64,000 nt of DNA from Candidatus Chlorohelix allophototropha (GTDB lineage Bacteria; Chloroflexota; Chloroflexia; Chloroheliales; Chloroheliaceae), in NCBI RefSeq assembly GCF_030389965.1, contig NZ_CP128399.1, positions 1,726,934 through 1,790,933 on the forward strand, given 5' to 3'. Numbering within the stretch: position 1 is the stretch's first letter; each line of letters opens with the position of its first letter. Positions 1-64,000 of the stretch are shown here, piece by piece. A model generated the notes under the pieces. The model did no database searches and was not told where the DNA came from. It saw only the letters and a list, made by a program, of their open reading frames with translations. The position numbers were made by a program, and so were the translations under genes.

Positions 1-1266
1 ATACACTCGATCGGTGATGAAGTTTGAGCCGTCATAGCCAAGGAAAGGCTGGTAACTCAGAGAGAAATCTTCTATATGAGTGGGATTGCTGATAGTGGCG
101 CATGGTATATCAAATTCGGCGGAGGTATGCCGTTCCATCTGGGTTCCCATCACTATATCGGGCAGCGTTTCCCCAATTGCTTTGCGTACTTCGGCAAATT
201 CACTGCTACAGATGATGTTATCTGTATAAGGTTTTACTAGCTCTCGAAATTCGTTGGCGAGTTTGCGATTATAGGTGCCTGCGCCGACTATTTGCATGTC
301 TAGTTCGGTTGCCAGCATCCGGGTAATGGCGACTGCGTGCGTAAAGTCTCCAAAGACAAAAGCCTTCTTTGAACTGTAGCCCTGTACGTCGGCGGTGATG
401 GTGAACCAAGGCAGCCCGCTGGGCGCGCTTTTCTGATCCATGGAAAAGGCGGCAATCGCCGGTTCTTTAAGGTCAAAAGTCAGCCCATTGCCGGAAGCGA
501 ATTTGTTCAAGCTTTCTAGCACTTCGCGTACCCATTTGCGGGTGGCAACCACTCCGATAGGGGCACTAGTTACAGCGGGGATGTTGTGCATCTTTTCCAG
601 CACAATTGCTGCATCTGCGCCCATCTCACGATAGGGTGCAATGGTTGCCCATGCCTGTGGCAGTTTCTTGATATCTGCTACGGTTGCGCCAAGTGGGAAG
701 ACTACATTAACCGCAATTCCCATAGTTTCCAGCATGCGTTGGAGGCTAAGTAAGTCGTGTTTATGGTGGAAGCCCAACGAGATAGGTCCGATGATATTGA
801 CGCTTGGTTTGGAAGTGGGCGGTAATTTCATAGCGGCAAATTGCTCAACCATTACGGTTAGCAAGCCGTTTGCCGATTCATCTTCCTCAACCCGGAAAGG
901 GTTAGGGGCATATATCAAGACTTCGTTCGGAATATTCGCTTGGCGTGCCAATGACCCGTAATCTTCTTGTAGCAGGCTAGAAGAGCAGGTTTGTGTGACT
1001 ACTATGAGGTCAGGGTTGTGGTCGTGACTAACTTCCCGCAAGGATTCGGGCAGGCGGTTTATACCCATGCCCATTGTCTTAAGGTCGAGTACGCTGGTGT
1101 GAACAGGAGGGAAGCGTTTTTCACGCTCCATCATGGTAAACATCGAATTTATATAGCAATCGCCTACCGGAGAATAGGCTACGGCATGCACCCCGTTCAT
1201 ACTGCTTGCCACTCGCGCTACACCAGTGTGGGCGGTTCCCTGATATTCCCAAAAGCTCATTCGCAT
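1..1266 (-). CDS. bchB: Light-independent protochlorophyllide reductase subunit B (partial, runs off window start)
   Basis: BchB pairs with BchN to form the NB catalytic component of the dark-operative protochlorophyllide reductase, which reduces ring D of protochlorophyllide using electrons from BchL. The visible 422 residues start MRMSFWEYQG, the usual BchB opening, and carry Asp36 in the PVGDCY motif; Asp36 is the residue known in this family to ligate the NB cluster. Cys-containing TQTCSSSLLQED follows. The ATG at 1266 lies three bases after the bchN stop and has AGGAG eight bases upstream, so the pair is translationally coupled; an in-frame ATG at 1260 is the alternative. The C-terminal roughly 100 residues of a normal 520-540 residue BchB lie outside the window. 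Confidence 0.95.
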   Translation of the reverse strand, partial: MRMSFWEYQGTAHTGVARVASSMNGVHAVAYSPVGDCYINSMFTMMEREKRFPPVHTSVLDLKTMGMGINRLPESLREVSHDHNPDLIVVTQTCSSSLLQEDYGSLARQANIPNEVLIYAPNPFRVEEDESANGLLTVMVEQFAAMKLPPTSKPSVNIIGPISLGFHHKHDLLSLQRMLETMGIAVNVVFPLGATVADIKKLPQAWATIAPYREMGADAAIVLEKMHNIPAVTSAPIGVVATRKWVREVLESLNKFASGNGLTFDLKEPAIAAFSMDQKSAPSGLPWFTITADVQGYSSKKAFVFGDFTHAVAITRMLATELDMQIVGAGTYNRKLANEFRELVKPYTDNIICSSEFAEVRKAIGETLPDIVMGTQMERHTSAEFDIPCATISNPTHIEDFSLSYQPFLGYDGSNFITDRVY

Positions 1267-1268
1267 AG

Positions 1269-2549
1269 CTAATTCTCCTGGTTATTAGGCAAGAATTCTT
1301 TCCAATCCAGCACATCGAGTTTGCGGTGCCGGTTCAACGCGCGAGCAAACAGGTTGGCGAGGTCACTTGCACCCGTAAAGCCGTAGATTGGGGTAAAGAT
1401 AATCTCGGTTGACCATTTGGTGGCAATGCCTTCGGCTTCAAAGGGGTTAGCCTCCCAGAAATTTGTAACAACGAGATCGGGTTTTAGCTCTCGGATGTCG
1501 CGAATCTGGCGATGCATGTTGGGCATTTCAACCACTCTTAAGCCATTCAATGCTTGCAATTCGCGTTTATGGAATTTGCGATTTACATAAGGTGTGCCAA
1601 CTTCGATCAGTTCCGCACCACACTTGCGTAAAAACCGCGCGATGGGCAATTCCAGCATGTTATCTCCGGTAATGAAGATGCGTTTGCCTCGAATTGCTGA
1701 AACTTTGCTTTCCAAGTTGCGCCAGATTTCCGCTTCGCGCTCGGCAAGGTTGATTTCCTTACCAAAGTGGCGTGCCAAATCTTCAAAGAAAACGCGAGTG
1801 CCATCAGGTCCAATCGGAAATTGGCTTTGCAGCACTTTTGCTCCCCGTAAGCGGCTGAACTGTGTAATAGATTTAGCTACATAGGGATGTAGCGGGGCTA
1901 AGATGGTATCCGGTCCTATTGCCGGAAGCTCGCCGATAGTGTTGGCAGGTACGAAGCCGGCAACCGGCAGCCCCAATTTTTCGGCTTCTCGTTTTAGGTC
2001 AGTGGTGTTTACATCGTTGACTGCGCCCATAAAAACGATGCGTTTATCTCCCGCAGGGGCTACAGGGCAGAATTGCAGCAGGCTTTCGATGACGCAATCT
2101 TCGGATTGGGTCATGGTGTATTCAAGCCCATCAGCTCGTACCGGTAAGACCGGGACGTTGTTAAATTGCTGGTTCAGGCGGCGCGCCATCGACTCGAAAT
2201 CCACTTTCATGATTTCGGGTGTGCAACTATTTAACAGAAATATGATGGAAGGGTTATGTTCTTCCACAATATTTTTAACAATGTCGGTAATGTCAATTTG
2301 GGGCGCGCTCAAATCGCCTTCTTCCACCATAGCCACGCCGAAGCGCGGTTTTGCGAAAATCATAACCCCAAGCGCGTTTTGCATCAGGTGTGCGCAGGTA
2401 TGTGTTCCCAATATCAGAAAAAAGCTATCTTTCATCTTCTGGTACAGCCAACCGGTGCAGGTTAGCCCACAAAAGGCGTGATAGCCGTTATCTTCGCGCA
2501 GAACTTCTGCTTCTGGAATTTCGGGAAGGGTATCGGGTGCTATTGTCAT
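1269..2549 (-). CDS. bchN: Light-independent protochlorophyllide reductase subunit N
   Basis: BchN is the NifD-like subunit of dark-operative protochlorophyllide reductase, acting in the cytoplasm in bacteriochlorophyll synthesis. The protein is 426 residues, a normal length. The three cysteines expected to hold the NB [4Fe-4S] cluster are visible as Cys27 (HAFCGLTC), Cys52 (GTHTCAH) and Cys109 (LLNSCTPE); the fourth ligand is Asp36 of BchB. The start has a GAGGGAG ribosome site. It is the first gene of a bchN-bchB unit; bchL is not in view. Oxygen-sensitive enzymes of this type suit an anaerobic phototroph. Confidence 0.97.
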   Translation of the reverse strand: MTIAPDTLPEIPEAEVLREDNGYHAFCGLTCTGWLYQKMKDSFFLILGTHTCAHLMQNALGVMIFAKPRFGVAMVEEGDLSAPQIDITDIVKNIVEEHNPSIIFLLNSCTPEIMKVDFESMARRLNQQFNNVPVLPVRADGLEYTMTQSEDCVIESLLQFCPVAPAGDKRIVFMGAVNDVNTTDLKREAEKLGLPVAGFVPANTIGELPAIGPDTILAPLHPYVAKSITQFSRLRGAKVLQSQFPIGPDGTRVFFEDLARHFGKEINLAEREAEIWRNLESKVSAIRGKRIFITGDNMLELPIARFLRKCGAELIEVGTPYVNRKFHKRELQALNGLRVVEMPNMHRQIRDIRELKPDLVVTNFWEANPFEAEGIATKWSTEIIFTPIYGFTGASDLANLFARALNRHRKLDVLDWKEFLPNNQEN

Positions 2550-2802
2550 TGCACTGCTCCCTCTAGGTGTTTGGAACGCGCTCAGAGCGTCCCGATCATT
2601 ATTTATCTATGTTATAAACCAATGTGGCACAAAATTTCTAAATGTTAGATTAGGTGCATGGGCAAGCAATACGGGTGAGCAAACCTTGCCCGTCAAGGCT
2701 AAATGTTACTAAAACGCGGCATGGTAGTCAGTAGTTGTTACTACATTTTTTGGCTTAATGGCATCTGCCCTGCAATAGTTGGAAAATTCGTTCTATAAAC
2801 TG

Positions 2803-2831
2803 TTGACTCTAAATAAAAAACGGGCTAAAAT
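2803..2831 (+). promoter_or_regulatory. Sigma-70-type promoter for the gene at 2884
   Basis: TTGACT at 2803-2808, a 17-base spacer and TAAAAT at 2826-2831 form a near-consensus promoter about 50 bases upstream of the start codon. The rest of the 2550-2883 gap between divergent bchN and this gene holds a GGGCAAG/CTTGCCC inverted repeat (about 2661-2692) and nothing else I recognise. Confidence 0.6.
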
Positions 2832-2883
2832 TAGAACAAATAGACAAAAATATATTGAGAATTAATATAAGGAGTAGGTAGCT

Positions 2884-3267
2884 ATGGCAATGCCACTGAG
2901 GGATCTCCAAGAACTGGATGAAAGATACGGAACAACTCAGGAAGCTGCAAAAGCTGGAAATAAAGCTCCGGTTAAAAGAGAACGATCTGGAACGACACGC
3001 AGTCGCACTCGCGCTAATACTGTTTCTACTCAAACTGAGGTTGAAGAAGCAAGAGTAAAACACGAAAAAGAAGAGCTTATTGCGGCATTGGAAATGAAAA
3101 GAGATGAATTGATTGAGCGGCTTGATCGTGGGGCAGCGGCAATTGAAGAGGCGCGCGCTGCCGGGCGTAACCCTCGCCAAATTGCGGATTGGGAAGATTA
3201 CTGGATTCAGCTTTTACGCAATTATGAGAAGATTTGCGATCAATTAGTAGAACTTGGAATCAACTAA
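2884..3267 (+). CDS. Small charged coiled-coil protein, function unknown
   Basis: I do not recognise this 127-residue protein. Residues about 1-50 are rich in Lys, Arg, Thr and Ser and look disordered; residues about 50-95 (EVEEARVKHEKEELIAALEM and onward) are strongly heptad-like and probably helical or coiled coil; the end contains Trp- and Tyr-rich WEDYWIQLLRNYEKI. No signal peptide or membrane segment is visible. AAGGAG lies upstream of the ATG and the gene has its own promoter and a strong terminator, so it is a monocistronic, probably well expressed gene. It is divergent from bchN; a shared role with chlorophyll synthesis is possible but unsupported. Confidence 0.75.
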   Translation: MAMPLRDLQELDERYGTTQEAAKAGNKAPVKRERSGTTRSRTRANTVSTQTEVEEARVKHEKEELIAALEMKRDELIERLDRGAAAIEEARAAGRNPRQIADWEDYWIQLLRNYEKICDQLVELGIN

Positions 3268-3315
3268 TTCCTGACTCCGCGTAGTATAGAACACTTTTAT
3301 CAGAATTTTATTTCA

Positions 3316-3339
3316 GGCAAGGGGCTTAAGCCCCTTGTC
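3316..3339 (+). terminator. Rho-independent terminator after the coiled-coil gene
   Basis: CAAGGGGCTTAAGCCCCTTG (3318-3337) is a perfect palindrome, extended by two more pairs, and is followed by TCTTTATT. It sits between the convergent genes ending at 3267 and 3359 and may serve both strands. Confidence 0.85.
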
Positions 3340-3358
3340 TTTATTCCTCGTAAAAATC

Positions 3359-4417
3359 CTAATTCTTGGGTAGAAACTCGTTGCTGAATAGCTTGTTGTA
3401 GTCTAATTCTTTGGTGAGCGGCTTATTGTCGGCATCTTTCAGAATACCGGCTTGGAACATAAACCGGGGATAATCAGTCCACATCTTAAGAGTTTGGCTA
3501 CCCCACTGAGTGGCACCTTCCTTGTATTTCGGGCTGAGATAATCTTGGCTCTTATATACTAGCTCTTTATTGCTAAAAGTGCCTGCAGGGTTCGAGTTTA
3601 TCAAGAGGTCTGCCGCATCTTTGGGATTGGTAATTGAGTACTCATACCCGCGAACTGTTGCTTTCATAAAACGCTTGAGGGCATCGCTTTTTTTGGAAAT
3701 TACATCTGCGCTGGTTTCAATTAGCGGGGTATAACGATCTGGCACGCCGTATTTGGTAATAGGGATTACATTCAGGTCAATCCCTCGCAATTTAGCCTCG
3801 ATTTCGTCCCAACCTTCGAAAATCCATACAAAATCGGCTTGCTTGTTAAGCACAGCTTCGTAACCAAAGACATTGGCGGTGATATTCTCAAAAGTGCCAT
3901 TGCCTCCATCAAACTTGATCATGGAGTTGATGACAGGCTCTTCGTATGATGCGCCAAAGCCGGCATACTTTTTGCCAACTAGCATTTTTGGTGAAGTAAG
4001 ACCTGAATTTTTTAGCGTAACCAGTGCGCTGGTATCCTTTTGGATGATTGCGGCGATTGAGACAAGTGATTGTCCTGCGGCGGCGGCGCTTACAATGCCC
4101 TCAGCCGCGCCGATGCCTAGCTCAGCTTTGCCGCTGGCAATCAGGCTTTCGGGAGTAGCGGCTTCGCTGTAGGGCAGGATCTTCAAATCAATCCCTTCTT
4201 CGGCGTACCATCCTTTGGCGAGGGCAACGTAGATTCCGGTGTGATTGGTATTAGGAACCCAATCTAAAGCCAATGAAAGGGTTTCAACAGGAACTTTGGT
4301 AGCAGCTTCTCCGCTTTTTGCGGGGGTGGCGGTGCTATCGCTACAAGCCGCCAGCAACAGGCTTGTCAGCAATACCAGCGCCATAAAGATAGCGCTTTTC
4401 TTGAACTTAGCAGTCAT
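3359..4417 (-). CDS. THI5/NMT1-like substrate-binding lipoprotein of a thiamine-precursor ABC importer
   Basis: The protein starts MTAKFKKSAIF, has a hydrophobic signal and a lipobox (LLLAAC) at about residue 25, so it should be a membrane-anchored binding protein. LALDWVPNTNHTGIYVA is the characteristic opening of the NMT1/THI5-like family, which binds pyrimidine precursors of thiamine. The ATG at 4417 is chosen because AAGGAGG precedes it at good spacing; a longer non-ATG reading to 4438 has no such support. It is the last gene of the ATPase-permease-binding protein operon, downstream of a TPP riboswitch, which favours a thiamine precursor (HMP or formylaminopyrimidine-like) as ligand over sulfonate or taurine. 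This is the ThiY type in function. Confidence 0.88.
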   Translation of the reverse strand: MTAKFKKSAIFMALVLLTSLLLAACSDSTATPAKSGEAATKVPVETLSLALDWVPNTNHTGIYVALAKGWYAEEGIDLKILPYSEAATPESLIASGKAELGIGAAEGIVSAAAAGQSLVSIAAIIQKDTSALVTLKNSGLTSPKMLVGKKYAGFGASYEEPVINSMIKFDGGNGTFENITANVFGYEAVLNKQADFVWIFEGWDEIEAKLRGIDLNVIPITKYGVPDRYTPLIETSADVISKKSDALKRFMKATVRGYEYSITNPKDAADLLINSNPAGTFSNKELVYKSQDYLSPKYKEGATQWGSQTLKMWTDYPRFMFQAGILKDADNKPLTKELDYNKLFSNEFLPKN

Positions 4418-4462
4418 ATTTATCCTCCTTATAGTCAACCAGCCTATCTAGTTGACATAACA

Positions 4463-5233
4463 CTACTTCTTAAACTGGCGCATCTGGTAATACCAAGGCA
4501 TAATGCGCCATTGCACCAGCGAAACAAGCCCAAATAGTAGCAGGCTGAATACTGCGGTTACGAATACTACTGCGAACACCAACTCGCGATTGAAGGAACG
4601 AGCGTATAGCGAAATCAAACGCCCCAAACCTTTTTGCGCTCCGGCGTACTCGCCTAGAATTGCGCCCGCTACGCTGTAAGTTATGGCAATACGAATGCCG
4701 GAAAACAGGCTAGGTAGTGCGGTGGGCAATCGCAATTTCCAGAAAATTTGGCGTTTGCTTGCACCCAAAGCTCTGAAGATTTTTGCTGCATCGGGGTCTA
4801 CCCCGGCGAATCCATCTACTCCACCAACGGTAATTGGAAAGAAACACACCAACCACACAATAATAATCTTGGGTAGCAGGTCAAAGCCGAACCACACAAT
4901 CAGTAGGGGGGCAATTGCGACCAATGGAATAGTTTGGCTTGCTACCAGCAGGGGGTATATCGCTCTCTTAGCCAGCAGCGAATTATCCAGCAACATGGCA
5001 AAGAGAAAACCAAGTATCAACGCTACGGTAAAGCCAATCAACGTTTCGAGCAATGTTACCAGCGTGTTATCCCAGATTTCGGGTAAGGCATTTACCAGCG
5101 CCCTCGCTATTTTGGTGGGAGAAGGCAGTACGCTGGATGAAATAGCCGACACATCCACGTATATTTGCCAGATAGCGAATAATGCTATAACCAGTAGCAC
5201 GGGCGGAAGGTAAATTTTCAAAAACTTAGGCAT
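4463..5233 (-). CDS. ABC transporter permease, thiamine-precursor importer
   Basis: A 256-residue SsuC/TauC/ThiX-type inner-membrane permease with about six predicted membrane helices. The coupling (EAA) loop is visible near residues 145-170 in the stretch around DAAKIFRALGASKRQIFWKL. The ATG overlaps the end of the ATPase gene by eight bases, so the two are translationally coupled. Family alone cannot separate thiamine-precursor from sulfonate permeases; the TPP riboswitch and the THI5-like binding protein decide it. Confidence 0.88.
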   Translation of the reverse strand: MPKFLKIYLPPVLLVIALFAIWQIYVDVSAISSSVLPSPTKIARALVNALPEIWDNTLVTLLETLIGFTVALILGFLFAMLLDNSLLAKRAIYPLLVASQTIPLVAIAPLLIVWFGFDLLPKIIIVWLVCFFPITVGGVDGFAGVDPDAAKIFRALGASKRQIFWKLRLPTALPSLFSGIRIAITYSVAGAILGEYAGAQKGLGRLISLYARSFNRELVFAVVFVTAVFSLLLFGLVSLVQWRIMPWYYQMRQFKK

Positions 5234-5981
5234 ATTCCGCCTCCGGTTTTAGGATTGACAACAGGCGGGCTTTTAGTTCCACTAACCCTGAGTCGGAAAC
5301 CGAACGTGGCTTTGGAATCAGGACTTCCTGTACCTCGCGGATGGCGGCGGGGCGATGGCTGAATATGTAGATTCGTTCGCTGAGTAGTAACGCTTCCTCA
5401 ATATCGTGGGTGATGAACAGGATGGTGCGGCGAAGCTTTGCTTGCATCTCTGCCAGCCATTCCTGAAGCCCGGCTCTGGTTAGGGCATCTAACGCTCCGA
5501 ATGGCTCATCCAGCAGCATAACCTCGCGTTCGGTCAGAAAGGTGCGCAAGAGGGCAAGCCGCTGGCGCATACCGCCTGACATTTGCCACGGAAAGCTCTT
5601 TTCAAAACCCTTCAAGCCGAAAATTTCAAAGTAAGTGTGCGCATGTTCGCGGGCTATCTTGCGGGGTGTTCCGGCAAGTTCAAGTCCTAGCGCGGCATTA
5701 TCCAGCGCGGAACGCCACGGTAAAAGCGCATCACGTTGGAGCATGTAAGCTATTTTGCCCGGTTGCGGTTGGAAGGGCTGATTGTCATAGCGAAATTCTC
5801 CGGAATCGGCTGTTTCAAGTCCTGCCAAAATATTAAAAAGAGTGCTTTTACCACAGCCACTCGGTCCAACCAGAGAAACAAACTCGCCCCGATTTGCCAC
5901 GATGCTAATATTATCGAGTATGGGCAGTGTGCCATAGGATTTATTAAGACTATTTATTTGAATTTTGGATATTGTTTCCAT
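5226..5981 (-). CDS. ABC transporter ATP-binding protein, thiamine-precursor importer
   Basis: A 251-residue ABC ATPase of the SsuB/TauB/ThiZ type. Walker A GPSGCGKST is near residue 40, the signature MSGGMRQR near 133, Walker B VMLLDEPFGALD near 155 and the switch histidine in FITHDIEEA near 190. First gene of the three-gene operon; its leader (5982-6191) contains the TPP aptamer and a terminator hairpin. No strong Shine-Dalgarno is visible at the ATG. Confidence 0.9.
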   Translation of the reverse strand: METISKIQINSLNKSYGTLPILDNISIVANRGEFVSLVGPSGCGKSTLFNILAGLETADSGEFRYDNQPFQPQPGKIAYMLQRDALLPWRSALDNAALGLELAGTPRKIAREHAHTYFEIFGLKGFEKSFPWQMSGGMRQRLALLRTFLTEREVMLLDEPFGALDALTRAGLQEWLAEMQAKLRRTILFITHDIEEALLLSERIYIFSHRPAAIREVQEVLIPKPRSVSDSGLVELKARLLSILKPEAEYA

Positions 5982-5999
5982 ATTTCGATAGCTAGAATC

Positions 6000-6039
6000 A
6001 AAAGAGCCACAGGAATACTGGAGAAAAATCCTGCGGCTC
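6000..6039 (-). terminator. Terminator hairpin in the TPP riboswitch expression platform
   Basis: On the minus strand the arms at 6039-6029 and 6014-6004 form an 11-pair stem (one G-U) with a 14-base loop, followed by UUUU. It lies between the TPP aptamer and the ATPase start codon, as expected for a transcriptional off switch. A second perfect 10-base inverted repeat (6089-6098 with 6048-6057) lies between aptamer and terminator and may be part of the switching structure. Confidence 0.75.
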
Positions 6040-6096
6040 GCCCGTTTATTCCACTTAATTAGTTACGAAATATATAAATAAATCGAAATAAGTGGA

Positions 6097-6191
6097 ATTT
6101 CCCTTCGCCGGTATTACCCGGATCAGGTTCAAACGGTCGAAGATACTTTCAATCTTCCTCTCAGCCTGGAAAGTCCAAGCTCCCGTTGGTA
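6097..6191 (-). promoter_or_regulatory. TPP riboswitch (THI element)
   Basis: Read on the minus strand, the conserved blocks of the thiamine pyrophosphate aptamer occur in order: ACGGGAGCTTGG, GGCTGAGAGG, then ACCGTTTGAACCTGATCCGG, GGTAATACCGGCGAAGGGAA. These are the pyrimidine- and pyrophosphate-sensing arms of the family. It precedes the ABC importer operon and should shut it off when TPP is plentiful. Confidence 0.96.
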
Positions 6192-6351
6192 TTTTTTTTA
6201 AAAGGTGCAAAAGCAGTCAGACTATAGAATAATGATATTTGGCAGTATCATAATACTTTTTGTTTTGTAGCACAAGTCATTTGCAATGTACTTTTTGCCA
6301 TGTTATATTTCGTTTAGATGCATATTAAGCATTCATAACAACTGAATATTG

Positions 6352-6459
6352 CTCTCATCAAGAGAGGTGGAGGGACTGGCCCTATGAAGCCCGGCAACCG
6401 CCCGAATTTTCGGGAGTGGTGCCAATTCCGGCAGGCGATTATAGCCTGAAAGATGAGAG
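6352..6459 (+). promoter_or_regulatory. SAM-I riboswitch (S-box leader)
   Basis: The outer P1 stem is CTCTCATC (6352-6359) with GATGAGAG (6452-6459). Inside are the S-box conserved blocks AGAGGTGGAGGGACTGGCCC, TATGAAGCCCGGCAACC and GTGGTGCCAATTCC, with GGCAGGCGATTATAGCCTGAAAGATGAG closing the aptamer. It precedes mtnA and probably controls the methionine-salvage/SAM-cycle genes, turning them off at high SAM. Confidence 0.96.
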
Positions 6460-6484
6460 GCGTTAACTTTGGCAAGTTACGTCT

Positions 6485-6529
6485 ATTCTCGGATTGATGC
6501 GAGCAAATGCGAAACCGAGGATTTTTTTT
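6485..6529 (+). terminator. SAM-riboswitch-controlled terminator
   Basis: ATTCTCGG (6485-6492) pairs with CCGAGGAT (6515-6522, one G-U) and is followed by seven T residues (6523-6529). A longer repeat, CTTTGGCAAG (6467-6476) with CTTGCCAAAG (6532-6541), brackets it. The terminator overlaps the earliest in-frame ATG of the mtnA reading frame, which is therefore not the start. Confidence 0.8.
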
Positions 6530-6551
6530 GCCTTGCCAAAGGGGTGTTCAA

Positions 6552-7634
6552 TTGAGCGAGAATGCGACTTCAACGCCTACACTGAAAGTTAAAACGATAG
6601 AATGGCGAGATTCCGACCTCACCCTATTGTTAATTGACCAAATCAAATTGCCCCATCATTTTGAGAATGTTGAGTGCCGTAACTTCCATGAAGCCGGCGA
6701 AGCGATTCGCACCATGATTGTGCGTGGCGCACCTGCTATCGGAGTAACTGCCGCTTACGCTATGGCGCTGGCGGCGCTGGAATACCGTAACCTCCCTCGT
6801 GACGAATTTATCGAAAAGCTGGACGAAGCGGGCGCATGGCTTAATGAAACCCGTCCCACCGCTGTTAACCTCAAATGGGCGATTGACCAATCCTTGTCAC
6901 TCGCGCACCGTCTGCACGATGCTTATATCCAAGTGGTCAGCATCCCGTGGGAACTCCTAAGACTGGCAAAGCAAATACAAGCGGATGACTTGGCTTTTTG
7001 CAAGGCGATAGGCGCGTTCGGCGGAGAACTTATCAAAGACGGCGATAATATCCTAACCCATTGTAATGCGGGTGGTTTGGCTACCGCTGGTTATGGTACA
7101 GCCGTGGGTGTGATTACCGCTGCGCATGAAGCCGGTAAGAAGATTCACGTTTGGGTGGATGAAACTCGCCCTTATCTGCAAGGGGCGCGTCTTACTGCTT
7201 GGGAAATGCAGCAACTCGGTATTCCGCACACTCTGATAACCGACAATATGTCGGGACATTTGATGCAACGGGGTAAGGTTCAATTCATTGTGACCGGAGC
7301 TGACCGCATAGCGGCAAACGGCGATACTGCCAACAAAATCGGCACCTATATGGTGGCGGTACTGGCAAAGGAAAATAACATTCCCTTCTATATAGCCGCT
7401 CCGCTAACCACTATTGATTTAAAGATTAAATCCGGTGAAGAAATCCCAATCGAGGAACGCAGCGCGGACGAAGTTGTTTTCATCGGCGGTAAGCGAATTG
7501 CACCAGAAGGAGTTCATGCTGCCCACTTTGGTTTCGATGTGACTCCGGCGAGATATATTCACGGGATTATCACTGAAAAGGGTATTGCGCGCCCACCTTA
7601 TGAGCAAAGTATCCCGGCGTTGTTTGAAAAATAA
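6552..7634 (+). CDS. mtnA: S-methyl-5-thioribose-1-phosphate isomerase
   Basis: MtnA converts 5-methylthioribose 1-phosphate to methylthioribulose 1-phosphate in methionine salvage. Family marks include RTMIVRGAPAIGVTAAYAMA, THCNAGGLATAGYGTA (active-site Cys) and TGADRIAANGDTANKIGT with the catalytic Asp. The start chosen is TTG at 6552, with AAAGGGG just upstream and downstream of the riboswitch terminator; it yields 360 residues beginning with SENATSTPTLKVKTIEW after the initiator. The ATG at 6507 would put 15 extra residues inside the terminator. The paralogous eIF2B-alpha-like family is excluded by these motifs. Confidence 0.93.
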   Translation: MSENATSTPTLKVKTIEWRDSDLTLLLIDQIKLPHHFENVECRNFHEAGEAIRTMIVRGAPAIGVTAAYAMALAALEYRNLPRDEFIEKLDEAGAWLNETRPTAVNLKWAIDQSLSLAHRLHDAYIQVVSIPWELLRLAKQIQADDLAFCKAIGAFGGELIKDGDNILTHCNAGGLATAGYGTAVGVITAAHEAGKKIHVWVDETRPYLQGARLTAWEMQQLGIPHTLITDNMSGHLMQRGKVQFIVTGADRIAANGDTANKIGTYMVAVLAKENNIPFYIAAPLTTIDLKIKSGEEIPIEERSADEVVFIGGKRIAPEGVHAAHFGFDVTPARYIHGIITEKGIARPPYEQSIPALFEK

Positions 7635-7963
7635 GCGCTGGTTTTCAAGATTTTGCTCAAGCAAGTTGATTAGTAGTATTGAGTCTAGACTTTTGTAGTT
7701 TAAACACTTGAAATTGAACTTAAGACTGACAAAATATACATTGAAATTCTAGGTATCATGATTCTACACCTGAGTTGCTACGGATTATTACGCTTCTAAA
7801 AATACTCAGGTGTCCGGCGCTATAAATACTAATGGGGATATTAGCGTTTGACTAGCGGGGAAAATAATTCTAACTCCCGGAATACTCTCTACTACTGAAG
7901 ATGGTTTTGGAGAGTAATGTGAGGGTATTTACCAATACTTGAAGTTACGCAGCAGGAGGAGTA
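7635..7963 (+). other. Structured spacer between mtnA and the PfkB kinase gene
   Basis: No gene is visible. It contains a perfect 10-base inverted repeat ACACCTGAGT (7766-7775) with ACTCAGGTGT (7804-7813), then CTAAT/ATTAG (about 7829-7844) and TACTCTC/GAGAGTA (about 7883-7917). A TTGACT at 7848-7853 has only a weak -10 partner. It may be an untranslated leader of the second part of the operon. It does not match the SAM or SAH riboswitch consensus that I know. Confidence 0.4.
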
Positions 7964-8935
7964 ATGTCAATAATCGTAACAGGCTCTATCGCCTATGACC
8001 ACATTATGGATTTTCCGGGTTATTTCAAAGATCATATTTTACCTGAGAAAATTCATATTCTTAATGTCTCTTTCCTGGTTTCATCGTTGAAAAAGATGCA
8101 TGGCGGTTGCGCACCCAATATTTCGTATACGTTGGCTTTACTGGGTGAGCGTTCTAGCATTCTCGGCACGGTGGGACACGATTTTCAGGCTTATCGCGCT
8201 GCGCTTGAAGAAGTAGGGGTGGATACCAGCCTCGTCAAAGTTGTACATGATAAGGTAACTGCCTCGTGCTTTATTACAACCGACAAATCTGGAAGTCAAA
8301 TAACCGGGTTTTATCCGGGCGCGATGGAACACGCCAGCGAAGTACGGATTGAAGATGCTAAACCGGAAGATATCGAAATCTGCATAGTCTCACCTGATGA
8401 CCCCCGCGCAATGATAGAGCATGTGCGTGAGTGCCAGCAGTTGAAAGTTCCTTACGTCTATGATATTGGCTGGCAGGTAATCGCTTTCGATGGTGGCGCG
8501 TTGCTGGATGGGGTTAACGGCGCGAAATTGGTTATCGGTAACGACTATGAGCTAGAAATTCTGCGTGAGAAGACCGGTCTAACCCCTGAAAAAATGCTTG
8601 AAACCTCCGAATATGTGGTTGTTACTAAAGGTGAGAATGGTTCTACTATCTATAGCCGTTCTGGTATTGCTCAAATACCAACTGTTCCTGCCAAAGTAGT
8701 ACGTGACCCAACCGGTGCAGGTGATGCATTTAGGGGTGGTCTCTTAAAAGGTCTCAGACGAGGATATGACCTTGACCAACTAGGTCGCGTGGCAGCATTG
8801 GCGGCAACATTCTGTGTTGAATCCAGTGGCACACAAGGTCAGAAATATACTATGACTGAGTTTGAATCTCGTTATCACGAGCATTTTGGTACTCCTGCAA
8901 TGCCACTATGGGAAGCGGAAGTTCTCGCAAAATAA
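7964..8935 (+). CDS. PfkB-family kinase, adenosine-kinase-like
   Basis: A 323-residue ribokinase/PfkB-fold kinase. It opens with IIVTGSIAYDHIMDFPG, carries GGCAPNISYTLALLG (sugar-binding region, about residue 48) and the catalytic anion-hole motif DPTGAGDAFRGG (about residue 247). The start has GGAGGAG. Lying directly upstream of ahcY and metK, it most likely phosphorylates adenosine released by SAH hydrolase and so pulls that reversible reaction forward. Substrate assignment rests on context; PfkB members also use ribose, fructose or other nucleosides. Confidence 0.85.
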   Translation: MSIIVTGSIAYDHIMDFPGYFKDHILPEKIHILNVSFLVSSLKKMHGGCAPNISYTLALLGERSSILGTVGHDFQAYRAALEEVGVDTSLVKVVHDKVTASCFITTDKSGSQITGFYPGAMEHASEVRIEDAKPEDIEICIVSPDDPRAMIEHVRECQQLKVPYVYDIGWQVIAFDGGALLDGVNGAKLVIGNDYELEILREKTGLTPEKMLETSEYVVVTKGENGSTIYSRSGIAQIPTVPAKVVRDPTGAGDAFRGGLLKGLRRGYDLDQLGRVAALAATFCVESSGTQGQKYTMTEFESRYHEHFGTPAMPLWEAEVLAK

Positions 8936-10273
<1,338 letters not shown>

Positions 10274-10297
10274 TTTGAGAGAGGAGACAGCAGTACA

Positions 10298-11524
10298 ATG
10301 AATACTTTTATGAGTTCACCCCAGTTCTTTCTTACCAGTGAGAGCGTAACTGAGGGGCATCCTGACAAGATGTGTGATCAAATTAGCGATGCGGTTTTGG
10401 ACGCTATTTTCGAACAGGATCCCCTTGCCCGCGTAGCCTGTGAAACCAGCACTACCACTGGCTTAATTCTGGTGGCAGGTGAAATCACCACTTCTGCTTA
10501 CGTCAATATTGATCAAATCGCACGTAATGCGGTTCTCGATATTGGTTATAACAGCAGCGAAATGGGCTTTGATGGCAATAGCTGCGGTATCATTGTGTCT
10601 ATCAAAGAACAGAGCAGTGATATTGCTATGGGCGTAGATAAGGCTCTCGAAGCCAAGCGCGGCGAAATGACCGAAGAGCAAATTGATGCTATCGGTGCAG
10701 GCGATCAGGGTATGATGATTGGTTATGCTTGCAATGAAACTCATGAATTAATGCCTCTCTCCATTGCATTAGCCCATCGTATCACCCGCCGACTTGCCGC
10801 TACTCGCAAGAGTGGTCAGTTAGGCTATCTGCGCCCAGACGGCAAGAGCCAAGTAACAGTTGAATATAGCTATGGCAAGCCCAAACGTATCGATGCCATA
10901 GTTGTTAGCACCCAGCACTCGCCCGATGTTTCGAGCGAACAGATTGAAACAGACGTTATCGAGCAGGTTATTAAACAGGTTGTACCGCTCGAACTGCTGG
11001 ATGCCAATACCCGCTTCTACATTAACCCCACCGGGCGGTTTGTAATCGGCGGGCCTATGGGCGATGCTGGTTTGACCGGACGCAAAATCATCGTGGATAC
11101 CTACGGCGGTATTGCCCGTCACGGCGGCGGCGCGTTCAGTGGCAAAGACCCAACCAAAGTAGACCGCTCTGCTGCATACGCAGTTCGCTACGTTGCTAAG
11201 AACATCATTGCTGCCGGGTTAGCCGATCGCGTAGAGTTGCAGGTTTCTTATGCAATTGGCGTGGCGCGTCCCATCTCGTTGATGGTTGAAACCTATGGAA
11301 CTGGCAAGGTTGCGGATGAGGTTATTCTTAATCTCGTTAACAAGTATTTTGACCTCCGCCCTGCCGGAATCATCAAAATGCTAGACCTTCGCCGACCTAT
11401 CTACCGCCAGACTGCGGCTTACGGTCACTTCGGACGCACCGATATTGACCTTCCTTGGGAACGTACCGACAAGGCTGAGATTCTGCGGCAAGAAGCGGGT
11501 CTCGCTGCGGCAGTAGCGATCTAA
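10298..11524 (+). CDS. metK: S-adenosylmethionine synthetase
   Basis: Makes SAM from methionine and ATP. The 408-residue protein has [20 protein letters not shown] near the start, the hexapeptide GAGDQG (near residue 131) and [19 protein letters not shown] (near 273), all diagnostic of MetK. GAGAGGAG lies upstream; the ATG at 10298 gives [17 protein letters not shown], an internal ATG four codons later being an alternative. Last gene of the SAM cluster, closed by a strong terminator. Confidence 0.97.
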
Positions 11525-11550
11525 ATCGGGAACTTTTTCGTTAATTCAAA

Positions 11551-11580
11551 AGGGGTCTTGCTTTTTATGGCAAGACCCCT
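11551..11580 (+). terminator. Bidirectional terminator after metK
   Basis: AGGGGTCTTGC (11551-11561) and GCAAGACCCCT (11570-11580) form a perfect 11-pair stem with an 8-base loop. It is flanked by AAAA on the left and an AT-rich tail on the right, so it can end metK and the convergent methyltransferase gene. Confidence 0.85.
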
Positions 11581-11604
11581 GAATATTTTATATCTTAGTT
11601 GGTT

Positions 11605-12378
11605 TTACTTATGGCACAAAGCCAGCAAGATTGGCGCTTCTTCCAAATGCTGCTCGCTAAAGACGAAATCATCCTCACTAAGATAGGCATGCCCTTGCCG
11701 GAATGATTTCTTTGAACACTTCTTCATATCTCCAGTATTTAAACCTTCAGTTATGGTCGGGATATAAGAAGAAACGCCGCTTGTAGTCAGTTGTCCTATT
11801 TCAAACTGCCCGTAAATTCGGTAAGGTGGTTTGAAACGATGCGATAGAATTTCGATCAACTCAGCGGGAGTAAACCCTCGTCGCAAGTACAGGCTATGGT
11901 CGTATCCCTCTGAAAAATATTGTCGGTTGTGGCTGGAGATTATCAAAGTGCCACCACTACGTAAAACGCGATGAAATTCTTTGAGAAGCTTCTCTGGGTC
12001 AGTTACTTGTTCAATAATATCGAAAGCTACTATAACATCAAAACTGGCTTTGGAGTAAGGCAATTTCTGGAGATCGGCTAACTGGTAATGTAGATTGGAA
12101 GCGGCGTAATGTCGGCGGGCGCTTTCGATTGCGTCAGGAGAAGTATCCACGCTGGTCACGCTGCGTGCTCCGCTTTTAAGAAGAGTAACACTTCCGTGAC
12201 CACTTCCGCACCCTATTTCAAGGACATCATTACCTCGCATTAATTCGCGAGCAAATCTGTAACGGGCGCGTTGCTGACCTTCACTATTGAGCCAACTATC
12301 CGAAACCTCAACAGTGGGTTGTTCCGGGGAGGAGAACTGGCTTCCCTGCCAGCGGGTTTGCTCAATTTTTGTAAACAT
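11605..12378 (-). CDS. Class I SAM-dependent methyltransferase
   Basis: A 257-residue protein with a Rossmann methyltransferase core: motif I VLEIGCGSGHGS near residue 52, acidic loop VDTSPDAIESARRHY near 78, and motif II/III DVIVAFDIIEQVTDPEKLL near 114, followed by FHRVLRSGGTLIIS. This is the UbiE/Methyltransf_11 layout. The substrate cannot be read from sequence. It is convergent with metK and divergent from the small membrane protein gene at 12617, so it stands alone. Confidence 0.85.
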   Translation of the reverse strand: MFTKIEQTRWQGSQFSSPEQPTVEVSDSWLNSEGQQRARYRFARELMRGNDVLEIGCGSGHGSVTLLKSGARSVTSVDTSPDAIESARRHYAASNLHYQLADLQKLPYSKASFDVIVAFDIIEQVTDPEKLLKEFHRVLRSGGTLIISSHNRQYFSEGYDHSLYLRRGFTPAELIEILSHRFKPPYRIYGQFEIGQLTTSGVSSYIPTITEGLNTGDMKKCSKKSFRQGHAYLSEDDFVFSEQHLEEAPILLALCHK

Positions 12379-12616
12379 CCATTATCCTAAAGCACTAAAT
12401 GGTGAAAATCTCAAGTTACTCCTAAAAGAATATTAACATGCTACAATCGGGTAGTAAGTTTGTCAATGGATATTTGTTATTATTTTTTAACCAGATATTT
12501 ACAAGCAATGATGTTTACGATTGTAGTCTAGGCTATATTCTGAGTGTAGTTCCACATGCTACAATCTTTTAGATAGTACCCGGTTGAGTAAGCCTGATAC
12601 GAGGAGATATAATTTT

Positions 12617-12988
12617 ATGATCGTACTTGACACTGCTATAGTGACTGATCCTACCGCTGTAAGTTCAATAAGCAGCCTTACTGTGATTGGCGCGTGGGTA
12701 GGTGGTCTAGGCATTATTTTTGCGGCGCTTTCCTTCAGCTTTGGAATGATTAACCCGCGTTTGTTTCGTGTTGGGTTGACTTGGCTAATTGCCGCCGATG
12801 CCGGAATTCTCACAATGTTGGCAACTCTAATCTTGTTAATTGAGAGCGCCACACTCTGGATATTTACTGTGGCAGGGGTAATTATACTAATTGCGCTCAC
12901 CGTGTTTGTGGTGATGGTATTACGCTTGTATGCTAGTAAGGGTGCGCCTGCCTCTTTAGAGGATGCAAGACGCCGTATCGAGTTCTAG
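12617..12988 (+). CDS. Small polytopic membrane protein, function unknown
   Basis: A 123-residue protein with three hydrophobic stretches (about residues 18-40, 52-75 and 80-100) and a polar C-terminal tail (SKGAPASLEDARRRIEF). The ATG at 12617 is chosen because GAGGAG lies ten bases upstream; an in-frame TTG at 12584 has none. No family recognised. Its TAG stop overlaps the TAG stop of the convergent phosphoesterase gene in a shared CTAG. Confidence 0.65.
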   Translation: MIVLDTAIVTDPTAVSSISSLTVIGAWVGGLGIIFAALSFSFGMINPRLFRVGLTWLIAADAGILTMLATLILLIESATLWIFTVAGVIILIALTVFVVMVLRLYASKGAPASLEDARRRIEF

Positions 12989-13848
12989 GAATTGTTGTAA
13001 TATTGCCTCAGGTAGTCAATGACTGCCATTTCGAGATGTTCCATATCGTCAGGTGGTGTGGGGTGATCACCTGATTTGATGTATCGATTTACAAATTCGC
13101 TCATCCCGGCGGTTGTACCAGTCTCTACTAGATATTGGATGAACCGCATGATTGGACCAGCCTCTTGTAGGCTGGCATTTTTTTTGATTGCTTTCAGGGC
13201 AGCATTCCGGTTATATTCCACTCTTCTATGTTGTACCAGCCAATCCTCCCCATTCCACTCCGCTATGGCATAGCATGCGCGAGTATCTCCATCAATTGGG
13301 TATCCCACCGAGCCGCAATTAACTAGGGTCATTCCTCTCCAGCGTATAAGAGCAGGACGATGCGTATGACCTGCTATTACCAATCGGCGAGGTCGCACTT
13401 CGCCTTCAAACATTTCTTCAAGCAATCCATCCGGCATATTCGGATATATCGGTTCGTTATCTCGGCGCGGTGAGCCATGCACTACCAGCACATTAACATC
13501 TGCTCCGTAATTTAATTCTGCACGGGTGGGTAGGCTGGCTAACCAATCTTTTTCTTCAGTGGTAAGACATGTTGCCGCCCATTTACCCGGTGCATAGAGC
13601 GCGCGAAAGGGAGGATGTTCGAATTTATCACTGAAAATATTGTCCAATATGTAGCCCTCGTGATTGCCTCTAATCATCACAGGCATGAGGGCGCGCAACT
13701 TGCGGATTGTTTCCACTGGAAAAGGACCGCAATCGATGAAATCTCCCGCCACTACCAACACATCACAGTTCTGCTTGGAAATATCTTCAAGCACTGCATC
13801 CAACGCATGCAAGTTAGCGTGAATATCGGAAATAGCAGCAATTTTCAT
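12985..13848 (-). CDS. Calcineurin-like metallophosphoesterase
   Basis: A 287-residue YfcE/MJ0936-type phosphoesterase. Metal-binding motifs occur in order: ISDIHANLHAL (residue 6), VVAGDFIDCG (32), IRGNHEG (59), LVVHGSPR (122) and IAGHTHRP (159). C-terminal residues about 215-287 form a helical extension unlike the minimal family. Substrate unknown; relatives hydrolyse cyclic nucleotides or phosphodiesters. It follows the GT39 gene by seven bases on the same strand and is probably co-transcribed. Confidence 0.85.
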   Translation of the reverse strand: MKIAAISDIHANLHALDAVLEDISKQNCDVLVVAGDFIDCGPFPVETIRKLRALMPVMIRGNHEGYILDNIFSDKFEHPPFRALYAPGKWAATCLTTEEKDWLASLPTRAELNYGADVNVLVVHGSPRRDNEPIYPNMPDGLLEEMFEGEVRPRRLVIAGHTHRPALIRWRGMTLVNCGSVGYPIDGDTRACYAIAEWNGEDWLVQHRRVEYNRNAALKAIKKNASLQEAGPIMRFIQYLVETGTTAGMSEFVNRYIKSGDHPTPPDDMEHLEMAVIDYLRQYYNNS

Positions 13849-13855
13849 AAAACTG

Positions 13856-15712
13856 TTACTGATATGGAATTTCTGGCTTATTTTCAGGCTCTACGAAGTG
13901 ATAAATAGTTATACTCGATTCTCCGCTCGGCTTGGGAAATGATTTTATAGGCTTAAGGTATGGGCGCAATACCTCATCGGGTTGTACGGTGGTAATGTAG
14001 TAAGTATCGCGTTCGCCTCTGAAATTGCGGGTCATCCAATTAACCTCGGCAGTACGCCCGAAGAAAACCCAGCCTTTAAGTTGGCTTAATTTGGTCATGT
14101 AATAAATTTCAGGAGTTACGTTATCCTGATCTATGTAGATCAAAATGGGGTCGGTGGCAGCTAGGTCGCGCAGGGTATTTAGCGATTCTTCTAGTCCATA
14201 ACCACTGGGCCAGCCTTCGATATATTGCCAGCGATCGCGTGTGGCTAATTGCGCTTCAGCCGGGTGATTAATAATTTGGTCGTCCAGTTTGACCCAAGGC
14301 GCGATAGTTATTAGAACCAAACATATCCCAAAGGCTACTCCAACTGCCCCAGACCATCCCATTCTCTCACGGCTCACCCGAATCAAATATCGTCCTAATC
14401 GATAAATTGCGAAGGCTGCCAATAATAGCATAGGGGGACCAAATGGGGTAATGTACCGCGAAAACCAATGTTGCCTCGCCAGAATCATTTGCGCAATAAT
14501 CGGTAGAATTGCCCAGCAAACCAATACCAGTTCGGCATGTCCGAAGCGTGGGCGTAAAATCGCGTAACCAAAGGCAGCTAGCGCCAGCACTAATAGCGGT
14601 ACATTGTAGTAGGTTAGCCACCACTCCCAAGTTTGGCTAAAGTTTGAATGCCATAAATCCAAAGGGAAAGCTAAAATCTCTTTAAATGTAAGGGCATAAC
14701 TGGTATCGGTGCTGCTCAAGTAGGCGGCATCTTTGCCGGTTTGGAGCGGTAAATAAGCTGCTCCCGCTATAGCAATACCTAGAAATCCAACCACAGCCAT
14801 ATACAGGAAACCGCGTAAATTTTGCGATCGCGTTTTAAAAAGGCGTATTTTGTATAGGCGCGAAACCTTTAAGAAGAGTGTGCTTTTCCTTTCATTAATA
14901 AGTTGGGATGACTGTATAGCAGAATTGCGCGCTAATTGGGGAAGATGCCGCACCCGCATTTGATACCACCATAGCGAAAACTTTCTCAAGAAGCTTGGCT
15001 GAGGGTTTTTTAATCGCTCCCATATATCCGGTCGGCGATGCAAAATAAAGGCTACCAGTGGGGTGAGACCAATAGCAAACAATGCCGTTTGTTTTACAAA
15101 CATTCCCAGCCCTAACGCTGCTCCTAATCCAAGCGCATAAAGGGCGCGTGGTTGCATTGCAATGGCGCAGGCAAAGTATAGCGCTGCCATCCCTGCTGCC
15201 GATTCCCAACTGCTATGTACGGCTAGTCGGTTATGCAACACCATGAGAGGGCACAAGATGTAAAATAGGGTAGCCAGAAATCCCGCTACCGACGATAAGA
15301 CCCTTTTTCCTATTAGATATATAAAGATACAGGTTACACCCCCGCCTATTACCGAGAGCATCCTAGCTCCGGTCAAGGGTTCATCAAACCAGTTCCATGC
15401 CCAGCTTAAAGCCCACACAAACAGAGGCGGTTTTCCATCTCGTTCGGCGGAAATCAGCAAATTTCGCTGTGGGTCGAGCATATACTCACGGGCATAGGAC
15501 AGGTAGATGGTTTCATCGTAGAAGACGGGAAGCGCCATCAGATTTGGCAAGCGCATCCACAGGTAAAGGGGTATCAGCAGCAGCACTCCTAGCGTATCGC
15601 GGGCAGCCCAAAATAGAGGAATAGCTTTTTTCAGAGCATACATTCGCCCAGATTTGCTTGATAATTTACGTCCCTCCAAGACGCTGGCAGGGTTTATAAA
15701 GTGCTGTTGCAT
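13856..15712 (-). CDS. GT39/ArnT-like membrane glycosyltransferase
   Basis: A polytopic protein with ten or more predicted membrane helices and the C-fold glycosyltransferase opening MRLPNLMALPVFYDETIYLS, whose Asp-Glu pair in the first extracytoplasmic loop is the catalytic mark of the PMT/ArnT/AglB-type superfamily. LISAERDGKPPLFVWALSW and QRNLL fit lipid-linked sugar mannosyl- or aminoarabinosyl-type transferases. Start is uncertain: ATG 15712 lies at the expected start point of a good promoter (TTGCGT-17-TATAAT, minus strand 15748-15720) and could be leaderless; ATG 15643 is the conservative alternative; a TTG at 15748 would sit inside the promoter. The soluble tail (about the last 130 residues) faces the outside. 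Confidence 0.8.
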   Translation of the reverse strand: MQQHFINPASVLEGRKLSSKSGRMYALKKAIPLFWAARDTLGVLLLIPLYLWMRLPNLMALPVFYDETIYLSYAREYMLDPQRNLLISAERDGKPPLFVWALSWAWNWFDEPLTGARMLSVIGGGVTCIFIYLIGKRVLSSVAGFLATLFYILCPLMVLHNRLAVHSSWESAAGMAALYFACAIAMQPRALYALGLGAALGLGMFVKQTALFAIGLTPLVAFILHRRPDIWERLKNPQPSFLRKFSLWWYQMRVRHLPQLARNSAIQSSQLINERKSTLFLKVSRLYKIRLFKTRSQNLRGFLYMAVVGFLGIAIAGAAYLPLQTGKDAAYLSSTDTSYALTFKEILAFPLDLWHSNFSQTWEWWLTYYNVPLLVLALAAFGYAILRPRFGHAELVLVCWAILPIIAQMILARQHWFSRYITPFGPPMLLLAAFAIYRLGRYLIRVSRERMGWSGAVGVAFGICLVLITIAPWVKLDDQIINHPAEAQLATRDRWQYIEGWPSGYGLEESLNTLRDLAATDPILIYIDQDNVTPEIYYMTKLSQLKGWVFFGRTAEVNWMTRNFRGERDTYYITTVQPDEVLRPYLKPIKSFPKPSGESSITIYHFVEPENKPEIPYQ

Positions 15713-15719
15713 GCTGACT

Positions 15720-15748
15720 ATTATATTTGGCAAGTTACCAAAACGCAA
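15720..15748 (-). promoter_or_regulatory. Promoter of the GT39-like gene
   Basis: On the minus strand, TTGCGT (15748-15743), 17 bases and TATAAT (15725-15720). Predicted transcription start is at about 15713. Confidence 0.5.
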
Positions 15749-15762
15749 AGTATTATGAAATG

Positions 15763-15793
15763 AAAGAACGCTGTCTGCTCTACAGCGTTCTTT
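15763..15793. other. Perfect 12-base inverted repeat between divergent genes
   Basis: AAAGAACGCTGT (15763-15774) and ACAGCGTTCTTT (15782-15793) with a 7-base loop, between the divergent GT39-like and rodA genes. It has no T-tract on the plus strand and a weak one on the minus strand, so it could be an operator or a terminator of antisense transcription. Confidence 0.5.
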
Positions 15794-16027
15794 GAGGAGG
15801 ATTGAGAAGATTCTAGTGAGAGGACTTTTGAAGATGTTTGCAAGTATTATTACTCACATCTCTATTAACGTATATAAAGCTGTTTTTCTCTATGGCATTA
15901 TTCACTTTCTCGGAGTGTTGCTCACCACAGGTTTAAGATGATATATCCCTAATTATATTGCAATCTATTTTCAATCTGCTATACTAAGTTTTGAGAAGTA
16001 TTTTGTATTATGTAAATCAGGAATTGC

Positions 16028-17191
16028 ATGGAAAAATCTATTTGGCGTTTTTTTGATATTCCTCTGCTCATCGGTGTACTTATCACAGCCCTTTTCGGTG
16101 TATTGATGGTGTATAGCGCCACTCACACCGACCCTGCCCTTTCTCCTCTCAATATGCACATCAAGCAATTAACCGTAGGGGTTGGTCTCGGTATGATTCT
16201 GCTGTTTTTGATGGCAAGGATGGATTATCACTTTTTTGAATATGTGACTTTTATAGTTTATATACTTTGCGTTGGTTTGCTATTTTTGGTGCGTGTAATT
16301 GGGCAAACTACCTCCGGTTCTACTCGCTGGATTGATTTAGGCTTTACCGATATACAGCCTTCAGAACCTGCTAAGTTGCTAATGGTGATTGTGCTGGCAC
16401 GTTTTTATGCCACCAACGAACATCGTATCCAACGCTTTCCGGTATTTGCAACCTCTCTTTTGGTGGCTGCGCCCGCCGTGATTCTGGTATTTATCCAGCC
16501 AGATCTTGGTACTACTATGGTTTTGATCGCTATTTGGTTTGGGATGGCGTGGGCGGGTGGCACTAATCTGGTGCATCTATTTGGTTTAATTTTTATAGCT
16601 GTGCCGATTGTTTTACTTATTTGGTTTGCACCCGACCTTACCGGCGGGAAAGTTCAAATCTTCTCCGACTATCAGTATGAACGTTTTCATAGTTTCTGGG
16701 ACCCGAATTATTCCGACCCAAGCCAGCGCCGAAACCTCGAAGTATCTAATAAAGCGGTAGTAGGCGGCGGTTTATTGGGGCAAGGTTATGCCAGTGGTGT
16801 TCAGAATACTATGAATTATCTGAGTATTCGTCACACTGACTTTATCTTTTCAGTAATAGCGGAGGAATTTGGTTTTGTGGGTTCAATCGCCTTGCTGGTA
16901 TTGCTGGCTCTCATTCTGACAAGGATTTTGCATATTGCTCAGAAAAGTAATGATAGTTACGGGCGTATGATTTGTGCTGGTGTGTTTACTATGCTCTTTT
17001 TCCAGGTATTTATTAATGTGGGAATGAATTTGGGACTATTTCCGGTGACCGGTATTCCATTGCCCTTGATTAGTAATGGCAATAGCGCGATGTGGACGAT
17101 GTTTATCTCACTTGGAATAGTCGAAAGCGTTTCTATGCGTCACCAACGCGACACAACTTGGTATTATCGTAGTGGCGCAATCGCAGATTAA
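16028..17191 (+). CDS. rodA: RodA/FtsW-type peptidoglycan glycosyltransferase (SEDS)
   Basis: A 387-residue SEDS-family protein with about ten membrane helices. Diagnostic segments are RWIDLGFTDIQPSEPAKLLM (near residue 99), QPDLGTTMVL (157), VVGGGLLGQGYASG with IRHTDFIFSVIAEEFG (about 240-275) and the closing NLGLFPVTGIPLPLISNGNS. The Asp in the last cytoplasmic/extracytoplasmic motif and the overall length fit RodA rather than FtsW. It polymerises lipid II at the membrane with a class B PBP partner, which is not encoded here. Followed 45 bases later by the gene at 17237. Confidence 0.88.
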   Translation: MEKSIWRFFDIPLLIGVLITALFGVLMVYSATHTDPALSPLNMHIKQLTVGVGLGMILLFLMARMDYHFFEYVTFIVYILCVGLLFLVRVIGQTTSGSTRWIDLGFTDIQPSEPAKLLMVIVLARFYATNEHRIQRFPVFATSLLVAAPAVILVFIQPDLGTTMVLIAIWFGMAWAGGTNLVHLFGLIFIAVPIVLLIWFAPDLTGGKVQIFSDYQYERFHSFWDPNYSDPSQRRNLEVSNKAVVGGGLLGQGYASGVQNTMNYLSIRHTDFIFSVIAEEFGFVGSIALLVLLALILTRILHIAQKSNDSYGRMICAGVFTMLFFQVFINVGMNLGLFPVTGIPLPLISNGNSAMWTMFISLGIVESVSMRHQRDTTWYYRSGAIAD

Positions 17192-17236
17192 AACTCCCCG
17201 GCTTATATAAGTTTAAGTAGTTGAGGTAAATGACAT

Positions 17237-19195
17237 ATGCGACGTCGGTTCCTCAAAACGCGAGCTTTAATTATTTACCTTGCGGTGGTTGGCATATTGC
17301 TGCTAGGCGCATATTATTCGCCTATCCTATTGCGCTCATCGCTTGAAAGTTATCTGCCTCTGGATATACAGGTAACTGCCCCACATTCTCTTACCGGAAC
17401 GGATGTCGGTCCTGATGCGCGTTCGGCGGGAACAACTAAGCCTCAGAGTGGGCGAGTTGTGCTGATTGTGGTCAACGGTTTGGGGGATGATGATTTCAGA
17501 GGCTTACCCGCGCTAAAACGACTGAAAGAAGGCGAGAATGGCGCAACTATCAGCGCCGGGGCGCGCCTTTTCTCCGGTTCTGTTCCGGCTGTAACGCCGG
17601 GTTTGGTAACGTTACTTACGGGAGCATCCCCTGAAATCACGGGTGGCTACAATCTGGATTATCCCTCTCCCACTACAACTTCACCTTCGCCAGCATATCA
17701 GCTTGAGCAGGTGGATAATCTTTTTGCCGCCTCCTTGCGTAGCAACAATACCACTGCCTTTTTCGGTTCAGCGCAGTGGCAAAGTGCTCTCAAGCCTGAA
17801 TGGGGCTATCAAGCTGCTTTTCCGGTTGAACAGCCCTCAAATGATGTAGCTGACGCAGTTTTGAATTTTCTCAAAAAGAAATCGGCGAACTTTACGCTGG
17901 TGCAATTGAGCGCGATGGGTTACGCTGCCAATGCTTTTAGCTCAAATTCTCCAGAATTTTCACAAGCACGCGAAAGTTTAAATACCGCTCTTATCCGCCT
18001 AACCAGCGATGACCAGATTGACCTTAGCCGTACTACTGTGCTTATTACAGGCGATTGGGATACGCTTATTAAAGCCGGAGATCGTTGGGCGATACCGCTA
18101 CTGATGGTCGGTCAGGCAGTACAACCCGGCGATTGGATTTGGGGCAAGCAGGAAGATGTAACCTCAACAATTGCGGCTCTACTCGGTATTGAGATGCCTC
18201 GTCAAAATATGGGGCGTATCCTGACCGGGATGCTGTCTATTCCGCCTGTAGATATGGCGGAGAAATTGCTGGCGTTAGTCGATCAACGTCAGAACCTGAG
18301 CCGAGCATATCGCGCTAGATTAGGTTTGCCGCTGCCGATTGCGGTAAATGAACCTTTGGCGGTTGATGCGGAAAAGAGCGTTAAGGTAGCCTCTCAGGAT
18401 TATCGGTTAGGTTTATATGATGATATTGAGGGCGTGATTGACCCGGTTTTGCGCTATACCCGCAACGATATGGGGCAAGCGCGTGAGGAATGGTATGCGC
18501 AGGCACGTTTACAACGGGGTGTGCTCTCGCTGGTATTGGTGCTAATACCGCTGGGTTACTTTTTCTACAGACGCAGCCTATTGTTGTGGCTTGCTTTTGG
18601 CGCAGCGCTGGCAGCCAGTGCTTTACCCTATCTTTTTTACGCTTTTCAAGGTCGTTCCTTTAGCTTTAATACGGCGCGGTTGGAGGCTTTACGTGATAGC
18701 AGCATCTGGAGAGCCGGATTTAGTTTATTGGTGGCGCTGGTGTTGCTGGCGCTTGCGTTCGATTGGGTGGAAAGACGGCAGCAAAAACTGGTAGGGCGGG
18801 TCGATTTGGATTATACGGTTATAACCGGTTTGCGAAAAGCGCCTTTCCCGGTAGCTCGGCTTTTCATGGCGTGTGTCTATTTGCTAGGCGGATTGCTCTA
18901 CTTTAGTGCATGGGTTTGGTGGGCATGGTATTATTGGCGCACCGGAATTTTCGGACCTTTTGGTCAGACTAACCCGCCTTTGCCGCCGGATTTATCCAGC
19001 AGTTTTCTACAATTTATGTCCTTGAACCATACTACCGGGTTTTTGATATGGATGTTGTTTGCTCCTGCAATCTTCATTGTGATATTCTGGCTCAAGCGAC
19101 GTTTGTTGGGTGAAGGTAGCAGCGAAGAGGAATCCCATGATATTCTGGCGAAATCACGCGCTAGAAGCACCGGCAAAGATATTATCAAAACCTAA
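17237..19195 (+). CDS. Membrane protein with an alkaline-phosphatase-like ectodomain
   Basis: A 652-residue protein: an N-terminal membrane anchor (about residues 9-30), an outward domain to about residue 430, then about four membrane helices (residues 430-630). The ectodomain opens with VVLIVVNGLGDDDFRGLPAL and has AVTPGLVTLLTGASPEITGG, the layout of phosphodiesterase/phosphoethanolamine-transferase proteins of the alkaline phosphatase superfamily; ALLGIEMPRQNMGRIL near residue 325 is the usual end of that domain. The nucleophile Thr region is kept, but the first metal-binding Asp is Asn (VNG for VDG) and the DHG motif reads GDWD, so catalysis is doubtful. It follows rodA and may work on envelope polymers. 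Confidence 0.7.
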   Translation: MRRRFLKTRALIIYLAVVGILLLGAYYSPILLRSSLESYLPLDIQVTAPHSLTGTDVGPDARSAGTTKPQSGRVVLIVVNGLGDDDFRGLPALKRLKEGENGATISAGARLFSGSVPAVTPGLVTLLTGASPEITGGYNLDYPSPTTTSPSPAYQLEQVDNLFAASLRSNNTTAFFGSAQWQSALKPEWGYQAAFPVEQPSNDVADAVLNFLKKKSANFTLVQLSAMGYAANAFSSNSPEFSQARESLNTALIRLTSDDQIDLSRTTVLITGDWDTLIKAGDRWAIPLLMVGQAVQPGDWIWGKQEDVTSTIAALLGIEMPRQNMGRILTGMLSIPPVDMAEKLLALVDQRQNLSRAYRARLGLPLPIAVNEPLAVDAEKSVKVASQDYRLGLYDDIEGVIDPVLRYTRNDMGQAREEWYAQARLQRGVLSLVLVLIPLGYFFYRRSLLLWLAFGAALAASALPYLFYAFQGRSFSFNTARLEALRDSSIWRAGFSLLVALVLLALAFDWVERRQQKLVGRVDLDYTVITGLRKAPFPVARLFMACVYLLGGLLYFSAWVWWAWYYWRTGIFGPFGQTNPPLPPDLSSSFLQFMSLNHTTGFLIWMLFAPAIFIVIFWLKRRLLGEGSSEEESHDILAKSRARSTGKDIIKT

Positions 19196-19218
19196 TTGGA
19201 AAAATATAAGGGGGAGAA

Positions 19219-19992
19219 ATGCGCTCCAATTTTGTCAAAGCAAAGTTGAAAAATGGCGAGCCTGCAATTGGTCTGTGGCATAATTTACCGGGTCTTAACA
19301 ATGCTCGTTTGCTGGCGTATGTCGGTTTTGATTGGGTGGTGGTGGATTTTGAACATGCTCCGCAGAACCCGGCTTTGCTGACAGAAACGGTTGCCGCAAT
19401 CGCAGGGGCGGGAGTCAGTGCGCCGTTAGTTCGCCTACCCTTCAATAGCGTTGAGTGGTTTAAATGGTCGCTGGATGCCGGAGCATGGGGCGTAATTGTG
19501 CCTATGGTAGAAACTCGGCAGGAAGCAGAACAGGCAGTTAGTTGGAGTAAATATCCACCACTGGGTACGCGCAGTTTTGGTGGTTCAATGGCATGCCTTA
19601 GCTTTAGTACAACTGATCGTCAGGAGTATCTCACCAAAGCCAATGATGAAATCCTAGTAGCGTTGCAGATTGAGAGCGCGAAAGGTTTGGCGAACGTGGA
19701 AGAGATTTTGAGCGTTCCCGGTGTAGATGTAGCTTTTGTAGGACCAAATGATTTGCATGGTTCGCTTGGTTTGCCGCCTAGCAACGAAGGCGCAGAGCCT
19801 GAGTTTGTGGCAGCGTTGGAAAAAATCAAAGCGGCAGCCCGCAAGTATAATGTAGCCTTAGGTATGTTTTGCAGTAACGGTGATACAGCGGCGCAGCGTA
19901 TTCGGGAAGGCTTTCAGATGGTTAACGCTACCAGCGATGCTTCCAGCTTGCTAACTGCGGCGACTCAGAATCTTCAAAAAGCGCGAGGCTAA
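19219..19992 (+). CDS. HpcH/HpaI-family class II aldolase
   Basis: A 257-residue 2-oxo-acid aldolase of the HpcH/HpaI type (TIM-barrel fold, divalent metal). Family marks: GLWHNLPG, VVVDFEHAPQ (base His about residue 46), VPMVETRQEAEQ, QIESAKGLANVEEI (metal-binding Glu) and VAFVGPNDLHGSLG (metal-binding Asp). Members cleave compounds such as 4-hydroxy-2-oxo-heptanedioate or 2-keto-3-deoxysugar acids to pyruvate or pyruvate-like products; no aromatic or sugar-acid pathway genes flank it, so the substrate stays open. Confidence 0.88.
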   Translation: MRSNFVKAKLKNGEPAIGLWHNLPGLNNARLLAYVGFDWVVVDFEHAPQNPALLTETVAAIAGAGVSAPLVRLPFNSVEWFKWSLDAGAWGVIVPMVETRQEAEQAVSWSKYPPLGTRSFGGSMACLSFSTTDRQEYLTKANDEILVALQIESAKGLANVEEILSVPGVDVAFVGPNDLHGSLGLPPSNEGAEPEFVAALEKIKAAARKYNVALGMFCSNGDTAAQRIREGFQMVNATSDASSLLTAATQNLQKARG

Positions 19993-20030
19993 GCTAACTA
20001 TCCCTTTTTTCAAGTAGGCGGGAGAGAGAG

Positions 20031-21371
20031 ATGCCACTTTATAACCGACTGGCAGCACAGGCGGAGCAGTTATTGTTGTACCGCGATGTTTTAAATGATG
20101 TAATCGGGCAAAACTTTCTTAAACTATTGCGGCTCTACTCTTATGCCGGCGCTCAGCCGGATGAGGTTGGTACGGTTTATACCGAACTTTTCGGACTCCT
20201 GACCAATGAAGCCGAGTTTTATGAGGGTGAGATTGTCGGAGATGTGTGGCAGAACCATCTGTTGGATCGAATACTGGACTCCAAAAACCCCTTCAGCCTT
20301 AAAGCGGGACGTGAAATAGCGCCTAGCACCCGCCAAGCTACTTTGCGAGACATGGCTTTGCTTCGCAAGTTTTTTATTCTCAGTTCTGCCGTTATTGCGG
20401 ACGAAGCGCGTCGTATTCTGGATGAACCTTTGTTACCATCGTGGGATCACTTTAACCCGGCAAGCGCCAGCCCTACCCCCCAAGACTCCCCGCGCTTGGC
20501 TTTCAAGAAGAAGTTTGCGGTTAGTCACGATTGGAGCGCGTTAGCGATCGAACTAGAACAGCATTATGTTCATCAGGGCGTGGATGATTTGGCGCGTTAT
20601 TATGGCTTTCGCTGGCAACGTCCTCAAGCAATGCTTGAACCTGTGCCGGACATTGACCCTATTCGCCTTGAGGAATTGGTAGGCTATTCAAATGAGCAAG
20701 CGGTGATTGTGCAAAACACGGCGCAATTTTTAGCAGGGCTTCCCGCTAACAATGTGCTACTTTACGGGGCGCGTGGGACGGGAAAAAGCTCAACGGTAAA
20801 AGGCTTACTCAATCGCTACGGTTCGCAAGGTTTGCGCTTAATCGAGGTTCATAAGGATTGGTTGAGCGACTACCCACAAATTGCCAAGATGGTGAGAGGT
20901 AGGCGCGAGAAATTCATCCTGTTTGTGGATGATTTGTCCTTTGAGGAAGACGAGGTTTCCTACAAAGACCTTAAAGCCTTATTGGAAGGCACAATAGAGG
21001 CGCGTCCTTCTAACTTGCTGATATATGCTACCTCCAATCGTCGCCATCTTATCCGCGAGCAATTCAGCGATAACCCCGGTGCAGGGCAGCAGGAAGAAAT
21101 AGCTGCATGGGATACGGTGGAAGAAAAGCTCTCTTTGAGCGATCGCTTCGGCTTGATTGTCACTTTCGTAACGCCAAGCCAGCAAAAATATATCGAAATT
21201 GTTTTTTCGCTGGCAGCTAACACCGGGATTGAGATGGAAAGAGAGGATTTGCGCCGCCGCGCTTTGCAATGGGAGTTGAGCCATAGCGGACGAAGTGGGC
21301 GCGTAGCTCGTCAGTTTATAGATCATCTCAACGGGCAAATCGTGCTATCACGTCAAAATTTGAAGCAATAA
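20031..21371 (+). CDS. DUF815 family AAA-type ATPase
   Basis: A 446-residue protein with a non-catalytic N-terminal half and an AAA+ core: Walker A LLYGARGTGKSSTV near residue 243, Walker B KFILFVDDLSFEEDE near 295, sensor-like LIYATSNRRHLI near 330, and LSLSDRFGLIVTF near 365. This order is diagnostic of DUF815, a conserved bacterial family with no settled role. GGGAGAGAG precedes the ATG. Last of the rodA-led plus-strand run. Confidence 0.88.
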   Translation: MPLYNRLAAQAEQLLLYRDVLNDVIGQNFLKLLRLYSYAGAQPDEVGTVYTELFGLLTNEAEFYEGEIVGDVWQNHLLDRILDSKNPFSLKAGREIAPSTRQATLRDMALLRKFFILSSAVIADEARRILDEPLLPSWDHFNPASASPTPQDSPRLAFKKKFAVSHDWSALAIELEQHYVHQGVDDLARYYGFRWQRPQAMLEPVPDIDPIRLEELVGYSNEQAVIVQNTAQFLAGLPANNVLLYGARGTGKSSTVKGLLNRYGSQGLRLIEVHKDWLSDYPQIAKMVRGRREKFILFVDDLSFEEDEVSYKDLKALLEGTIEARPSNLLIYATSNRRHLIREQFSDNPGAGQQEEIAAWDTVEEKLSLSDRFGLIVTFVTPSQQKYIEIVFSLAANTGIEMEREDLRRRALQWELSHSGRSGRVARQFIDHLNGQIVLSRQNLKQ

Positions 21372-21405
21372 AAAAAAGCCCCCTCAAATATTACCGTAGG
21401 GGGCT
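21369..21405 (-). terminator. Terminator of the etf operon
   Basis: On the minus strand, arms 21405-21398 and 21384-21377 form an 8-pair stem (AGCCCCCT with AGGGGGCT) followed by about eight U residues. It ends the Fe-S oxidoreductase transcript; on the plus strand it lacks a U tract. Confidence 0.85.
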
Positions 21406-21426
21406 GAAAAACTTCTTAGAAAAAGC

Positions 21427-23598
21427 TTATTCCGGTTTAGCCATTGGAAGGGCTTTTTTGTTTTTGCTGAGCATTACCAGTTCGGTAATATCCTGCACTT
21501 TGATCTTTTCCTCCAATTGGCGACCCTTGATACCGTCCTCAAACATCGAGATGCAGAATGGGCAAGATGCTGCCACTACTTCTGCGCCGGTATCGGCGGC
21601 TTCCTGTACTCGAGTCTGGTTTACGCGGGTGCCGATTTTCTCTTCCATCCAAGCTTGACCACCACCCGCTCCGCAACAGAAACTTTTGTCGCGGTTACGC
21701 GGCATTTCAGAGAGCTCCAACTTTTTCACACCGTTACCGAGGCTGTTCAAGGTATAACGCGGTGCATCATAAATATCGTTGTAGCGTCCGAGGTAGCAAG
21801 GGTCATGGTAGGTCACTTTATCGGTGTCCAATCCATCTCCTGCCTTGATGCGGCCTTCTTCGATGAGTTGTGCCACCAACTTGGAGTGATGTACCACTTC
21901 AAAATTGCCACCAAATTCAGGATACTCGTTTTTGATAGTGTTGAAGCAGTGCGGGCAGCCTGTCACAATCTTTTTGAATTTATGGCTTTCTTTGTAGGCG
22001 TTCAATATTTCGATATTTTGCTGGGCGAGGGTTGCAAATAGATACTCGTTGCCCATACGGCGCGCTGCGTCTCCGGTGCAACTTTCTTCCTTGCCCAAAA
22101 TACCCCACTTGATGCCTGCTTCGTCCATCAACAACGCCAAGTTAACCGAAATCTTCTTGTTGCGGTTGTCGAAACTGCCCATACAACCGACCCAGAACAA
22201 CACCTCGATTCCCTCATCCTCATCAATTTCAGCCATTTGGCGGTGTTGTAGGTGTTCGGGCAAGCTCTTAAGCCAATCGGCGCGTTCTTTGTTATTAATT
22301 TGCCATGGGTTACTGTTACGCTCTAGGTTGTTAAACACTGGCGTAATCTCTTTCGGGAAATCGCTTTCCTGCATAACCAAATATCGGCGCATATCTACGA
22401 TTTTTGGCACATGTTCTATAAACACCGGGCACTCGGTCATACAGGCGCGGCAGGTAGTGCAAGCCCATAATTCCTCATGGCTGGTAAGCCCACCTACCAG
22501 CGGCGGCAATTCCCCATGTCCGCTCTTGCCTGATTCACCACCGCTATCTGCTGCTCCGGTGGTTTCTTCGGCAGGCATTTTATGACCAACAAACCCTAAC
22601 CCACTTTGCATAAAGAGTTCGGTTTTCAGATCAATGATGATTTTCTTAGGGTTTAGCGGCTTTCCGGTCAGATTAGCCGGACATACGGAGGTACAACGTC
22701 CACACTCGGTACAGCTATAGGTATCCAGCAAGTCTCTCCAAGTAAAATCTTCTATCTTAGAAGCGCCGATGGGTTTTTCTTCTTCCATGCGCTTTTCTAG
22801 CTCATCGGTATTTCCATAGCTACGGAGTTTACCTTTTGCGCCGAGATTCTGAAAATAAGTGGTGAAGAAACTGCCGAGCAAGTGCAAATGTTTGGAGGAA
22901 GGTAGATACGCTAGGAACGAGAAAAATACTGCCATATGCGCCCACCATGTGACAGACCAAAGTATGCCTGCAAAATCCCGCACACTTTGGGTTGCTTCGG
23001 TAGGAGTGGGCCAATTACCGGAGGATGGGATTAATAGCTCACCCAAACGCCTTCCTATAGGCGCGTAACCGTGTTCGGCTATGGGGTTGGCTCGCCATGC
23101 AAAGGCTTCGGCAAATAACAACGTAAGCACAACTCCGGCGATAAGACCTAGAATAATCCACGCATCAGTAGTTGTGGTCAATACCTTTGGTTTTACAAAG
23201 GCACGGCGAATGGCAAAATAAACTAGCGAAATAATTACCAACGCTAGAAATATATCCAGCAAGATGGCAAAGGGGCGTGAGTCGAGCAGCGGAATTGCGA
23301 TTCCGGTTAGACCCTGAAAAATAAACTCAATCAACCCGAACTGAATTATTAAAAAGCCCCAAAAAGTGAGGGTATGCGCCAAGCCGGGCCAGAACCTGCG
23401 CCAGAGCCTTTCCTGAAGTAATACGCCCTTGACGAATAACCAGATTCGTTTGCCGGGTTGGTCAAAGCGATTCTCATTTTGACCCTGTTTTAGTACGTTT
23501 ACCAGCTTTATCACACGGGCAACGAAGAAATATATCGCTGCGCCTGCCAGTAAAACAAAGATTATACGACCTATCCAACTCTCGTTAGGAGCGTTCAT
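21427..23598 (-). CDS. Membrane Fe-S oxidoreductase, probable ETF:menaquinone oxidoreductase
   Basis: A 723-residue protein. Residues 1 to about 270 hold about six membrane helices of the NarI/DsrM-like haem-binding type. Residues about 290-430 hold two [4Fe-4S] ferredoxin motifs (CTECGRCTSVCPAN and CTTCRACMTECPVF). The C-terminal 300 residues are an HdrD-like domain with two cysteine-rich CCG motifs; the second is intact (FCCGAGGGQAWMEE), the first reads ESCTGDAARR. This architecture is known for EMO-type proteins that pass electrons from ETF to menaquinone. It shares a strand and spacing with etfB and etfA, which supports that role. Confidence 0.85.
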   Translation of the reverse strand: MNAPNESWIGRIIFVLLAGAAIYFFVARVIKLVNVLKQGQNENRFDQPGKRIWLFVKGVLLQERLWRRFWPGLAHTLTFWGFLIIQFGLIEFIFQGLTGIAIPLLDSRPFAILLDIFLALVIISLVYFAIRRAFVKPKVLTTTTDAWIILGLIAGVVLTLLFAEAFAWRANPIAEHGYAPIGRRLGELLIPSSGNWPTPTEATQSVRDFAGILWSVTWWAHMAVFFSFLAYLPSSKHLHLLGSFFTTYFQNLGAKGKLRSYGNTDELEKRMEEEKPIGASKIEDFTWRDLLDTYSCTECGRCTSVCPANLTGKPLNPKKIIIDLKTELFMQSGLGFVGHKMPAEETTGAADSGGESGKSGHGELPPLVGGLTSHEELWACTTCRACMTECPVFIEHVPKIVDMRRYLVMQESDFPKEITPVFNNLERNSNPWQINNKERADWLKSLPEHLQHRQMAEIDEDEGIEVLFWVGCMGSFDNRNKKISVNLALLMDEAGIKWGILGKEESCTGDAARRMGNEYLFATLAQQNIEILNAYKESHKFKKIVTGCPHCFNTIKNEYPEFGGNFEVVHHSKLVAQLIEEGRIKAGDGLDTDKVTYHDPCYLGRYNDIYDAPRYTLNSLGNGVKKLELSEMPRNRDKSFCCGAGGGQAWMEEKIGTRVNQTRVQEAADTGAEVVAASCPFCISMFEDGIKGRQLEEKIKVQDITELVMLSKNKKALPMAKPE

Positions 23599-23643
23599 CG
23601 CTCAAGTCCTCTCTATGGGCATCCCTGCTTGTGTAGAATTAAT

Positions 23644-23874
23644 CTACTGCTTTGGGCGCTTAAAAATAAGGTATATACCGGCGGTAATACCATCTATAAG
23701 ACTGACCGGGCTGGCGGATACCAGTTCCCAGCCTAATTCTCCCAGTTTGGTTGTATATGAATTATGCTCGGCGACCAGCTTGTTAGGTCCTCCGGCAATT
23801 GCGGAGTCAAAGCTTTTGGGACCGTCGGGTGATTGGATTTTTGCCGGTAGAAAAGCGTGAAAGTATTCCCACAT
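23644..23874 (-). CDS. Small DUF4177-like protein
   Basis: A 76-residue protein whose start MWEYF and end LGELGWELVSASPV ... GIYLIFKRP match the DUF4177 pattern (small alpha-beta proteins of unknown role). The ATG at 23874 is preferred to a TTG two codons earlier because it gives the canonical opening; neither has a clear ribosome site. It lies between etfA and the membrane Fe-S gene. Confidence 0.7.
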   Translation of the reverse strand: MWEYFHAFLPAKIQSPDGPKSFDSAIAGGPNKLVAEHNSYTTKLGELGWELVSASPVSLIDGITAGIYLIFKRPKQ

Positions 23875-23894
23875 AAGCAATCCAATTATTTGAG

Positions 23895-23918
23895 GCGCGG
23901 GACAAAAACGCCCCGCGC
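23895..23918 (-). other. Intercistronic GC hairpin after etfA
   Basis: A seven-pair all-GC stem (GCGCGGG at 23895-23901 with CCCGCGC at 23912-23918) lies between etfA and the small gene. There is no following U tract, so it could stabilise the upstream etf message rather than terminate it. Confidence 0.4.
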
Positions 23919-23929
23919 TTGAATGAAGT

Positions 23930-24895
23930 TTAGCCCCTGCGCTTTTTCAGTTCTTCGGTTAGCGCCGGGAGAATTTTCAGGCTATCCCCTACAATGCCGA
24001 GGTCTGACACCTTAAAGATAGGGGCTTCCTCGTCTGTATTGATAGCAATAATGTTTTTGGAGCCTTTCATACCAACGGTATGTTGAATCGCTCCGCTGAT
24101 GCCGACCGCAATATACACGTTGGGTTTAACGGTTTTGCCCGTCTGCCCCACCTGCATACTGTACGATACCCAACCGCTATCCACTACGGCGCGAGTAGCG
24201 CCCACCGCTGCGTTAAGAGGCTCGGCAAGTTTGTGAAGTAGCTCGAAGTTCTTCGCATCTTTCAAACCACGTCCGCCACTGATAACCACGTTGGCTTCTT
24301 CGAGGCTTGGACCTTCGCTCTTTTCCATGACGGTTTCAAGAATACGGGCGCGCTTGCTTTTATCGGAAGGAGTGAAGCTTATTTTTTCCACCGTTGGCAC
24401 AGCCGCACCTTCCAACTTTTCGGCAGCAAAGGTTTTGGGTTTTACCATTACCAATGGAGCGTTGCTAGGGGAGGTAACATCAACAATAGTTGTGGCACTA
24501 TACCATGGAACGGTAACTTTAAGTGCGCCCCCCTCAAAGCTGATTTCACCCGCATCGGTTATCACGCCACTACCCAGTTTTGCGTTTACCCGTCCTGCTA
24601 TATCACGCCCATCATATGTTCCGCCGATTAAAACCAGCGAAGGAGCGATTTGCTCAATCAGATAAGCCAGTGTTTCCGCGCCGGGTTCAGCAAGATAGGT
24701 TGTATAGGCGGCATCCTCGCTGATCAGCACAGTTTGCGCCCCATACTCGCCCAATATTGCTGCTTGCGCCCCTGCGCCGGTTCCCAATACTACTGCTGTC
24801 ACTTCGCCCAGAGTACGGGCTTTAGAGACCAATTCCAGCGCGACTTTCTGTACCACGCCTTCTTTGAGTTCTGCAAGTACCAGAATCTTTGCCAT
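23930..24895 (-). CDS. etfA: Electron transfer flavoprotein alpha subunit
   Basis: A 321-residue EtfA. Its C-terminal FAD domain carries [20 protein letters not shown] (near residue 205), [31 protein letters not shown] and [20 protein letters not shown], closing with NTDEEAPIF. These bind FAD. It pairs with EtfB to carry electrons from flavoprotein dehydrogenases. Fifteen bases separate it from etfB upstream. Confidence 0.95.
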
Positions 24896-24909
24896 TTTTG
24901 CCCGCTCCT

Positions 24910-25689
24910 CTAAATAACTTTAAGCTTTTGCAGATAATCGGCAATTGCTACCGCTGCGTTTCCATCATCTTTGATAAGAACACCGGCTTGACGCTGTGGA
25001 GCAGGATTCCAACCCAATACCCGCTCTTTTGCGCCCGCAGAACCAACTTCAGAGGTGGCAAAGCCAAGATCGGCGGCGGTTAGGGTTTCTACCGGCTTCT
25101 TTTTAGCTTGCATAATACCTTTTAAAGCGGGATAGCGCGGTTCGTTGATGCTGCCGGTTACGGTTACTAACGCTGGCAAACTGGCTTCAACCGTCTGGTA
25201 ACCGCCCTCAATCTGGCGCTGAATTGTCGCTTTGCCGTTTTCCACCGTCAGTTTCTTGGCAAAAGTGAGTTGAGGAATATCCAATAATTGCGCAATACCG
25301 GCGGGGACTATGCCGGTGTAGGCATCACTACTTTCAGTAGCGCAAATAACCAGATCAGGATTTACTCGTTTTATTGCGGCTGCCAGAATACGAGCGGTAG
25401 TTAGTGCATCGCTACCTGACAACGCCGGGTCGCTGATATGAATTGCTTTATCTGCGCCCATCGCCAAGCCGCGCCTGATGGCTTCAATAGCTCGGTCAGG
25501 TCCCATCGAAACGAGCGTGATTTCTCCACCCTGCGCTTCAATCAGTTGGAGAGCTGCTTCGATACCATATTCATCTGCCGGGTCGAGTTCGGCATCTACA
25601 CCTTCACGTACGATTCGGAGGGTGTTTGGGTCAATTTTGTTGGTTCCGGTGGTAATGGGAACCTGTTTTACACAGACAACGATTTTCAA
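24910..25689 (-). CDS. etfB: Electron transfer flavoprotein beta subunit
   Basis: A 259-residue EtfB with the family opening MKIVVCVKQVP, the nucleotide-binding region AIEAIRRGLAMGADKAIHI (about residue 85) and the signature VTGSINEPRYPALKGIMQAKKKP (about residue 190). Sequence alone does not show a bifurcating-type FAD site. First gene of the etfB-etfA-DUF4177-EMO operon. Confidence 0.95.
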   Translation of the reverse strand: MKIVVCVKQVPITTGTNKIDPNTLRIVREGVDAELDPADEYGIEAALQLIEAQGGEITLVSMGPDRAIEAIRRGLAMGADKAIHISDPALSGSDALTTARILAAAIKRVNPDLVICATESSDAYTGIVPAGIAQLLDIPQLTFAKKLTVENGKATIQRQIEGGYQTVEASLPALVTVTGSINEPRYPALKGIMQAKKKPVETLTAADLGFATSEVGSAGAKERVLGWNPAPQRQAGVLIKDDGNAAVAIADYLQKLKVI

Positions 25690-26127
25690 CTTATTCCTCC
25701 AGCTTTTAGAACCTCAAACTCGCAATTTGTAGCTTGAGCATGGCAACTTTGCCGAAAGCTAATTCAATTATTATATCAGGGGTTTAAGCAAATGGGTACA
25801 TTAAAAAGACCTTGAAGAAATGAGGCTCGGAGAATTCAGATAGAACATACTTTTGATTGTGCAAAAGGATACTAGCATAATCTATAGGTAAAGTCAATTT
25901 AAAAGAGCCTACTTTCTATATTTGGCAACTGTATAACAGCCGAATCTACTCATTTAAGCCTATGCTATAGCTCTCGAAAGCTGTGTCAAAGGCTGGTTTA
26001 AACCAAAGGACACTATAGCAAAAGATGAGAAACCGCCTTGAAAGCTATTTTCTGTTATAATCAATCCCGAATATTGCTGAGATTTCAAGAATTTAGAGGG
26101 CAATTTACGCCTGCTGAGGAGAGAAAC
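25690..26127. other. Intergenic region between divergent etfB and purQ
   Basis: No gene is visible. It contains a perfect 12-base palindrome TGGTTTAAACCA (25994-26005) and a TATAAT -10 element at 26056-26061 reading toward purQ, without a good -35. Confidence 0.45.
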
Positions 26128-26907
26128 GTGCAGTCTCAAAAAGTTCGGGTGTTGGTGTTACGTACCGCCGGAATTAACTGCGATCAGGAAATGGTTGAAG
26201 CCTGGCGCTATGTGGGCGCACAGGTTGACCTGAAACATATCAATGAAGTTGCCGATAAAGATTCGATCAAAACCCTCGAACGATACCAGATAATGGCTAT
26301 ACCCGGTGGCTTTTCCTACGGAGATGATCTGGGAGCCGGTAAACTGATGGCGAACGAGCTGATGTTTCGGATGAGAGAAGCCTTTTTAGCATTTGTAGCG
26401 GCTGGAAAGCCTTTGATTGGTATTTGTAACGGGTTTCAGATTTTGGCAAAAGCTGGTTTGTTTGGAGATCTAACGCTGACTAACAACGCCTCCGGCAAAT
26501 TCGAGTGTCGTTGGGTGCATTTGAAGGTTGAACCTGACAGCAATTGCATTTTTACCAAAGGTTTGGACAAGCTTTATCTGCCGGTAGCACATGGCGAAGG
26601 GCGGGTAGTGGTAAAAGATAATTCAACTTTGTCGGAAATTGAAAAGAACCGCCAAATTGCTCTACGCTACACCGATGAATTTGGCAACGCACCGGAATAT
26701 CCCGACAACCCGAACGGGTCGGTAGCGCATATCGCAGGCACTAGCAATAGCAAAGGCACCGTCTTTGGCTTGATGCCGCACCCCGAACGTTTTATTTCCC
26801 CTGTCAATCACCCGCGTTGGTCTCGCATCAAGGGCAGCGAAGGCGAAATCCAAGAGGGAGATGGCGCGAAAATATTCCGCAACGCGATTGAATACGTTGC
26901 CGGATAA
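26128..26907 (+). CDS. purQ: Phosphoribosylformylglycinamidine synthase, glutaminase subunit
   Basis: PurQ releases ammonia from glutamine for FGAM synthesis in purine biosynthesis, with PurL and PurS. The class I glutaminase triad is visible: Cys in IGICNGFQIL, His and Glu in MPHPERF. GIPGGFSYGDDLGAGK (here IPGGFSYGDDLGAG) is the family signature. The start is GTG at 26128, with TGAGGAGAG before it, giving 259 residues; an upstream ATG at 26038 lies before the likely -10 element (26056-26061) and adds a non-conserved leader. purS and purL are not adjacent. Confidence 0.93.
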   Translation: MQSQKVRVLVLRTAGINCDQEMVEAWRYVGAQVDLKHINEVADKDSIKTLERYQIMAIPGGFSYGDDLGAGKLMANELMFRMREAFLAFVAAGKPLIGICNGFQILAKAGLFGDLTLTNNASGKFECRWVHLKVEPDSNCIFTKGLDKLYLPVAHGEGRVVVKDNSTLSEIEKNRQIALRYTDEFGNAPEYPDNPNGSVAHIAGTSNSKGTVFGLMPHPERFISPVNHPRWSRIKGSEGEIQEGDGAKIFRNAIEYVAG

Positions 26908-26951
26908 AGGTTTCCTCATTTCAATGAAGCAGTAAAAGAGGTAGTAAAGCA

Positions 26952-27263
26952 ATGCAAGATATACTCAAAACCATAGAAGAATGGCGCGAAGCGGGCGAAG
27001 ATATTGCCCTCGCTACAGTGGTTAAAACCACCGGACCAGCGCCGCGCTTTGAAGGCTCAAAAATGGCGATCACCCGCAGCGGCAAGCTAGTTGGTTCGGT
27101 TAGCGGCGGTTGCGTGGAAGGGGCAGTTTTTGAAGAAGCTCAGAAAGTGCTGAAATCCCGCAAACCGAAATTGCTGAAGTACGGTATTAGTAAGGAAACG
27201 GCGTGGGATGTAGGGCTTGCCTGTGGCGGTGGAATTGAAGTTTATCTTACACCGCTGGAGTAA
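26952..27263 (+). CDS. XdhC/CoxF family protein, N-terminal-domain half
   Basis: A 103-residue stand-alone XdhC_CoxI domain: LATVVKTTGPAPRFEGSKMA, GKLVGSVSGGCVEGAV (the family's Cys-containing turn) and GLACGGGIEVYLTP. XdhC proteins bring sulfurated molybdenum cofactor to xanthine-dehydrogenase or CO-dehydrogenase-like enzymes. Usually this domain is fused to a Rossmann domain; here the Rossmann half is the next gene, six bases away. No molybdenum hydroxylase is in the window. Confidence 0.88.
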   Translation: MQDILKTIEEWREAGEDIALATVVKTTGPAPRFEGSKMAITRSGKLVGSVSGGCVEGAVFEEAQKVLKSRKPKLLKYGISKETAWDVGLACGGGIEVYLTPLE

Positions 27264-27268
27264 ACGCA

Positions 27269-28006
27269 ATGTCTTTCTATCAGAAAATACGTGACCATAT
27301 TCAGCGTGAGGAAATGGTCAGCCGCGCTACGGTGGTACATGCTCCCGATGGAACAAATATCGGGGCGGAAATGTTGGTTTATCCTGACGGTGTAACCGAC
27401 GGTTCGCTTGGTAATGCCCTCCTTGATGCCGAAACGATTAAAAACGCGGTCCCCCTGATGCAGCGCACTGGCTCGAAAACTTTCCCGATTACTACAGATT
27501 TGGGCGACTTTGAAGTATTTGTCGATGTTTTCCCACCTCCGCCTACTTTGCTGGTTTTTGGGGCGGTACATATCTCCATTCCGTTGGTAAAAATGGCTAA
27601 AGAACTCGGTTTTCGGGTAAAAGTTATTGACGGACGCGAGAAGTTTCTGACCAAAGAGCGTTTCCCCGAAGCAGATGAGCTTATCTTTGCATGGCCCGAT
27701 GAAGCGGTCGAGCAACTCAAGATTGACCACAACACCTATATTGTAATCCTGAGCCATGACGAAAAGTTTGACGAACCGGCACTTCAATCTACCTTGCCCA
27801 GTCAGGCGCGTTATATCGGGGCTATCGGCAGTCGTACCACCGTTGCCAAGCGGGTTGATAGGCTCAAAAAGTTGGGTATTACCGAGGAGCAGATGTCCAA
27901 AATCCACGGACCAGTGGGCATTGAAATCGGTGCCAAAGAGCCAGCCGAAATTGCAGTCAGTATTTTAGCCGAGATTATCGGCGTTAAGTACGGGGTGGTT
28001 AAATAA
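27269..28006 (+). CDS. XdhC/CoxF family protein, Rossmann-domain half
   Basis: A 245-residue partner of the preceding gene. Residues 1-75 resemble a second, worn XdhC_CoxI domain; residues about 90-240 are the XdhC Rossmann domain: PPTLLVFGAVHISIPLVKMA, VIDGREKFLTKERFPEAD, ILSHDEKFDEPAL and ARYIGAIGSRTT, with GPVGIEIGAKEPAEIAVSILAEI at the end. It should act in the maturation of a molybdenum hydroxylase encoded elsewhere. In AIGSRTT the family motif is intact; in GAVH the usual GGGH loop is altered. Confidence 0.87.
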   Translation: MSFYQKIRDHIQREEMVSRATVVHAPDGTNIGAEMLVYPDGVTDGSLGNALLDAETIKNAVPLMQRTGSKTFPITTDLGDFEVFVDVFPPPPTLLVFGAVHISIPLVKMAKELGFRVKVIDGREKFLTKERFPEADELIFAWPDEAVEQLKIDHNTYIVILSHDEKFDEPALQSTLPSQARYIGAIGSRTTVAKRVDRLKKLGITEEQMSKIHGPVGIEIGAKEPAEIAVSILAEIIGVKYGVVK

Positions 28007-28078
28007 ACGCTTTGGATTGAAGTGGATTACGAGCTTAAAAAGGGGCAGGGTTTAACTGAACCTTTTTGGAGGAAATTT

Positions 28079-28414
28079 CTATAGACCGAGCAACGCTTCG
28101 GCTTCGGTCTCGAAAATGGTGAATACTTTATCCAGCGCCATCAGTTCAAAAATCGAGCGAGGACCGGGTTGTAAGCCTATCAAACGCAAATCGCCACCCT
28201 TTGCTCGTAATTGCTTCATTCCGCCCACTAACACTGCTACGCCGGTGCTATTAATAAAGTTCACTCGATGTAAATCTACCAACAGGCTATTAACACCCCG
28301 TTCGCTTTGTTGCTCAAGCGCCTTTGCCAGTTGGTCTGCGCCTTCTTCATCCAACCGCCCCTGCAAAGAAATAATCCCAATTCTTATAATTATTTCGCGC
28401 TGTTCAATGTACAC
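28079..28414 (-). CDS. STAS-domain anti-sigma-factor antagonist-like protein
   Basis: A 111-residue single STAS domain. ISLQGRLDEEGADQLAKAL is the first strand-helix unit and LLVDLHRVNFINSTGVAVLV carries the Ser that such antagonists phosphorylate (S in FINSTG). Start is GTG at 28414, three bases after the stop of the upstream gene, so the two are coupled. A kinase or anti-sigma partner is not in the window. Confidence 0.88.
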   Translation of the reverse strand: MYIEQREIIIRIGIISLQGRLDEEGADQLAKALEQQSERGVNSLLVDLHRVNFINSTGVAVLVGGMKQLRAKGGDLRLIGLQPGPRSIFELMALDKVFTIFETEAEALLGL

Positions 28415-28417
28415 GCA

Positions 28418-29353
28418 TTATCTCAACTTCAATTCGCGCTTGCGAAGGTCATCCACGCGCTGTTTGACGGCGTTGATATAGCCGTTCACATCGTTATTAT
28501 CTTCTTGGGGAGCATATACCGGAATGATTTGGTCAAGCGTCCGCGCCCCATTGTCTCTGTATTGTTTTAGGAGACGCGCCCAATCGACCACTCCTTCAGC
28601 CCAGTTTGCATATAGCCGAAACGAGCCGTTTGTGCTAGTCTGATAACAATTATAACCGGGAGTACAACGGATATTGCCCACCGAACGGGTTATTGCTGCC
28701 ACACCTTGATTACCGCCAGAAGATTCGTGTTCAAAAAAAGCCAGCATTAACGCCGGGTCGCAACCTTCTTTCAGGCAGGCATCATACATCTGATCTGCTT
28801 CAGATAATGCAGGGCTGTTCATTTCTTTGAGAAACGCTTTGAAATTTGTACGGGTAACGGTGGGGTCAGCGATAGGGTTATAGCTTCCGGTCGAAACAAT
28901 AGTTACATCCCCAACTCCAGCGATGCTGACATTACTTTCGTTGCTGGTATAGGGACGCAAAAGCATATACAATGCCAACAATCCGATAATAAATCCTATC
29001 AGTAAAGCAAGGCTAGCGAGAATGCCCCGTTCTTGTTTGCTTCCATACGATAAGGTTGCCAGCACTGTTAAATATTGACGTTGCTGCTGCTGGATAAGTT
29101 GCTGGTAAGCCTCTTCAAGGTTAACAACTCGCATCGGTTGTGAAGGTAAATTTAAAACGCGAGTTTTTACTAACGCCGAACCCTGAATCGCTACTCCGTA
29201 AGGGCTACCAACCTCATCGAACCAGATTACTTCTCCACGCCGGGAAATGGCAAAACACGAAAAAAGCCCTTCCCGGCGGTCGCCCTTTTCCAGTTCTTGC
29301 AGGATGTGGAGCGCCTTCTCATATTCATTATTGGGAATCGGACGTTGCAACAT
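28418..29353 (-). CDS. Membrane-anchored glucosaminidase/muramidase-like protein
   Basis: A 311-residue protein: a cytoplasmic N-terminal region (1 to about 105), one membrane helix (about 112-133) and an outward domain. The outer domain resembles the glucosaminidase/lysozyme-like fold: MLAFFEHESSGGNQGVA with a candidate catalytic Glu, SVGNIRCTPGYNCYQTSTNG and FRLYANWAEGVVDWARLL, with YINAVKQRVDDLR at the end. The family call comes from motifs, not alignment. It is likely to cut or bind peptidoglycan. Its N-terminal domain is unrecognised, and it is coupled to a STAS protein. Confidence 0.65.
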   Translation of the reverse strand: MLQRPIPNNEYEKALHILQELEKGDRREGLFSCFAISRRGEVIWFDEVGSPYGVAIQGSALVKTRVLNLPSQPMRVVNLEEAYQQLIQQQQRQYLTVLATLSYGSKQERGILASLALLIGFIIGLLALYMLLRPYTSNESNVSIAGVGDVTIVSTGSYNPIADPTVTRTNFKAFLKEMNSPALSEADQMYDACLKEGCDPALMLAFFEHESSGGNQGVAAITRSVGNIRCTPGYNCYQTSTNGSFRLYANWAEGVVDWARLLKQYRDNGARTLDQIIPVYAPQEDNNDVNGYINAVKQRVDDLRKRELKLR

Positions 29354-29414
29354 TTTGGCTGATACGCAGTTCAGGACACGCCTATACGTGTCCGGTATTA
29401 TTTATAAAATCTGG

Positions 29415-30869
29415 TTATTGGGCAAAAGCCGGAGGTACAGGAATTTGACCGGAGTTAGTGCCTTCCGAAAAGTGCTTACGCCAATACCGATAATACCATT
29501 GCAATTCTAGCTCATCGAAAATCTGGTAAATATCTGCTCCAGATGAGGGCATATATTCGTTCCCATGCACATGGGGGAATACGGTTTTTGCCAGATACGC
29601 GCCGAACAGCGCTTTTTCTTTGGGGCTAATTGTGCTAAGGAAATCTCCTCCGGTTACAATATGCGACACTGGCGCATTAATTGTTCGGATTTGCTGGGTT
29701 GCAGCGCTATTTAGCATGGTGGGCTGTTTGCCCTGCGCTAATTGGTTCTGTTCATCAACGATACCTAGCGCGGAAAGTTCCAACGGGCGGGTCAGATATT
29801 TTGGCGCATCCGGTTCGGTAATATCTACAAAGCGGGGTTTGCCGTAAGTCTCTAAATTATAGCTAATCATCTCGGCAATCGCGCTAGGCGGCAGTTTCCA
29901 CAACAACTGGTTTTCGTCCTGTTCAGATTGTGGCTTCTTAACCGTTCTATCAATGCGGTTTCCTGCTGGTAAACTGCGAGTGGTGTTTGAGGCACGATAC
30001 CGATTTTGCAACAGCGCCATATGTACATCCGGCGGTAACACTGCAAAAGTATTGCCACTGAAATCATAAGCCCATGCATCACCACCCAAATCAGGTGGTA
30101 CAAGTTCAGGATGATTCTGTGAAATAAGGTTAATTACTGAATCGTGTATTGGTACAAAGCGTTGCGGGTTAACTGAAAGTTGCTTCCACACTTTCGCGGT
30201 TTTCGAACGCGCACTATCTCCTGCGTCTATTAGCATTTCCTCGGCGATAGCGTGTAGCCGTTCTTCTACCTCACGCCGAATCTCTTCACTAGTGCTGGTG
30301 CGCATCACCGAAGCACAGCGCAATAAAGTAAGGAAGTTGAGTATCGAAAGAAGCAAAATAGTCAGCCCAGTTACCTGATCGCGTGCAAGGTAGTGCAAGG
30401 CTGAGTCGAGGTTGGTTTGTTCGGTAACACTCAGAAATAGCAGCATGAAGTCAATTGCAATAGATGGTAGCAACGTAACCAGCATTATCCACCACCAGAT
30501 TGAACCCTTCATAAGTCTCACTTTGAGGCGATCGGGATGGCGTAACCACACTACCTGAGCCATTTCAGCTATAATCAAGCCTTGAATGACAATAGCAATA
30601 ACAATCACTCCGATTGTGCCGATTATCTGCAAAAATTGATCACCTTTTAGCAGACTATCAAAAATCGGGATGTTGCGCAGACCTTTCATAGCAATGAACA
30701 CTGCTACGAAAGCCTGATATGCCAAAGATAGAAGAAGAACAAGGCTAAAATTAAGTCCGAGTTTATGAGTATACATCCACAGCCCTCGACGTACCGCACC
30801 CATATCGGAGGCTGGACGATCATCCACATCTTTAGGTACGTAGGCTATTACTCGCTGCTCGTTATTCAT
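29415..30869 (-). CDS. Polytopic membrane protein with large cytoplasmic tail, function unknown
   Basis: A 484-residue protein with four to five hydrophobic segments in residues about 38-190, then a soluble tail of almost 300 residues. The tail is Pro- and Gln-rich and contains RYWRKHFSEGTNSGQ near the end. No family recognised. It lies 60 bases upstream of the muramidase-like gene on the same strand and may form a three-gene unit with it and the STAS gene. Confidence 0.6.
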   Translation of the reverse strand: MNNEQRVIAYVPKDVDDRPASDMGAVRRGLWMYTHKLGLNFSLVLLLSLAYQAFVAVFIAMKGLRNIPIFDSLLKGDQFLQIIGTIGVIVIAIVIQGLIIAEMAQVVWLRHPDRLKVRLMKGSIWWWIMLVTLLPSIAIDFMLLFLSVTEQTNLDSALHYLARDQVTGLTILLLSILNFLTLLRCASVMRTSTSEEIRREVEERLHAIAEEMLIDAGDSARSKTAKVWKQLSVNPQRFVPIHDSVINLISQNHPELVPPDLGGDAWAYDFSGNTFAVLPPDVHMALLQNRYRASNTTRSLPAGNRIDRTVKKPQSEQDENQLLWKLPPSAIAEMISYNLETYGKPRFVDITEPDAPKYLTRPLELSALGIVDEQNQLAQGKQPTMLNSAATQQIRTINAPVSHIVTGGDFLSTISPKEKALFGAYLAKTVFPHVHGNEYMPSSGADIYQIFDELELQWYYRYWRKHFSEGTNSGQIPVPPAFAQ

Positions 30870-31026
30870 TTGCTACCTTCTTAAAAACGCTATCTAGAAA
30901 AGGGTACACTTCGGATTTTAGAAATGCTATACATAACTTAACAAAATTATATCAAACAAAGAATCTTATGACAAGTAAACTTTACTCCCATTTTTATATT
31001 TTAATATATGGAAGGAAAATTCATTC

Positions 31027-31665
31027 GTGGGAATTTATATTACCTTATGTGGCAACATCGGCGTTGGCAAAACCACCCTTGCTAAAATAATCGCTACCCG
31101 CTGGCGTTGGAAATTATACGAAGAAACGGTTCAAGATCATCCTTATCTGGCAGATTATTATGCTGATCGAACTCGCTGGGCGTTGGTTTCGCAACTAGTT
31201 TTTCTTGAGCGTACCTTTCGCCAGCAAATTGAGATTACCCGCGGAGATTCTAATGCGGTGCAGGAGCGCAGCGCCGCTGAAAACTTGAAGGTATTCGCTC
31301 ATAGCCTTAACTCGCAAGGCATTTTGCCAGATCGAGAATTTGCTACCCTCAATGACTTTTACACTATGCTGGAAGGGTTGGTACGCCCTGCCAATTTGTT
31401 GGTATATCTACGCGCCAATGAAGCCACTTTGATGCAGCGTATTGCCAAACGTGGTCGCTCATTTGAAGCTTCCGGGGTTGATCACGTTTACCTTGCTTCA
31501 CTGAACGAAAGTTACGAACGCTTTTATAATGAATACCATGTTGGTCCCAAAATAGAAATTGATATGAACCGCTATGATGTGGAGACGCAACCAGACGATG
31601 CTAATGAAGTTCTCTGGAAAATATCGGAGGCATGCGGTTACGACCCAACGCTGGTATTATTTTAG
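31027..31665 (+). CDS. Deoxynucleoside kinase-like protein
   Basis: A 212-residue P-loop kinase of the dNK/dGK type: Walker A LCGNIGVGKTTLAK at the start, an EERS-like motif (VQERSAAENLKVFA, about residue 80) that holds the substrate, and the lid RIAKRGRSFEASGVDHVYLASL. It probably salvages deoxynucleosides. Start is GTG at 31027 with GGAAGGA upstream. It stands alone. Confidence 0.88.
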   Translation: MGIYITLCGNIGVGKTTLAKIIATRWRWKLYEETVQDHPYLADYYADRTRWALVSQLVFLERTFRQQIEITRGDSNAVQERSAAENLKVFAHSLNSQGILPDREFATLNDFYTMLEGLVRPANLLVYLRANEATLMQRIAKRGRSFEASGVDHVYLASLNESYERFYNEYHVGPKIEIDMNRYDVETQPDDANEVLWKISEACGYDPTLVLF

Positions 31666-32526
31666 TACAAGCGTTCGTATTTGTAAAGAGGTTATTTCAA
31701 ATCTATGGCGTTTCTATGCTAACAAAGTAGTTAGGGAATAGAAAAGAAAAAAGCATCTTAAGGAATTAGTATAATCTCCTTCTGGAATAAGAATTATATT
31801 TGCTTTGAATAAACATAGAATATAAATCCTACCGAATCCCTTTTTCTTTTTATAGTATGCGCAAACTGCACAAACTCCGGCATTTATTACTGCTAGAATA
31901 TTTATAGATTTTAAACTTGAAAGAGAAAACTATTAAAATAATATTAAAATCTCGCTGGTTAGCTTAATCTTAGAGGCTAATTTTGTAGTATCTTTCTTCT
32001 TTGGTATTAGGTTTTTTGAATATTAGTAGTGCGGTACAACCAATGTTTGTACTGCACCTGTATACCAGAGAATATTGGAAATGCAATTACACTAATGATT
32101 AGTGCACAAAAACAATTTTGGTCACTAGTTCTCCTGATAAATCCAATAGCTAGCTTCGGATAGCCACATGCAAAAGGTTAAATGAGCAAAATCCGCATAG
32201 GAATGGCGGTATAGCCGAAGATATCGATGCTTAATTTAAGCTGTTGTCTCAAAACCCTCTGCTACTTATAGTTTGATAATAAATAATCAGTTGCCGTAAC
32301 ACCATATAAAACCTTATTTAAGGACAAAGCGTATGCTTAATTGATTCGCATTTCAACTGAAGCTTGCTCGTAATTTTAAATTAGGGTTAGGTTTTATTTT
32401 TAAAATAAAATGATCAAATGTTACAAATGTACCATGTAATTATACTGACAATTACTAAACAATAATGCTATAATTAGTTGCATAATAAAAAAATGAGGGT
32501 ATCTTTAAATAGGGAATAGTCTCACT
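31666..32526. other. AT-rich intergenic region before the PAS hybrid kinase
   Basis: No coding frame is visible on either strand. The only element I can support is the promoter near its right end (32445-32474). An AT-only imperfect palindrome around 32390-32413 is too low in information to name. Confidence 0.5.
32445..32474 (+). promoter_or_regulatory. Promoter of the hybrid histidine kinase gene
   Basis: CTGACA (32445-32450), 18 bases, then an extended -10 TGCTATAAT ending at 32474, about 50 bases upstream of the ATG at 32527. Confidence 0.55.
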
Positions 32527-35500
32527 ATGGATTCGCTGAGAATCAATCAATTAGCTACTATTCTGGATAGAGTCAAAGGCACTTTCTTTGCCCTTGATAC
32601 TCGCGATGAGTTTGTTTTCGTAAATCAAAATGCCGCGAATCTATTCAGACGAACTACAGTTGATTTAATTGGGAAAAATATTTGGCAAGAACTCCCCGAA
32701 TTACAACATCTGAAATTTCATCCCTATTATCGGCAGGCAGTATTTGGGCAAAAGGAACTTTTTTTTGAAGAATTTTATCCTTCTCTCAATTTTTGGTTCG
32801 AAGTAAGGATTTCCCCCTCCCCTGAAGGCACACTGGTTTATTTGCAGGATATTACTGAATATAAACTTGCTCAGCTAAAATTAAAAGATGTCTTACAATA
32901 TCCCTCTTTTAATGATGCGCAAGCAAAAAATACAAATTATCATTTAGAACCTGATTTTTATCAAAATCTAGTGTCTATTATTGCACGTAACATGGCTGAG
33001 GGGGTAATGTTAGTTCGCCATGCAGACTCAAAAATACTTTATGCCAATCCCAGATTTGAGCAAATGTTTGGTTATGGTACTGGTGAACTAATCGGGCAAT
33101 CGACAACTATTCTTAATTATGGTGATGAGAATACTGACGCTGCTCAAGTTGACAGCGAGATACGATCTTCCATACAACAAGAAGAAGTAACAACATTCGA
33201 AGTACATAATGTCAAAAAAGACGGCTCAACATTCTGGTCAAAAGCAACGATTTCGCTATACGAACATCTAGAATATGGTCTTATTGGAATTGCAGTTCAC
33301 GAAGATATAACCGAGCAAAAAAAGGCGGAACAAGCGCTGCGCGAAAATGAAGAACGTTATCGTTTGCTGGCAGATACATCACTTGACCTGATTTTTACCA
33401 ACACCGTGGACGGCACCATCACTTACCTATCGCCAAGTTGTAAAAGCCTATTGGGTTATGAACCGGAAGAATTGCTTGGTAAGTCCAGTTTTATTCTTTT
33501 TCACCCTGATGATATTAAATTGATAATGGAAAAGATAAAACAAACTACACCTGAATCCAACACAATTCAAGTTACATATAGATGTCGGCGGAAAGATGGG
33601 AGTTATATCTGGGTAGAAACATACACTCGTTCTGTTTATGATCCGGTTACAGGTAAACCGCTCTTCGCCTCTGGGGTAGCAAGGGACATAACCGAGCGAA
33701 AAAAGGCTGAACTAGCTTTGCTTGAGAGTGAAGCTCGCTATCGGACTCTGGCTAAAAACTTCCCGAATGGCGCAGTATTACTGTTTGATAAAGATTTGCG
33801 CTATACCATTGCTGAGGGCAAAGGACTCGAAGTAATAGGTCTCACCGGTAAGCAGTTGGTAGGAAAAACTATTTACGAAATATTAACAGCTAAAACTGTT
33901 GCTTGTTTGGAAACGCCCTATCGTGCAGCACTTGCGGGTAATGAAACCATCTTCGAGATGCCCTATACCGATGAACTGCTATATCAAGTTTATGTATTGC
34001 CTGTACGTAATGAGAATAATGAAATTACAGGTGGTATGGTTGTAACACAGGATATAACCGAACAAAGACAAATGCAAAATGCACTAGCTGCCGAAACCGA
34101 GCGATTGGCTATAACCTTACGCTCGATTGGAGATGGCGTTGTCGTAACTGATAACGCCGGAAACATCGTTCTTTTTAACCGGGCAGCGGCGGAATTAACC
34201 GGATGGTCAATCCAGAATGCCACGGGAAAGCAAGCCGAACAAGTGCTGCATTTGCAGGATAGTAGGAAAGATTCTAGCCGTGTATATCCGATTGTCGATA
34301 TTCTTGAAGGTAACCGTGTTAACGAAATAACAGGCGATATTGTGCTTCTAACTCTCCAAAAGCAGAAGCGGAATATTTCTTTTACCGGAACGCCCCTATA
34401 TAACAAAGAAAGTAAGTTGATAGGCGCGGTTTTAACTTTTCTGGATGTCACTGAAAAGATTTATCAGATGGACGAAAGAATGAAAATCCGGAATCTAGAA
34501 TCGCTCGGAACGTTAGCGGGTGGGCTTGCGCATAATTTCAATAATGTTTTAACGGCTATAATGGGCAACATTTCACTGGTAAAGCTAAATTTGGCTGATG
34601 GCGATGAAAACCAGGAATATTTGGAAGCGGCTGAAAAAGCCACTTTTCGCGCCAAAGATTTGGCACAGCAACTCCTTACTTTTGCTAAAGGTGGCTCTCC
34701 TATCAAGGAAAAGACGATCATAAAGGTTCTATTGGAAGATACAGTTCCTTATATGTTGCGTAACACCGGGATCAGATGTGAGTTTAATTTTGATGCCAAT
34801 ACATGGTCTGTAGTTATTGATCAAGCGCAGATAACTCAGGCTGTCCAAAGCTTGGTTCAAAACGCCATTGACTCTATGCCACATGGCGGTCTATTGCAAA
34901 TTGCGACTACTAACGTTAGCGTGGATTCTGAACAACAACCAATGCTAAAAGTCGGTAATTATGTGCTTTTAACTATTACCGATCAAGGTTCTGGCATTAA
35001 ACCTGAAGAGTTGCCTAAAATTTTCGACCCTTACTACACCACCAAGTTTTTTGGTAAGGGATTGGGCTTGCCTATTTGCTATTCGATTATTAAAAAACAT
35101 GAGGGGCATATTTCTATAGAAAGTGAACTTGGTAAAGGCACTCGAATTAATATTTATCTTCCAGCCGCCCTTGAACCAATCAATCGTAAAGCTAATAAAG
35201 AAGATATTTCTCGAACTGGCTTAGGACGGATTCTTATAGTGGATGATGAAGTGATGGTGAGTGAAATGCTAGCCAAAATTTTACAGAAATTAGGCTACCA
35301 AACCTATAAAACGACCTCAGGCGAGGAAGCACTCGAAACATATCGACTTGCCCACGAAGATAATTTTCATTTTAATGCAGTAATTGCGGATTTAAGTATA
35401 AAAAATGGTATGGGAGCTAGAGAACTTATCCCAAAATTGCTACAACTTGATCCAAAAGCAAAAGTAATTGTTTCTAGCGGTTACTTGAACGATCCTGTAA

Positions 35501-35604
35501 TGACCAATTATCGGGATTATGGCTTTGCCGGTTGTATAAACAAGCCCTTTTCAATCGAGATGCTTGATCGGATATTACGAGAAATCACTCAACGTTGGTT
35601 CTAA
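32527..35604 (+). CDS. Multi-PAS hybrid histidine kinase with receiver domain
   Basis: A 1025-residue soluble sensor kinase. Five PAS-type domains are recognisable from their starts and PAC ends (YLQDITEYK, VHEDITEQKKAE, VARDITERKKAEL, VTQDITEQRQMQN, FLDVTEKI). Then a HisKA-type H box SLGTLAGGLAHNFNN with His669, a HATPase domain (QNAIDSMPHGG; ITDQGSGIKPEELPKIFDPY) and a receiver domain with Asp906, Asp907, Asp955 and CINKPFS. The kinase resembles the PAS/H-box group common in soil and aquatic bacteria; the signal is unknown and no partner regulator flanks it. Confidence 0.92.
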   Translation: MDSLRINQLATILDRVKGTFFALDTRDEFVFVNQNAANLFRRTTVDLIGKNIWQELPELQHLKFHPYYRQAVFGQKELFFEEFYPSLNFWFEVRISPSPEGTLVYLQDITEYKLAQLKLKDVLQYPSFNDAQAKNTNYHLEPDFYQNLVSIIARNMAEGVMLVRHADSKILYANPRFEQMFGYGTGELIGQSTTILNYGDENTDAAQVDSEIRSSIQQEEVTTFEVHNVKKDGSTFWSKATISLYEHLEYGLIGIAVHEDITEQKKAEQALRENEERYRLLADTSLDLIFTNTVDGTITYLSPSCKSLLGYEPEELLGKSSFILFHPDDIKLIMEKIKQTTPESNTIQVTYRCRRKDGSYIWVETYTRSVYDPVTGKPLFASGVARDITERKKAELALLESEARYRTLAKNFPNGAVLLFDKDLRYTIAEGKGLEVIGLTGKQLVGKTIYEILTAKTVACLETPYRAALAGNETIFEMPYTDELLYQVYVLPVRNENNEITGGMVVTQDITEQRQMQNALAAETERLAITLRSIGDGVVVTDNAGNIVLFNRAAAELTGWSIQNATGKQAEQVLHLQDSRKDSSRVYPIVDILEGNRVNEITGDIVLLTLQKQKRNISFTGTPLYNKESKLIGAVLTFLDVTEKIYQMDERMKIRNLESLGTLAGGLAHNFNNVLTAIMGNISLVKLNLADGDENQEYLEAAEKATFRAKDLAQQLLTFAKGGSPIKEKTIIKVLLEDTVPYMLRNTGIRCEFNFDANTWSVVIDQAQITQAVQSLVQNAIDSMPHGGLLQIATTNVSVDSEQQPMLKVGNYVLLTITDQGSGIKPEELPKIFDPYYTTKFFGKGLGLPICYSIIKKHEGHISIESELGKGTRINIYLPAALEPINRKANKEDISRTGLGRILIVDDEVMVSEMLAKILQKLGYQTYKTTSGEEALETYRLAHEDNFHFNAVIADLSIKNGMGARELIPKLLQLDPKAKVIVSSGYLNDPVMTNYRDYGFAGCINKPFSIEMLDRILREITQRWF

Positions 35605-35698
35605 AGATTAAATTGTTATACACGCTTAATAGTTTTCTGTAAAAGCCGGAGCATATGCACAAGTTCAAAAGTAACCTGCGCGTTGCTCCGGTTCGTAA

Positions 35699-36295
35699 CT
35701 AATAGGCTATTCCCACCGTTTCGCCAAGATAAAAATCTTGCTTAAGCTGTGCAATCATAAACCTAGCAACATCTTCCTTTGAGATATTTGTAGCCCCTAA
35801 CGGCAATGAACCCATCGCTACCCGAAAGGGCTGATCTCCAGGATCATCCGTTATTTGTGGTGGACAAACTGCCACCCACTCCAACCCACTCTTTTTCAAT
35901 ATTTCCAACTGGCGGGCATGTTCTTCGGTGATATTTTTAAATATCGGTGGATAAGTCGGATAAAAGAGCCAGCCCGATAATAGACAAACTATTCGTTTTA
36001 CCCTATGTGCTTGCATTGCCTCGACAATATTGCGAGTACCATTGGATAAAACAGTAGTAGGGCTTAAATCCAGACCAGTTCCAAGGGTGCAAAACACAAC
36101 ATCTTGCCCGGAAATAGCGGTTTGTACTGCTACTTTATCCAACACATCACCTTGTATCACCTTCAGATTGGAGGTAATTATATTGATTTTTGAAACATCT
36201 CGAACCAGCGCAGTTACTTGATGTCCCTGTGATAGTGTTTTGCTAAGAAGCGCATTGCCGGTTTTACCGGTGGCGCCGAATATAACTATTCGCAT
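35699..36295 (-). CDS. NAD(P)-binding NmrA/SDR-like protein
   Basis: A 198-residue Rossmann-fold protein. It opens with MRIVIFGATGKTGNALLSKT (GxxGxxG nucleotide motif), with VTALVRDVSKI and IQGDVLDKVAVQTAISGQDVVFCTLGTGL, typical of NAD(P)H-binding proteins of the BLVRB/NmrA type. No tyrosine-lysine pair of classical SDR enzymes is visible. Role unknown; a stand-alone gene convergent with the hybrid kinase. Confidence 0.8.
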   Translation of the reverse strand: MRIVIFGATGKTGNALLSKTLSQGHQVTALVRDVSKINIITSNLKVIQGDVLDKVAVQTAISGQDVVFCTLGTGLDLSPTTVLSNGTRNIVEAMQAHRVKRIVCLLSGWLFYPTYPPIFKNITEEHARQLEILKKSGLEWVAVCPPQITDDPGDQPFRVAMGSLPLGATNISKEDVARFMIAQLKQDFYLGETVGIAY

Positions 36296-36565
36296 TTTTA
36301 TCCCAAATAATTAATAAAATTGAATCAACCAAGACGTTGCGAATTATACTTGATTAAGGTTCAATTATCTACTTACCTCCCATTACAAAGAAATCTGACT
36401 CAGCCTTTCCTTGCTTAGAACTGCACAAATCTACTTTACTTGACAGAAAATAAGGGTTTCATATGATTAAGGAGAATACCGTGCAAATTTTAATTGAAGC
36501 TCTTTTTGTATAAGTAGCCGAGTAAAACCTGAAATCAGCTTTGACACTACCAGAGGATATAATTT

Positions 36566-38158
36566 ATGAGACGTTGGAACGGTTGGGGAGATGATTCTAC
36601 CGAGTCCCATCTAGGTAAGGATACTCTGGAATATTTACAACAGCGTCTCGGTTCCGGTATAGTGCCTCAAGATGCCAAACTAACCTCTGTTCTAGCTTCG
36701 ATTCCACCATCAAGCTTACCCCCAAATCCCTTGATAAAGACTGACGAATTGACAAGGTTACGCTATTCACGCGGGCAGAGTATGTCCGACTGGATTGAAC
36801 TGCGGGGCGGTACAGGCATAACTTTCACGGATGGCGTAGCTTTTCCTGAAAATGAAGCCGAAATAAGCGATTTATATGAATATGCACGTCACACTGGCGC
36901 AAGTCTGATTCCGTATGGGGGTGGGACGAGTGTAGCCGGGCATATAAACCCGCTGTTGGGTGGAGAGCCAGTGCTGACCGTAGCGATGGAGCGTATGAGT
37001 CGCCTTTTGTGTCTTGATCATGACAGTCGGCTTGCTACTTTTGGAGCGGGGATTGCTGGTCCTGACCTAGAAGCGGAATTGAGAGCGCATGGTTATACGC
37101 TTGGTCATTATCCTCAATCGTTTGAGTATTCGACTCTGGGAGGTTGGATTGCGACTCGTTCGAGTGGGCAACAATCGTTAGGCTATGGGCGTATTGAAAG
37201 GCTATTTGCCGGCGGTAATGTAGAAACTCCTGCCGGGTCGCTTGAGTTGCCGTCCTTTCCCGCTTCTGCTGCCGGTCCCGATTTGCGTGAAATTGTGCTT
37301 GGCTCTGAGGGTAGAATCGGGATTATTACCAAAGCGACTGTTCGGGTTGTGCCTGTCCCTCCGGTTGAGACTTTTCTGGCGGTTTTTTTCAAAGAGTGGG
37401 AGCGAGGCTTTGAAGCAGTGCGGAAGATTGTTCAAGCGGGTTTGCCGCTTACAATGCTACGTTATAGCACCCCCGTTGAAACCGAAACCACTCTAGCATT
37501 GGCAGGGCGACGCAATATAATCGCGCCTATTGAGCGTTATTTGGATTTACGGGGGGCGGGTGCGCAAAAATGCATGCTGATAATGGGGTTCAAGGGTAGC
37601 CGGGCGTTGGTGCAAATCGGCAAAAGAGAGGCGCTTGCACTGGCGCATCGCAATGGTGGGGTATATCTAGGTACATTATTTGGCAAGCAATGGCACAAGA
37701 ATCGTTTCAAGACCCCTTATCTGCGGAATAGCCTTTGGGAAGCAGGTTATGCGGTGGATACGGTTGAAACCGCAACGGTTTGGGAGAAAATCCCGCAAAT
37801 GGTTGACTCGATTGAATGTGCTTTGAAAGAAGCTGCTATGGTGGAAGGCGAAAAACTGCACGTGTTTACCCACCTTTCGCATCTTTACCCCTACGGCTCT
37901 AGCGTTTATACCACTTACGTTTTCCGGGTAGCAAATACACCTGAAAAAACTCTCGAACGTTGGCAAAGGATGAAAAAAGCTGCTAGCTTAGCAATTGTTA
38001 ATGGTGGTGGTACTATCAGCCATCAACACGGCGTAGGGGCAGATCATTTGCCCTATCTGGAAGCGGAAAAGGGCAAACTTGGTTTGGAAGGTATACGGGC
38101 TATTATCCGGCAATTCGATCCGGAAGGGCTATTAAATCCCGGTAAATTGGTTCTATAG
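36566..38158 (+). CDS. FAD-binding oxidase, alkyldihydroxyacetonephosphate synthase-like
   Basis: A 530-residue flavoprotein of the VAO family. It opens with RRWNGWGD and carries SLIPYGGGTSVAGHI (FAD pyrophosphate loop), QSFEYSTLGGWIATRSSGQQ and GYGRIERL, and GGGTISHQHGVGADHLPYL near the end. These segments match alkylglycerone-phosphate synthase (AGPS), which makes the ether bond of ether lipids from acyl-DHAP and fatty alcohol. The HQHGVG motif is AGPS-specific among its relatives. It leads a three-gene operon with GlpD-like and FGGY kinase genes, consistent with DHAP/glycerol phosphate metabolism. Confidence 0.83.
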   Translation: MRRWNGWGDDSTESHLGKDTLEYLQQRLGSGIVPQDAKLTSVLASIPPSSLPPNPLIKTDELTRLRYSRGQSMSDWIELRGGTGITFTDGVAFPENEAEISDLYEYARHTGASLIPYGGGTSVAGHINPLLGGEPVLTVAMERMSRLLCLDHDSRLATFGAGIAGPDLEAELRAHGYTLGHYPQSFEYSTLGGWIATRSSGQQSLGYGRIERLFAGGNVETPAGSLELPSFPASAAGPDLREIVLGSEGRIGIITKATVRVVPVPPVETFLAVFFKEWERGFEAVRKIVQAGLPLTMLRYSTPVETETTLALAGRRNIIAPIERYLDLRGAGAQKCMLIMGFKGSRALVQIGKREALALAHRNGGVYLGTLFGKQWHKNRFKTPYLRNSLWEAGYAVDTVETATVWEKIPQMVDSIECALKEAAMVEGEKLHVFTHLSHLYPYGSSVYTTYVFRVANTPEKTLERWQRMKKAASLAIVNGGGTISHQHGVGADHLPYLEAEKGKLGLEGIRAIIRQFDPEGLLNPGKLVL

Positions 38159-38170
38159 AGGTGTTTTAAG

Positions 38171-39898
38171 ATGTGGGAAAGAGGTTGGCGAGAAAAAGCC
38201 CTGGCGAGTTTGAACAGCGAGTTTGATATTTTGGTAATTGGCGGAGGCGTTACGGGAGCGGGTATTTTTCATGAAGCAGCTAAGTCCGGCGTTAAGGTTG
38301 CGCTGGTGGAGCAACGTGATTTTGCATGGGGGACTTCGAGCCGCTCTTCCAAGCTGGTGCATGGTGGTTTGCGCTATTTGAAAGAAGGGAAAATCGGCTT
38401 AACCCTTGAGTCGGTGCGGGAGCGCAAACGCTTGCTCTCGGAAGTTCCCGGTTTGATTCAGCCCCTAGGCTTTTTACTACCCTTGTTCAAAGGCGATAAA
38501 CCGGGGCGTTGGCTTACTTCAGCCGGGCTAGAATTTTACGAACTGCTCGGCATGAATTTTAGGCGACACAAAATCCCTTCTGAAAAGTTCAAGCTGATGG
38601 CTCCGCATCTGCCCACTCATGAATTGAAAGCCGGGTTTCAATATGCTGATGCCCAAACAGACGATGCGCGTTTGGTATTACGCCTTATTCGGGAAGGTGT
38701 GTCACTGGGAGGGGTAGCGATTAATTATGCTCGTGCCGAAGAGCTAAAGTGGGAAAATGAAAAGGTAGCGGGTGTCAGGGTAGCGGATAAAGCCGGAAGC
38801 GACAATATAATTGTGCGGGCGCGGGTGGTGATAAATGCAACCGGTGTATGGGCTGACCGTCTACGGGTTTTGACAGGCGCAAATGCTAGATTAAGACCGT
38901 TGCGTGGTAGTCATCTATTGCTACCCGGTTGGCGTGCCCCCGTATCCCAGGCAATTAGTTTTCGACACCCTATGGATCACAGACCTGTATTTGCTTTCCC
39001 ATGGGAAGGGGTTACACTGGTCGGCACTACCGACCTAGATCACGACCATCCACTAGATGCTGAACCCTCTATCTTACCTAATGAGGTGGCATATCTGTTG
39101 GCAGCACTGAATTTTGCTTTCCCCGCTTTGAATTTGACAGCGCAAGACGTTATATCCACTTTTGCAGGGGTACGCCCGGTAGTTGGCAGCGGCAAGGAAG
39201 ACCCGTCTAAAGAATCGCGGGATTACGTAATCTGGCAAGAGAAAGGCTTATTGACGGTTACGGGCGGCAAGCTAACCACTTTTCGCTCAACCGCTCGCCA
39301 TGCGCTACAAGTGGCTTTTGCGCATTTCCCGAATTTTGCGCTTACGCCCGATTCTAATCCCGCGCTTAACCCGATCAGTATGAAAGTACCCGGTCTTAAT
39401 GATTCGCAACAAGCTACTCGTCTTGCCGGACGCTATGGTTCTGATGCGTCTGCGCTGGTACAAGCGGCTAAACTCGGCGAATTGGAGCTAATACCGGGGA
39501 CAGCTTACCACTGGGCGGAATTGCGTTGGGCGGCAAGGTGTGAAGCGGTAGTGCATTTGGACGACCTGTTGTTGCGGCGTGTTCGATTAGGCTTGCTACT
39601 ACCGGAGGGCGGGGTGCAGCATCTAGCGCGTATTCGTGACATTTGCCAACCCGAATTAGGTTGGGATGATTCCCGTTGGCAGCAAGAAGAAGCCGCTTAC
39701 CTGAAATTATGGCGTGAGTGCTACAGCTTACCCGATCCTCAATCTATACCGGATTGGCGAGAGCAATTGCAGCATAAGGCAGAAGAAGCTGAAATCAAAC
39801 ACAAGGGTGTCAAATTTCTTGAGAAAATCTTGTTGGTTGCTTTCTTAGGATTGGGCATGTGGCGCTTACTGCGTAGAAAGAAGGTAAAGACGGCTTGA
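38171..39898 (+). CDS. glpD: Glycerol-3-phosphate dehydrogenase, GlpD/GlpA type
   Basis: A 575-residue FAD enzyme that oxidises glycerol 3-phosphate to [24 protein letters not shown] binds [20 protein letters not shown] and [13 protein letters not shown] are family signatures, and [20 protein letters not shown] near residue 370 is the second FAD-contact region. The C-terminus ends in a hydrophobic segment ([15 protein letters not shown]) flanked by basic residues, an unusual membrane anchor in place of amphipathic attachment. It follows the AGPS-like gene by 12 bases and overlaps the kinase gene. Confidence 0.88.
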
Positions 39899-41442
39899 AA
39901 TCGGAAACTTTACTGGCGCTTGATACTGGCACGCAAAGCGTTCGCGCTCTATTGTTTGACCTTCGCGGGAATCTACTCGCAAAAGCGCGAGTTCCGTTAG
40001 AAGCTTATTTCTCCGCTAAACCGGGTTGGGCAGAGCAAGAGCCAGAATATTATTGGAAAGCTCTTTGCCAAGCTTGTCAAGAATTATGGCTGCAACCGGG
40101 GGTAGATAAAACGGCGATTGTAGGAGTAACGGTAACAACGCAACGCAGCACGGTCATAAACCTTGATAAAGACGGCAAGCCTTTGCGTCCAGCGATTGTT
40201 TGGCTCGATCAACGCCGCACCCCCCTTTTCGACCCAATCAAAGGTAAATGGGGACTGCTCTTTAAAGTGGCAGGGATACGCCCTACCATCGAATATTTTC
40301 AGCAGGAAGCCGAAAGTAACTGGCTGCGCTATTATCAGCCTGAAATTTGGGAAAAGACCCACAAATACCTTTTTTTATCCGGCTACCAGATTTTCCGACT
40401 TACCGGACGTTTCGCCGATTCGGTTGCCTCTCAGGTTGGCTACGTGCCGTTAGATTATAAGAACTTACGCTGGGCGAGTAATGGTGATTGGAAATGGGCT
40501 GGCTTGCGGATTCCGCCTGAGAAATTGCCTGAACTGGTAAGTCCCACTGCTATAATTGGTCAGATAAGCCCCGGAGCAGCAGCCGAAACCGGAATCCCCA
40601 TTGGCTTGCCCCTCATTGCTTCTGCCGCCGACAAAGCCTGCGAAGTGCTTGGTGCGGGTGGTATTGCGTCGCATATCGGCTGTTTGAGCTACGGCACTGC
40701 CGCCACATTCAATGTAACCAGCCCTAAATATGTTGAGGCTATCCCTTTTATCCCGCCCTATCCTTCTGCTATTCCGGGAGCATATAATCTTGAGATTCTT
40801 ATTTCAAGGGGCTATTGGATGGTAAGCTGGTTCAAGCAAGAATTCGGGCAGCGTGAACTGCAATTGGCAGAAGAACGCGGCATTGCACCAGAATTATTAT
40901 TTGACGAATTGTTGCAACAGGTTTCGCCCGGTTCTAACGGTCTATTGCTACAGCCCTACTGGTCACCGGGTTTGAAAGTGCCAGGACCGGAGGCGCGAGG
41001 CTCAATTATAGGTTTTTCGGATGTGCATACCCGCGCCCATCTCTACCGAGCAATTTTGGAAGGGTTGGCTTACGCTTTGCGCGAAGGTCGTGACCGGGTG
41101 GAGAAAAAAACTAAACTGGCAGTAACCGAATTGCGGGTGGCGGGTGGCGGTTCTCAGAGTGCTGGTGCAATGCAATTGACTGCCGATATTTTCGGACTAC
41201 CTGCCTCGCGCCCGCATGTTTATGAAGCATCCGGTTTGGGTGCAGCGATTGATACTGCGGTTGGCTTAAAGCTTCATCCTTCCTTCGAGGTTGCGGTAAA
41301 GGAAATGACCAGAACCGCCCAAACCTTTGAACCAAACCCGCGAACCCGCGAAATCTATGACGGGTTGTTTTACGAGGTATATTCTAAAATGTACCAACGG
41401 TTGAACCCCTTGTATCACAAGATTCACAAGATCATCCGCTGA
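39895..41442 (+). CDS. FGGY-family carbohydrate kinase, glycerol kinase-like
   Basis: A 515-residue FGGY kinase: [20 protein letters not shown] (phosphate-binding loop), [20 protein letters not shown] with VWLDQRR, and the C-terminal [20 protein letters not shown]. The start is TTG at 39895, its last two bases overlapping the TGA of glpD, so the genes are coupled. The neighbouring glpD suggests glycerol (giving glycerol 3-phosphate) as substrate, although the motifs are shared with xylulokinase-like members. Confidence 0.83.
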
Positions 41443-41764
41443 GTAGCGCCTATTTCTCCTTCCCCTTTAAATCTGTACCGTAGCAAAAATGCGGTTAAAG
41501 AATCTGAAGAAGTGTCACTGTGCTGTAAAATATTCTAGAGGTTGAGCAAAGCCTAATAAGCCAACCACTTGGGATTTGTGCAACAAGGGCTTATTGCTAA
41601 CTCGTAAAGATGGCATTATCGTGTTACAGTATGCAGGAACCATTACTTTTCGACTTATTGGATTTAGCTAGAATTATTTTTAATAATCACCTTGTGAGTA
41701 GTCGCGCTTTGCTGAACCAATTGGAAAATGAAACAATGAGACCCTTGAAAAAGGAAGTGGAATA
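41443..41764. other. Intergenic region before the hydrogenase operon
   Basis: No gene is visible. An 8-base inverted repeat AATAAGCC (41555-41562) / GGCTTATT (41588-41595) could help terminate the glycerol operon; no clear promoter for the hydrogenase genes is recognised. Confidence 0.4.
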
Positions 41765-43882
41765 ATGATTCCTGCACTTGAATTGGTTTATGCCTCCTTT
41801 TCCCTCTATATTATTGCCGCGATACTGGCGCTGGTACTTATCCGCCTACCTCACCAAGTTATATTATTGGGTTATGGCTTAGCCACACTAGCTTCTATTC
41901 TAGGTTTAGCGGCTGCCATCTTGTTTCTTTTAGAGCCACAGCCTCAACGTGTGGTGTTTTTTACAATAATTGATTTTACCGCAGCGCGTTTTGAGATTTT
42001 ATTGGATCCATTAGCGGCTTTCTTCCTCCTAATAATAAGTTTGGGTGGTCTGTTGGTTTCAGTATATGCAATTGGTTACAGCCAACAATATATTGAGCAG
42101 GGCAAAAATGTAGCCCTATTAGTAGCAGGCTATAACCTTTTCTTTCCTGCAATGCTCGCCGTGGTGATGGCAAATAACGGAATGATGTTTTTGATTGCTT
42201 GGGAGCTAATGTCACTGCTCAGTTATTTCTTGGTTAGCTTTGAACATGAGGAAAAGGAAGTACGCAAAGCCGGGATAATCTATATTGTTACTACTCATTT
42301 TGGCACTGCTTTTATCACAGGCGCATTTTTAATTTTATTTCTGGCAGCGGGGCAAAGCTTCTCTTTTGACGCTTTTCGAGGAGGCGTGCGAACAAATCTG
42401 GCGGAATCCGCCCGCAATTGGGTTTTTCTATTTGCGCTAGTGGGCTTTGGCACTAAAGCGGGTCTTATGCCTATGCATTTTTGGCTACCACGAGCACATC
42501 CGGTGGCGCCTAGCCCTATTTCTGCATTAATGTCCGGGGTTATGATCAAGACGGCAATTTATGGTCTGGTACGAGTGAGTTTTGATTTCCTTTCAGGTCA
42601 GGGTATAGCGTTGACCAACGGAGGATTACCCGAAACCCTAAGATTTATCCCCCCGGTTTGGTGGGGAACCGTTTTGATAGTCATCGGTTTGGTTTCCTCA
42701 GTTTTAGGGATTTTGTATGCAATGGTGGAAATCGACCTTAAAAAACTTCTGGCTTTCAGCAGTATTGAAAACATGGGTATTATCAGCGTAGGACTCGGTG
42801 CCGCTCTGTTGTTCCACTCTCTTCAAATTCCTCACGGGGAAGAACTGGCAACATTGAGCCTATTTGCCTCCTTTTTCCATCTTCTCAACCATACAGTGTT
42901 CAAAGGAATATTGTTTATGGGGGCGGGGGCAGTAATACATGCGACTCATACTCGTAATCTGGAACTGATGGGCGGGCTTATAAAGCGAATGAAATGGACT
43001 GCACTCTTTTTTCTGGTCGGGTCGCTGGCTATCTCCGGTTTGCCTCCTTTTAATGGTTTTGTGAGCGAGTGGCTAACCTATCAATCGTTATTGGGTTTGG
43101 TTGCCTATTCTCCTGAAATCTGGCAAAAAACGCTTGGCACGCTGGCATTGAGCGGTCTGGCGCTTACCGGAGCGTTGGCGGCTACTACATTCATCAAAAT
43201 TTTCGGAACCGGCTTTTTGGGTCAACCCCGTAGTGTGCCCGCTTCAGAGTCTCATGAGGTTGGTCGTAGTATGAGGTTTGGGATGGGCTTGGGCGCTTTT
43301 CTGGCAATTACTTTAGGTTTGGGAGCTAACGGAGTTTTGGCGCTGCTAAAACCTGTTCTGGAACAATGGACGGGAGTGGGTAGCACCCACCCGCTCAGTT
43401 CAAATCTGTATTGGAGTCTTCAGAGTGCGATTCCTAATAACCAAACTTCAAATGAGGGAGTGGTTCCCTTCTTACTTTTGTTATCACTGCTCTTGGCTAT
43501 AGTAAGTTGGCTAGTGATACGTTGGTTGCTTGGGCGTTCCAGACGCACTGTAGATGAGACTTGGGCTTGTGGAATCGAGTTAAAGCCCACTATGGGATAC
43601 AACTCTATATCCTTTGTTAGCCCGCTTCGTCGCGTTTTCCAATTAGTGTTGCAACCCTTCCGCGAGATTAAAGTAACTTATATAGTTGAACCTTATTTTG
43701 TTGAAAAAATTGAGTACCGGAGTGGGATTAATTCGCTATTGCAATCAGATGTTGTAAAACTGATACGCAAGGGTTTTTCTGTGGTTACCACTCAGATAAA
43801 AACCATTCAGAATGGCAGCATTCGTTTGTATTTAAGCTACATTTTGATAACTCTGGTCATTTTATTAATCTTTGCACGCTAA
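41765..43882 (+). CDS. hyfB: Hydrogenase-4-type membrane subunit B (NuoL/M-like)
   Basis: A 705-residue antiporter-like subunit with about 16 membrane helices. The NuoL/M core is seen in AWELMSLLSYFLVSFEHEEK, FGTKAGLMPMHFWLPRAHPV (the ion-path Lys and His), LMSGVMIKTAIYGLVR, LLAFSSIENMGIISVG and NHTVFKGILFMGAGAVIH. In family members this is thought to move protons or sodium when the hydrogenase works. C-terminal DETWACGIELKPTMGYNSIS is typical of HyfB/HycC. AAGGAAG lies before the ATG. First of six same-strand genes. Confidence 0.92.
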   Translation: MIPALELVYASFSLYIIAAILALVLIRLPHQVILLGYGLATLASILGLAAAILFLLEPQPQRVVFFTIIDFTAARFEILLDPLAAFFLLIISLGGLLVSVYAIGYSQQYIEQGKNVALLVAGYNLFFPAMLAVVMANNGMMFLIAWELMSLLSYFLVSFEHEEKEVRKAGIIYIVTTHFGTAFITGAFLILFLAAGQSFSFDAFRGGVRTNLAESARNWVFLFALVGFGTKAGLMPMHFWLPRAHPVAPSPISALMSGVMIKTAIYGLVRVSFDFLSGQGIALTNGGLPETLRFIPPVWWGTVLIVIGLVSSVLGILYAMVEIDLKKLLAFSSIENMGIISVGLGAALLFHSLQIPHGEELATLSLFASFFHLLNHTVFKGILFMGAGAVIHATHTRNLELMGGLIKRMKWTALFFLVGSLAISGLPPFNGFVSEWLTYQSLLGLVAYSPEIWQKTLGTLALSGLALTGALAATTFIKIFGTGFLGQPRSVPASESHEVGRSMRFGMGLGAFLAITLGLGANGVLALLKPVLEQWTGVGSTHPLSSNLYWSLQSAIPNNQTSNEGVVPFLLLLSLLLAIVSWLVIRWLLGRSRRTVDETWACGIELKPTMGYNSISFVSPLRRVFQLVLQPFREIKVTYIVEPYFVEKIEYRSGINSLLQSDVVKLIRKGFSVVTTQIKTIQNGSIRLYLSYILITLVILLIFAR

Positions 43883-43927
43883 TTGTATTTGCTCAAGCTA
43901 GATTAGAAAGGTTCTCTTTCTACTGAT

Positions 43928-44881
43928 ATGATTGTAAACTTGCTGTTTTCGCTGGTCGGGGCTTTAGTACAACTGGCTTTCGTATTATTGTTTGCTCCGC
44001 TGGTACAAGGGTTCATCAAAAAGATTAAGGCACGTCTACAGGGTCGGCGTGGTCCAGTTTTGCTCCAGCAGTATTACGATATTGGTAAGTATCTGAATAA
44101 AACTGAAATCCTCTCAGAGCATTCCAGTTGGATTACCAGAGTTACCCCTTATCTAGTATTTGGCTGCATGGCAGCGGCGGCTATGATGTTGCCCCTAGTT
44201 GGTCTTTCTCCGTTACGCTCTGCTGACGATATTATCCTATTGATCTATATTTTTGGTCTGGCTAGAGTGTTTACGGTGCTAGGAGGGTTGGACGCAGGAA
44301 GCGCTTTTGGTGGGATGGGTAGCAGCCGCGAAATGATGGTTTCAATGTTAGTAGAACCGGGTTTATTACTGGTTTTGTTTGCCTCTGCTCTAAGAGCCGG
44401 GTCTACCGGGCTTTCAGGTATAGTTACTCACTTATCCAACGGTGGTATTAGCACTATTACGCCCTCTCACTTAATGTGCGCTTTTGCCTTGTTTGTATTG
44501 ATAATCGCTGAAACCGGTCGCCTTCCGGTGGATAACCCCGACACTCACCTAGAACTTACTATGATCCACGAAGGAATGCTCCTAGAATATTCCGGTCGTT
44601 TGCTGGGGCTGATGTTATGGGCAACTTCCATTAAACAACTGTTGTTTATAAGCCTTTTTGTAAATCTTTTCTTACCATGGGGCATAGCCACTACCGCTGA
44701 TATTTCTTCTTTATTGGTGGGTGGCTTGGTTTATATCTTGAAAATAGGGCTGGTTGCGGTGGGGCTTGGGGTGGTTGAAATGCTGACTCCTAAAATGCGT
44801 TTATTCAGATTACCTCAGTTCATGCTCACTCCTTTCTTGGTAGCTTTTCTGGGGATCATTTCAGATTATGTGGTGCGGTAA
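43928..44881 (+). CDS. hyfC: Hydrogenase-4-type membrane subunit C (NuoH-like)
   Basis: A 317-residue NuoH homologue with about eight membrane helices that anchors the hydrogenase module. Diagnostic segments are ARLQGRRGPVLLQQYYDIGKY near residue 36, GSAFGGMGSSREMMVSMLVEP near 125, and the conserved FVLIIAETGRLPVDNPDTHLELTMIHEG region. The acidic residues of that last loop belong to the E-channel of the complex I family. Confidence 0.92.
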   Translation: MIVNLLFSLVGALVQLAFVLLFAPLVQGFIKKIKARLQGRRGPVLLQQYYDIGKYLNKTEILSEHSSWITRVTPYLVFGCMAAAAMMLPLVGLSPLRSADDIILLIYIFGLARVFTVLGGLDAGSAFGGMGSSREMMVSMLVEPGLLLVLFASALRAGSTGLSGIVTHLSNGGISTITPSHLMCAFALFVLIIAETGRLPVDNPDTHLELTMIHEGMLLEYSGRLLGLMLWATSIKQLLFISLFVNLFLPWGIATTADISSLLVGGLVYILKIGLVAVGLGVVEMLTPKMRLFRLPQFMLTPFLVAFLGIISDYVVR

Positions 44882-44899
44882 CGTGGGGAGATGTAATAG

Positions 44900-45547
44900 A
44901 TGAGTTCAGAAAGAATATTAGATTTCAGCACCCTAGTTCTTTTATTCAGTACCGGTCTGCTTGTGATCAACCGACGGCTTAACCTAGCAATCATGCTGGT
45001 AGCTTTTCAATCTTTAATATTGGCTTTCATTTCCTTCTTGGTTGAGCAAGCCAGCGGTTTGGTCGAACTCTATTTTGTAGTGGCATTAACGCTGGTAGTG
45101 AAGGTAATAGGCGCTACCATAATATTGAAATTTGTCTTGCGCCGAGTTAAAAACCAGACAGAAAGAGGAATAATTGGTAGAGGACTATCTACAGCTATAG
45201 TCGTTGGACTGATAATGGTTAGCTATAACGCGGTGCGTCCCTTGAAACTTCCTATCGCTATTTATTCTCCTAATAGTTTGCCGGTAGCCCTCAGTATGTT
45301 GCTGATCGGGCTTTTTATTATGATCAGCCGTAAGAAAGCGCTTATGGAAGTGATCGGAATAATAACTATCGAGAACGGACTTTTTTTGGTGGCGCTTTCC
45401 ACTACTTACGGAATGCCCCTATTTATTGAATTTGGCATTTTCTTTGATGTAATGGTAGGCGTTATAATGATGGGCTTTTTTGCCTTTCAGATTAACGCGA
45501 TCTTCGATACGCTTAATATCGACGAATTGAGCAAGTTAAAAGGTTAA
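44900..45547 (+). CDS. hyfE: Hydrogenase-4-type membrane subunit E
   Basis: A 215-residue protein with about seven membrane helices, related to HyfE and partly to NuoK: VALTLVVKVIGATIILKFVL and ISRKKALMEVIGIITIENGL with FEFGIFFDVMVGVIMMG-like segments. It ends with IDELSKLKG. GGGGAGATG precedes the ATG. Together with HyfB and HyfF it builds the membrane arm. Confidence 0.9.
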   Translation: MSSERILDFSTLVLLFSTGLLVINRRLNLAIMLVAFQSLILAFISFLVEQASGLVELYFVVALTLVVKVIGATIILKFVLRRVKNQTERGIIGRGLSTAIVVGLIMVSYNAVRPLKLPIAIYSPNSLPVALSMLLIGLFIMISRKKALMEVIGIITIENGLFLVALSTTYGMPLFIEFGIFFDVMVGVIMMGFFAFQINAIFDTLNIDELSKLKG

Positions 45548-45555
45548 AATTATAA

Positions 45556-47259
45556 ATGCCCATATCCCTGTATTTGATACCGATAGTGGCGTTACCTGCC
45601 GCAGTGCTGGCGTTGGTTTTGAGCCGATTACCCGGAACGGTTTTTGCTGTTACCTTAGTGGGTGTAGCCGGGCAAGTGCTAGCGGCTTTTGCTGCCCTAA
45701 TCACCGCTCTATACGCTTTCAACTCTGGTCCATTAACCGGAGGATTCGGGTTGTTATATGTCGATGCCTTGAGTGGGTTAATCCTAATAGTAATTGCCCT
45801 AGTTTCACTATTGGCAATAACCTACTCAGTACCTTATATGGGCAGAGAGCTATTGGAAGATCATATTACTCTGACCAAGTTGGGTTGGTATTATTTTTGG
45901 TTTAATATCTTAACTACTGCAATCTATGCCACAGTAATTTTTAATAGCCTTGGCATAACATGGGTGTTATTAGAAAGCACTACTCTAGCCGCTGCTCCAC
46001 TGGTTGGTTTTTACGGCAAACATCAAAGTCTTGAAGCAGCTTGGAAATATATCGTCATTGCAACGGTAGGTATTAGTTTTGCTCTTTTAGGAACCCTCCT
46101 CACTTATATGGCTTCGGTAAGCAATTTGCCTGAAAGTGGCTCTTCCCTTGACTGGACTTTCTTATTAAAGAATGCTGCTAATCTTAACCCCGACCTGATG
46201 AAATTGGCTTTTATTTTTATCCTCATCGGGTTTGGCACCAAAACCGGACTTGCCCCCATGCATACCTGGTTACCGGATGCGCATAGTCAAGCCCCTTCTC
46301 CAATTAGTGCGCTACTCTCAGGGGCTTTGCTCAATTGCGGTCTGTATGGAATTATGCGGTTTAATACCATAACGAAAATCACATTGGGACCAGAGTATTC
46401 TTCTACCTTGCTGATAATATTCGGGCTTATCTCTATCGGGATAGTAATACCGTTCATTTTAGAGCAGGATGATTTTAAACGCTTACTGGCTTATTCTAGT
46501 ATTGAGCATATGGGTATTATTGTACTGGCAATAGGGATTGGGGGCGAAATAGGCGGTTTTGCTGCCGCTTTGCATATTTTAAATCATGCCATAGCCAAAT
46601 CCCTAATGTTTTGTGTAGCAGGCGAGGTTACAGAGCGTTACCATACTCGTGAGATTCCAAAAATAAAAGGTGTGATAAATGCAAACCCTTTATTAGGAAC
46701 GTTGCTTTTTGTGGGAACTTTAGCCATAACCGGAGTTCCTCCCCTCAATGTTTTTGTTAGTGAGGCACTGGTAGGGGCGGCTGCTTTTGCCAACAATAAT
46801 CCTCTAGTGGGCTGTTTGTACCTTATTCTTTTAGCCTGCATCTTCGCCAGTTTGATACATCATGTGGTAGGCATGGCATTTGGTCGAGGCGAAAAGGCAC
46901 ATTATTTACCCAAGGTTGATTTATCCAACCATCCATTGATAAACAAAGGGGTCGGAAACAGCCTAATAATGGCAGGGATAACCGTATTTTCCGGTAGTCT
47001 TTCACCTTTTAAGCGCAAAGGGTTGCCCAACTGGCAATTTGCTGCCGCCGAAAAAAGGGAACCGAAAGCTACCCAAGCTCCTGAGTTAGAAACTGACCCT
47101 CTGACAAACTCAGATTCTCTTGACGAGAGACTTAAACTGGCAAACCGCTTTGCTAGTTTTATTCTTTTGGCTCCGGCTATAACATTGTTAGTACTGGGTT
47201 TGTGGCTGCCACCCTTTGCCCAAGAATGGTTTCATATGGTAGGAACAATATTAAAATGA
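45556..47259 (+). CDS. hyfF: Hydrogenase-4-type membrane subunit F (NuoL/M-like)
   Basis: A 567-residue second antiporter-like subunit with about 14 membrane helices: FGTKTGLAPMHTWLPDAHSQ, LLSGALLNCGLYGIMR, LLAYSSIEHMGIIVLAIGIGG and LNHAIAKSLMFCVAGEV. It is longer than the usual about 500-residue HyfF; the extra is a polar loop (about residues 490-530) before a last helix. Its final TGA overlaps the hyfG ATG (ATGA). Confidence 0.92.
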   Translation: MPISLYLIPIVALPAAVLALVLSRLPGTVFAVTLVGVAGQVLAAFAALITALYAFNSGPLTGGFGLLYVDALSGLILIVIALVSLLAITYSVPYMGRELLEDHITLTKLGWYYFWFNILTTAIYATVIFNSLGITWVLLESTTLAAAPLVGFYGKHQSLEAAWKYIVIATVGISFALLGTLLTYMASVSNLPESGSSLDWTFLLKNAANLNPDLMKLAFIFILIGFGTKTGLAPMHTWLPDAHSQAPSPISALLSGALLNCGLYGIMRFNTITKITLGPEYSSTLLIIFGLISIGIVIPFILEQDDFKRLLAYSSIEHMGIIVLAIGIGGEIGGFAAALHILNHAIAKSLMFCVAGEVTERYHTREIPKIKGVINANPLLGTLLFVGTLAITGVPPLNVFVSEALVGAAAFANNNPLVGCLYLILLACIFASLIHHVVGMAFGRGEKAHYLPKVDLSNHPLINKGVGNSLIMAGITVFSGSLSPFKRKGLPNWQFAAAEKREPKATQAPELETDPLTNSDSLDERLKLANRFASFILLAPAITLLVLGLWLPPFAQEWFHMVGTILK

Positions 47260-48896
47260 CAATTTTGCCAGCAGATAACCAAACTTCGAATTGGTCTTTG
47301 CCAACATTATTAGAGTTTGTGACAAATCTTACTGCCAGTTCCGAGGCTAATGTACAACTGCTCGGTGTTATCCATGACCGTGAAATTCATCTAAAAGTAA
47401 ACCCCGCTGAGCTTGCCAACGTATGCGCGCAACTATTAAAAACCCTTCCACTTTATCTGGTGACAATGGTAGCGCTGGATGATCGGCAACGCAGCGGGTT
47501 TTACCAGATAAGATATATATTTGGTTTGGATGGTTGCGCCTATTTTCTCAGCGTAGAAGCACAACTGTCCAATGAGAGCCCCATGTATCAATCTATCAGC
47601 TTTTTAATGCCAGCCGCCAATTGGTACGAACGGGAAGCCCGTGACATGTTTGGTCTAATTCCGCAAGGGCATCCAGATCCGCGTCGGCTAGTTTTGCATC
47701 GGCATTGGCCGGATGGAATGAGAGCGCTTCGTAAAGATTTTGATGGCAATTACTTTCCACCTTTTGCACCGGATGATGAGGAATTTCGCAATCGCACGCA
47801 AGGCGAAGGAATTCTGGAAATCCCGGTTGGACCAATCCATGCCGGAATTATCGAACCGGGTCATTTTCGTTTTAGCTCGGTAGGAGAGCAAATTGTAAAC
47901 CTTGAAGCACGGCTATTCTATACCCACCGGGGCGTAGAAAAACAGCTTGAGGGTTTGCCAGTTGGACGCGCGCTTTATTTGGTTGAACGCAACTGTGCTG
48001 CTTGTACGGTTTCTAGCACTTTAGCTTACTGTCAGGCGTTAGAACAATTAGCGGGCATTGAAATCCCTGAACGAGCAAGTATATTACGTTTAATCTATGC
48101 AGAGCTTGAGCGGCTTTACAACCATATAGGTGATATAGGTAATCTCTGCGCGGGTGTAGGTTTTCATGCCGGTATACAGGGTGGCGCGCTTCTAAAAGAA
48201 AAACTGATGCGGCTGAATGAAAAGGAATTGGGGAGTCGTTATCTATTCGGGCTGATCAAACCCGGTGGTGTGCAACGTGGTCTGAGCAATACCTCCGGCT
48301 TTTTTGTAAAGGAAAAGCTATGGGATTATCAAAACGAAGCTTACAAATTGCTACAGCTTGTCATGAACAAAGAAAGTGTCATGGAGCGTTTTGAAGGCGC
48401 GGGTATCCTCAAAAATAGCAGCGCTAGAGACCTCGGAGCGGTTGGTGTTGCTGCTAGAGCTAGCGGTGTAAATCGGGACGAACGACGCGATCATCCCTAT
48501 GCCGCCTATAGTCTCCCTTACTTTCAGCCGGATCATATCCCGGTACTTGAGTCTGGAGATGTTAAGGCGCGGTTCATAATTCGAGCAGAAGAGATCACAG
48601 TATCATTTAAGCTGATTCTGGAAGCTTTGGATAGATTAACAGAAGGTCCTTTGTCAATACCGTTGGGAGAATTGCCGGCTTATGAAAGTGCTTTCAGCCT
48701 TACCGAATCTCCCCGAGGTTCCAATTGCCACTGGGTTATGACCGGTCCTAATAATACTATCTATCGTTACCGGATACGCACAGCCAGCTATTCTAACTGG
48801 GCAGTAGTACCTAGAGCTGTTTTGGATAATATTGTGCCTGACTTTCCGTTAATAAATAAAAGTTTTGAGCTATGTTATAGCTGCCTTGATCGTTAA
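47256..48896 (+). CDS. hyfG: Group 4 [NiFe] hydrogenase large subunit, NuoC/NuoD-like fusion
   Basis: A 546-residue protein: an N-terminal NuoC-like domain (NWYEREARDMFGLIPQGHPD) followed by the NuoD/hydrogenase catalytic domain (HAGIIEPGHFRFSSVGEQIV). Both nickel-iron cysteine pairs are present: ERNCAAC (Cys247, Cys250) and LCYSCLDR (Cys540, Cys543). The first motif is unusual: the common CGxC and following His are CAAC and Ser. The protein ends at Arg546, exactly where maturation proteases would cut a normal precursor, so no C-terminal extension exists. The ATG at 47256 overlaps the hyfF stop; a longer start at 47202 lies inside hyfF. Confidence 0.92.
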   Translation: MTILPADNQTSNWSLPTLLEFVTNLTASSEANVQLLGVIHDREIHLKVNPAELANVCAQLLKTLPLYLVTMVALDDRQRSGFYQIRYIFGLDGCAYFLSVEAQLSNESPMYQSISFLMPAANWYEREARDMFGLIPQGHPDPRRLVLHRHWPDGMRALRKDFDGNYFPPFAPDDEEFRNRTQGEGILEIPVGPIHAGIIEPGHFRFSSVGEQIVNLEARLFYTHRGVEKQLEGLPVGRALYLVERNCAACTVSSTLAYCQALEQLAGIEIPERASILRLIYAELERLYNHIGDIGNLCAGVGFHAGIQGGALLKEKLMRLNEKELGSRYLFGLIKPGGVQRGLSNTSGFFVKEKLWDYQNEAYKLLQLVMNKESVMERFEGAGILKNSSARDLGAVGVAARASGVNRDERRDHPYAAYSLPYFQPDHIPVLESGDVKARFIIRAEEITVSFKLILEALDRLTEGPLSIPLGELPAYESAFSLTESPRGSNCHWVMTGPNNTIYRYRIRTASYSNWAVVPRAVLDNIVPDFPLINKSFELCYSCLDR

Positions 48897-48951
48897 GATT
48901 AACCAGATAATTGGATAGATTCATGCGGAAAAGGTTAGAAGGAACGGTTAA

Positions 48952-49842
48952 ATGTTTATAAAATTAGGTGAAACAATTTTAAGCCGGGTAGCCACGGTTA
49001 ACTATCCAAAAGAAAAACAGGTGTCGCCTGAGAACTTACGTGGTCGCCCCGATATAAATTTACAAAGCTGTACAGGAGAAGGCAACTGTAGCCTCGTTTG
49101 TCCCTCCCGCGCAATTTCGCTGGAACCATGGCGCGTGGATTTGGGCAAGTGCATTTTTTGCGGACTTTGTGCCGAGTCCTGTCCCTCAAATGCTATCAGA
49201 ATGACCGGGGATTTTGAACTTGCCTCCCATCAGCGTTCTGCTTTGGTAGTAGCACAGGATGGTATCCCGGTAGAGGCAGCTATTACTGAGAAAACAATAC
49301 AGCAACCGGGCGGAGCAGCACCCACAACCCAAACCAATGCTTCAGGGCGACCGCCATTACCGATGAGTTTAATCAGTCCTAGCGGCGATCTTGAAGTAAT
49401 GAGCCAAGAGTTAAAAAACCGTATAACGCGACATTTGCAACGCTCTCTACATATACGACATTTAGACTGCGGGTCATGCAATGGGTGTGACTGGGAGTTA
49501 AATGCCTTACTAAATCCGGTACACGATATACAACGCCTTGGCTTTGATTTTGTGGCTTCTCCTCGGCATGCTGACGTTCTACTGGTAACAGGGGTAATGA
49601 ATCGTAACCTGACAACCGCCGCGCTACGTACTTACAGGGCAATGCCAGAGCCTAGGTTGGTGGTGGCGGTTGGCGCGTGTGGTTGTAGCGGTGGGATATT
49701 TTCTTCTAACTATGCTGGTGGTGGCGGAATCAATACAGTCTTGCCCGTTGACGTATATATACCCGGATGTCCCCCTCGTCCGCAAGCTTTGATTTATGGG
49801 CTATTGCTAGCTGTCGGGCGTATTGCAGAGAGGGAGCAATAA
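48952..49842 (+). CDS. Fused ferredoxin and hydrogenase small subunit (HyfH-HyfI)
   Basis: A 296-residue fusion. Residues about 35-85 are a two-cluster ferredoxin: the first motif has Cys40, Cys46, Cys50 but Glu43 where the second Cys is expected; the second is complete (Cys67, 70, 73, 77). A linker to about residue 155 is Gln/Thr/Pro-rich. Residues about 165-290 are NuoB/HycG-like: LDCGSCNGCDWELNALL, ASPRHADVLLVTGVMNRN, VGACGCSGGIF and IPGCPPRPQALIYGLL, which hold the proximal [4Fe-4S] cluster. In E. coli these are separate HyfH and HyfI. AAGGAA precedes the ATG. Confidence 0.9.
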   Translation: MFIKLGETILSRVATVNYPKEKQVSPENLRGRPDINLQSCTGEGNCSLVCPSRAISLEPWRVDLGKCIFCGLCAESCPSNAIRMTGDFELASHQRSALVVAQDGIPVEAAITEKTIQQPGGAAPTTQTNASGRPPLPMSLISPSGDLEVMSQELKNRITRHLQRSLHIRHLDCGSCNGCDWELNALLNPVHDIQRLGFDFVASPRHADVLLVTGVMNRNLTTAALRTYRAMPEPRLVVAVGACGCSGGIFSSNYAGGGGINTVLPVDVYIPGCPPRPQALIYGLLLAVGRIAEREQ

Positions 49843-49865
49843 AATACGGAAGACCCTATAACTAG

Positions 49866-50282
49866 TCAGTGTACTAGGTCAGGATGATGGGATAATTTCC
49901 CTTCTAAATAAGCTTCGACCGCTTCATCAATGCTCATTACATCGGTTAGAATAGCCCGGATGTTAGCCTGTTCCAACCTTTGCAGCATACCACTACCCAT
50001 ACCCCTCGATAGCACTACTTCGCAACCTGCAATTGACTCGATATTGTGTCGTTTGACCTCACCTGTAGGCGATTTGTTCTCTTGCCGGTTGATAACATTA
50101 AGGACACGACCGCTGTTACCGCTTGTGGCACTCAGCGAAGGAGTTTCGTCTATCGTTTCTCTATCTATAACTTCACGCTTAATAATTTTGCCTTCTTCAA
50201 GCGTTAGTACAACAAAATAGCGCGCTTTTCCGAAATGGGCACTGATTGAGTTCCCATTATTTGACACTGCTGCAATTTTCAT
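49866..50282 (-). CDS. NifX/NifB-like dinitrogenase cofactor-binding domain protein
   Basis: A 138-residue protein with the fold shared by NifX, NafY and the NifB C-terminus: MKIAAVSNNGNSISAHFGKARYF at the start and ILTDVMSIDEAVEAYLEGKL at the end, with CEVVLSRGMGSGMLQRLEQANI between. A 35-residue insertion (about residues 40-75, IDETPSLSATSGNSGRVLN and on) is unusual. Such domains bind iron-sulfur or metal cofactors; without other nif genes nearby a nitrogenase role is not implied. It follows the DUF6788-like gene and lies convergent to the hydrogenase operon. Confidence 0.8.
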   Translation of the reverse strand: MKIAAVSNNGNSISAHFGKARYFVVLTLEEGKIIKREVIDRETIDETPSLSATSGNSGRVLNVINRQENKSPTGEVKRHNIESIAGCEVVLSRGMGSGMLQRLEQANIRAILTDVMSIDEAVEAYLEGKLSHHPDLVH

Positions 50283-50318
50283 AAATACCTTTCTGTTTCG
50301 TAGCTTTTGACACGATGT

Positions 50319-50843
50319 TTAGTTTTCGCTATGTTCATTACGGCAGCATGGTTCTTTCAATTCGCCATCTTCAAGTTGGCATTGCGGGTGGCATGGAACC
50401 GTAGCAAGGGGTATTGCATAGCGCACATTCGCTCTATCAACCGTTATATCCTCTGGAAGCTTCAAGCCGATATAACGCTTACGGCTTTGCCCACCGGTAA
50501 AGTTGTAGGAATACCAATAAGGTCCGTGTCCTTGGCGGTTGGCGCACTTGGTACAGTTTGTTTTACCACAGCGCACATACTCTTGTTTATAAATTGTTTT
50601 TACGTTTGAAACAGCCACAGGAGCACTGGTTATAGTCTGAGGTTGTACCAACCCATCCAACTTTTCCTGCAGCTTAAGCATTTCGTTGGCTAGCATTTCA
50701 CACAAGCCTTCAAGTTTATAATTATTAGAGCAAATTTCCGCCAGAATCTCCAGTTGCCCAATTAATCGGGATAATGTGAGCGGGTTATCTTCCCTAGCGC
50801 CTTTCTCTGCAATATCGCAAAACCGCTTCATAAAATCGTACAT
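50319..50843 (-). CDS. Cysteine-rich DUF6788-like protein
   Basis: A 174-residue protein. Residues 1-85 are helical; residues about 85-130 match the DUF6788 pattern, with YVRCGKTNCTKC followed by GHGPYWYSYNFTGGQSRKRY IGLKLP. The C-terminal end adds PCHPQCQLEDGELKEPCC, four or more cysteines suited to metal binding. Function of the family is unknown. It is upstream of the NifX-like gene by 36 bases on the same strand. Confidence 0.7.
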   Translation of the reverse strand: MYDFMKRFCDIAEKGAREDNPLTLSRLIGQLEILAEICSNNYKLEGLCEMLANEMLKLQEKLDGLVQPQTITSAPVAVSNVKTIYKQEYVRCGKTNCTKCANRQGHGPYWYSYNFTGGQSRKRYIGLKLPEDITVDRANVRYAIPLATVPCHPQCQLEDGELKEPCCRNEHSEN

Positions 50844-51216
50844 AGCCTGCTCCCAATAAATTTAACGACTTCATTCAATTTCAAGAATAGCAGGTATTTA
50901 AATCTTAGTCAAGATAAACTTACTAAGAACTACTTATCAAACCCATAATATTGCATTTCAATGTATAAATAATGCGAGTCTTAGATTTTTACCGAATTTA
51001 CATTGACTAAGATAAGCTAAATTTGCTACTATCTTATTTGTGATAACTATAATTATTTTACTAAGATAGAAGAATCACGGCACTCCTCAAGCAGCCAAGT
51101 AGTTACGAAATAAAAAATAGAAATGGTGCGGTAATGAAAACTGGCTTTCAACCTTTTGCGGTTTAAGCATAACCCCACCCGACCGTCTTTATTGGCGGAA
51201 GAAAGCGAGAAGTTTT
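50844..51216 (+). promoter_or_regulatory. Regulatory region with promoter and TAAGATAR repeats
   Basis: No gene is visible. TTGACT (51003-51008), 18 bases and TACTAT (51027-51032) form a promoter toward the gene at 51217. The 8-base element TAAGATAA/G occurs at 51008-51015, inverted at 51029-51036, and at 51062-51069, that is overlapping the -35, overlapping the -10 and just downstream. An inverted repeat CTTAGT/ACTAAG lies at 50904-50927. The arrangement looks like an operator array. Confidence 0.5.
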
Positions 51217-51525
51217 ATGGATACAATTATGATTACAATTGATTCGGTCAAAGAACGCTTTTACCAACAATGGGATAACAATAAGGAACTTGGTCCTGCT
51301 TGTTCTGCTACTCTATTCCAACTGGTCAACCAAGATGAAGTAGATAATATCGATTTGTTTTGCTATTACTTGTTCGGTCGTACCATGTCCTCCCAGAACA
51401 TAAATGAAGCCTGGGAAACGGTAAAACCAGAAGTTGAAAAATGTATAGATAACATGCGCAACAACGGTATCCCGGAAGCCGATGAGGCTTTAAAGTTTTA
51501 TCGTAGCGTAGTTAAGGAAAACTAA
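51217..51525 (+). CDS. Small soluble protein, function unknown
   Basis: A 102-residue acidic protein without signal or membrane segment: MDTIMITIDSVKERFYQQW at the start, CYYLFGRTMSSQNINEAWET in the middle, and RNNGIPEADEALKFYRSVVK at the end; mostly helical by composition. No family recognised. AGCGAGAAG lies upstream. It has a regulated-looking promoter region and may be followed by a coupled tiny membrane protein. Confidence 0.7.
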   Translation: MDTIMITIDSVKERFYQQWDNNKELGPACSATLFQLVNQDEVDNIDLFCYYLFGRTMSSQNINEAWETVKPEVEKCIDNMRNNGIPEADEALKFYRSVVKEN

Positions 51526-51527
51526 GC

Positions 51528-51665
51528 CTGCTTATTCTGCAAACACAACCGCGTTGGTTTGACTGGGAGTGGGTTTTTGCACTGCTAATCGTTTTCTGGT
51601 TGATTGTAGCAGTGCCTACCCATAATAGGAATATGTATCGGAAGGGTCAAGAAATCTTAGAATAA
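51528..51665 (+). CDS. Possible 45-residue single-pass membrane protein
   Basis: A reading frame directly after the stop at 51525 encodes LLILQTQPRWFDWEW, then a hydrophobic helix FALLIVFWLIVAVP and a basic, polar end THNRNMYRKGQEILE. This looks like a real small membrane protein, but no ATG, GTG or TTG is in place; the best initiator is CTG at 51528 or 51537. A perfect 9-base inverted repeat (GCACTGCTA 51579-51587, TAGCAGTGC 51607-51615) lies within it. Confidence 0.35.
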   Translation: MLILQTQPRWFDWEWVFALLIVFWLIVAVPTHNRNMYRKGQEILE

Positions 51666-51734
51666 CGCTAAAAATTCAAAATGAATAGGAATATAGCCTT
51701 AGCCATCTTGGTAGCCTTTATCCCTATTCCAACC

Positions 51735-52349
51735 CTAAAAGAGGGTTAGCAAAGCTACGACCCCAAAAGCGCAAATGATGAACCCAGAAATCCAGTTAAT
51801 CCAGCGCATTATTTGAGGTGTAATCTTTTTGTGCAACAAGCCTAGCAAGGTTGTCATGACCACCCACCACAGCGAAGAACCGCTAAAAACCCCAACTATA
51901 AGTATTAATGTTGCTACGTAATCTCCGTTGGTACTACCTGCGCCTAGTCCTGCCAGTATTACCGCAAAAGAAATGATGGTCATGGGGTTTGTTAAAGTTA
52001 GTAAAAATGTGGAAAGGTATAGTCTAGATAGCTTTCCACCGCTATCCTTAGCTTCTCGCGCTACAGGGGCAGCAAGTGCTATTTTTATACCAAGATAGCA
52101 CATAAATCCCCCTCCAATAAGGCGAAGCCAAAGGCTTTGCTCTACCAGCAGGCTTGATACAAAAGTAAGCCCGAATCCGCCAATTGCTCCATAAAGTCCA
52201 TCCGCAGTTGCAACCCCTAGACCCGAAACCAATCCGGGCAGACTACCATAAGCCAGCGTTCGGCGCATTACTAACACCCAAATTGGTCCTACTGAGGCAG
52301 CTATCGAGAACCCAATTAAAAGTCCTCGCAAGAAAAATCCCAAATCCAT
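51735..52349 (-). CDS. LysE-family amino acid exporter
   Basis: A 204-residue protein with six predicted membrane helices and the LysE/RhtB signature FSIAASVGPIWVLVMRRTLAYG near residue 12, plus FLLTLTNPMTIISFAVILAG near residue 122. These proteins export amino acids such as lysine, threonine or homoserine lactone. The ATG at 52349 follows GGGAGGA; a longer reading to 52394 would run through the terminator of the leader and is rejected. Upstream is a leader that looks like a transcription attenuator. Confidence 0.88.
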   Translation of the reverse strand: MDLGFFLRGLLIGFSIAASVGPIWVLVMRRTLAYGSLPGLVSGLGVATADGLYGAIGGFGLTFVSSLLVEQSLWLRLIGGGFMCYLGIKIALAAPVAREAKDSGGKLSRLYLSTFLLTLTNPMTIISFAVILAGLGAGSTNGDYVATLILIVGVFSGSSLWWVVMTTLLGLLHKKITPQIMRWINWISGFIICAFGVVALLTLF

Positions 52350-52370
52350 AAAATTTCCTCCCGATAGTTT

Positions 52371-52470
52371 AAAAACAAAAACGCCAGACCTCACCTGAGA
52401 TCTGACGCAACTTAGCTTTTTATCAAAGACAAAGCAAGCTAACCAGACCTCTTTTTCGGTTGGCTTTGCT
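52371..52470 (-). promoter_or_regulatory. Attenuator-like leader of the LysE gene
   Basis: On the minus strand: (1) an imperfect 12-pair stem, 52470-52458 with 52444-52433; (2) the 9-mer GAGGTCTGG at 52451-52443; (3) CAGATCTC at 52404-52397; (4) a second GAGGTCTGG at 52392-52384, then GCGTTTTTGTTTTT. Elements 3 and 4 form an 8-pair terminator (loop AGGT). Element 3 can equally pair with element 2, which would prevent the terminator. Mutually exclusive pairing is typical of riboswitches and attenuators. I cannot assign it to a known class. Confidence 0.6.
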
Positions 52471-52786
52471 GCTGGGTGCTAGTTCTTTTTTCAGTTGAAA
52501 TTTCTAAACTACAAAAGCACATAATATTCCTGTCAAATTTTACAAATTATTTCGATGTTAGATTATCATACCATTAGTGATTAATCAATGTATAGAAACT
52601 AAAGAAATTGAATATATTTCTTGTATTTTTAAACAAATCCCACTCCTACTCAAGCTTTGTCACCCAATGAACTTTTCAAAATAACGTTTGTTTGAGCGCT
52701 TACTATGTGCCTATTTTAGATTTTGTTTTTCAGTACGGCGTTATAAGCAAACCATGCAATTTTAGGTTAAAATTATAAAAAGGGGC

Positions 52787-52815
52787 TTGACAAACTCTGT
52801 AAAGTGTTGTAAAAA
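52787..52815 (+). promoter_or_regulatory. Promoter of the TetR gene
   Basis: TTGACA (52787-52792), a 17-base spacer and TAAAAA (52810-52815), with the first TetR operator just downstream. The rest of the 52471-52786 gap is AT-rich and shows no gene. Confidence 0.65.
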
Positions 52816-52817
52816 GA

Positions 52818-52832
52818 GAATGAAGTTCATTC
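52818..52832. promoter_or_regulatory. TetR operator, site 1
   Basis: GAATGAAGTTCATTC is a perfect 7-1-7 palindrome immediately downstream of the -10 of the tetR promoter, so the repressor should control its own gene. Confidence 0.7.
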
Positions 52833-52875
52833 ATTATTATGAATAAGGCTTCTATGGATAGTAAAACAGAAAAAA

Positions 52876-53508
52876 ATGGACGTCACACAACTTAAACCAG
52901 AAGTGCCGCTTAGCGTGGCACAAAAAAAACTAGAGAAAAAACAGTCAATAATCGAGGCTGCCAGAGAGCTTTTTACTACTACCGGCTATGAATCAACTAC
53001 TATTGCAGATGTAGCTCGTAAAGCGGGAGTGGCGGTCGGTACGGTTTATTTGTACTTTAAGAATAAATCTGAATTGCTCTATGCAGTCAAGGGTGATTGG
53101 GAGTACGAGTTTCTAGCCTTTTTACAGGATCCGGCTTTGCAGCAAATACCGCATTACATGCGGGCACGTCCTTTAATGGAAGCCTGTTTCGAACTGTGTA
53201 ATCGGCAATCCGATATGATACAGATGATGGGTTTGCAGCCACAGGAAATCGGTGGTTGGGAGAAAACTATTTCTGATCCTATCCAAATAGGTATAAAAAC
53301 GTTTTTTGATGAAGCAATTGCACTCGGTTATATGCGACCTATTGACTCACAGGCAGCTTCAGTTTTGGCTTTTGGAATGGTTAGCGATGCTCTTTACCAA
53401 TGCTTCAATGTCGAAGGTGGCAAATCCGTATCGCGTTATATTGATGCGTTGGTGGATTTGCTGGATCATTGGCTTTTGATGCCACCATATCTGAACAAAG
53501 AAATTTAG
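52876..53508 (+). CDS. TetR-family transcriptional repressor
   Basis: A 210-residue regulator. The DNA-binding domain is at residues about 20-70: IIEAARELFTTTGYESTTIA DVARKAGVAVGTVYLYFKNK with the helix-turn-helix typical of TetR. The remainder is a ligand-binding helical domain. Its gene and the divergent sites carry three copies of one palindrome, and the next gene is an MMPL exporter that it probably represses until a substrate is bound. The ATG has no strong ribosome site. Confidence 0.92.
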   Translation: MDVTQLKPEVPLSVAQKKLEKKQSIIEAARELFTTTGYESTTIADVARKAGVAVGTVYLYFKNKSELLYAVKGDWEYEFLAFLQDPALQQIPHYMRARPLMEACFELCNRQSDMIQMMGLQPQEIGGWEKTISDPIQIGIKTFFDEAIALGYMRPIDSQAASVLAFGMVSDALYQCFNVEGGKSVSRYIDALVDLLDHWLLMPPYLNKEI

Positions 53509-53518
53509 CAACAGTTTT

Positions 53519-53543
53519 GCCCCGCTTAAAGGGGCTAATTTTT
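53519..53543 (+). terminator. Terminator after the TetR gene
   Basis: GCCCC (53519-53523) pairs with GGGGC (53531-53535), followed by TAATTTTTA. Transcription of the MMPL gene therefore probably starts separately. Confidence 0.7.
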
Positions 53544-53558
53544 AGGCTTGTTTTTACT

Positions 53559-53573
53559 GAATGAAGCTCATTC
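53559..53573. promoter_or_regulatory. TetR operator, site 2
   Basis: GAATGAAGCTCATTC, one mismatch from the perfect palindrome, about 135 bases upstream of the MMPL start. Confidence 0.65.
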
Positions 53574-53630
53574 ACATCCGAAGAGCTTTAGTTGTGGTTT
53601 ATTCGACCTTTTTTTTGCCCTGAATTCTCT

Positions 53631-53645
53631 GAATGAACTTCATTC
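53631..53645. promoter_or_regulatory. TetR operator, site 3
   Basis: GAATGAACTTCATTC, a perfect 7-1-7 palindrome, 72 bases centre to centre from site 2 and about 50 bases upstream of the MMPL start. Confidence 0.7.
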
Positions 53646-53693
53646 GGATATTTTAACAACAACTAATTTACATAACTTATTACGAGGTGAGAG

Positions 53694-56009
53694 ATGTACG
53701 CAGCTTTAGGAAAATTTATATATCGTTATCGTTGGTTTGTGTTAATAGCAGGCATTGCTTTTATGGTAGCGGCGGGTGTCTTTGGCACGAGTCTTTTTGG
53801 AATGTTAAAGGGCGGCGGCTATGATAACCCGGCTTCTGAATCTTTCAAGGCGGTTGGGACAATTCATGATCAATTGGGACAGGAAGACGCTTCGCTGGTG
53901 GTACTTTTCACTTCCAAAGACAATACTACTGTTGTGGATAGTCCAGCCTTTGCTCAAGGGGTTTCAGAAGTGCTTTCCAAATTGGATGGTAAACCTTACG
54001 TAGGTAAAATTACCAATTACTACAATTCAGGCGCTACTCAACTGGTTTCTAACAACAAGCTCAGCACCTATGCGATCATTACGTTGGCAGGTGATACTGA
54101 AGAACAGCAAAAGCATGCTAAAGAATTGCTTCCACTGCTAACTAGCGCTACTTTAAAAGTGCAGGTTGGTGGGCAAGCGATGGTGTATGAACAGATTAGC
54201 GAACAGGTTAGCAAAGACCTTGAAACGGCTGAAATGGCTACTTTCCCCATCCTTGCAATACTGTTAGTGCTGATTTTTGGTAGCCTGATTGCGGCGGCGT
54301 TGCCGCTGGCAATCGGTGGTATTGCCATCCTAGGCGCCTTTCTACTGCTGCGCGTTGCCGTTAATTTCACCGATGTCTCTATCTTCGCGATAAATATAAT
54401 CACAATGCTTGGTTTGGGTTTAGCGATTGACTACAGCTTGTTTGTAGTGAGTCGCTTCCGGGATGAGCTAAAACGTTACAATGGTGATACTCGCGCCGCT
54501 TTGGTAAAAACCATGCAAACTGCTGGACGCACCGTAACTTTTAGCGGCTTGACGGTGGCTATCAGCTTGTTGAGCCTACAGGTATTTCCTCAAATGTTCC
54601 TGCAAAGTATGGGCTTGGGCGGCGCGGCAGCGGTACTAGTAGCGGTCATTGCTTCTATAACCATATTACCGGCTATGCTGGCGTTGCTTTCTCATCGGGT
54701 AAATGCCCTTTCGATTTGGTCAATCATTCACATTCGGCGTAATTCCGAGAAAAAGCTGGAGAATCGCGGCTTCTGGTATAACCTTAGCACCTTTGTAATG
54801 CGCCGCCCTGTCGTAGTGCTACTGTTCACTGTGCTTCCACTGATGTGGGTTGGTTTGCCATTCCTTCGGGTAAATCTGGCAACACCGGACGCGCGTAGCC
54901 TTCCTGCTACAGCCGAAAGCCGGATAGTAAGCGAGTATTTGAGCAATGAATTTCCGCGCAATGAAACCGTACCGATTCAGCTTGTCCTTAAAAGCAATAG
55001 CCCTATGTTGAATGCAGCTAATATTACAACGCTTTATGACTATACTCGTAAAATAGAAGCGGTTCCGGGCGTGCGTCGGGTTGATAGTCTGGTAACACTC
55101 GATTCTAGTCTCGATAAAAACGCTTATGTCGGTTTTTATTCGGATGCAGGTTTAGCGCAAAACCCACAAGCACAGATAGCGGCAACACATTACGCCAAGG
55201 GCAACTATGCCTTAGTATCGGTACTTTACGATAGCGACCAACATTCAGGTCAAGCGCAAGAACTGGTAAAAACAATACGTGGGCTAGGTGCGCCTGCCGG
55301 AATGACTCTTGAAGTGGGTGGCGAAACTGCCTATCTGGTAGATTTTCTTGCCAGCTTGGAAGAAAGCGTGCCCTTCGCCGTAGCGTTCATCGTGGCAACT
55401 ATCTTCATCCTTTTGTTCTTGATGCTTGGCAGCGTGGTAATACCGCTCAAGGCAGTAATTCTGAATACATTATCGCTGTCGGTCAGTTTCGGGGCATTGG
55501 TTTGGGTCTTTCAGGACGGTAATCTCGCCAATGTGTTAGGCTTCACTCCGTTGGGCAGCATTGATGGCACACAGCCAATCCTAATTTTTGCCATCGCTTT
55601 TGGTCTTTCGATGGACTATGAAGTCTTTCTCTTGAGCCGGGTGAAAGAGCATTATGACCGCTTCGGCGATACCACTGCCGCCGTAGCGCACGGTATCCAG
55701 AAGACCGGCGGAATTATAACCAGTGCGGCAATACTATTGGTAGTGGTAATTGGCGGGTTTGCCGCCGGTGAAGTGGTGTTCATCAAGCAAGTGGGCGTGG
55801 GTTTGGCGCTGGCAATTTTGGTGGATGCCACTATAGTGCGGGCGTTATTGGTTCCGGCAGCGATGCGCTTGATGGGAAAATACAATTGGTGGGCACCTGC
55901 CCCTCTGGCAGCCCTCTACCGCCGCGCGGGACTCAGCGAAGTGGAACACGAAGACGAGTCCACCCCGCCAACTTCAGTGCAACCCTCGTTGTTTGGTTCA
56001 CGCAGTTAA
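53694..56009 (+). CDS. MMPL/RND-family membrane transporter
   Basis: A 771-residue protein with 12 membrane helices in two repeats of 1+5: helix 1, an outer domain (about residues 40-165), five helices; then the same again. MMPL marks are GLGLAIDYSLFVVSRFRDEL near residue 238 and FGLSMDYEVFLLSRVKEHYD near residue 640, both with the conserved Asp-Tyr pair that carries protons. It probably exports lipids or hydrophobic toxins. It is preceded by two TetR operators and GAGGTGAGAG, and followed by a strong terminator. Confidence 0.93.
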   Translation: MYAALGKFIYRYRWFVLIAGIAFMVAAGVFGTSLFGMLKGGGYDNPASESFKAVGTIHDQLGQEDASLVVLFTSKDNTTVVDSPAFAQGVSEVLSKLDGKPYVGKITNYYNSGATQLVSNNKLSTYAIITLAGDTEEQQKHAKELLPLLTSATLKVQVGGQAMVYEQISEQVSKDLETAEMATFPILAILLVLIFGSLIAAALPLAIGGIAILGAFLLLRVAVNFTDVSIFAINIITMLGLGLAIDYSLFVVSRFRDELKRYNGDTRAALVKTMQTAGRTVTFSGLTVAISLLSLQVFPQMFLQSMGLGGAAAVLVAVIASITILPAMLALLSHRVNALSIWSIIHIRRNSEKKLENRGFWYNLSTFVMRRPVVVLLFTVLPLMWVGLPFLRVNLATPDARSLPATAESRIVSEYLSNEFPRNETVPIQLVLKSNSPMLNAANITTLYDYTRKIEAVPGVRRVDSLVTLDSSLDKNAYVGFYSDAGLAQNPQAQIAATHYAKGNYALVSVLYDSDQHSGQAQELVKTIRGLGAPAGMTLEVGGETAYLVDFLASLEESVPFAVAFIVATIFILLFLMLGSVVIPLKAVILNTLSLSVSFGALVWVFQDGNLANVLGFTPLGSIDGTQPILIFAIAFGLSMDYEVFLLSRVKEHYDRFGDTTAAVAHGIQKTGGIITSAAILLVVVIGGFAAGEVVFIKQVGVGLALAILVDATIVRALLVPAAMRLMGKYNWWAPAPLAALYRRAGLSEVEHEDESTPPTSVQPSLFGSRS

Positions 56010-56033
56010 GCTTACAAATACATCTTTTTCAAG

Positions 56034-56061
56034 CGGGTAGCTCAGAGGCTACCCGTTTTTT
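56034..56061 (+). terminator. Terminator after the MMPL gene
   Basis: CGGGTAGC (56034-56041) and GCTACCCG (56048-56055) form a perfect stem with a 6-base loop followed by six T residues. Confidence 0.9.
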
Positions 56062-56243
56062 ATTTTGGTTATCCTGAATCAGTTTAAGCGAAAGTTTTAA
56101 TAATTCGTCCTGATTTCTTGCTTTTTGTATCCTACAAAACTCACTTTTGCTCTATACTGTAAGCAGATTTTTCAAGAAAGCGAAGTATATACCAACCTTT
56201 TAAGACCTTTTGGATTCGGAAAAGCACAGGAGGATCGGGTAAT

Positions 56244-58430
56244 ATGCTGCCGATTGAAACAATGCTGGGGCGGCTCGGCAGTCGCTTCACCCTCCACTTT
56301 CCGCGTGTTTCAGAGCGTGGCTTCCTGATGGGACCGTTGGGCAAATATTATGATCGCGCCTGGGATTTCAAGCTGGGAGTGCGGCTACAAAATACTGAAG
56401 ATGGAAATATTTTAGAGAATTATTTGCCTTATACTTCATCTGGAACGGTTTTTAGTGAGGTAGAGCAGGAAATCACCTTTAACTCAATTAAGTGGACAGC
56501 ACGAGATCGCGCTTACAACCTCAGTGCAGTATTTAAAGTTACTGCGCCTTTCTATCCCCGTGATACTATGCTCTGCACCGCTCCCTTCTTTTATATTGAT
56601 GCGGAAATTTATGCCCCGCCTGATTCTGAGCCTGAATTGCTGGTAGGTTTGGCAGACCCGACCAGAGGTGTAAAAACTGAAGGGTATGCTGATGGTCTGC
56701 AATATACAGCTTCTTACCGTATGATTCCGGGTCATTGGGGACCGCGCCAACCGCAGGATAGCCTCAGTGACAAGCGTATTTTTGAAGCTCCCATCACCCT
56801 TTCTCTGTTACAGACCCCGGATGGCGCTATTTCAATAGATACGCAAAATGGGACAATTGGAGTTAAGGGTAACGGGGGAGTTGTAAAAGCCTCTTTTATA
56901 CTTGCGACTTTTCTGGCTGAACCTGTACTTGAAGTGGGAGGTGAGCCTTACCGCTTTAAATACCTCGACTTTTTCAAGAATATTGAGGAAGTGTGGTTTT
57001 ACGCCCGTAGTAATGAGGCAGAAATTCGCCGTAAAACTGCCCTGTTCGACAGTTTGCTAGCGGATAGTTCGCTGGATGCCGGCACTCGAAACCTCATAGC
57101 TTTCAGTTTTCAAAGCTATATTCCTAATAGTTGGTGGGCTATTCCGGGGCAAAATGCACAGCCGGAATGGTATAGCGTCTGGGAGGGCAATTGTACTTTC
57201 CATTCGACAGTGGATGTTGAGTATAATCTCGCTTGGTTCTACCTATTATTGTGGGATGAACTACTCGAAATGACGCTGGCGGAGTGGCGCAAGCATCTCA
57301 AGCCTGTATCGGAAGAAGCTGCTTTTATGAGTCACGATATTGGGGCATTACTCGGCTCAAATTGCCAAGCTTATCCGCATGAAATGGAAGTGGAGGAGAG
57401 CGCAAATTTTATTCTACTTGCCTATGCCTTATGGCGATATTCTGCCCGCCAAACGGTACTACTCGATAATCGGGAGGCGATTGTTCGGTTGTCGCGCTAT
57501 ATCCTAAAAAGTGCTACCACTACCAGCGGCTTTCCTACCACCGGCACTGCCAACACCGTAGATGATGCTTCTCCTGCCGTTCAATTCGGACGCGAGCAAA
57601 TTTATTTGGGCGTTAAAGCGTTGTCGGCTTTGCATGTTGCCGCCCTGATGCTGGAAGAAAGTGACAAAAAGCTGGCGAGGGAATGCCGCGCTAGAGTTAG
57701 GCTTATCTGCCAAACTTTGGAGGAACAGGCATGGCTAGGCGACCATTTTGCAGTATGTCTCGATCGCACCACAACGGGTCTTATAAATCCTTGGAACGGG
57801 CAATCACTAGAGGAGGGCGAGTTGGAGGGTTGGAACGCTTACTCGCTTTATACTTCAAATGGCTTGCTGTATTTGCTGGCAAGCGGCGCACCCCTACCGC
57901 CGCTTAATCTTGATTTGTTCCGCCGCGATATTTTGGAAGCGCGCCGTGCCAGTCTTATTGAATATGGCTGTACTCATAGCAGTTCCGATCATTCGCATAT
58001 CTGGATCAGCCAGAATCTACATCGTGACCTAACCGGGGCTTATTTGGGTATTGACCCTGCCGATTTACCCTCACGTTATTGGGCGTTTGAACAATTTGAA
58101 AATAGTATGGGGCGAGGTGGCTGTTTCGTGGATACCTATGGCTCAAATCATTTACATTATTACCCACGTGGTGTTACTTCGTTGGGTTTACTTGCGGCAT
58201 TTTCCGGCGCAAAATTTGACCGTGTTGTCGGTAAGCTAGAATTTGAGCCGGTACGAGTACCCTTGAAAGTACCTTTATTAGCGCTTGCAGACTGGGAAAA
58301 GGGACATATCCCGTTTGTTGGGTATAAACTTAAAAAAAATAAATTTAGACGTTCGATAACTTTTCCTGAACTGGTAGAGCCTTATTTGAAAAAGGCAAAT
58401 AATAGCCGGAAAAGGAAAAAGAGTAATTGA
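56244..58430 (+). CDS. Predicted (alpha/alpha)6 glycosidase-like protein
   Basis: A 728-residue protein without signal peptide. An N-terminal beta-rich region (to about 240) precedes a helical toroid: WYSVWEGNCTFHSTVDVEYN (about residues 310-330), FMSHDIGALLGSNCQAYPHE and MEVEESANFILLAYALWRYS (about 365-400). This layout resembles the DUF4965/glutaminase-A-like and GH52-like glycosidase families, in which the acidic residues of the toroid are catalytic. I cannot name the substrate. AGGAGG precedes the ATG; the C-terminus is highly basic (KKANNSRKRKKSN). Confidence 0.65.
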   Translation: MLPIETMLGRLGSRFTLHFPRVSERGFLMGPLGKYYDRAWDFKLGVRLQNTEDGNILENYLPYTSSGTVFSEVEQEITFNSIKWTARDRAYNLSAVFKVTAPFYPRDTMLCTAPFFYIDAEIYAPPDSEPELLVGLADPTRGVKTEGYADGLQYTASYRMIPGHWGPRQPQDSLSDKRIFEAPITLSLLQTPDGAISIDTQNGTIGVKGNGGVVKASFILATFLAEPVLEVGGEPYRFKYLDFFKNIEEVWFYARSNEAEIRRKTALFDSLLADSSLDAGTRNLIAFSFQSYIPNSWWAIPGQNAQPEWYSVWEGNCTFHSTVDVEYNLAWFYLLLWDELLEMTLAEWRKHLKPVSEEAAFMSHDIGALLGSNCQAYPHEMEVEESANFILLAYALWRYSARQTVLLDNREAIVRLSRYILKSATTTSGFPTTGTANTVDDASPAVQFGREQIYLGVKALSALHVAALMLEESDKKLARECRARVRLICQTLEEQAWLGDHFAVCLDRTTTGLINPWNGQSLEEGELEGWNAYSLYTSNGLLYLLASGAPLPPLNLDLFRRDILEARRASLIEYGCTHSSSDHSHIWISQNLHRDLTGAYLGIDPADLPSRYWAFEQFENSMGRGGCFVDTYGSNHLHYYPRGVTSLGLLAAFSGAKFDRVVGKLEFEPVRVPLKVPLLALADWEKGHIPFVGYKLKKNKFRRSITFPELVEPYLKKANNSRKRKKSN

Positions 58431-59288
58431 TAAGATAAATTTGCCACCGTACAGATTTAAATTTGTCCCAAGGAAAAAGGGATAAAAGCAACGGAAATAG
58501 GCATAGAATGATTGGTAAAATGGTCTAGCAAGGCTAAACCGAGTGAAAATAAGCTCAAATCACAGCGCTCAGTGCGATGGATTATACTGACCCAGAGAAA
58601 CTGGTTCAGACGCAGGTTTAGTGCTAAAAGGAATGGAACAGGCTTAAGCTGATAAAGCGAAGTATGTTTGGTTGTGGGAAATTGAAGCAACGGGTATTAG
58701 CGTAGGCTTTCCAGATGCAATGTCTGGTTGGGGTGGTACAGCGAGGTTGCCGAAGATATTGCTCGAATCGAAGCTTTTGCTTGTTTTTGTTATTCTCTGA
58801 AAAGCCTTGTATCCCTAGCTGGATGCCTTGAAAAACTGAGTCACTTCACTTTCCAGTGAATTCCAGCGAAGAGCAGGTGTGAAGTTGGGGTAACGGGATG
58901 TTTAGGGGCAGTAGAAAGGCTGCGCAGCACCACCTGATCGGTGGACGCAAACGCTTGCGCCACTTTTTGACCTAGGAGATGGAGCGGTGGAGCGAATGGG
59001 CGAGAGTAGGGTGAGACCACTCAGGATGTTGCTGCTGCTGCTACCGGAGTTGGATTCGGTCAGCTTGCCAGTGCATTTCATTTTGCAGTGTTTTAATCCT
59101 TTCACCTACTTCTGGACAGCGAGCAATCGATGTCATAAAACTGACTATCAATACTGTTACTTGTGTAGCTGATGCATATGCCGCGGTAAATGCCAACGCC
59201 GAGGGCTCGTGTGCTAGAGTTCCAGTCTAACAAAGGTTCTTTCAAGGGTTACGGGTAAAATCTTCATCTCTGTTAATTTTCCTAACAG
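58431..59288. other. Gene-poor stretch with decayed coding sequence
   Basis: No intact gene. One plus-strand frame, around 58720-58860, reads WYSEVAEDIARIEAFACFCY followed by SLKSLVSLAGCLEKL before a stop, and later frames are broken by stops, which looks like an old gene or transposase remnant rather than random sequence. The codon pattern is broken in all frames. I could not identify the parent. Confidence 0.4.
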
Positions 59289-60647
59289 TTAATGATTATT
59301 CTCGAAATAAGTTCCTACAATATTTATATGTGATTCTTGAGGCATGCTGGATAATTGTACCGGGGCAGCATCCATTACTACTGGTTGTTTGCTATTCTTT
59401 CTCGCGCTGAGCATAAAAGGTTTTTCTATAGCCAGATAAAATATGGTGCCAAGCAGGAAAACTCCAACGGATGTATAAAGCAAGACTTGTAGGAAACGCT
59501 GCTCCACTGGGAGTGCTTCAATTTCAGGATAACTTTTAATCAGATATATCAAAGGCATGTGCCATAAATAAACCGAATAGCCGATAATGCCTATTATGCG
59601 CAAAGGGGTTATGCTGAATATATAGCGCCAAAAATTACTGCCGAACAATACACCCATTATGAACAAGGTTATCCCTATACCATAAAGTATCCTTCCAGCA
59701 TAATACTGGATAATTAAGCTACTATCGTTTCTAAGTTCAAACAAAAGCGATAAAATCAGGGCTAATCCGATTATGAAGTAAAAGTTTCCAGCTATTTTTC
59801 CGGTAGCTATTTTAAATATTTTCCCAGAAGGGATATTTAAGCGATACCGTGTATATACATTTGCAACTGCTATTCCAAGTGCAAAAAAGGAGATATAGCC
59901 GAAAAATTGATTTGATAGAAAATAACGTATGGTTTCACTATCAACTGAGAACCTAGCAACAGAACTTTGATATATAGCAACAACAGGGTCGAGCGAATAT
60001 TTACATAAATATAACCACAGGATGTTTGCAATAATAGCAAAAGGTACCGCTATTATCCAGCGATTACGAAGAAATAGTGGTATAGCCCAAGGTAATACTA
60101 AATAAAATATCATCTCAATTGTTAGTGTCCATAATGACCCGTTAATAGTGTAATCGCCAGACGATATAGGAAACAAATATTGAGTAAAGGTTAGGTGCGC
60201 TCCTAAGGCAAAAAATCCATCGCCACTGAAAACATAGGCAGAAGGTATATATTTTGGGGTAAAGAACAGCAACATAAAAAAAAGACAGCTATAATAAGCA
60301 GGCATAATTCTGAAGAAGCGCAATCTAAAATATTTTCTAACACTGGGTCGAGGTTTATTATTGTAATCAGCAGAAAACCAATTCTGTGCTAATAAGAAGC
60401 CGCTAAGAGCAAAGAAAAGAAGGACACCGGTATGCCCTGCGCTGATTAAAAAAGTCCAATGAGTAATATTCCCGGAAAAAGGTGATTTAAAGGTTAGTTC
60501 TGGACTACCCGATAAAACCCAGCAGTGGAATACAAGGACTTGTAAAACTGCAATAGCACGGATTCCATCCATATAAGCCAAAGGTTCTACTGTACCGGGC
60601 TTTACCACGAATATGTTTAATATTGATTGGTTTAACTTTTTTAGCAA
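59289..60647 (-). CDS. Acyltransferase 3 family membrane protein
   Basis: A 452-residue protein with about ten membrane helices. AYMDGIRAIAVLQVLVFHCW near residue 24 is the family opening with the catalytic His, and GVLLFFALSGFLLAQNWF follows; RYFRLRFFRIMPAYY-like basic region near residue 105 and GSLWTLTIEMIFYLVLPWAI near 168 confirm it. Such proteins O-acylate sugars of exopolysaccharide, lipopolysaccharide or peptidoglycan. Start is TTG at 60647 with GGAGGGA upstream. No partner genes adjoin. Confidence 0.9.
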   Translation of the reverse strand: MLKKLNQSILNIFVVKPGTVEPLAYMDGIRAIAVLQVLVFHCWVLSGSPELTFKSPFSGNITHWTFLISAGHTGVLLFFALSGFLLAQNWFSADYNNKPRPSVRKYFRLRFFRIMPAYYSCLFFMLLFFTPKYIPSAYVFSGDGFFALGAHLTFTQYLFPISSGDYTINGSLWTLTIEMIFYLVLPWAIPLFLRNRWIIAVPFAIIANILWLYLCKYSLDPVVAIYQSSVARFSVDSETIRYFLSNQFFGYISFFALGIAVANVYTRYRLNIPSGKIFKIATGKIAGNFYFIIGLALILSLLFELRNDSSLIIQYYAGRILYGIGITLFIMGVLFGSNFWRYIFSITPLRIIGIIGYSVYLWHMPLIYLIKSYPEIEALPVEQRFLQVLLYTSVGVFLLGTIFYLAIEKPFMLSARKNSKQPVVMDAAPVQLSSMPQESHINIVGTYFENNH

Positions 60648-60991
60648 TTTTTTGATTCCCTCCGAATTACATTTGAGATAACTAAGTCCATAGTTGACAA
60701 CTTAAGCGCCAACTGAATTTGTCAAGCTACTTATGCTGCTAATCAAAGTGGCCAATCTTCGGTAAAAACAATTGTTTGGCAACAAAAGCCTGTATTTTGT
60801 CCGAGTAGTAATTGCCAGAGCGGCCACATTTGAGAAAATTAAGGGCATAGCAGCCAAATTTGGTATGAAATCCAGCTAGAAATTCCTGATTTTGTACTTG
60901 ACAAGTCCGTCAAATCTTTAAGTTGTCACTGATGAACTAAGTCAATAATAATTCATAAAGCTATAAAATGTAAAATAATATAAAGAGCCTC
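60648..60991. other. Intergenic stretch with a decayed minus-strand frame
   Basis: No intact gene is visible. A minus-strand frame (about 60740-60915) reads FLAGFHTKFGCYALNFLKCG and on to a stop at PKIGHFD, which might be an old gene end. I do not recognise it. Confidence 0.3.
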
Positions 60992-61437
60992 TACTGGATA
61001 GGGGCAGCGACTCTGTACAGACCATTAAGGTCAAATGCGGAAGGAGGGTAGCCGTCTTAAAGCTCTACTTCGCAGTAACCTGCCGAGCAAGCTAATTCTT
61101 AGGCTGCCTTAGTGAAGCCTTCGCTCTTGTAGCGATAAATCTTCGAGAAATCAACTTCGGCGAAAGCCCGCGTGAGTTTCAGCTTCGCGTGCATAAAGCG
61201 TTTGATACCATGGCGGCTAAGATTCTTTCCCGAAGCCTTCCTGAAAATATTGCATTGGTAACACACGCCGGAGTGATAAATATTTTATACTATCGTTTAA
61301 AGGGCTTGGAATGGAATAACAAAAAACCTGTCTTTCCAAGCACTTGCACCGGATTACATGAAGTGTGCTATCTTGAAGGTAATTGGAAAATAACTGTTGA
61401 GAACGATAGCACCCATTTGCGAACAAGAAAAAGATAA
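60992..61437 (+). pseudogene. Decayed histidine phosphatase (phosphoglycerate mutase-like)
   Basis: Only the end is an open frame (61189-61437, with LVTHAGVINILYYRLKG, the second-His motif of the family). Further upstream in the same frame is SEAFALVAINLREINFGESP, in which LREINFGE of the middle of the protein joins straight to the ESP..F..RV motif that normally lies about 40 residues later, so an internal deletion is likely. An in-frame TAA interrupts the frame before it, and YWIGAATLYRPLRSNAEGG, which resembles the ...G..D.PL...G.. region, lies in another frame. The RHG motif at the N-terminus is missing. Relatives include CobC-like phosphatases. Confidence 0.75.
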
Positions 61438-61470
61438 TCCACGAATTAACCATTAGAAAGTACTATTGGT

Positions 61471-63198
61471 ATGAAACTGAAAACTCTTACTTACCTAGAT
61501 GTAGAAAATCTTGCGGATACTATCCTTGTTTTTCAGCGTGGTCAAGCTTATCTGGCTTCCGGTGCTGTGCTAAAATTCCGACTTGATTCCGGTGGTAAAA
61601 GCATCCAAGCCAGAGTAGCCGGAAGTGGTGATATTTATCAGGTAGAAATTGCCGAGGTTGGGGCTGACCTAGAAATAGACTGTACTTGTCCTTATGATGG
61701 CTACATTTGCAAACATGCCGTATCAGTGCTGCTTTATTATCTGAAAGAGAGGAGTGCTAATAGTTTTACGGACGAAGCTCAAGGGCAAGCAAGTCAAACC
61801 AACGTAGTATCGGCGTTGGGCAAAACGCTAGAAAGCATGGAACACATACAATTGGTAGAATTATTACTGCGACTAAGCGAGCAAAGCGATGCTTTTCGGC
61901 GTACCCTACTAGAAAATATCACTATTCCCAAACAGGTCATCCGGCAGCAGCCGAGTAACCCCACCGGATTACGCCGCCTCATGCACGAAATCACCCATTA
62001 CTTCAGTCAATTGCCCCAGACCCTTGATGAATATTACGAGAGCGAGGAATTGGACGAGATAGATGACTTTTTTGAACAAATTGGCACTTTTAATCCGAAC
62101 GACCAGCTAGAATTGCTAATACATTTAGTGGGAGCCGGGAACGATGTAATGGAGGAGTATCCTATTAACGCCGTGCAAATAGGACGAGCTTTAACTTTCT
62201 ATGGTGAGGCTGCTGCTTTGATTTTTCCCTCTCCAAAGGAAAAGCAGGATCACTTTGATTGGTTGTTAAATACCCTATCAACTTTAGAAATCTGGGAGTA
62301 TGGCGCTGAAAAAGAAGACCTCAAGGCTGGATTGGATGCGTTGGCAACAACCCCAGCGGATTATACTTACTTGCTAAAGCAATTTAAGAAACTTGCGGAA
62401 GAATACCCCGTTGTAACGGACTGGATTGCCAACTACTATCTTAAACTAGGCGATGATCTTAACTACCTAGCCATCCGACAGGCTAACCTCGTAAGCGAAG
62501 CGCATTACCTCCAATTGGCAGACTATTGGCGAAGCAAAGGTAATGAAGCTAAATATTTGGAAACGCTGGAAAGCTGGCTTGTTAGGTTGGAAGAAGATAA
62601 AACTCAACAACGCTCTACGCCATTTTCATATTCATCCTTACAAGGCTCTGGTAGCATCCTCGAACGGTTAGTAGAGTATTATTTGAAATACCATGACGAC
62701 GAAAACCTGTTGCGTATTTTATTGGCTCAAGTCAACTATCTCAGACCTACCCTCGAACTATATCGAAAGGTAAAGGATTTAGCCGAACGCTTGCATAATT
62801 GGCAGATAGTCCGCAAACAATTCATAGAGTTGATTAACCCTTATGATCAAAGAACACTGGCTGAAATCCACTTGTATGAAAAAGATTGGCAAGCTGCAAT
62901 AGATTTGGCTCGGCAGCAGACCGGCTACGGTCAGGAGGATATCAAAACTCTAGTAGCGCGTGGGGTGCAACAATATCGACCTGAAGTAGCAATCGAATTA
63001 TACATGAGCCTAGTAGATTTTAATATTGAACGGGCAAACCGCAAATACTATCAGGAAGGCGCTAGATACGCCGCTCTTATAAAAGGAGTGTACCTAGAAA
63101 TCTTGAAAGACCCGATTGGTTGGCAGCATTACATCAGTAAAATTAGAAGCGTTAACAGTCGTCGCCCGGCTTTACAGGATGAATTCAAAGCTTTATAA
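61471..63198 (+). CDS. SWIM zinc-finger protein
   Basis: A 575-residue protein. Residues about 1-90 end in the SWIM motif CTCPYDGYICKHAVSVLLYY (CxC...CxH), a zinc-binding DNA or protein interaction module. The rest is helical and repeat-like (TPR-like segments such as YLQLADYWRSKGNEAKYLET), as in many large bacterial SWIM proteins of unknown role. No enzymatic motif is visible. ATG at 61471 has no strong ribosome site. Confidence 0.85.
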   Translation: MKLKTLTYLDVENLADTILVFQRGQAYLASGAVLKFRLDSGGKSIQARVAGSGDIYQVEIAEVGADLEIDCTCPYDGYICKHAVSVLLYYLKERSANSFTDEAQGQASQTNVVSALGKTLESMEHIQLVELLLRLSEQSDAFRRTLLENITIPKQVIRQQPSNPTGLRRLMHEITHYFSQLPQTLDEYYESEELDEIDDFFEQIGTFNPNDQLELLIHLVGAGNDVMEEYPINAVQIGRALTFYGEAAALIFPSPKEKQDHFDWLLNTLSTLEIWEYGAEKEDLKAGLDALATTPADYTYLLKQFKKLAEEYPVVTDWIANYYLKLGDDLNYLAIRQANLVSEAHYLQLADYWRSKGNEAKYLETLESWLVRLEEDKTQQRSTPFSYSSLQGSGSILERLVEYYLKYHDDENLLRILLAQVNYLRPTLELYRKVKDLAERLHNWQIVRKQFIELINPYDQRTLAEIHLYEKDWQAAIDLARQQTGYGQEDIKTLVARGVQQYRPEVAIELYMSLVDFNIERANRKYYQEGARYAALIKGVYLEILKDPIGWQHYISKIRSVNSRRPALQDEFKAL

Positions 63199-63268
63199 CA
63201 TATTTGCAATTTTGAACCTGAAAATTGCTATTAATGATAGCAGTCTACTATACTCTCCTGAAGCGGTA

Positions 63269-63277
63269 TGTTATAAT
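63269..63277 (+). promoter_or_regulatory. Extended -10 element upstream of accD
   Basis: TGTTATAAT (63269-63277) is an extended -10, about 100 bases before the accD start. No good -35 is seen, as is common with extended -10 promoters. Confidence 0.45.
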
Positions 63278-63378
63278 GCGAAATGATTGCTAATTGTGCG
63301 AAACAGATAACCATTTCCGGGGAAATCAAGAGCCTCATTTTGGTGTAGAGATTTTTGAAATAGGGGGCGAAAGAGGAT

Positions 63379-64000
63379 TTGAGAGATTTATTCAGGAGAA
63401 ACCCCAAGCAACCGGATGTTGCTGGTAACAAAACCGATAGCGATACCACAAAAGATAATGCACCTATGTTTAGCTGGAACCGCCAGCAACCTTCTAACAA
63501 ACCGGTGCCAGAACAGCATAATATCCCCGATGACCTGTGGATTAAATGCACTAAATGCCATGAACTGATTTATACCAAAGAGTTTGAAATTAATAAAAAA
63601 GTCTGTAGCAAATGTAATTACCATACTCGCCTGAGTGCGCGTGAAAGGGTGACTTTGCTGGCAGATGACGACAGCTTTGAAGAGATGGATGCTGGATTAA
63701 TCAATGCCGACCCGCTTGGTTTTGTCAGCATCGCAGAGCCACCATATCCCCAGAAAATGGCGCAAACCCGAAAGAAAACCGGGGAGAACGAAGCGTTAAT
63801 AACTGGGCTATGTAAAATTAACGGGAAACCAATCGCGCTGGCAATTTGTAATTTTGCTTTCCAAGGCGGAAGTATGGGAAGCGTTTTTGGCGAAAAAATG
63901 GCGCGGGTAGTGGAGAAAGCCATCGAGAAACGAATACCGGTGGTGACTATTTCTGCCAGTGGTGGTGCACGTATGCACGAAGGTTTGTTTTCACTTATGC
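63379..64000 (+). CDS. accD: Acetyl-CoA carboxylase carboxyltransferase beta subunit (partial, runs off window end)
   Basis: The frame reads DLRDLFRRNPKQ, then a Cys4 zinc finger (IKCTKCHELIYTKEF ... KVCSKCNYHTRL), as in AccD, and SARERVTLLADDDSFEEMDA. The end of the window has GSMGSVFGEKMARVVE and VVTISASGGARMHEG, which are the carboxyltransferase motifs of the family. Start is TTG at 63379 (with AAAGAGG close by and GGGGG further up), which gives the usual MRDLFRR-type opening. AccD joins AccA to carboxylate acetyl-CoA in fatty acid synthesis. Confidence 0.93.
   Translation, partial: MRDLFRRNPKQPDVAGNKTDSDTTKDNAPMFSWNRQQPSNKPVPEQHNIPDDLWIKCTKCHELIYTKEFEINKKVCSKCNYHTRLSARERVTLLADDDSFEEMDAGLINADPLGFVSIAEPPYPQKMAQTRKKTGENEALITGLCKINGKPIALAICNFAFQGGSMGSVFGEKMARVVEKAIEKRIPVVTISASGGARMHEGLFSLM

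Follow-up and report, generated by a model that had tools for sequence, protein, structure and literature searches.

A probable glutamine-codon attenuator upstream of a LysE-type transporter gene in Chloroflexota

Introduction

In proteobacteria, the leaders of trp, his, thr, ilv, leu, and phe are classical attenuators. Classical ribosome-mediated attenuators are also found in Actinobacteria, at trp, trpS, and leuS (PMC1262725). Here we describe a leader upstream of a lysE gene from the Chloroflexota. Like the classical attenuators, it has a short reading frame, a run of control codons, three mutually exclusive helices, and a terminator with a U tract. Unlike them, it has control codons for glutamine, its target is a transporter that is annotated as an exporter, and it belongs to a sequence family that is common to members with lysine, arginine, alanine, or glutamine codons.

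A comparable system is in Thermus thermophilus, where Tsubouchi and colleagues reportedly described in 2005 that a leader peptide attenuates the gene cluster for lysine (alpha-aminoadipate) biosynthesis. The pathway is the same as for the lysine-codon relatives of our leader, although Thermus belongs to a different phylum. We know of no glutamine or LysE member of that system.

Two other kinds of regulation are similar in part. The lysine riboswitch (L-box) and the T-box also control amino-acid genes, including transporters, by termination within a leader, but in our case the sensor appears to be a translated reading frame with control codons, and there is no match to their covariance models. 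TnaC and SpeFL are likewise short reading frames upstream of genes for handling amino acids or polyamines, but the predicted stall site in our leader is at the control codons and not at the end of the peptide. Leader-peptide attenuation as a kind is old. A literature search that took in few subscription journals found no paper on glutamine-codon attenuators or on leader peptides of Chloroflexota, so an attenuator family in this phylum with glutamine codons and a transporter as its target is apparently undescribed.

Results

The leader and its competing helices

We analyzed a window of 64,000 nucleotides from the genome of Candidatus Chlorohelix allophototropha. The regulated gene (51735..52349, minus strand, as are all elements of the leader) encodes a LysE/RhtB-type transporter of 204 amino acids (Pfam PF01810, E = 1.2e-20). 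The protein also matches the RhtB-type family TIGR00949 of NCBIfam, below the cut-off, and the solved structures that we searched included no relative. The start of lysE, at 52349, lies directly after a terminator and is preceded by GGGAGG.

An earlier reading of the same DNA (the sequence-only reading) had proposed that lysE is preceded by an attenuator, perhaps a riboswitch, in which two copies of a 9-base repeat compete for one arm of the terminator. The repeat, GAGGTCTGG, is found exactly twice in the 64-kb window, both times on the minus strand (52443-52451 and 52384-52392); 0.31 copies would be expected, and two copies were reached in 5 of 100 shuffles. As claimed, the arm CAGATCTC (region 3, 52397..52404) can pair with either copy. 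With the later copy (region 4, 52384..52392), which is the 3' arm of the terminator, it forms a stem of 12 pairs, which encloses a 4-base loop and is followed by the tail TTTTGTTTTT. This intrinsic terminator lies at 52371..52408 (with the stem at 52408-52381 and the U tract at 52380-52371), and the leader yielded no other, with 0.3 expected. With the earlier copy, region 3 forms 9 pairs (-13.0 kcal/mol), and this is the antiterminator, so the sequence-only reading assigned the two roles correctly. The segment 52375-52478 folds better than its shuffles (z = -3.0).

An imperfect stem had also been placed just upstream of these elements. The stem exists: in the minimum-free-energy fold, region 1 (AGCCAACC, 52458..52465) pairs with GGTCTGGTT. 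But it overlaps the earlier copy of the repeat, so it is a third competing helix (P1) and not merely a neighbor. Region 2 (GAGGTCTGGTT, 52441..52451) contains the first copy of the repeat and serves both as the 3' arm of P1 and as the 5' arm of the antiterminator. Three helices then compete: P1 (regions 1 and 2), the antiterminator (regions 2 and 3), and the terminator (regions 3 and 4). As in attenuators of the trp type, the antiterminator and the U-tract terminator are mutually exclusive.

What had been missed is a reading frame, and with it the coding nature of the first repeat copy. An unannotated frame of 27 codons (52439..52522) encodes MCFCSLEISTEKRTSTQQQSQPKKRSG and then a stop. Region 2 overlaps its last codons and its stop, and the first copy of GAGGTCTGG is read as AGG TCT GG(T) TAG, at the end of the frame (52522-52439). 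Codons 17-21 (52460..52474) are CAG CAG CAA AGC CAA, or Gln-Gln-Gln-Ser-Gln, and this position fits the predicted stall site. Neither Pfam nor NCBIfam has a match to the leader peptides. Upstream of the frame, at 52565..52594, there is a site that weakly resembles a promoter (TATACA-18-TATGAT, in which TG precedes the second hexamer), a consensus match of the kind expected 1.0 times by chance.

Elsewhere in the window, a TetR-type regulator and an MMPL-type transporter (52876-56009, as judged from the reading frames only) are divergent from lysE, and a SAM riboswitch and a TPP riboswitch stand back to back, about 150 bases apart, at 6352-6459 (plus strand) and 6083-6196 (minus strand).

Conservation of the leader

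We compared LysE orthologues from the family, the class, and the phylum, along with their upstream DNA. Across Chloroflexota, about 40 orthologues share the layout: a run of glutamine codons, region 2 (approximately AGGTCTGG), region 3, and region 4. Many other LysE orthologues have no such leader. Searching with the DNA of the locus gave only short matches, which pointed to the conserved leader. An exact pattern scan of GTDB genomes gave 7 matches, of which 5 were LysE leaders and 2 were chance (one lies inside purQ). Within its own genome, this leader is the single match of a covariance model for LysE leaders.

The reading frame is conserved as a protein. Its counterparts in these approximately 40 leaders have the glutamine run and, mostly, an RSG-type end, while the four glycine codons and the three stop codons all occur. 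In the same family, for example, the leader peptides are MSLPFKPNTGLSGLQQQSQPYRRSG (L004) and MKALTFSLIAGFSGLQQSSQPYRRSG (L006), and farther away they are MMMFCSLKQQQQSQNNLGLIDRRSG (L061) and MMMTPHTRTSQQRGQQQPDRRSG (L097), each followed by a stop. In the large genomes of family f29, the peptides continue beyond the motif, as in L131, which ends in AQQQQINQLLWRSGLLLMLFAS and a stop. When this genome is compared with L004, the QQQSQP stretch shows three codon differences, each of them synonymous and at a third position.

Nearly all of the LysE leaders have a run of codons for glutamine, the amino acid that we think is sensed (110 CAG and 35 CAA codons). QQ is present in frame 0 in 36 of 38 leaders, in frame +1 in none, and in frame +2 in 6, but these statistics are inflated, as part of the set was recognized by its QQ. 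A less circular test uses terminators that were found without reference to any reading frame. Among 102 distinct regions upstream of LysE, 32 had both a terminator and a short reading frame with QQ, 12 had only the terminator, 7 had only the reading frame, and 51 had neither (P = 4e-10, Fisher exact test). Several of the 12 regions with only a terminator also have this leader, either with Q-x-Q or with a more extended reading frame (L082, L084, L093, and L135). In genus g25 of family f10, the LysE leaders mix lysine and glutamine codons (L084 and L085).

Some leaders have further features. In L007, L010, and L013, TATACT-like boxes end about 7 bases before the ATG of the leader peptide, which suggests that its transcript is leaderless. 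In L061, the stretch from the terminator to LysE contains a second glutamine-rich short frame (MQQWCNQWVAVEQQTSGQQRRS...), at about 130 bases upstream of the gene. In L171 (genome G408, family f29), a second leader with a glutamine run (MQQQVNQTGMRFG..., at about 1470-1640) precedes a gene for a GAF-domain protein (Pfam GAF, E = 6.9e-16, with no NCBIfam name), 1.5 kb upstream of the LysE leader.

Covariation of the alternative helices

In an alignment of 24 LysE leaders, both of the alternative helices covary. For the antiterminator, 91.2% of cells are paired, and the covariation score is 0.210, as compared to 0.157 for shuffled alignments (0/500) and 0.103 at most for slid versions of the pairing. 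For the terminator, the score is 0.292 versus 0.161. Duplexes between cognate regions 2 and 3 have an energy of -18.5 kcal/mol, versus -16.3 kcal/mol if the partners are permuted (sd 0.47, 0/20000), while control segments from upstream showed no difference between cognate and permuted partners. The same pairing scheme also appears in other letters: GGCGAAAACG pairs with CGTTTTCGCC in L075, and CGGGGCT pairs with AGCCCCGG in L129.

The sequence-only reading was right about an attenuator. Paired changes, which it had put forward as a check, are seen for both helices; at some columns, region 4 no longer matches, and region 3 still pairs with region 2 there.

Related leaders with other codons

We searched 400 genomes of Chloroflexota with the covariance model for LysE leaders. 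For 158 genomes of the class, we used a codon-neutral sequence model, which begins two codons upstream of region 2. These searches found homologous leaders at other genes (L192-L234 and L265-L304). Leaders with lysine codons precede homocitrate synthase, homoaconitase, and LysX, with peptides such as MPIAISKQVKRVKKPAHRSG and MNSHGIQIDNKKKCKKQPYSRSG. Leaders with arginine codons precede argG, argC, and a phosphatase gene that is followed by an argJ-like gene (for example, MNRPHATPRRLRRTQPDQTSG). One alaS is preceded by a leader with an alanine run (MLNVPFKHVNFAAAAQTASLVGIVA). (All of these peptides are followed by a stop.) Among lysine, arginine, and glutamine, in peptide windows that were chosen by eye, the dominant residue was lysine in 38 of 41 lysine leaders, arginine in 25 of 25 arginine leaders, and glutamine in 30 of 38 LysE leaders.

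Genome G009 has a lysine leader at homocitrate synthase, an arginine leader at argG, and a glutamine leader at LysE. Of the arguments for the codons as the sensor, this internal control within one genome is the strongest.

Directly 3' of the stop codon, GCGCTTG is strongly conserved in the lysine, arginine, and glutamine leaders. It is often complementary to CAAGC, which lies before region 3, and might be part of an extra hairpin or a pause site.

A model for regulation

We think that the leader of lysE probably attenuates transcription by way of a translating ribosome, in the manner of the trp operon, and that the amino acid it senses is glutamine (we put the probability at roughly 0.84). The reading frame, the glutamine run, the three competing helices, the covariation, and the codon-matched relatives come from sequence and comparison; we infer that the frame is translated, that ribosomes stall on it, in which direction expression responds, and what physiological purpose this serves. 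In this model, a ribosome would translate the short glutamine-rich peptide while RNA polymerase transcribes the leader. If Gln-tRNA is plentiful, the ribosome would cover region 2, or it would depart and P1 would re-form. With region 2 unavailable, region 3 would pair with region 4, and transcription would end before lysE. When Gln-tRNA runs short, the ribosome would halt on the glutamine run, where it would mask the 5' arm of P1 but leave region 2 free. Region 2 would then pair with region 3, no terminator would form, and lysE would be transcribed. By analogy with the lysine, arginine, and alanine leaders, glutamine shortage most likely switches the transporter on. In those leaders, the control codons match the gene product. 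Glutamine codons have no obvious match to LysE, and it counts against the attenuator that the regulated gene has no evident role in making the sensed amino acid. The mixed codons of genus g25 and the many LysE orthologues with no leader also count against it.

We also folded the leaders with a ribosome at various positions. We took the RNA to be exposed up to the loop of the terminator and computed the probability that region 3 pairs upstream (the antiterminator); these values are equilibrium estimates of a kinetic process. The mean probability was 0.52 with no ribosome, 0.74 with the A site on the glutamine codons, and 0.18 with the ribosome at the stop, and it was lower at the stop than on the glutamine run in 38 of 38 leaders. 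In silico, then, a ribosome that is stalled on the control codons frees the antiterminator, as in attenuators of the trp type. At this locus, the probability was 0.81 without a ribosome, 0.65-0.82 on the glutamine run, about 0.07 once the ribosome had moved on by two or three codons, and about 0.46 when it was at the stop. P1 is weak here: the ribosome-free RNA already favors the antiterminator, so repression would have to come mostly from translation. Once the RNA is full length, nearly all leaders are more stable with the terminator formed, so the antiterminator can prevail only if it forms earlier. Both points count against the model.

Other explanations

Alternatively, the ribosome might be arrested by the nascent peptide, as with TnaC or SpeFL: the peptide ending in RSG would stall it at the stop, in response to a free amino acid. 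RSG and the stop are conserved at the end of many leaders, and the regulated gene encodes a transporter. We consider this unlikely, as a ribosome at the stop covers region 2 and leads to termination in our folding model, and the frames of the f29 leaders extend beyond RSG, so the end is not fixed. Furthermore, the RSG codons are themselves the pairing element, and the presence of glutamine, lysine, arginine, or alanine runs before different genes agrees with codon sensing. The position-dependent folding, together with the f29 leaders that have no stop at RSG, led us to drop arrest at the stop codon.

The sequence-only reading had also considered a riboswitch. In that case, an aptamer in the leader would bind the exported amino acid and stabilize the antiterminator. 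The exchange of terminator and antiterminator does exist, and induction by a ligand would suit an exporter. However, conservation upstream of region 2 follows a reading frame, which varies synonymously and has a glutamine run, and not an unpaired aptamer core. This conserved leader peptide, presumably translated, has control codons, and we saw no sign of an aptamer. The codons also change with the gene in homologous leaders. Here they point to Gln-tRNA, and switching on in starvation is the reverse of ligand-induced export. The sequence-only reading had seen no match to the lysine riboswitch or T-box consensus, and Rfam covariance models, including those two, gave no match to the leader at the gathering score, either in the window or at 18 related loci. 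(The weaker matches, which had E values as high as 10, were snoRNAs or sRNAs hit by chance.) Overall, a riboswitch is quite improbable.

That this is an ordinary terminator with a chance repeat and no regulation, such as the end of an upstream unit, we find hardly credible: the repeat alone is only moderately unlikely by chance (from the shuffles), but conservation across the phylum, covariation, and the strict position between the reading frame and the start codon already contradict it.

Discussion

If glutamine-codon attenuation is correct, then a presumed exporter would be induced by glutamine starvation, which is paradoxical and unexpected. We suggest, tentatively, that the LysE transporter of Chloroflexota might be a glutamine-starvation response gene, and that it might export a compound that blocks glutamine synthesis (such as alpha-aminoadipate) or move glutamine itself. 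Alpha-aminoadipate is a glutamate analogue and an intermediate of the pathway by which these bacteria make lysine, and it inhibits glutamine synthetase; our literature search for it as an inhibitor of that enzyme found no support. In several f10 genomes, LysE is directly downstream of homoaconitase in a unit that is controlled by lysine codons (L011 and L026), and this genome has genes for proteins that resemble homocitrate synthase and LysX (L212). Under our hypothesis, export of alpha-aminoadipate would fit these arrangements, the mixed lysine/glutamine leaders, and the second glutamine leader of L171. Other candidates are glutamine supply or the export of other glutamine antagonists, such as methionine sulfoxide. 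The transporter may also have a substrate that differs from the one its annotation implies.

More broadly, these leaders appear to be an attenuator family that spans the Chloroflexota, in which one RNA scaffold has been re-aimed by swapping codons for lysine, arginine, alanine, or glutamine. If LysE is a glutamine-starvation response gene of the kind suggested above, the codon run would be the first clue to the real substrate of an "amino-acid exporter." Such codons may offer a direct way to learn what a large family of transporters, mostly named by similarity only, does in the physiology of the cell.
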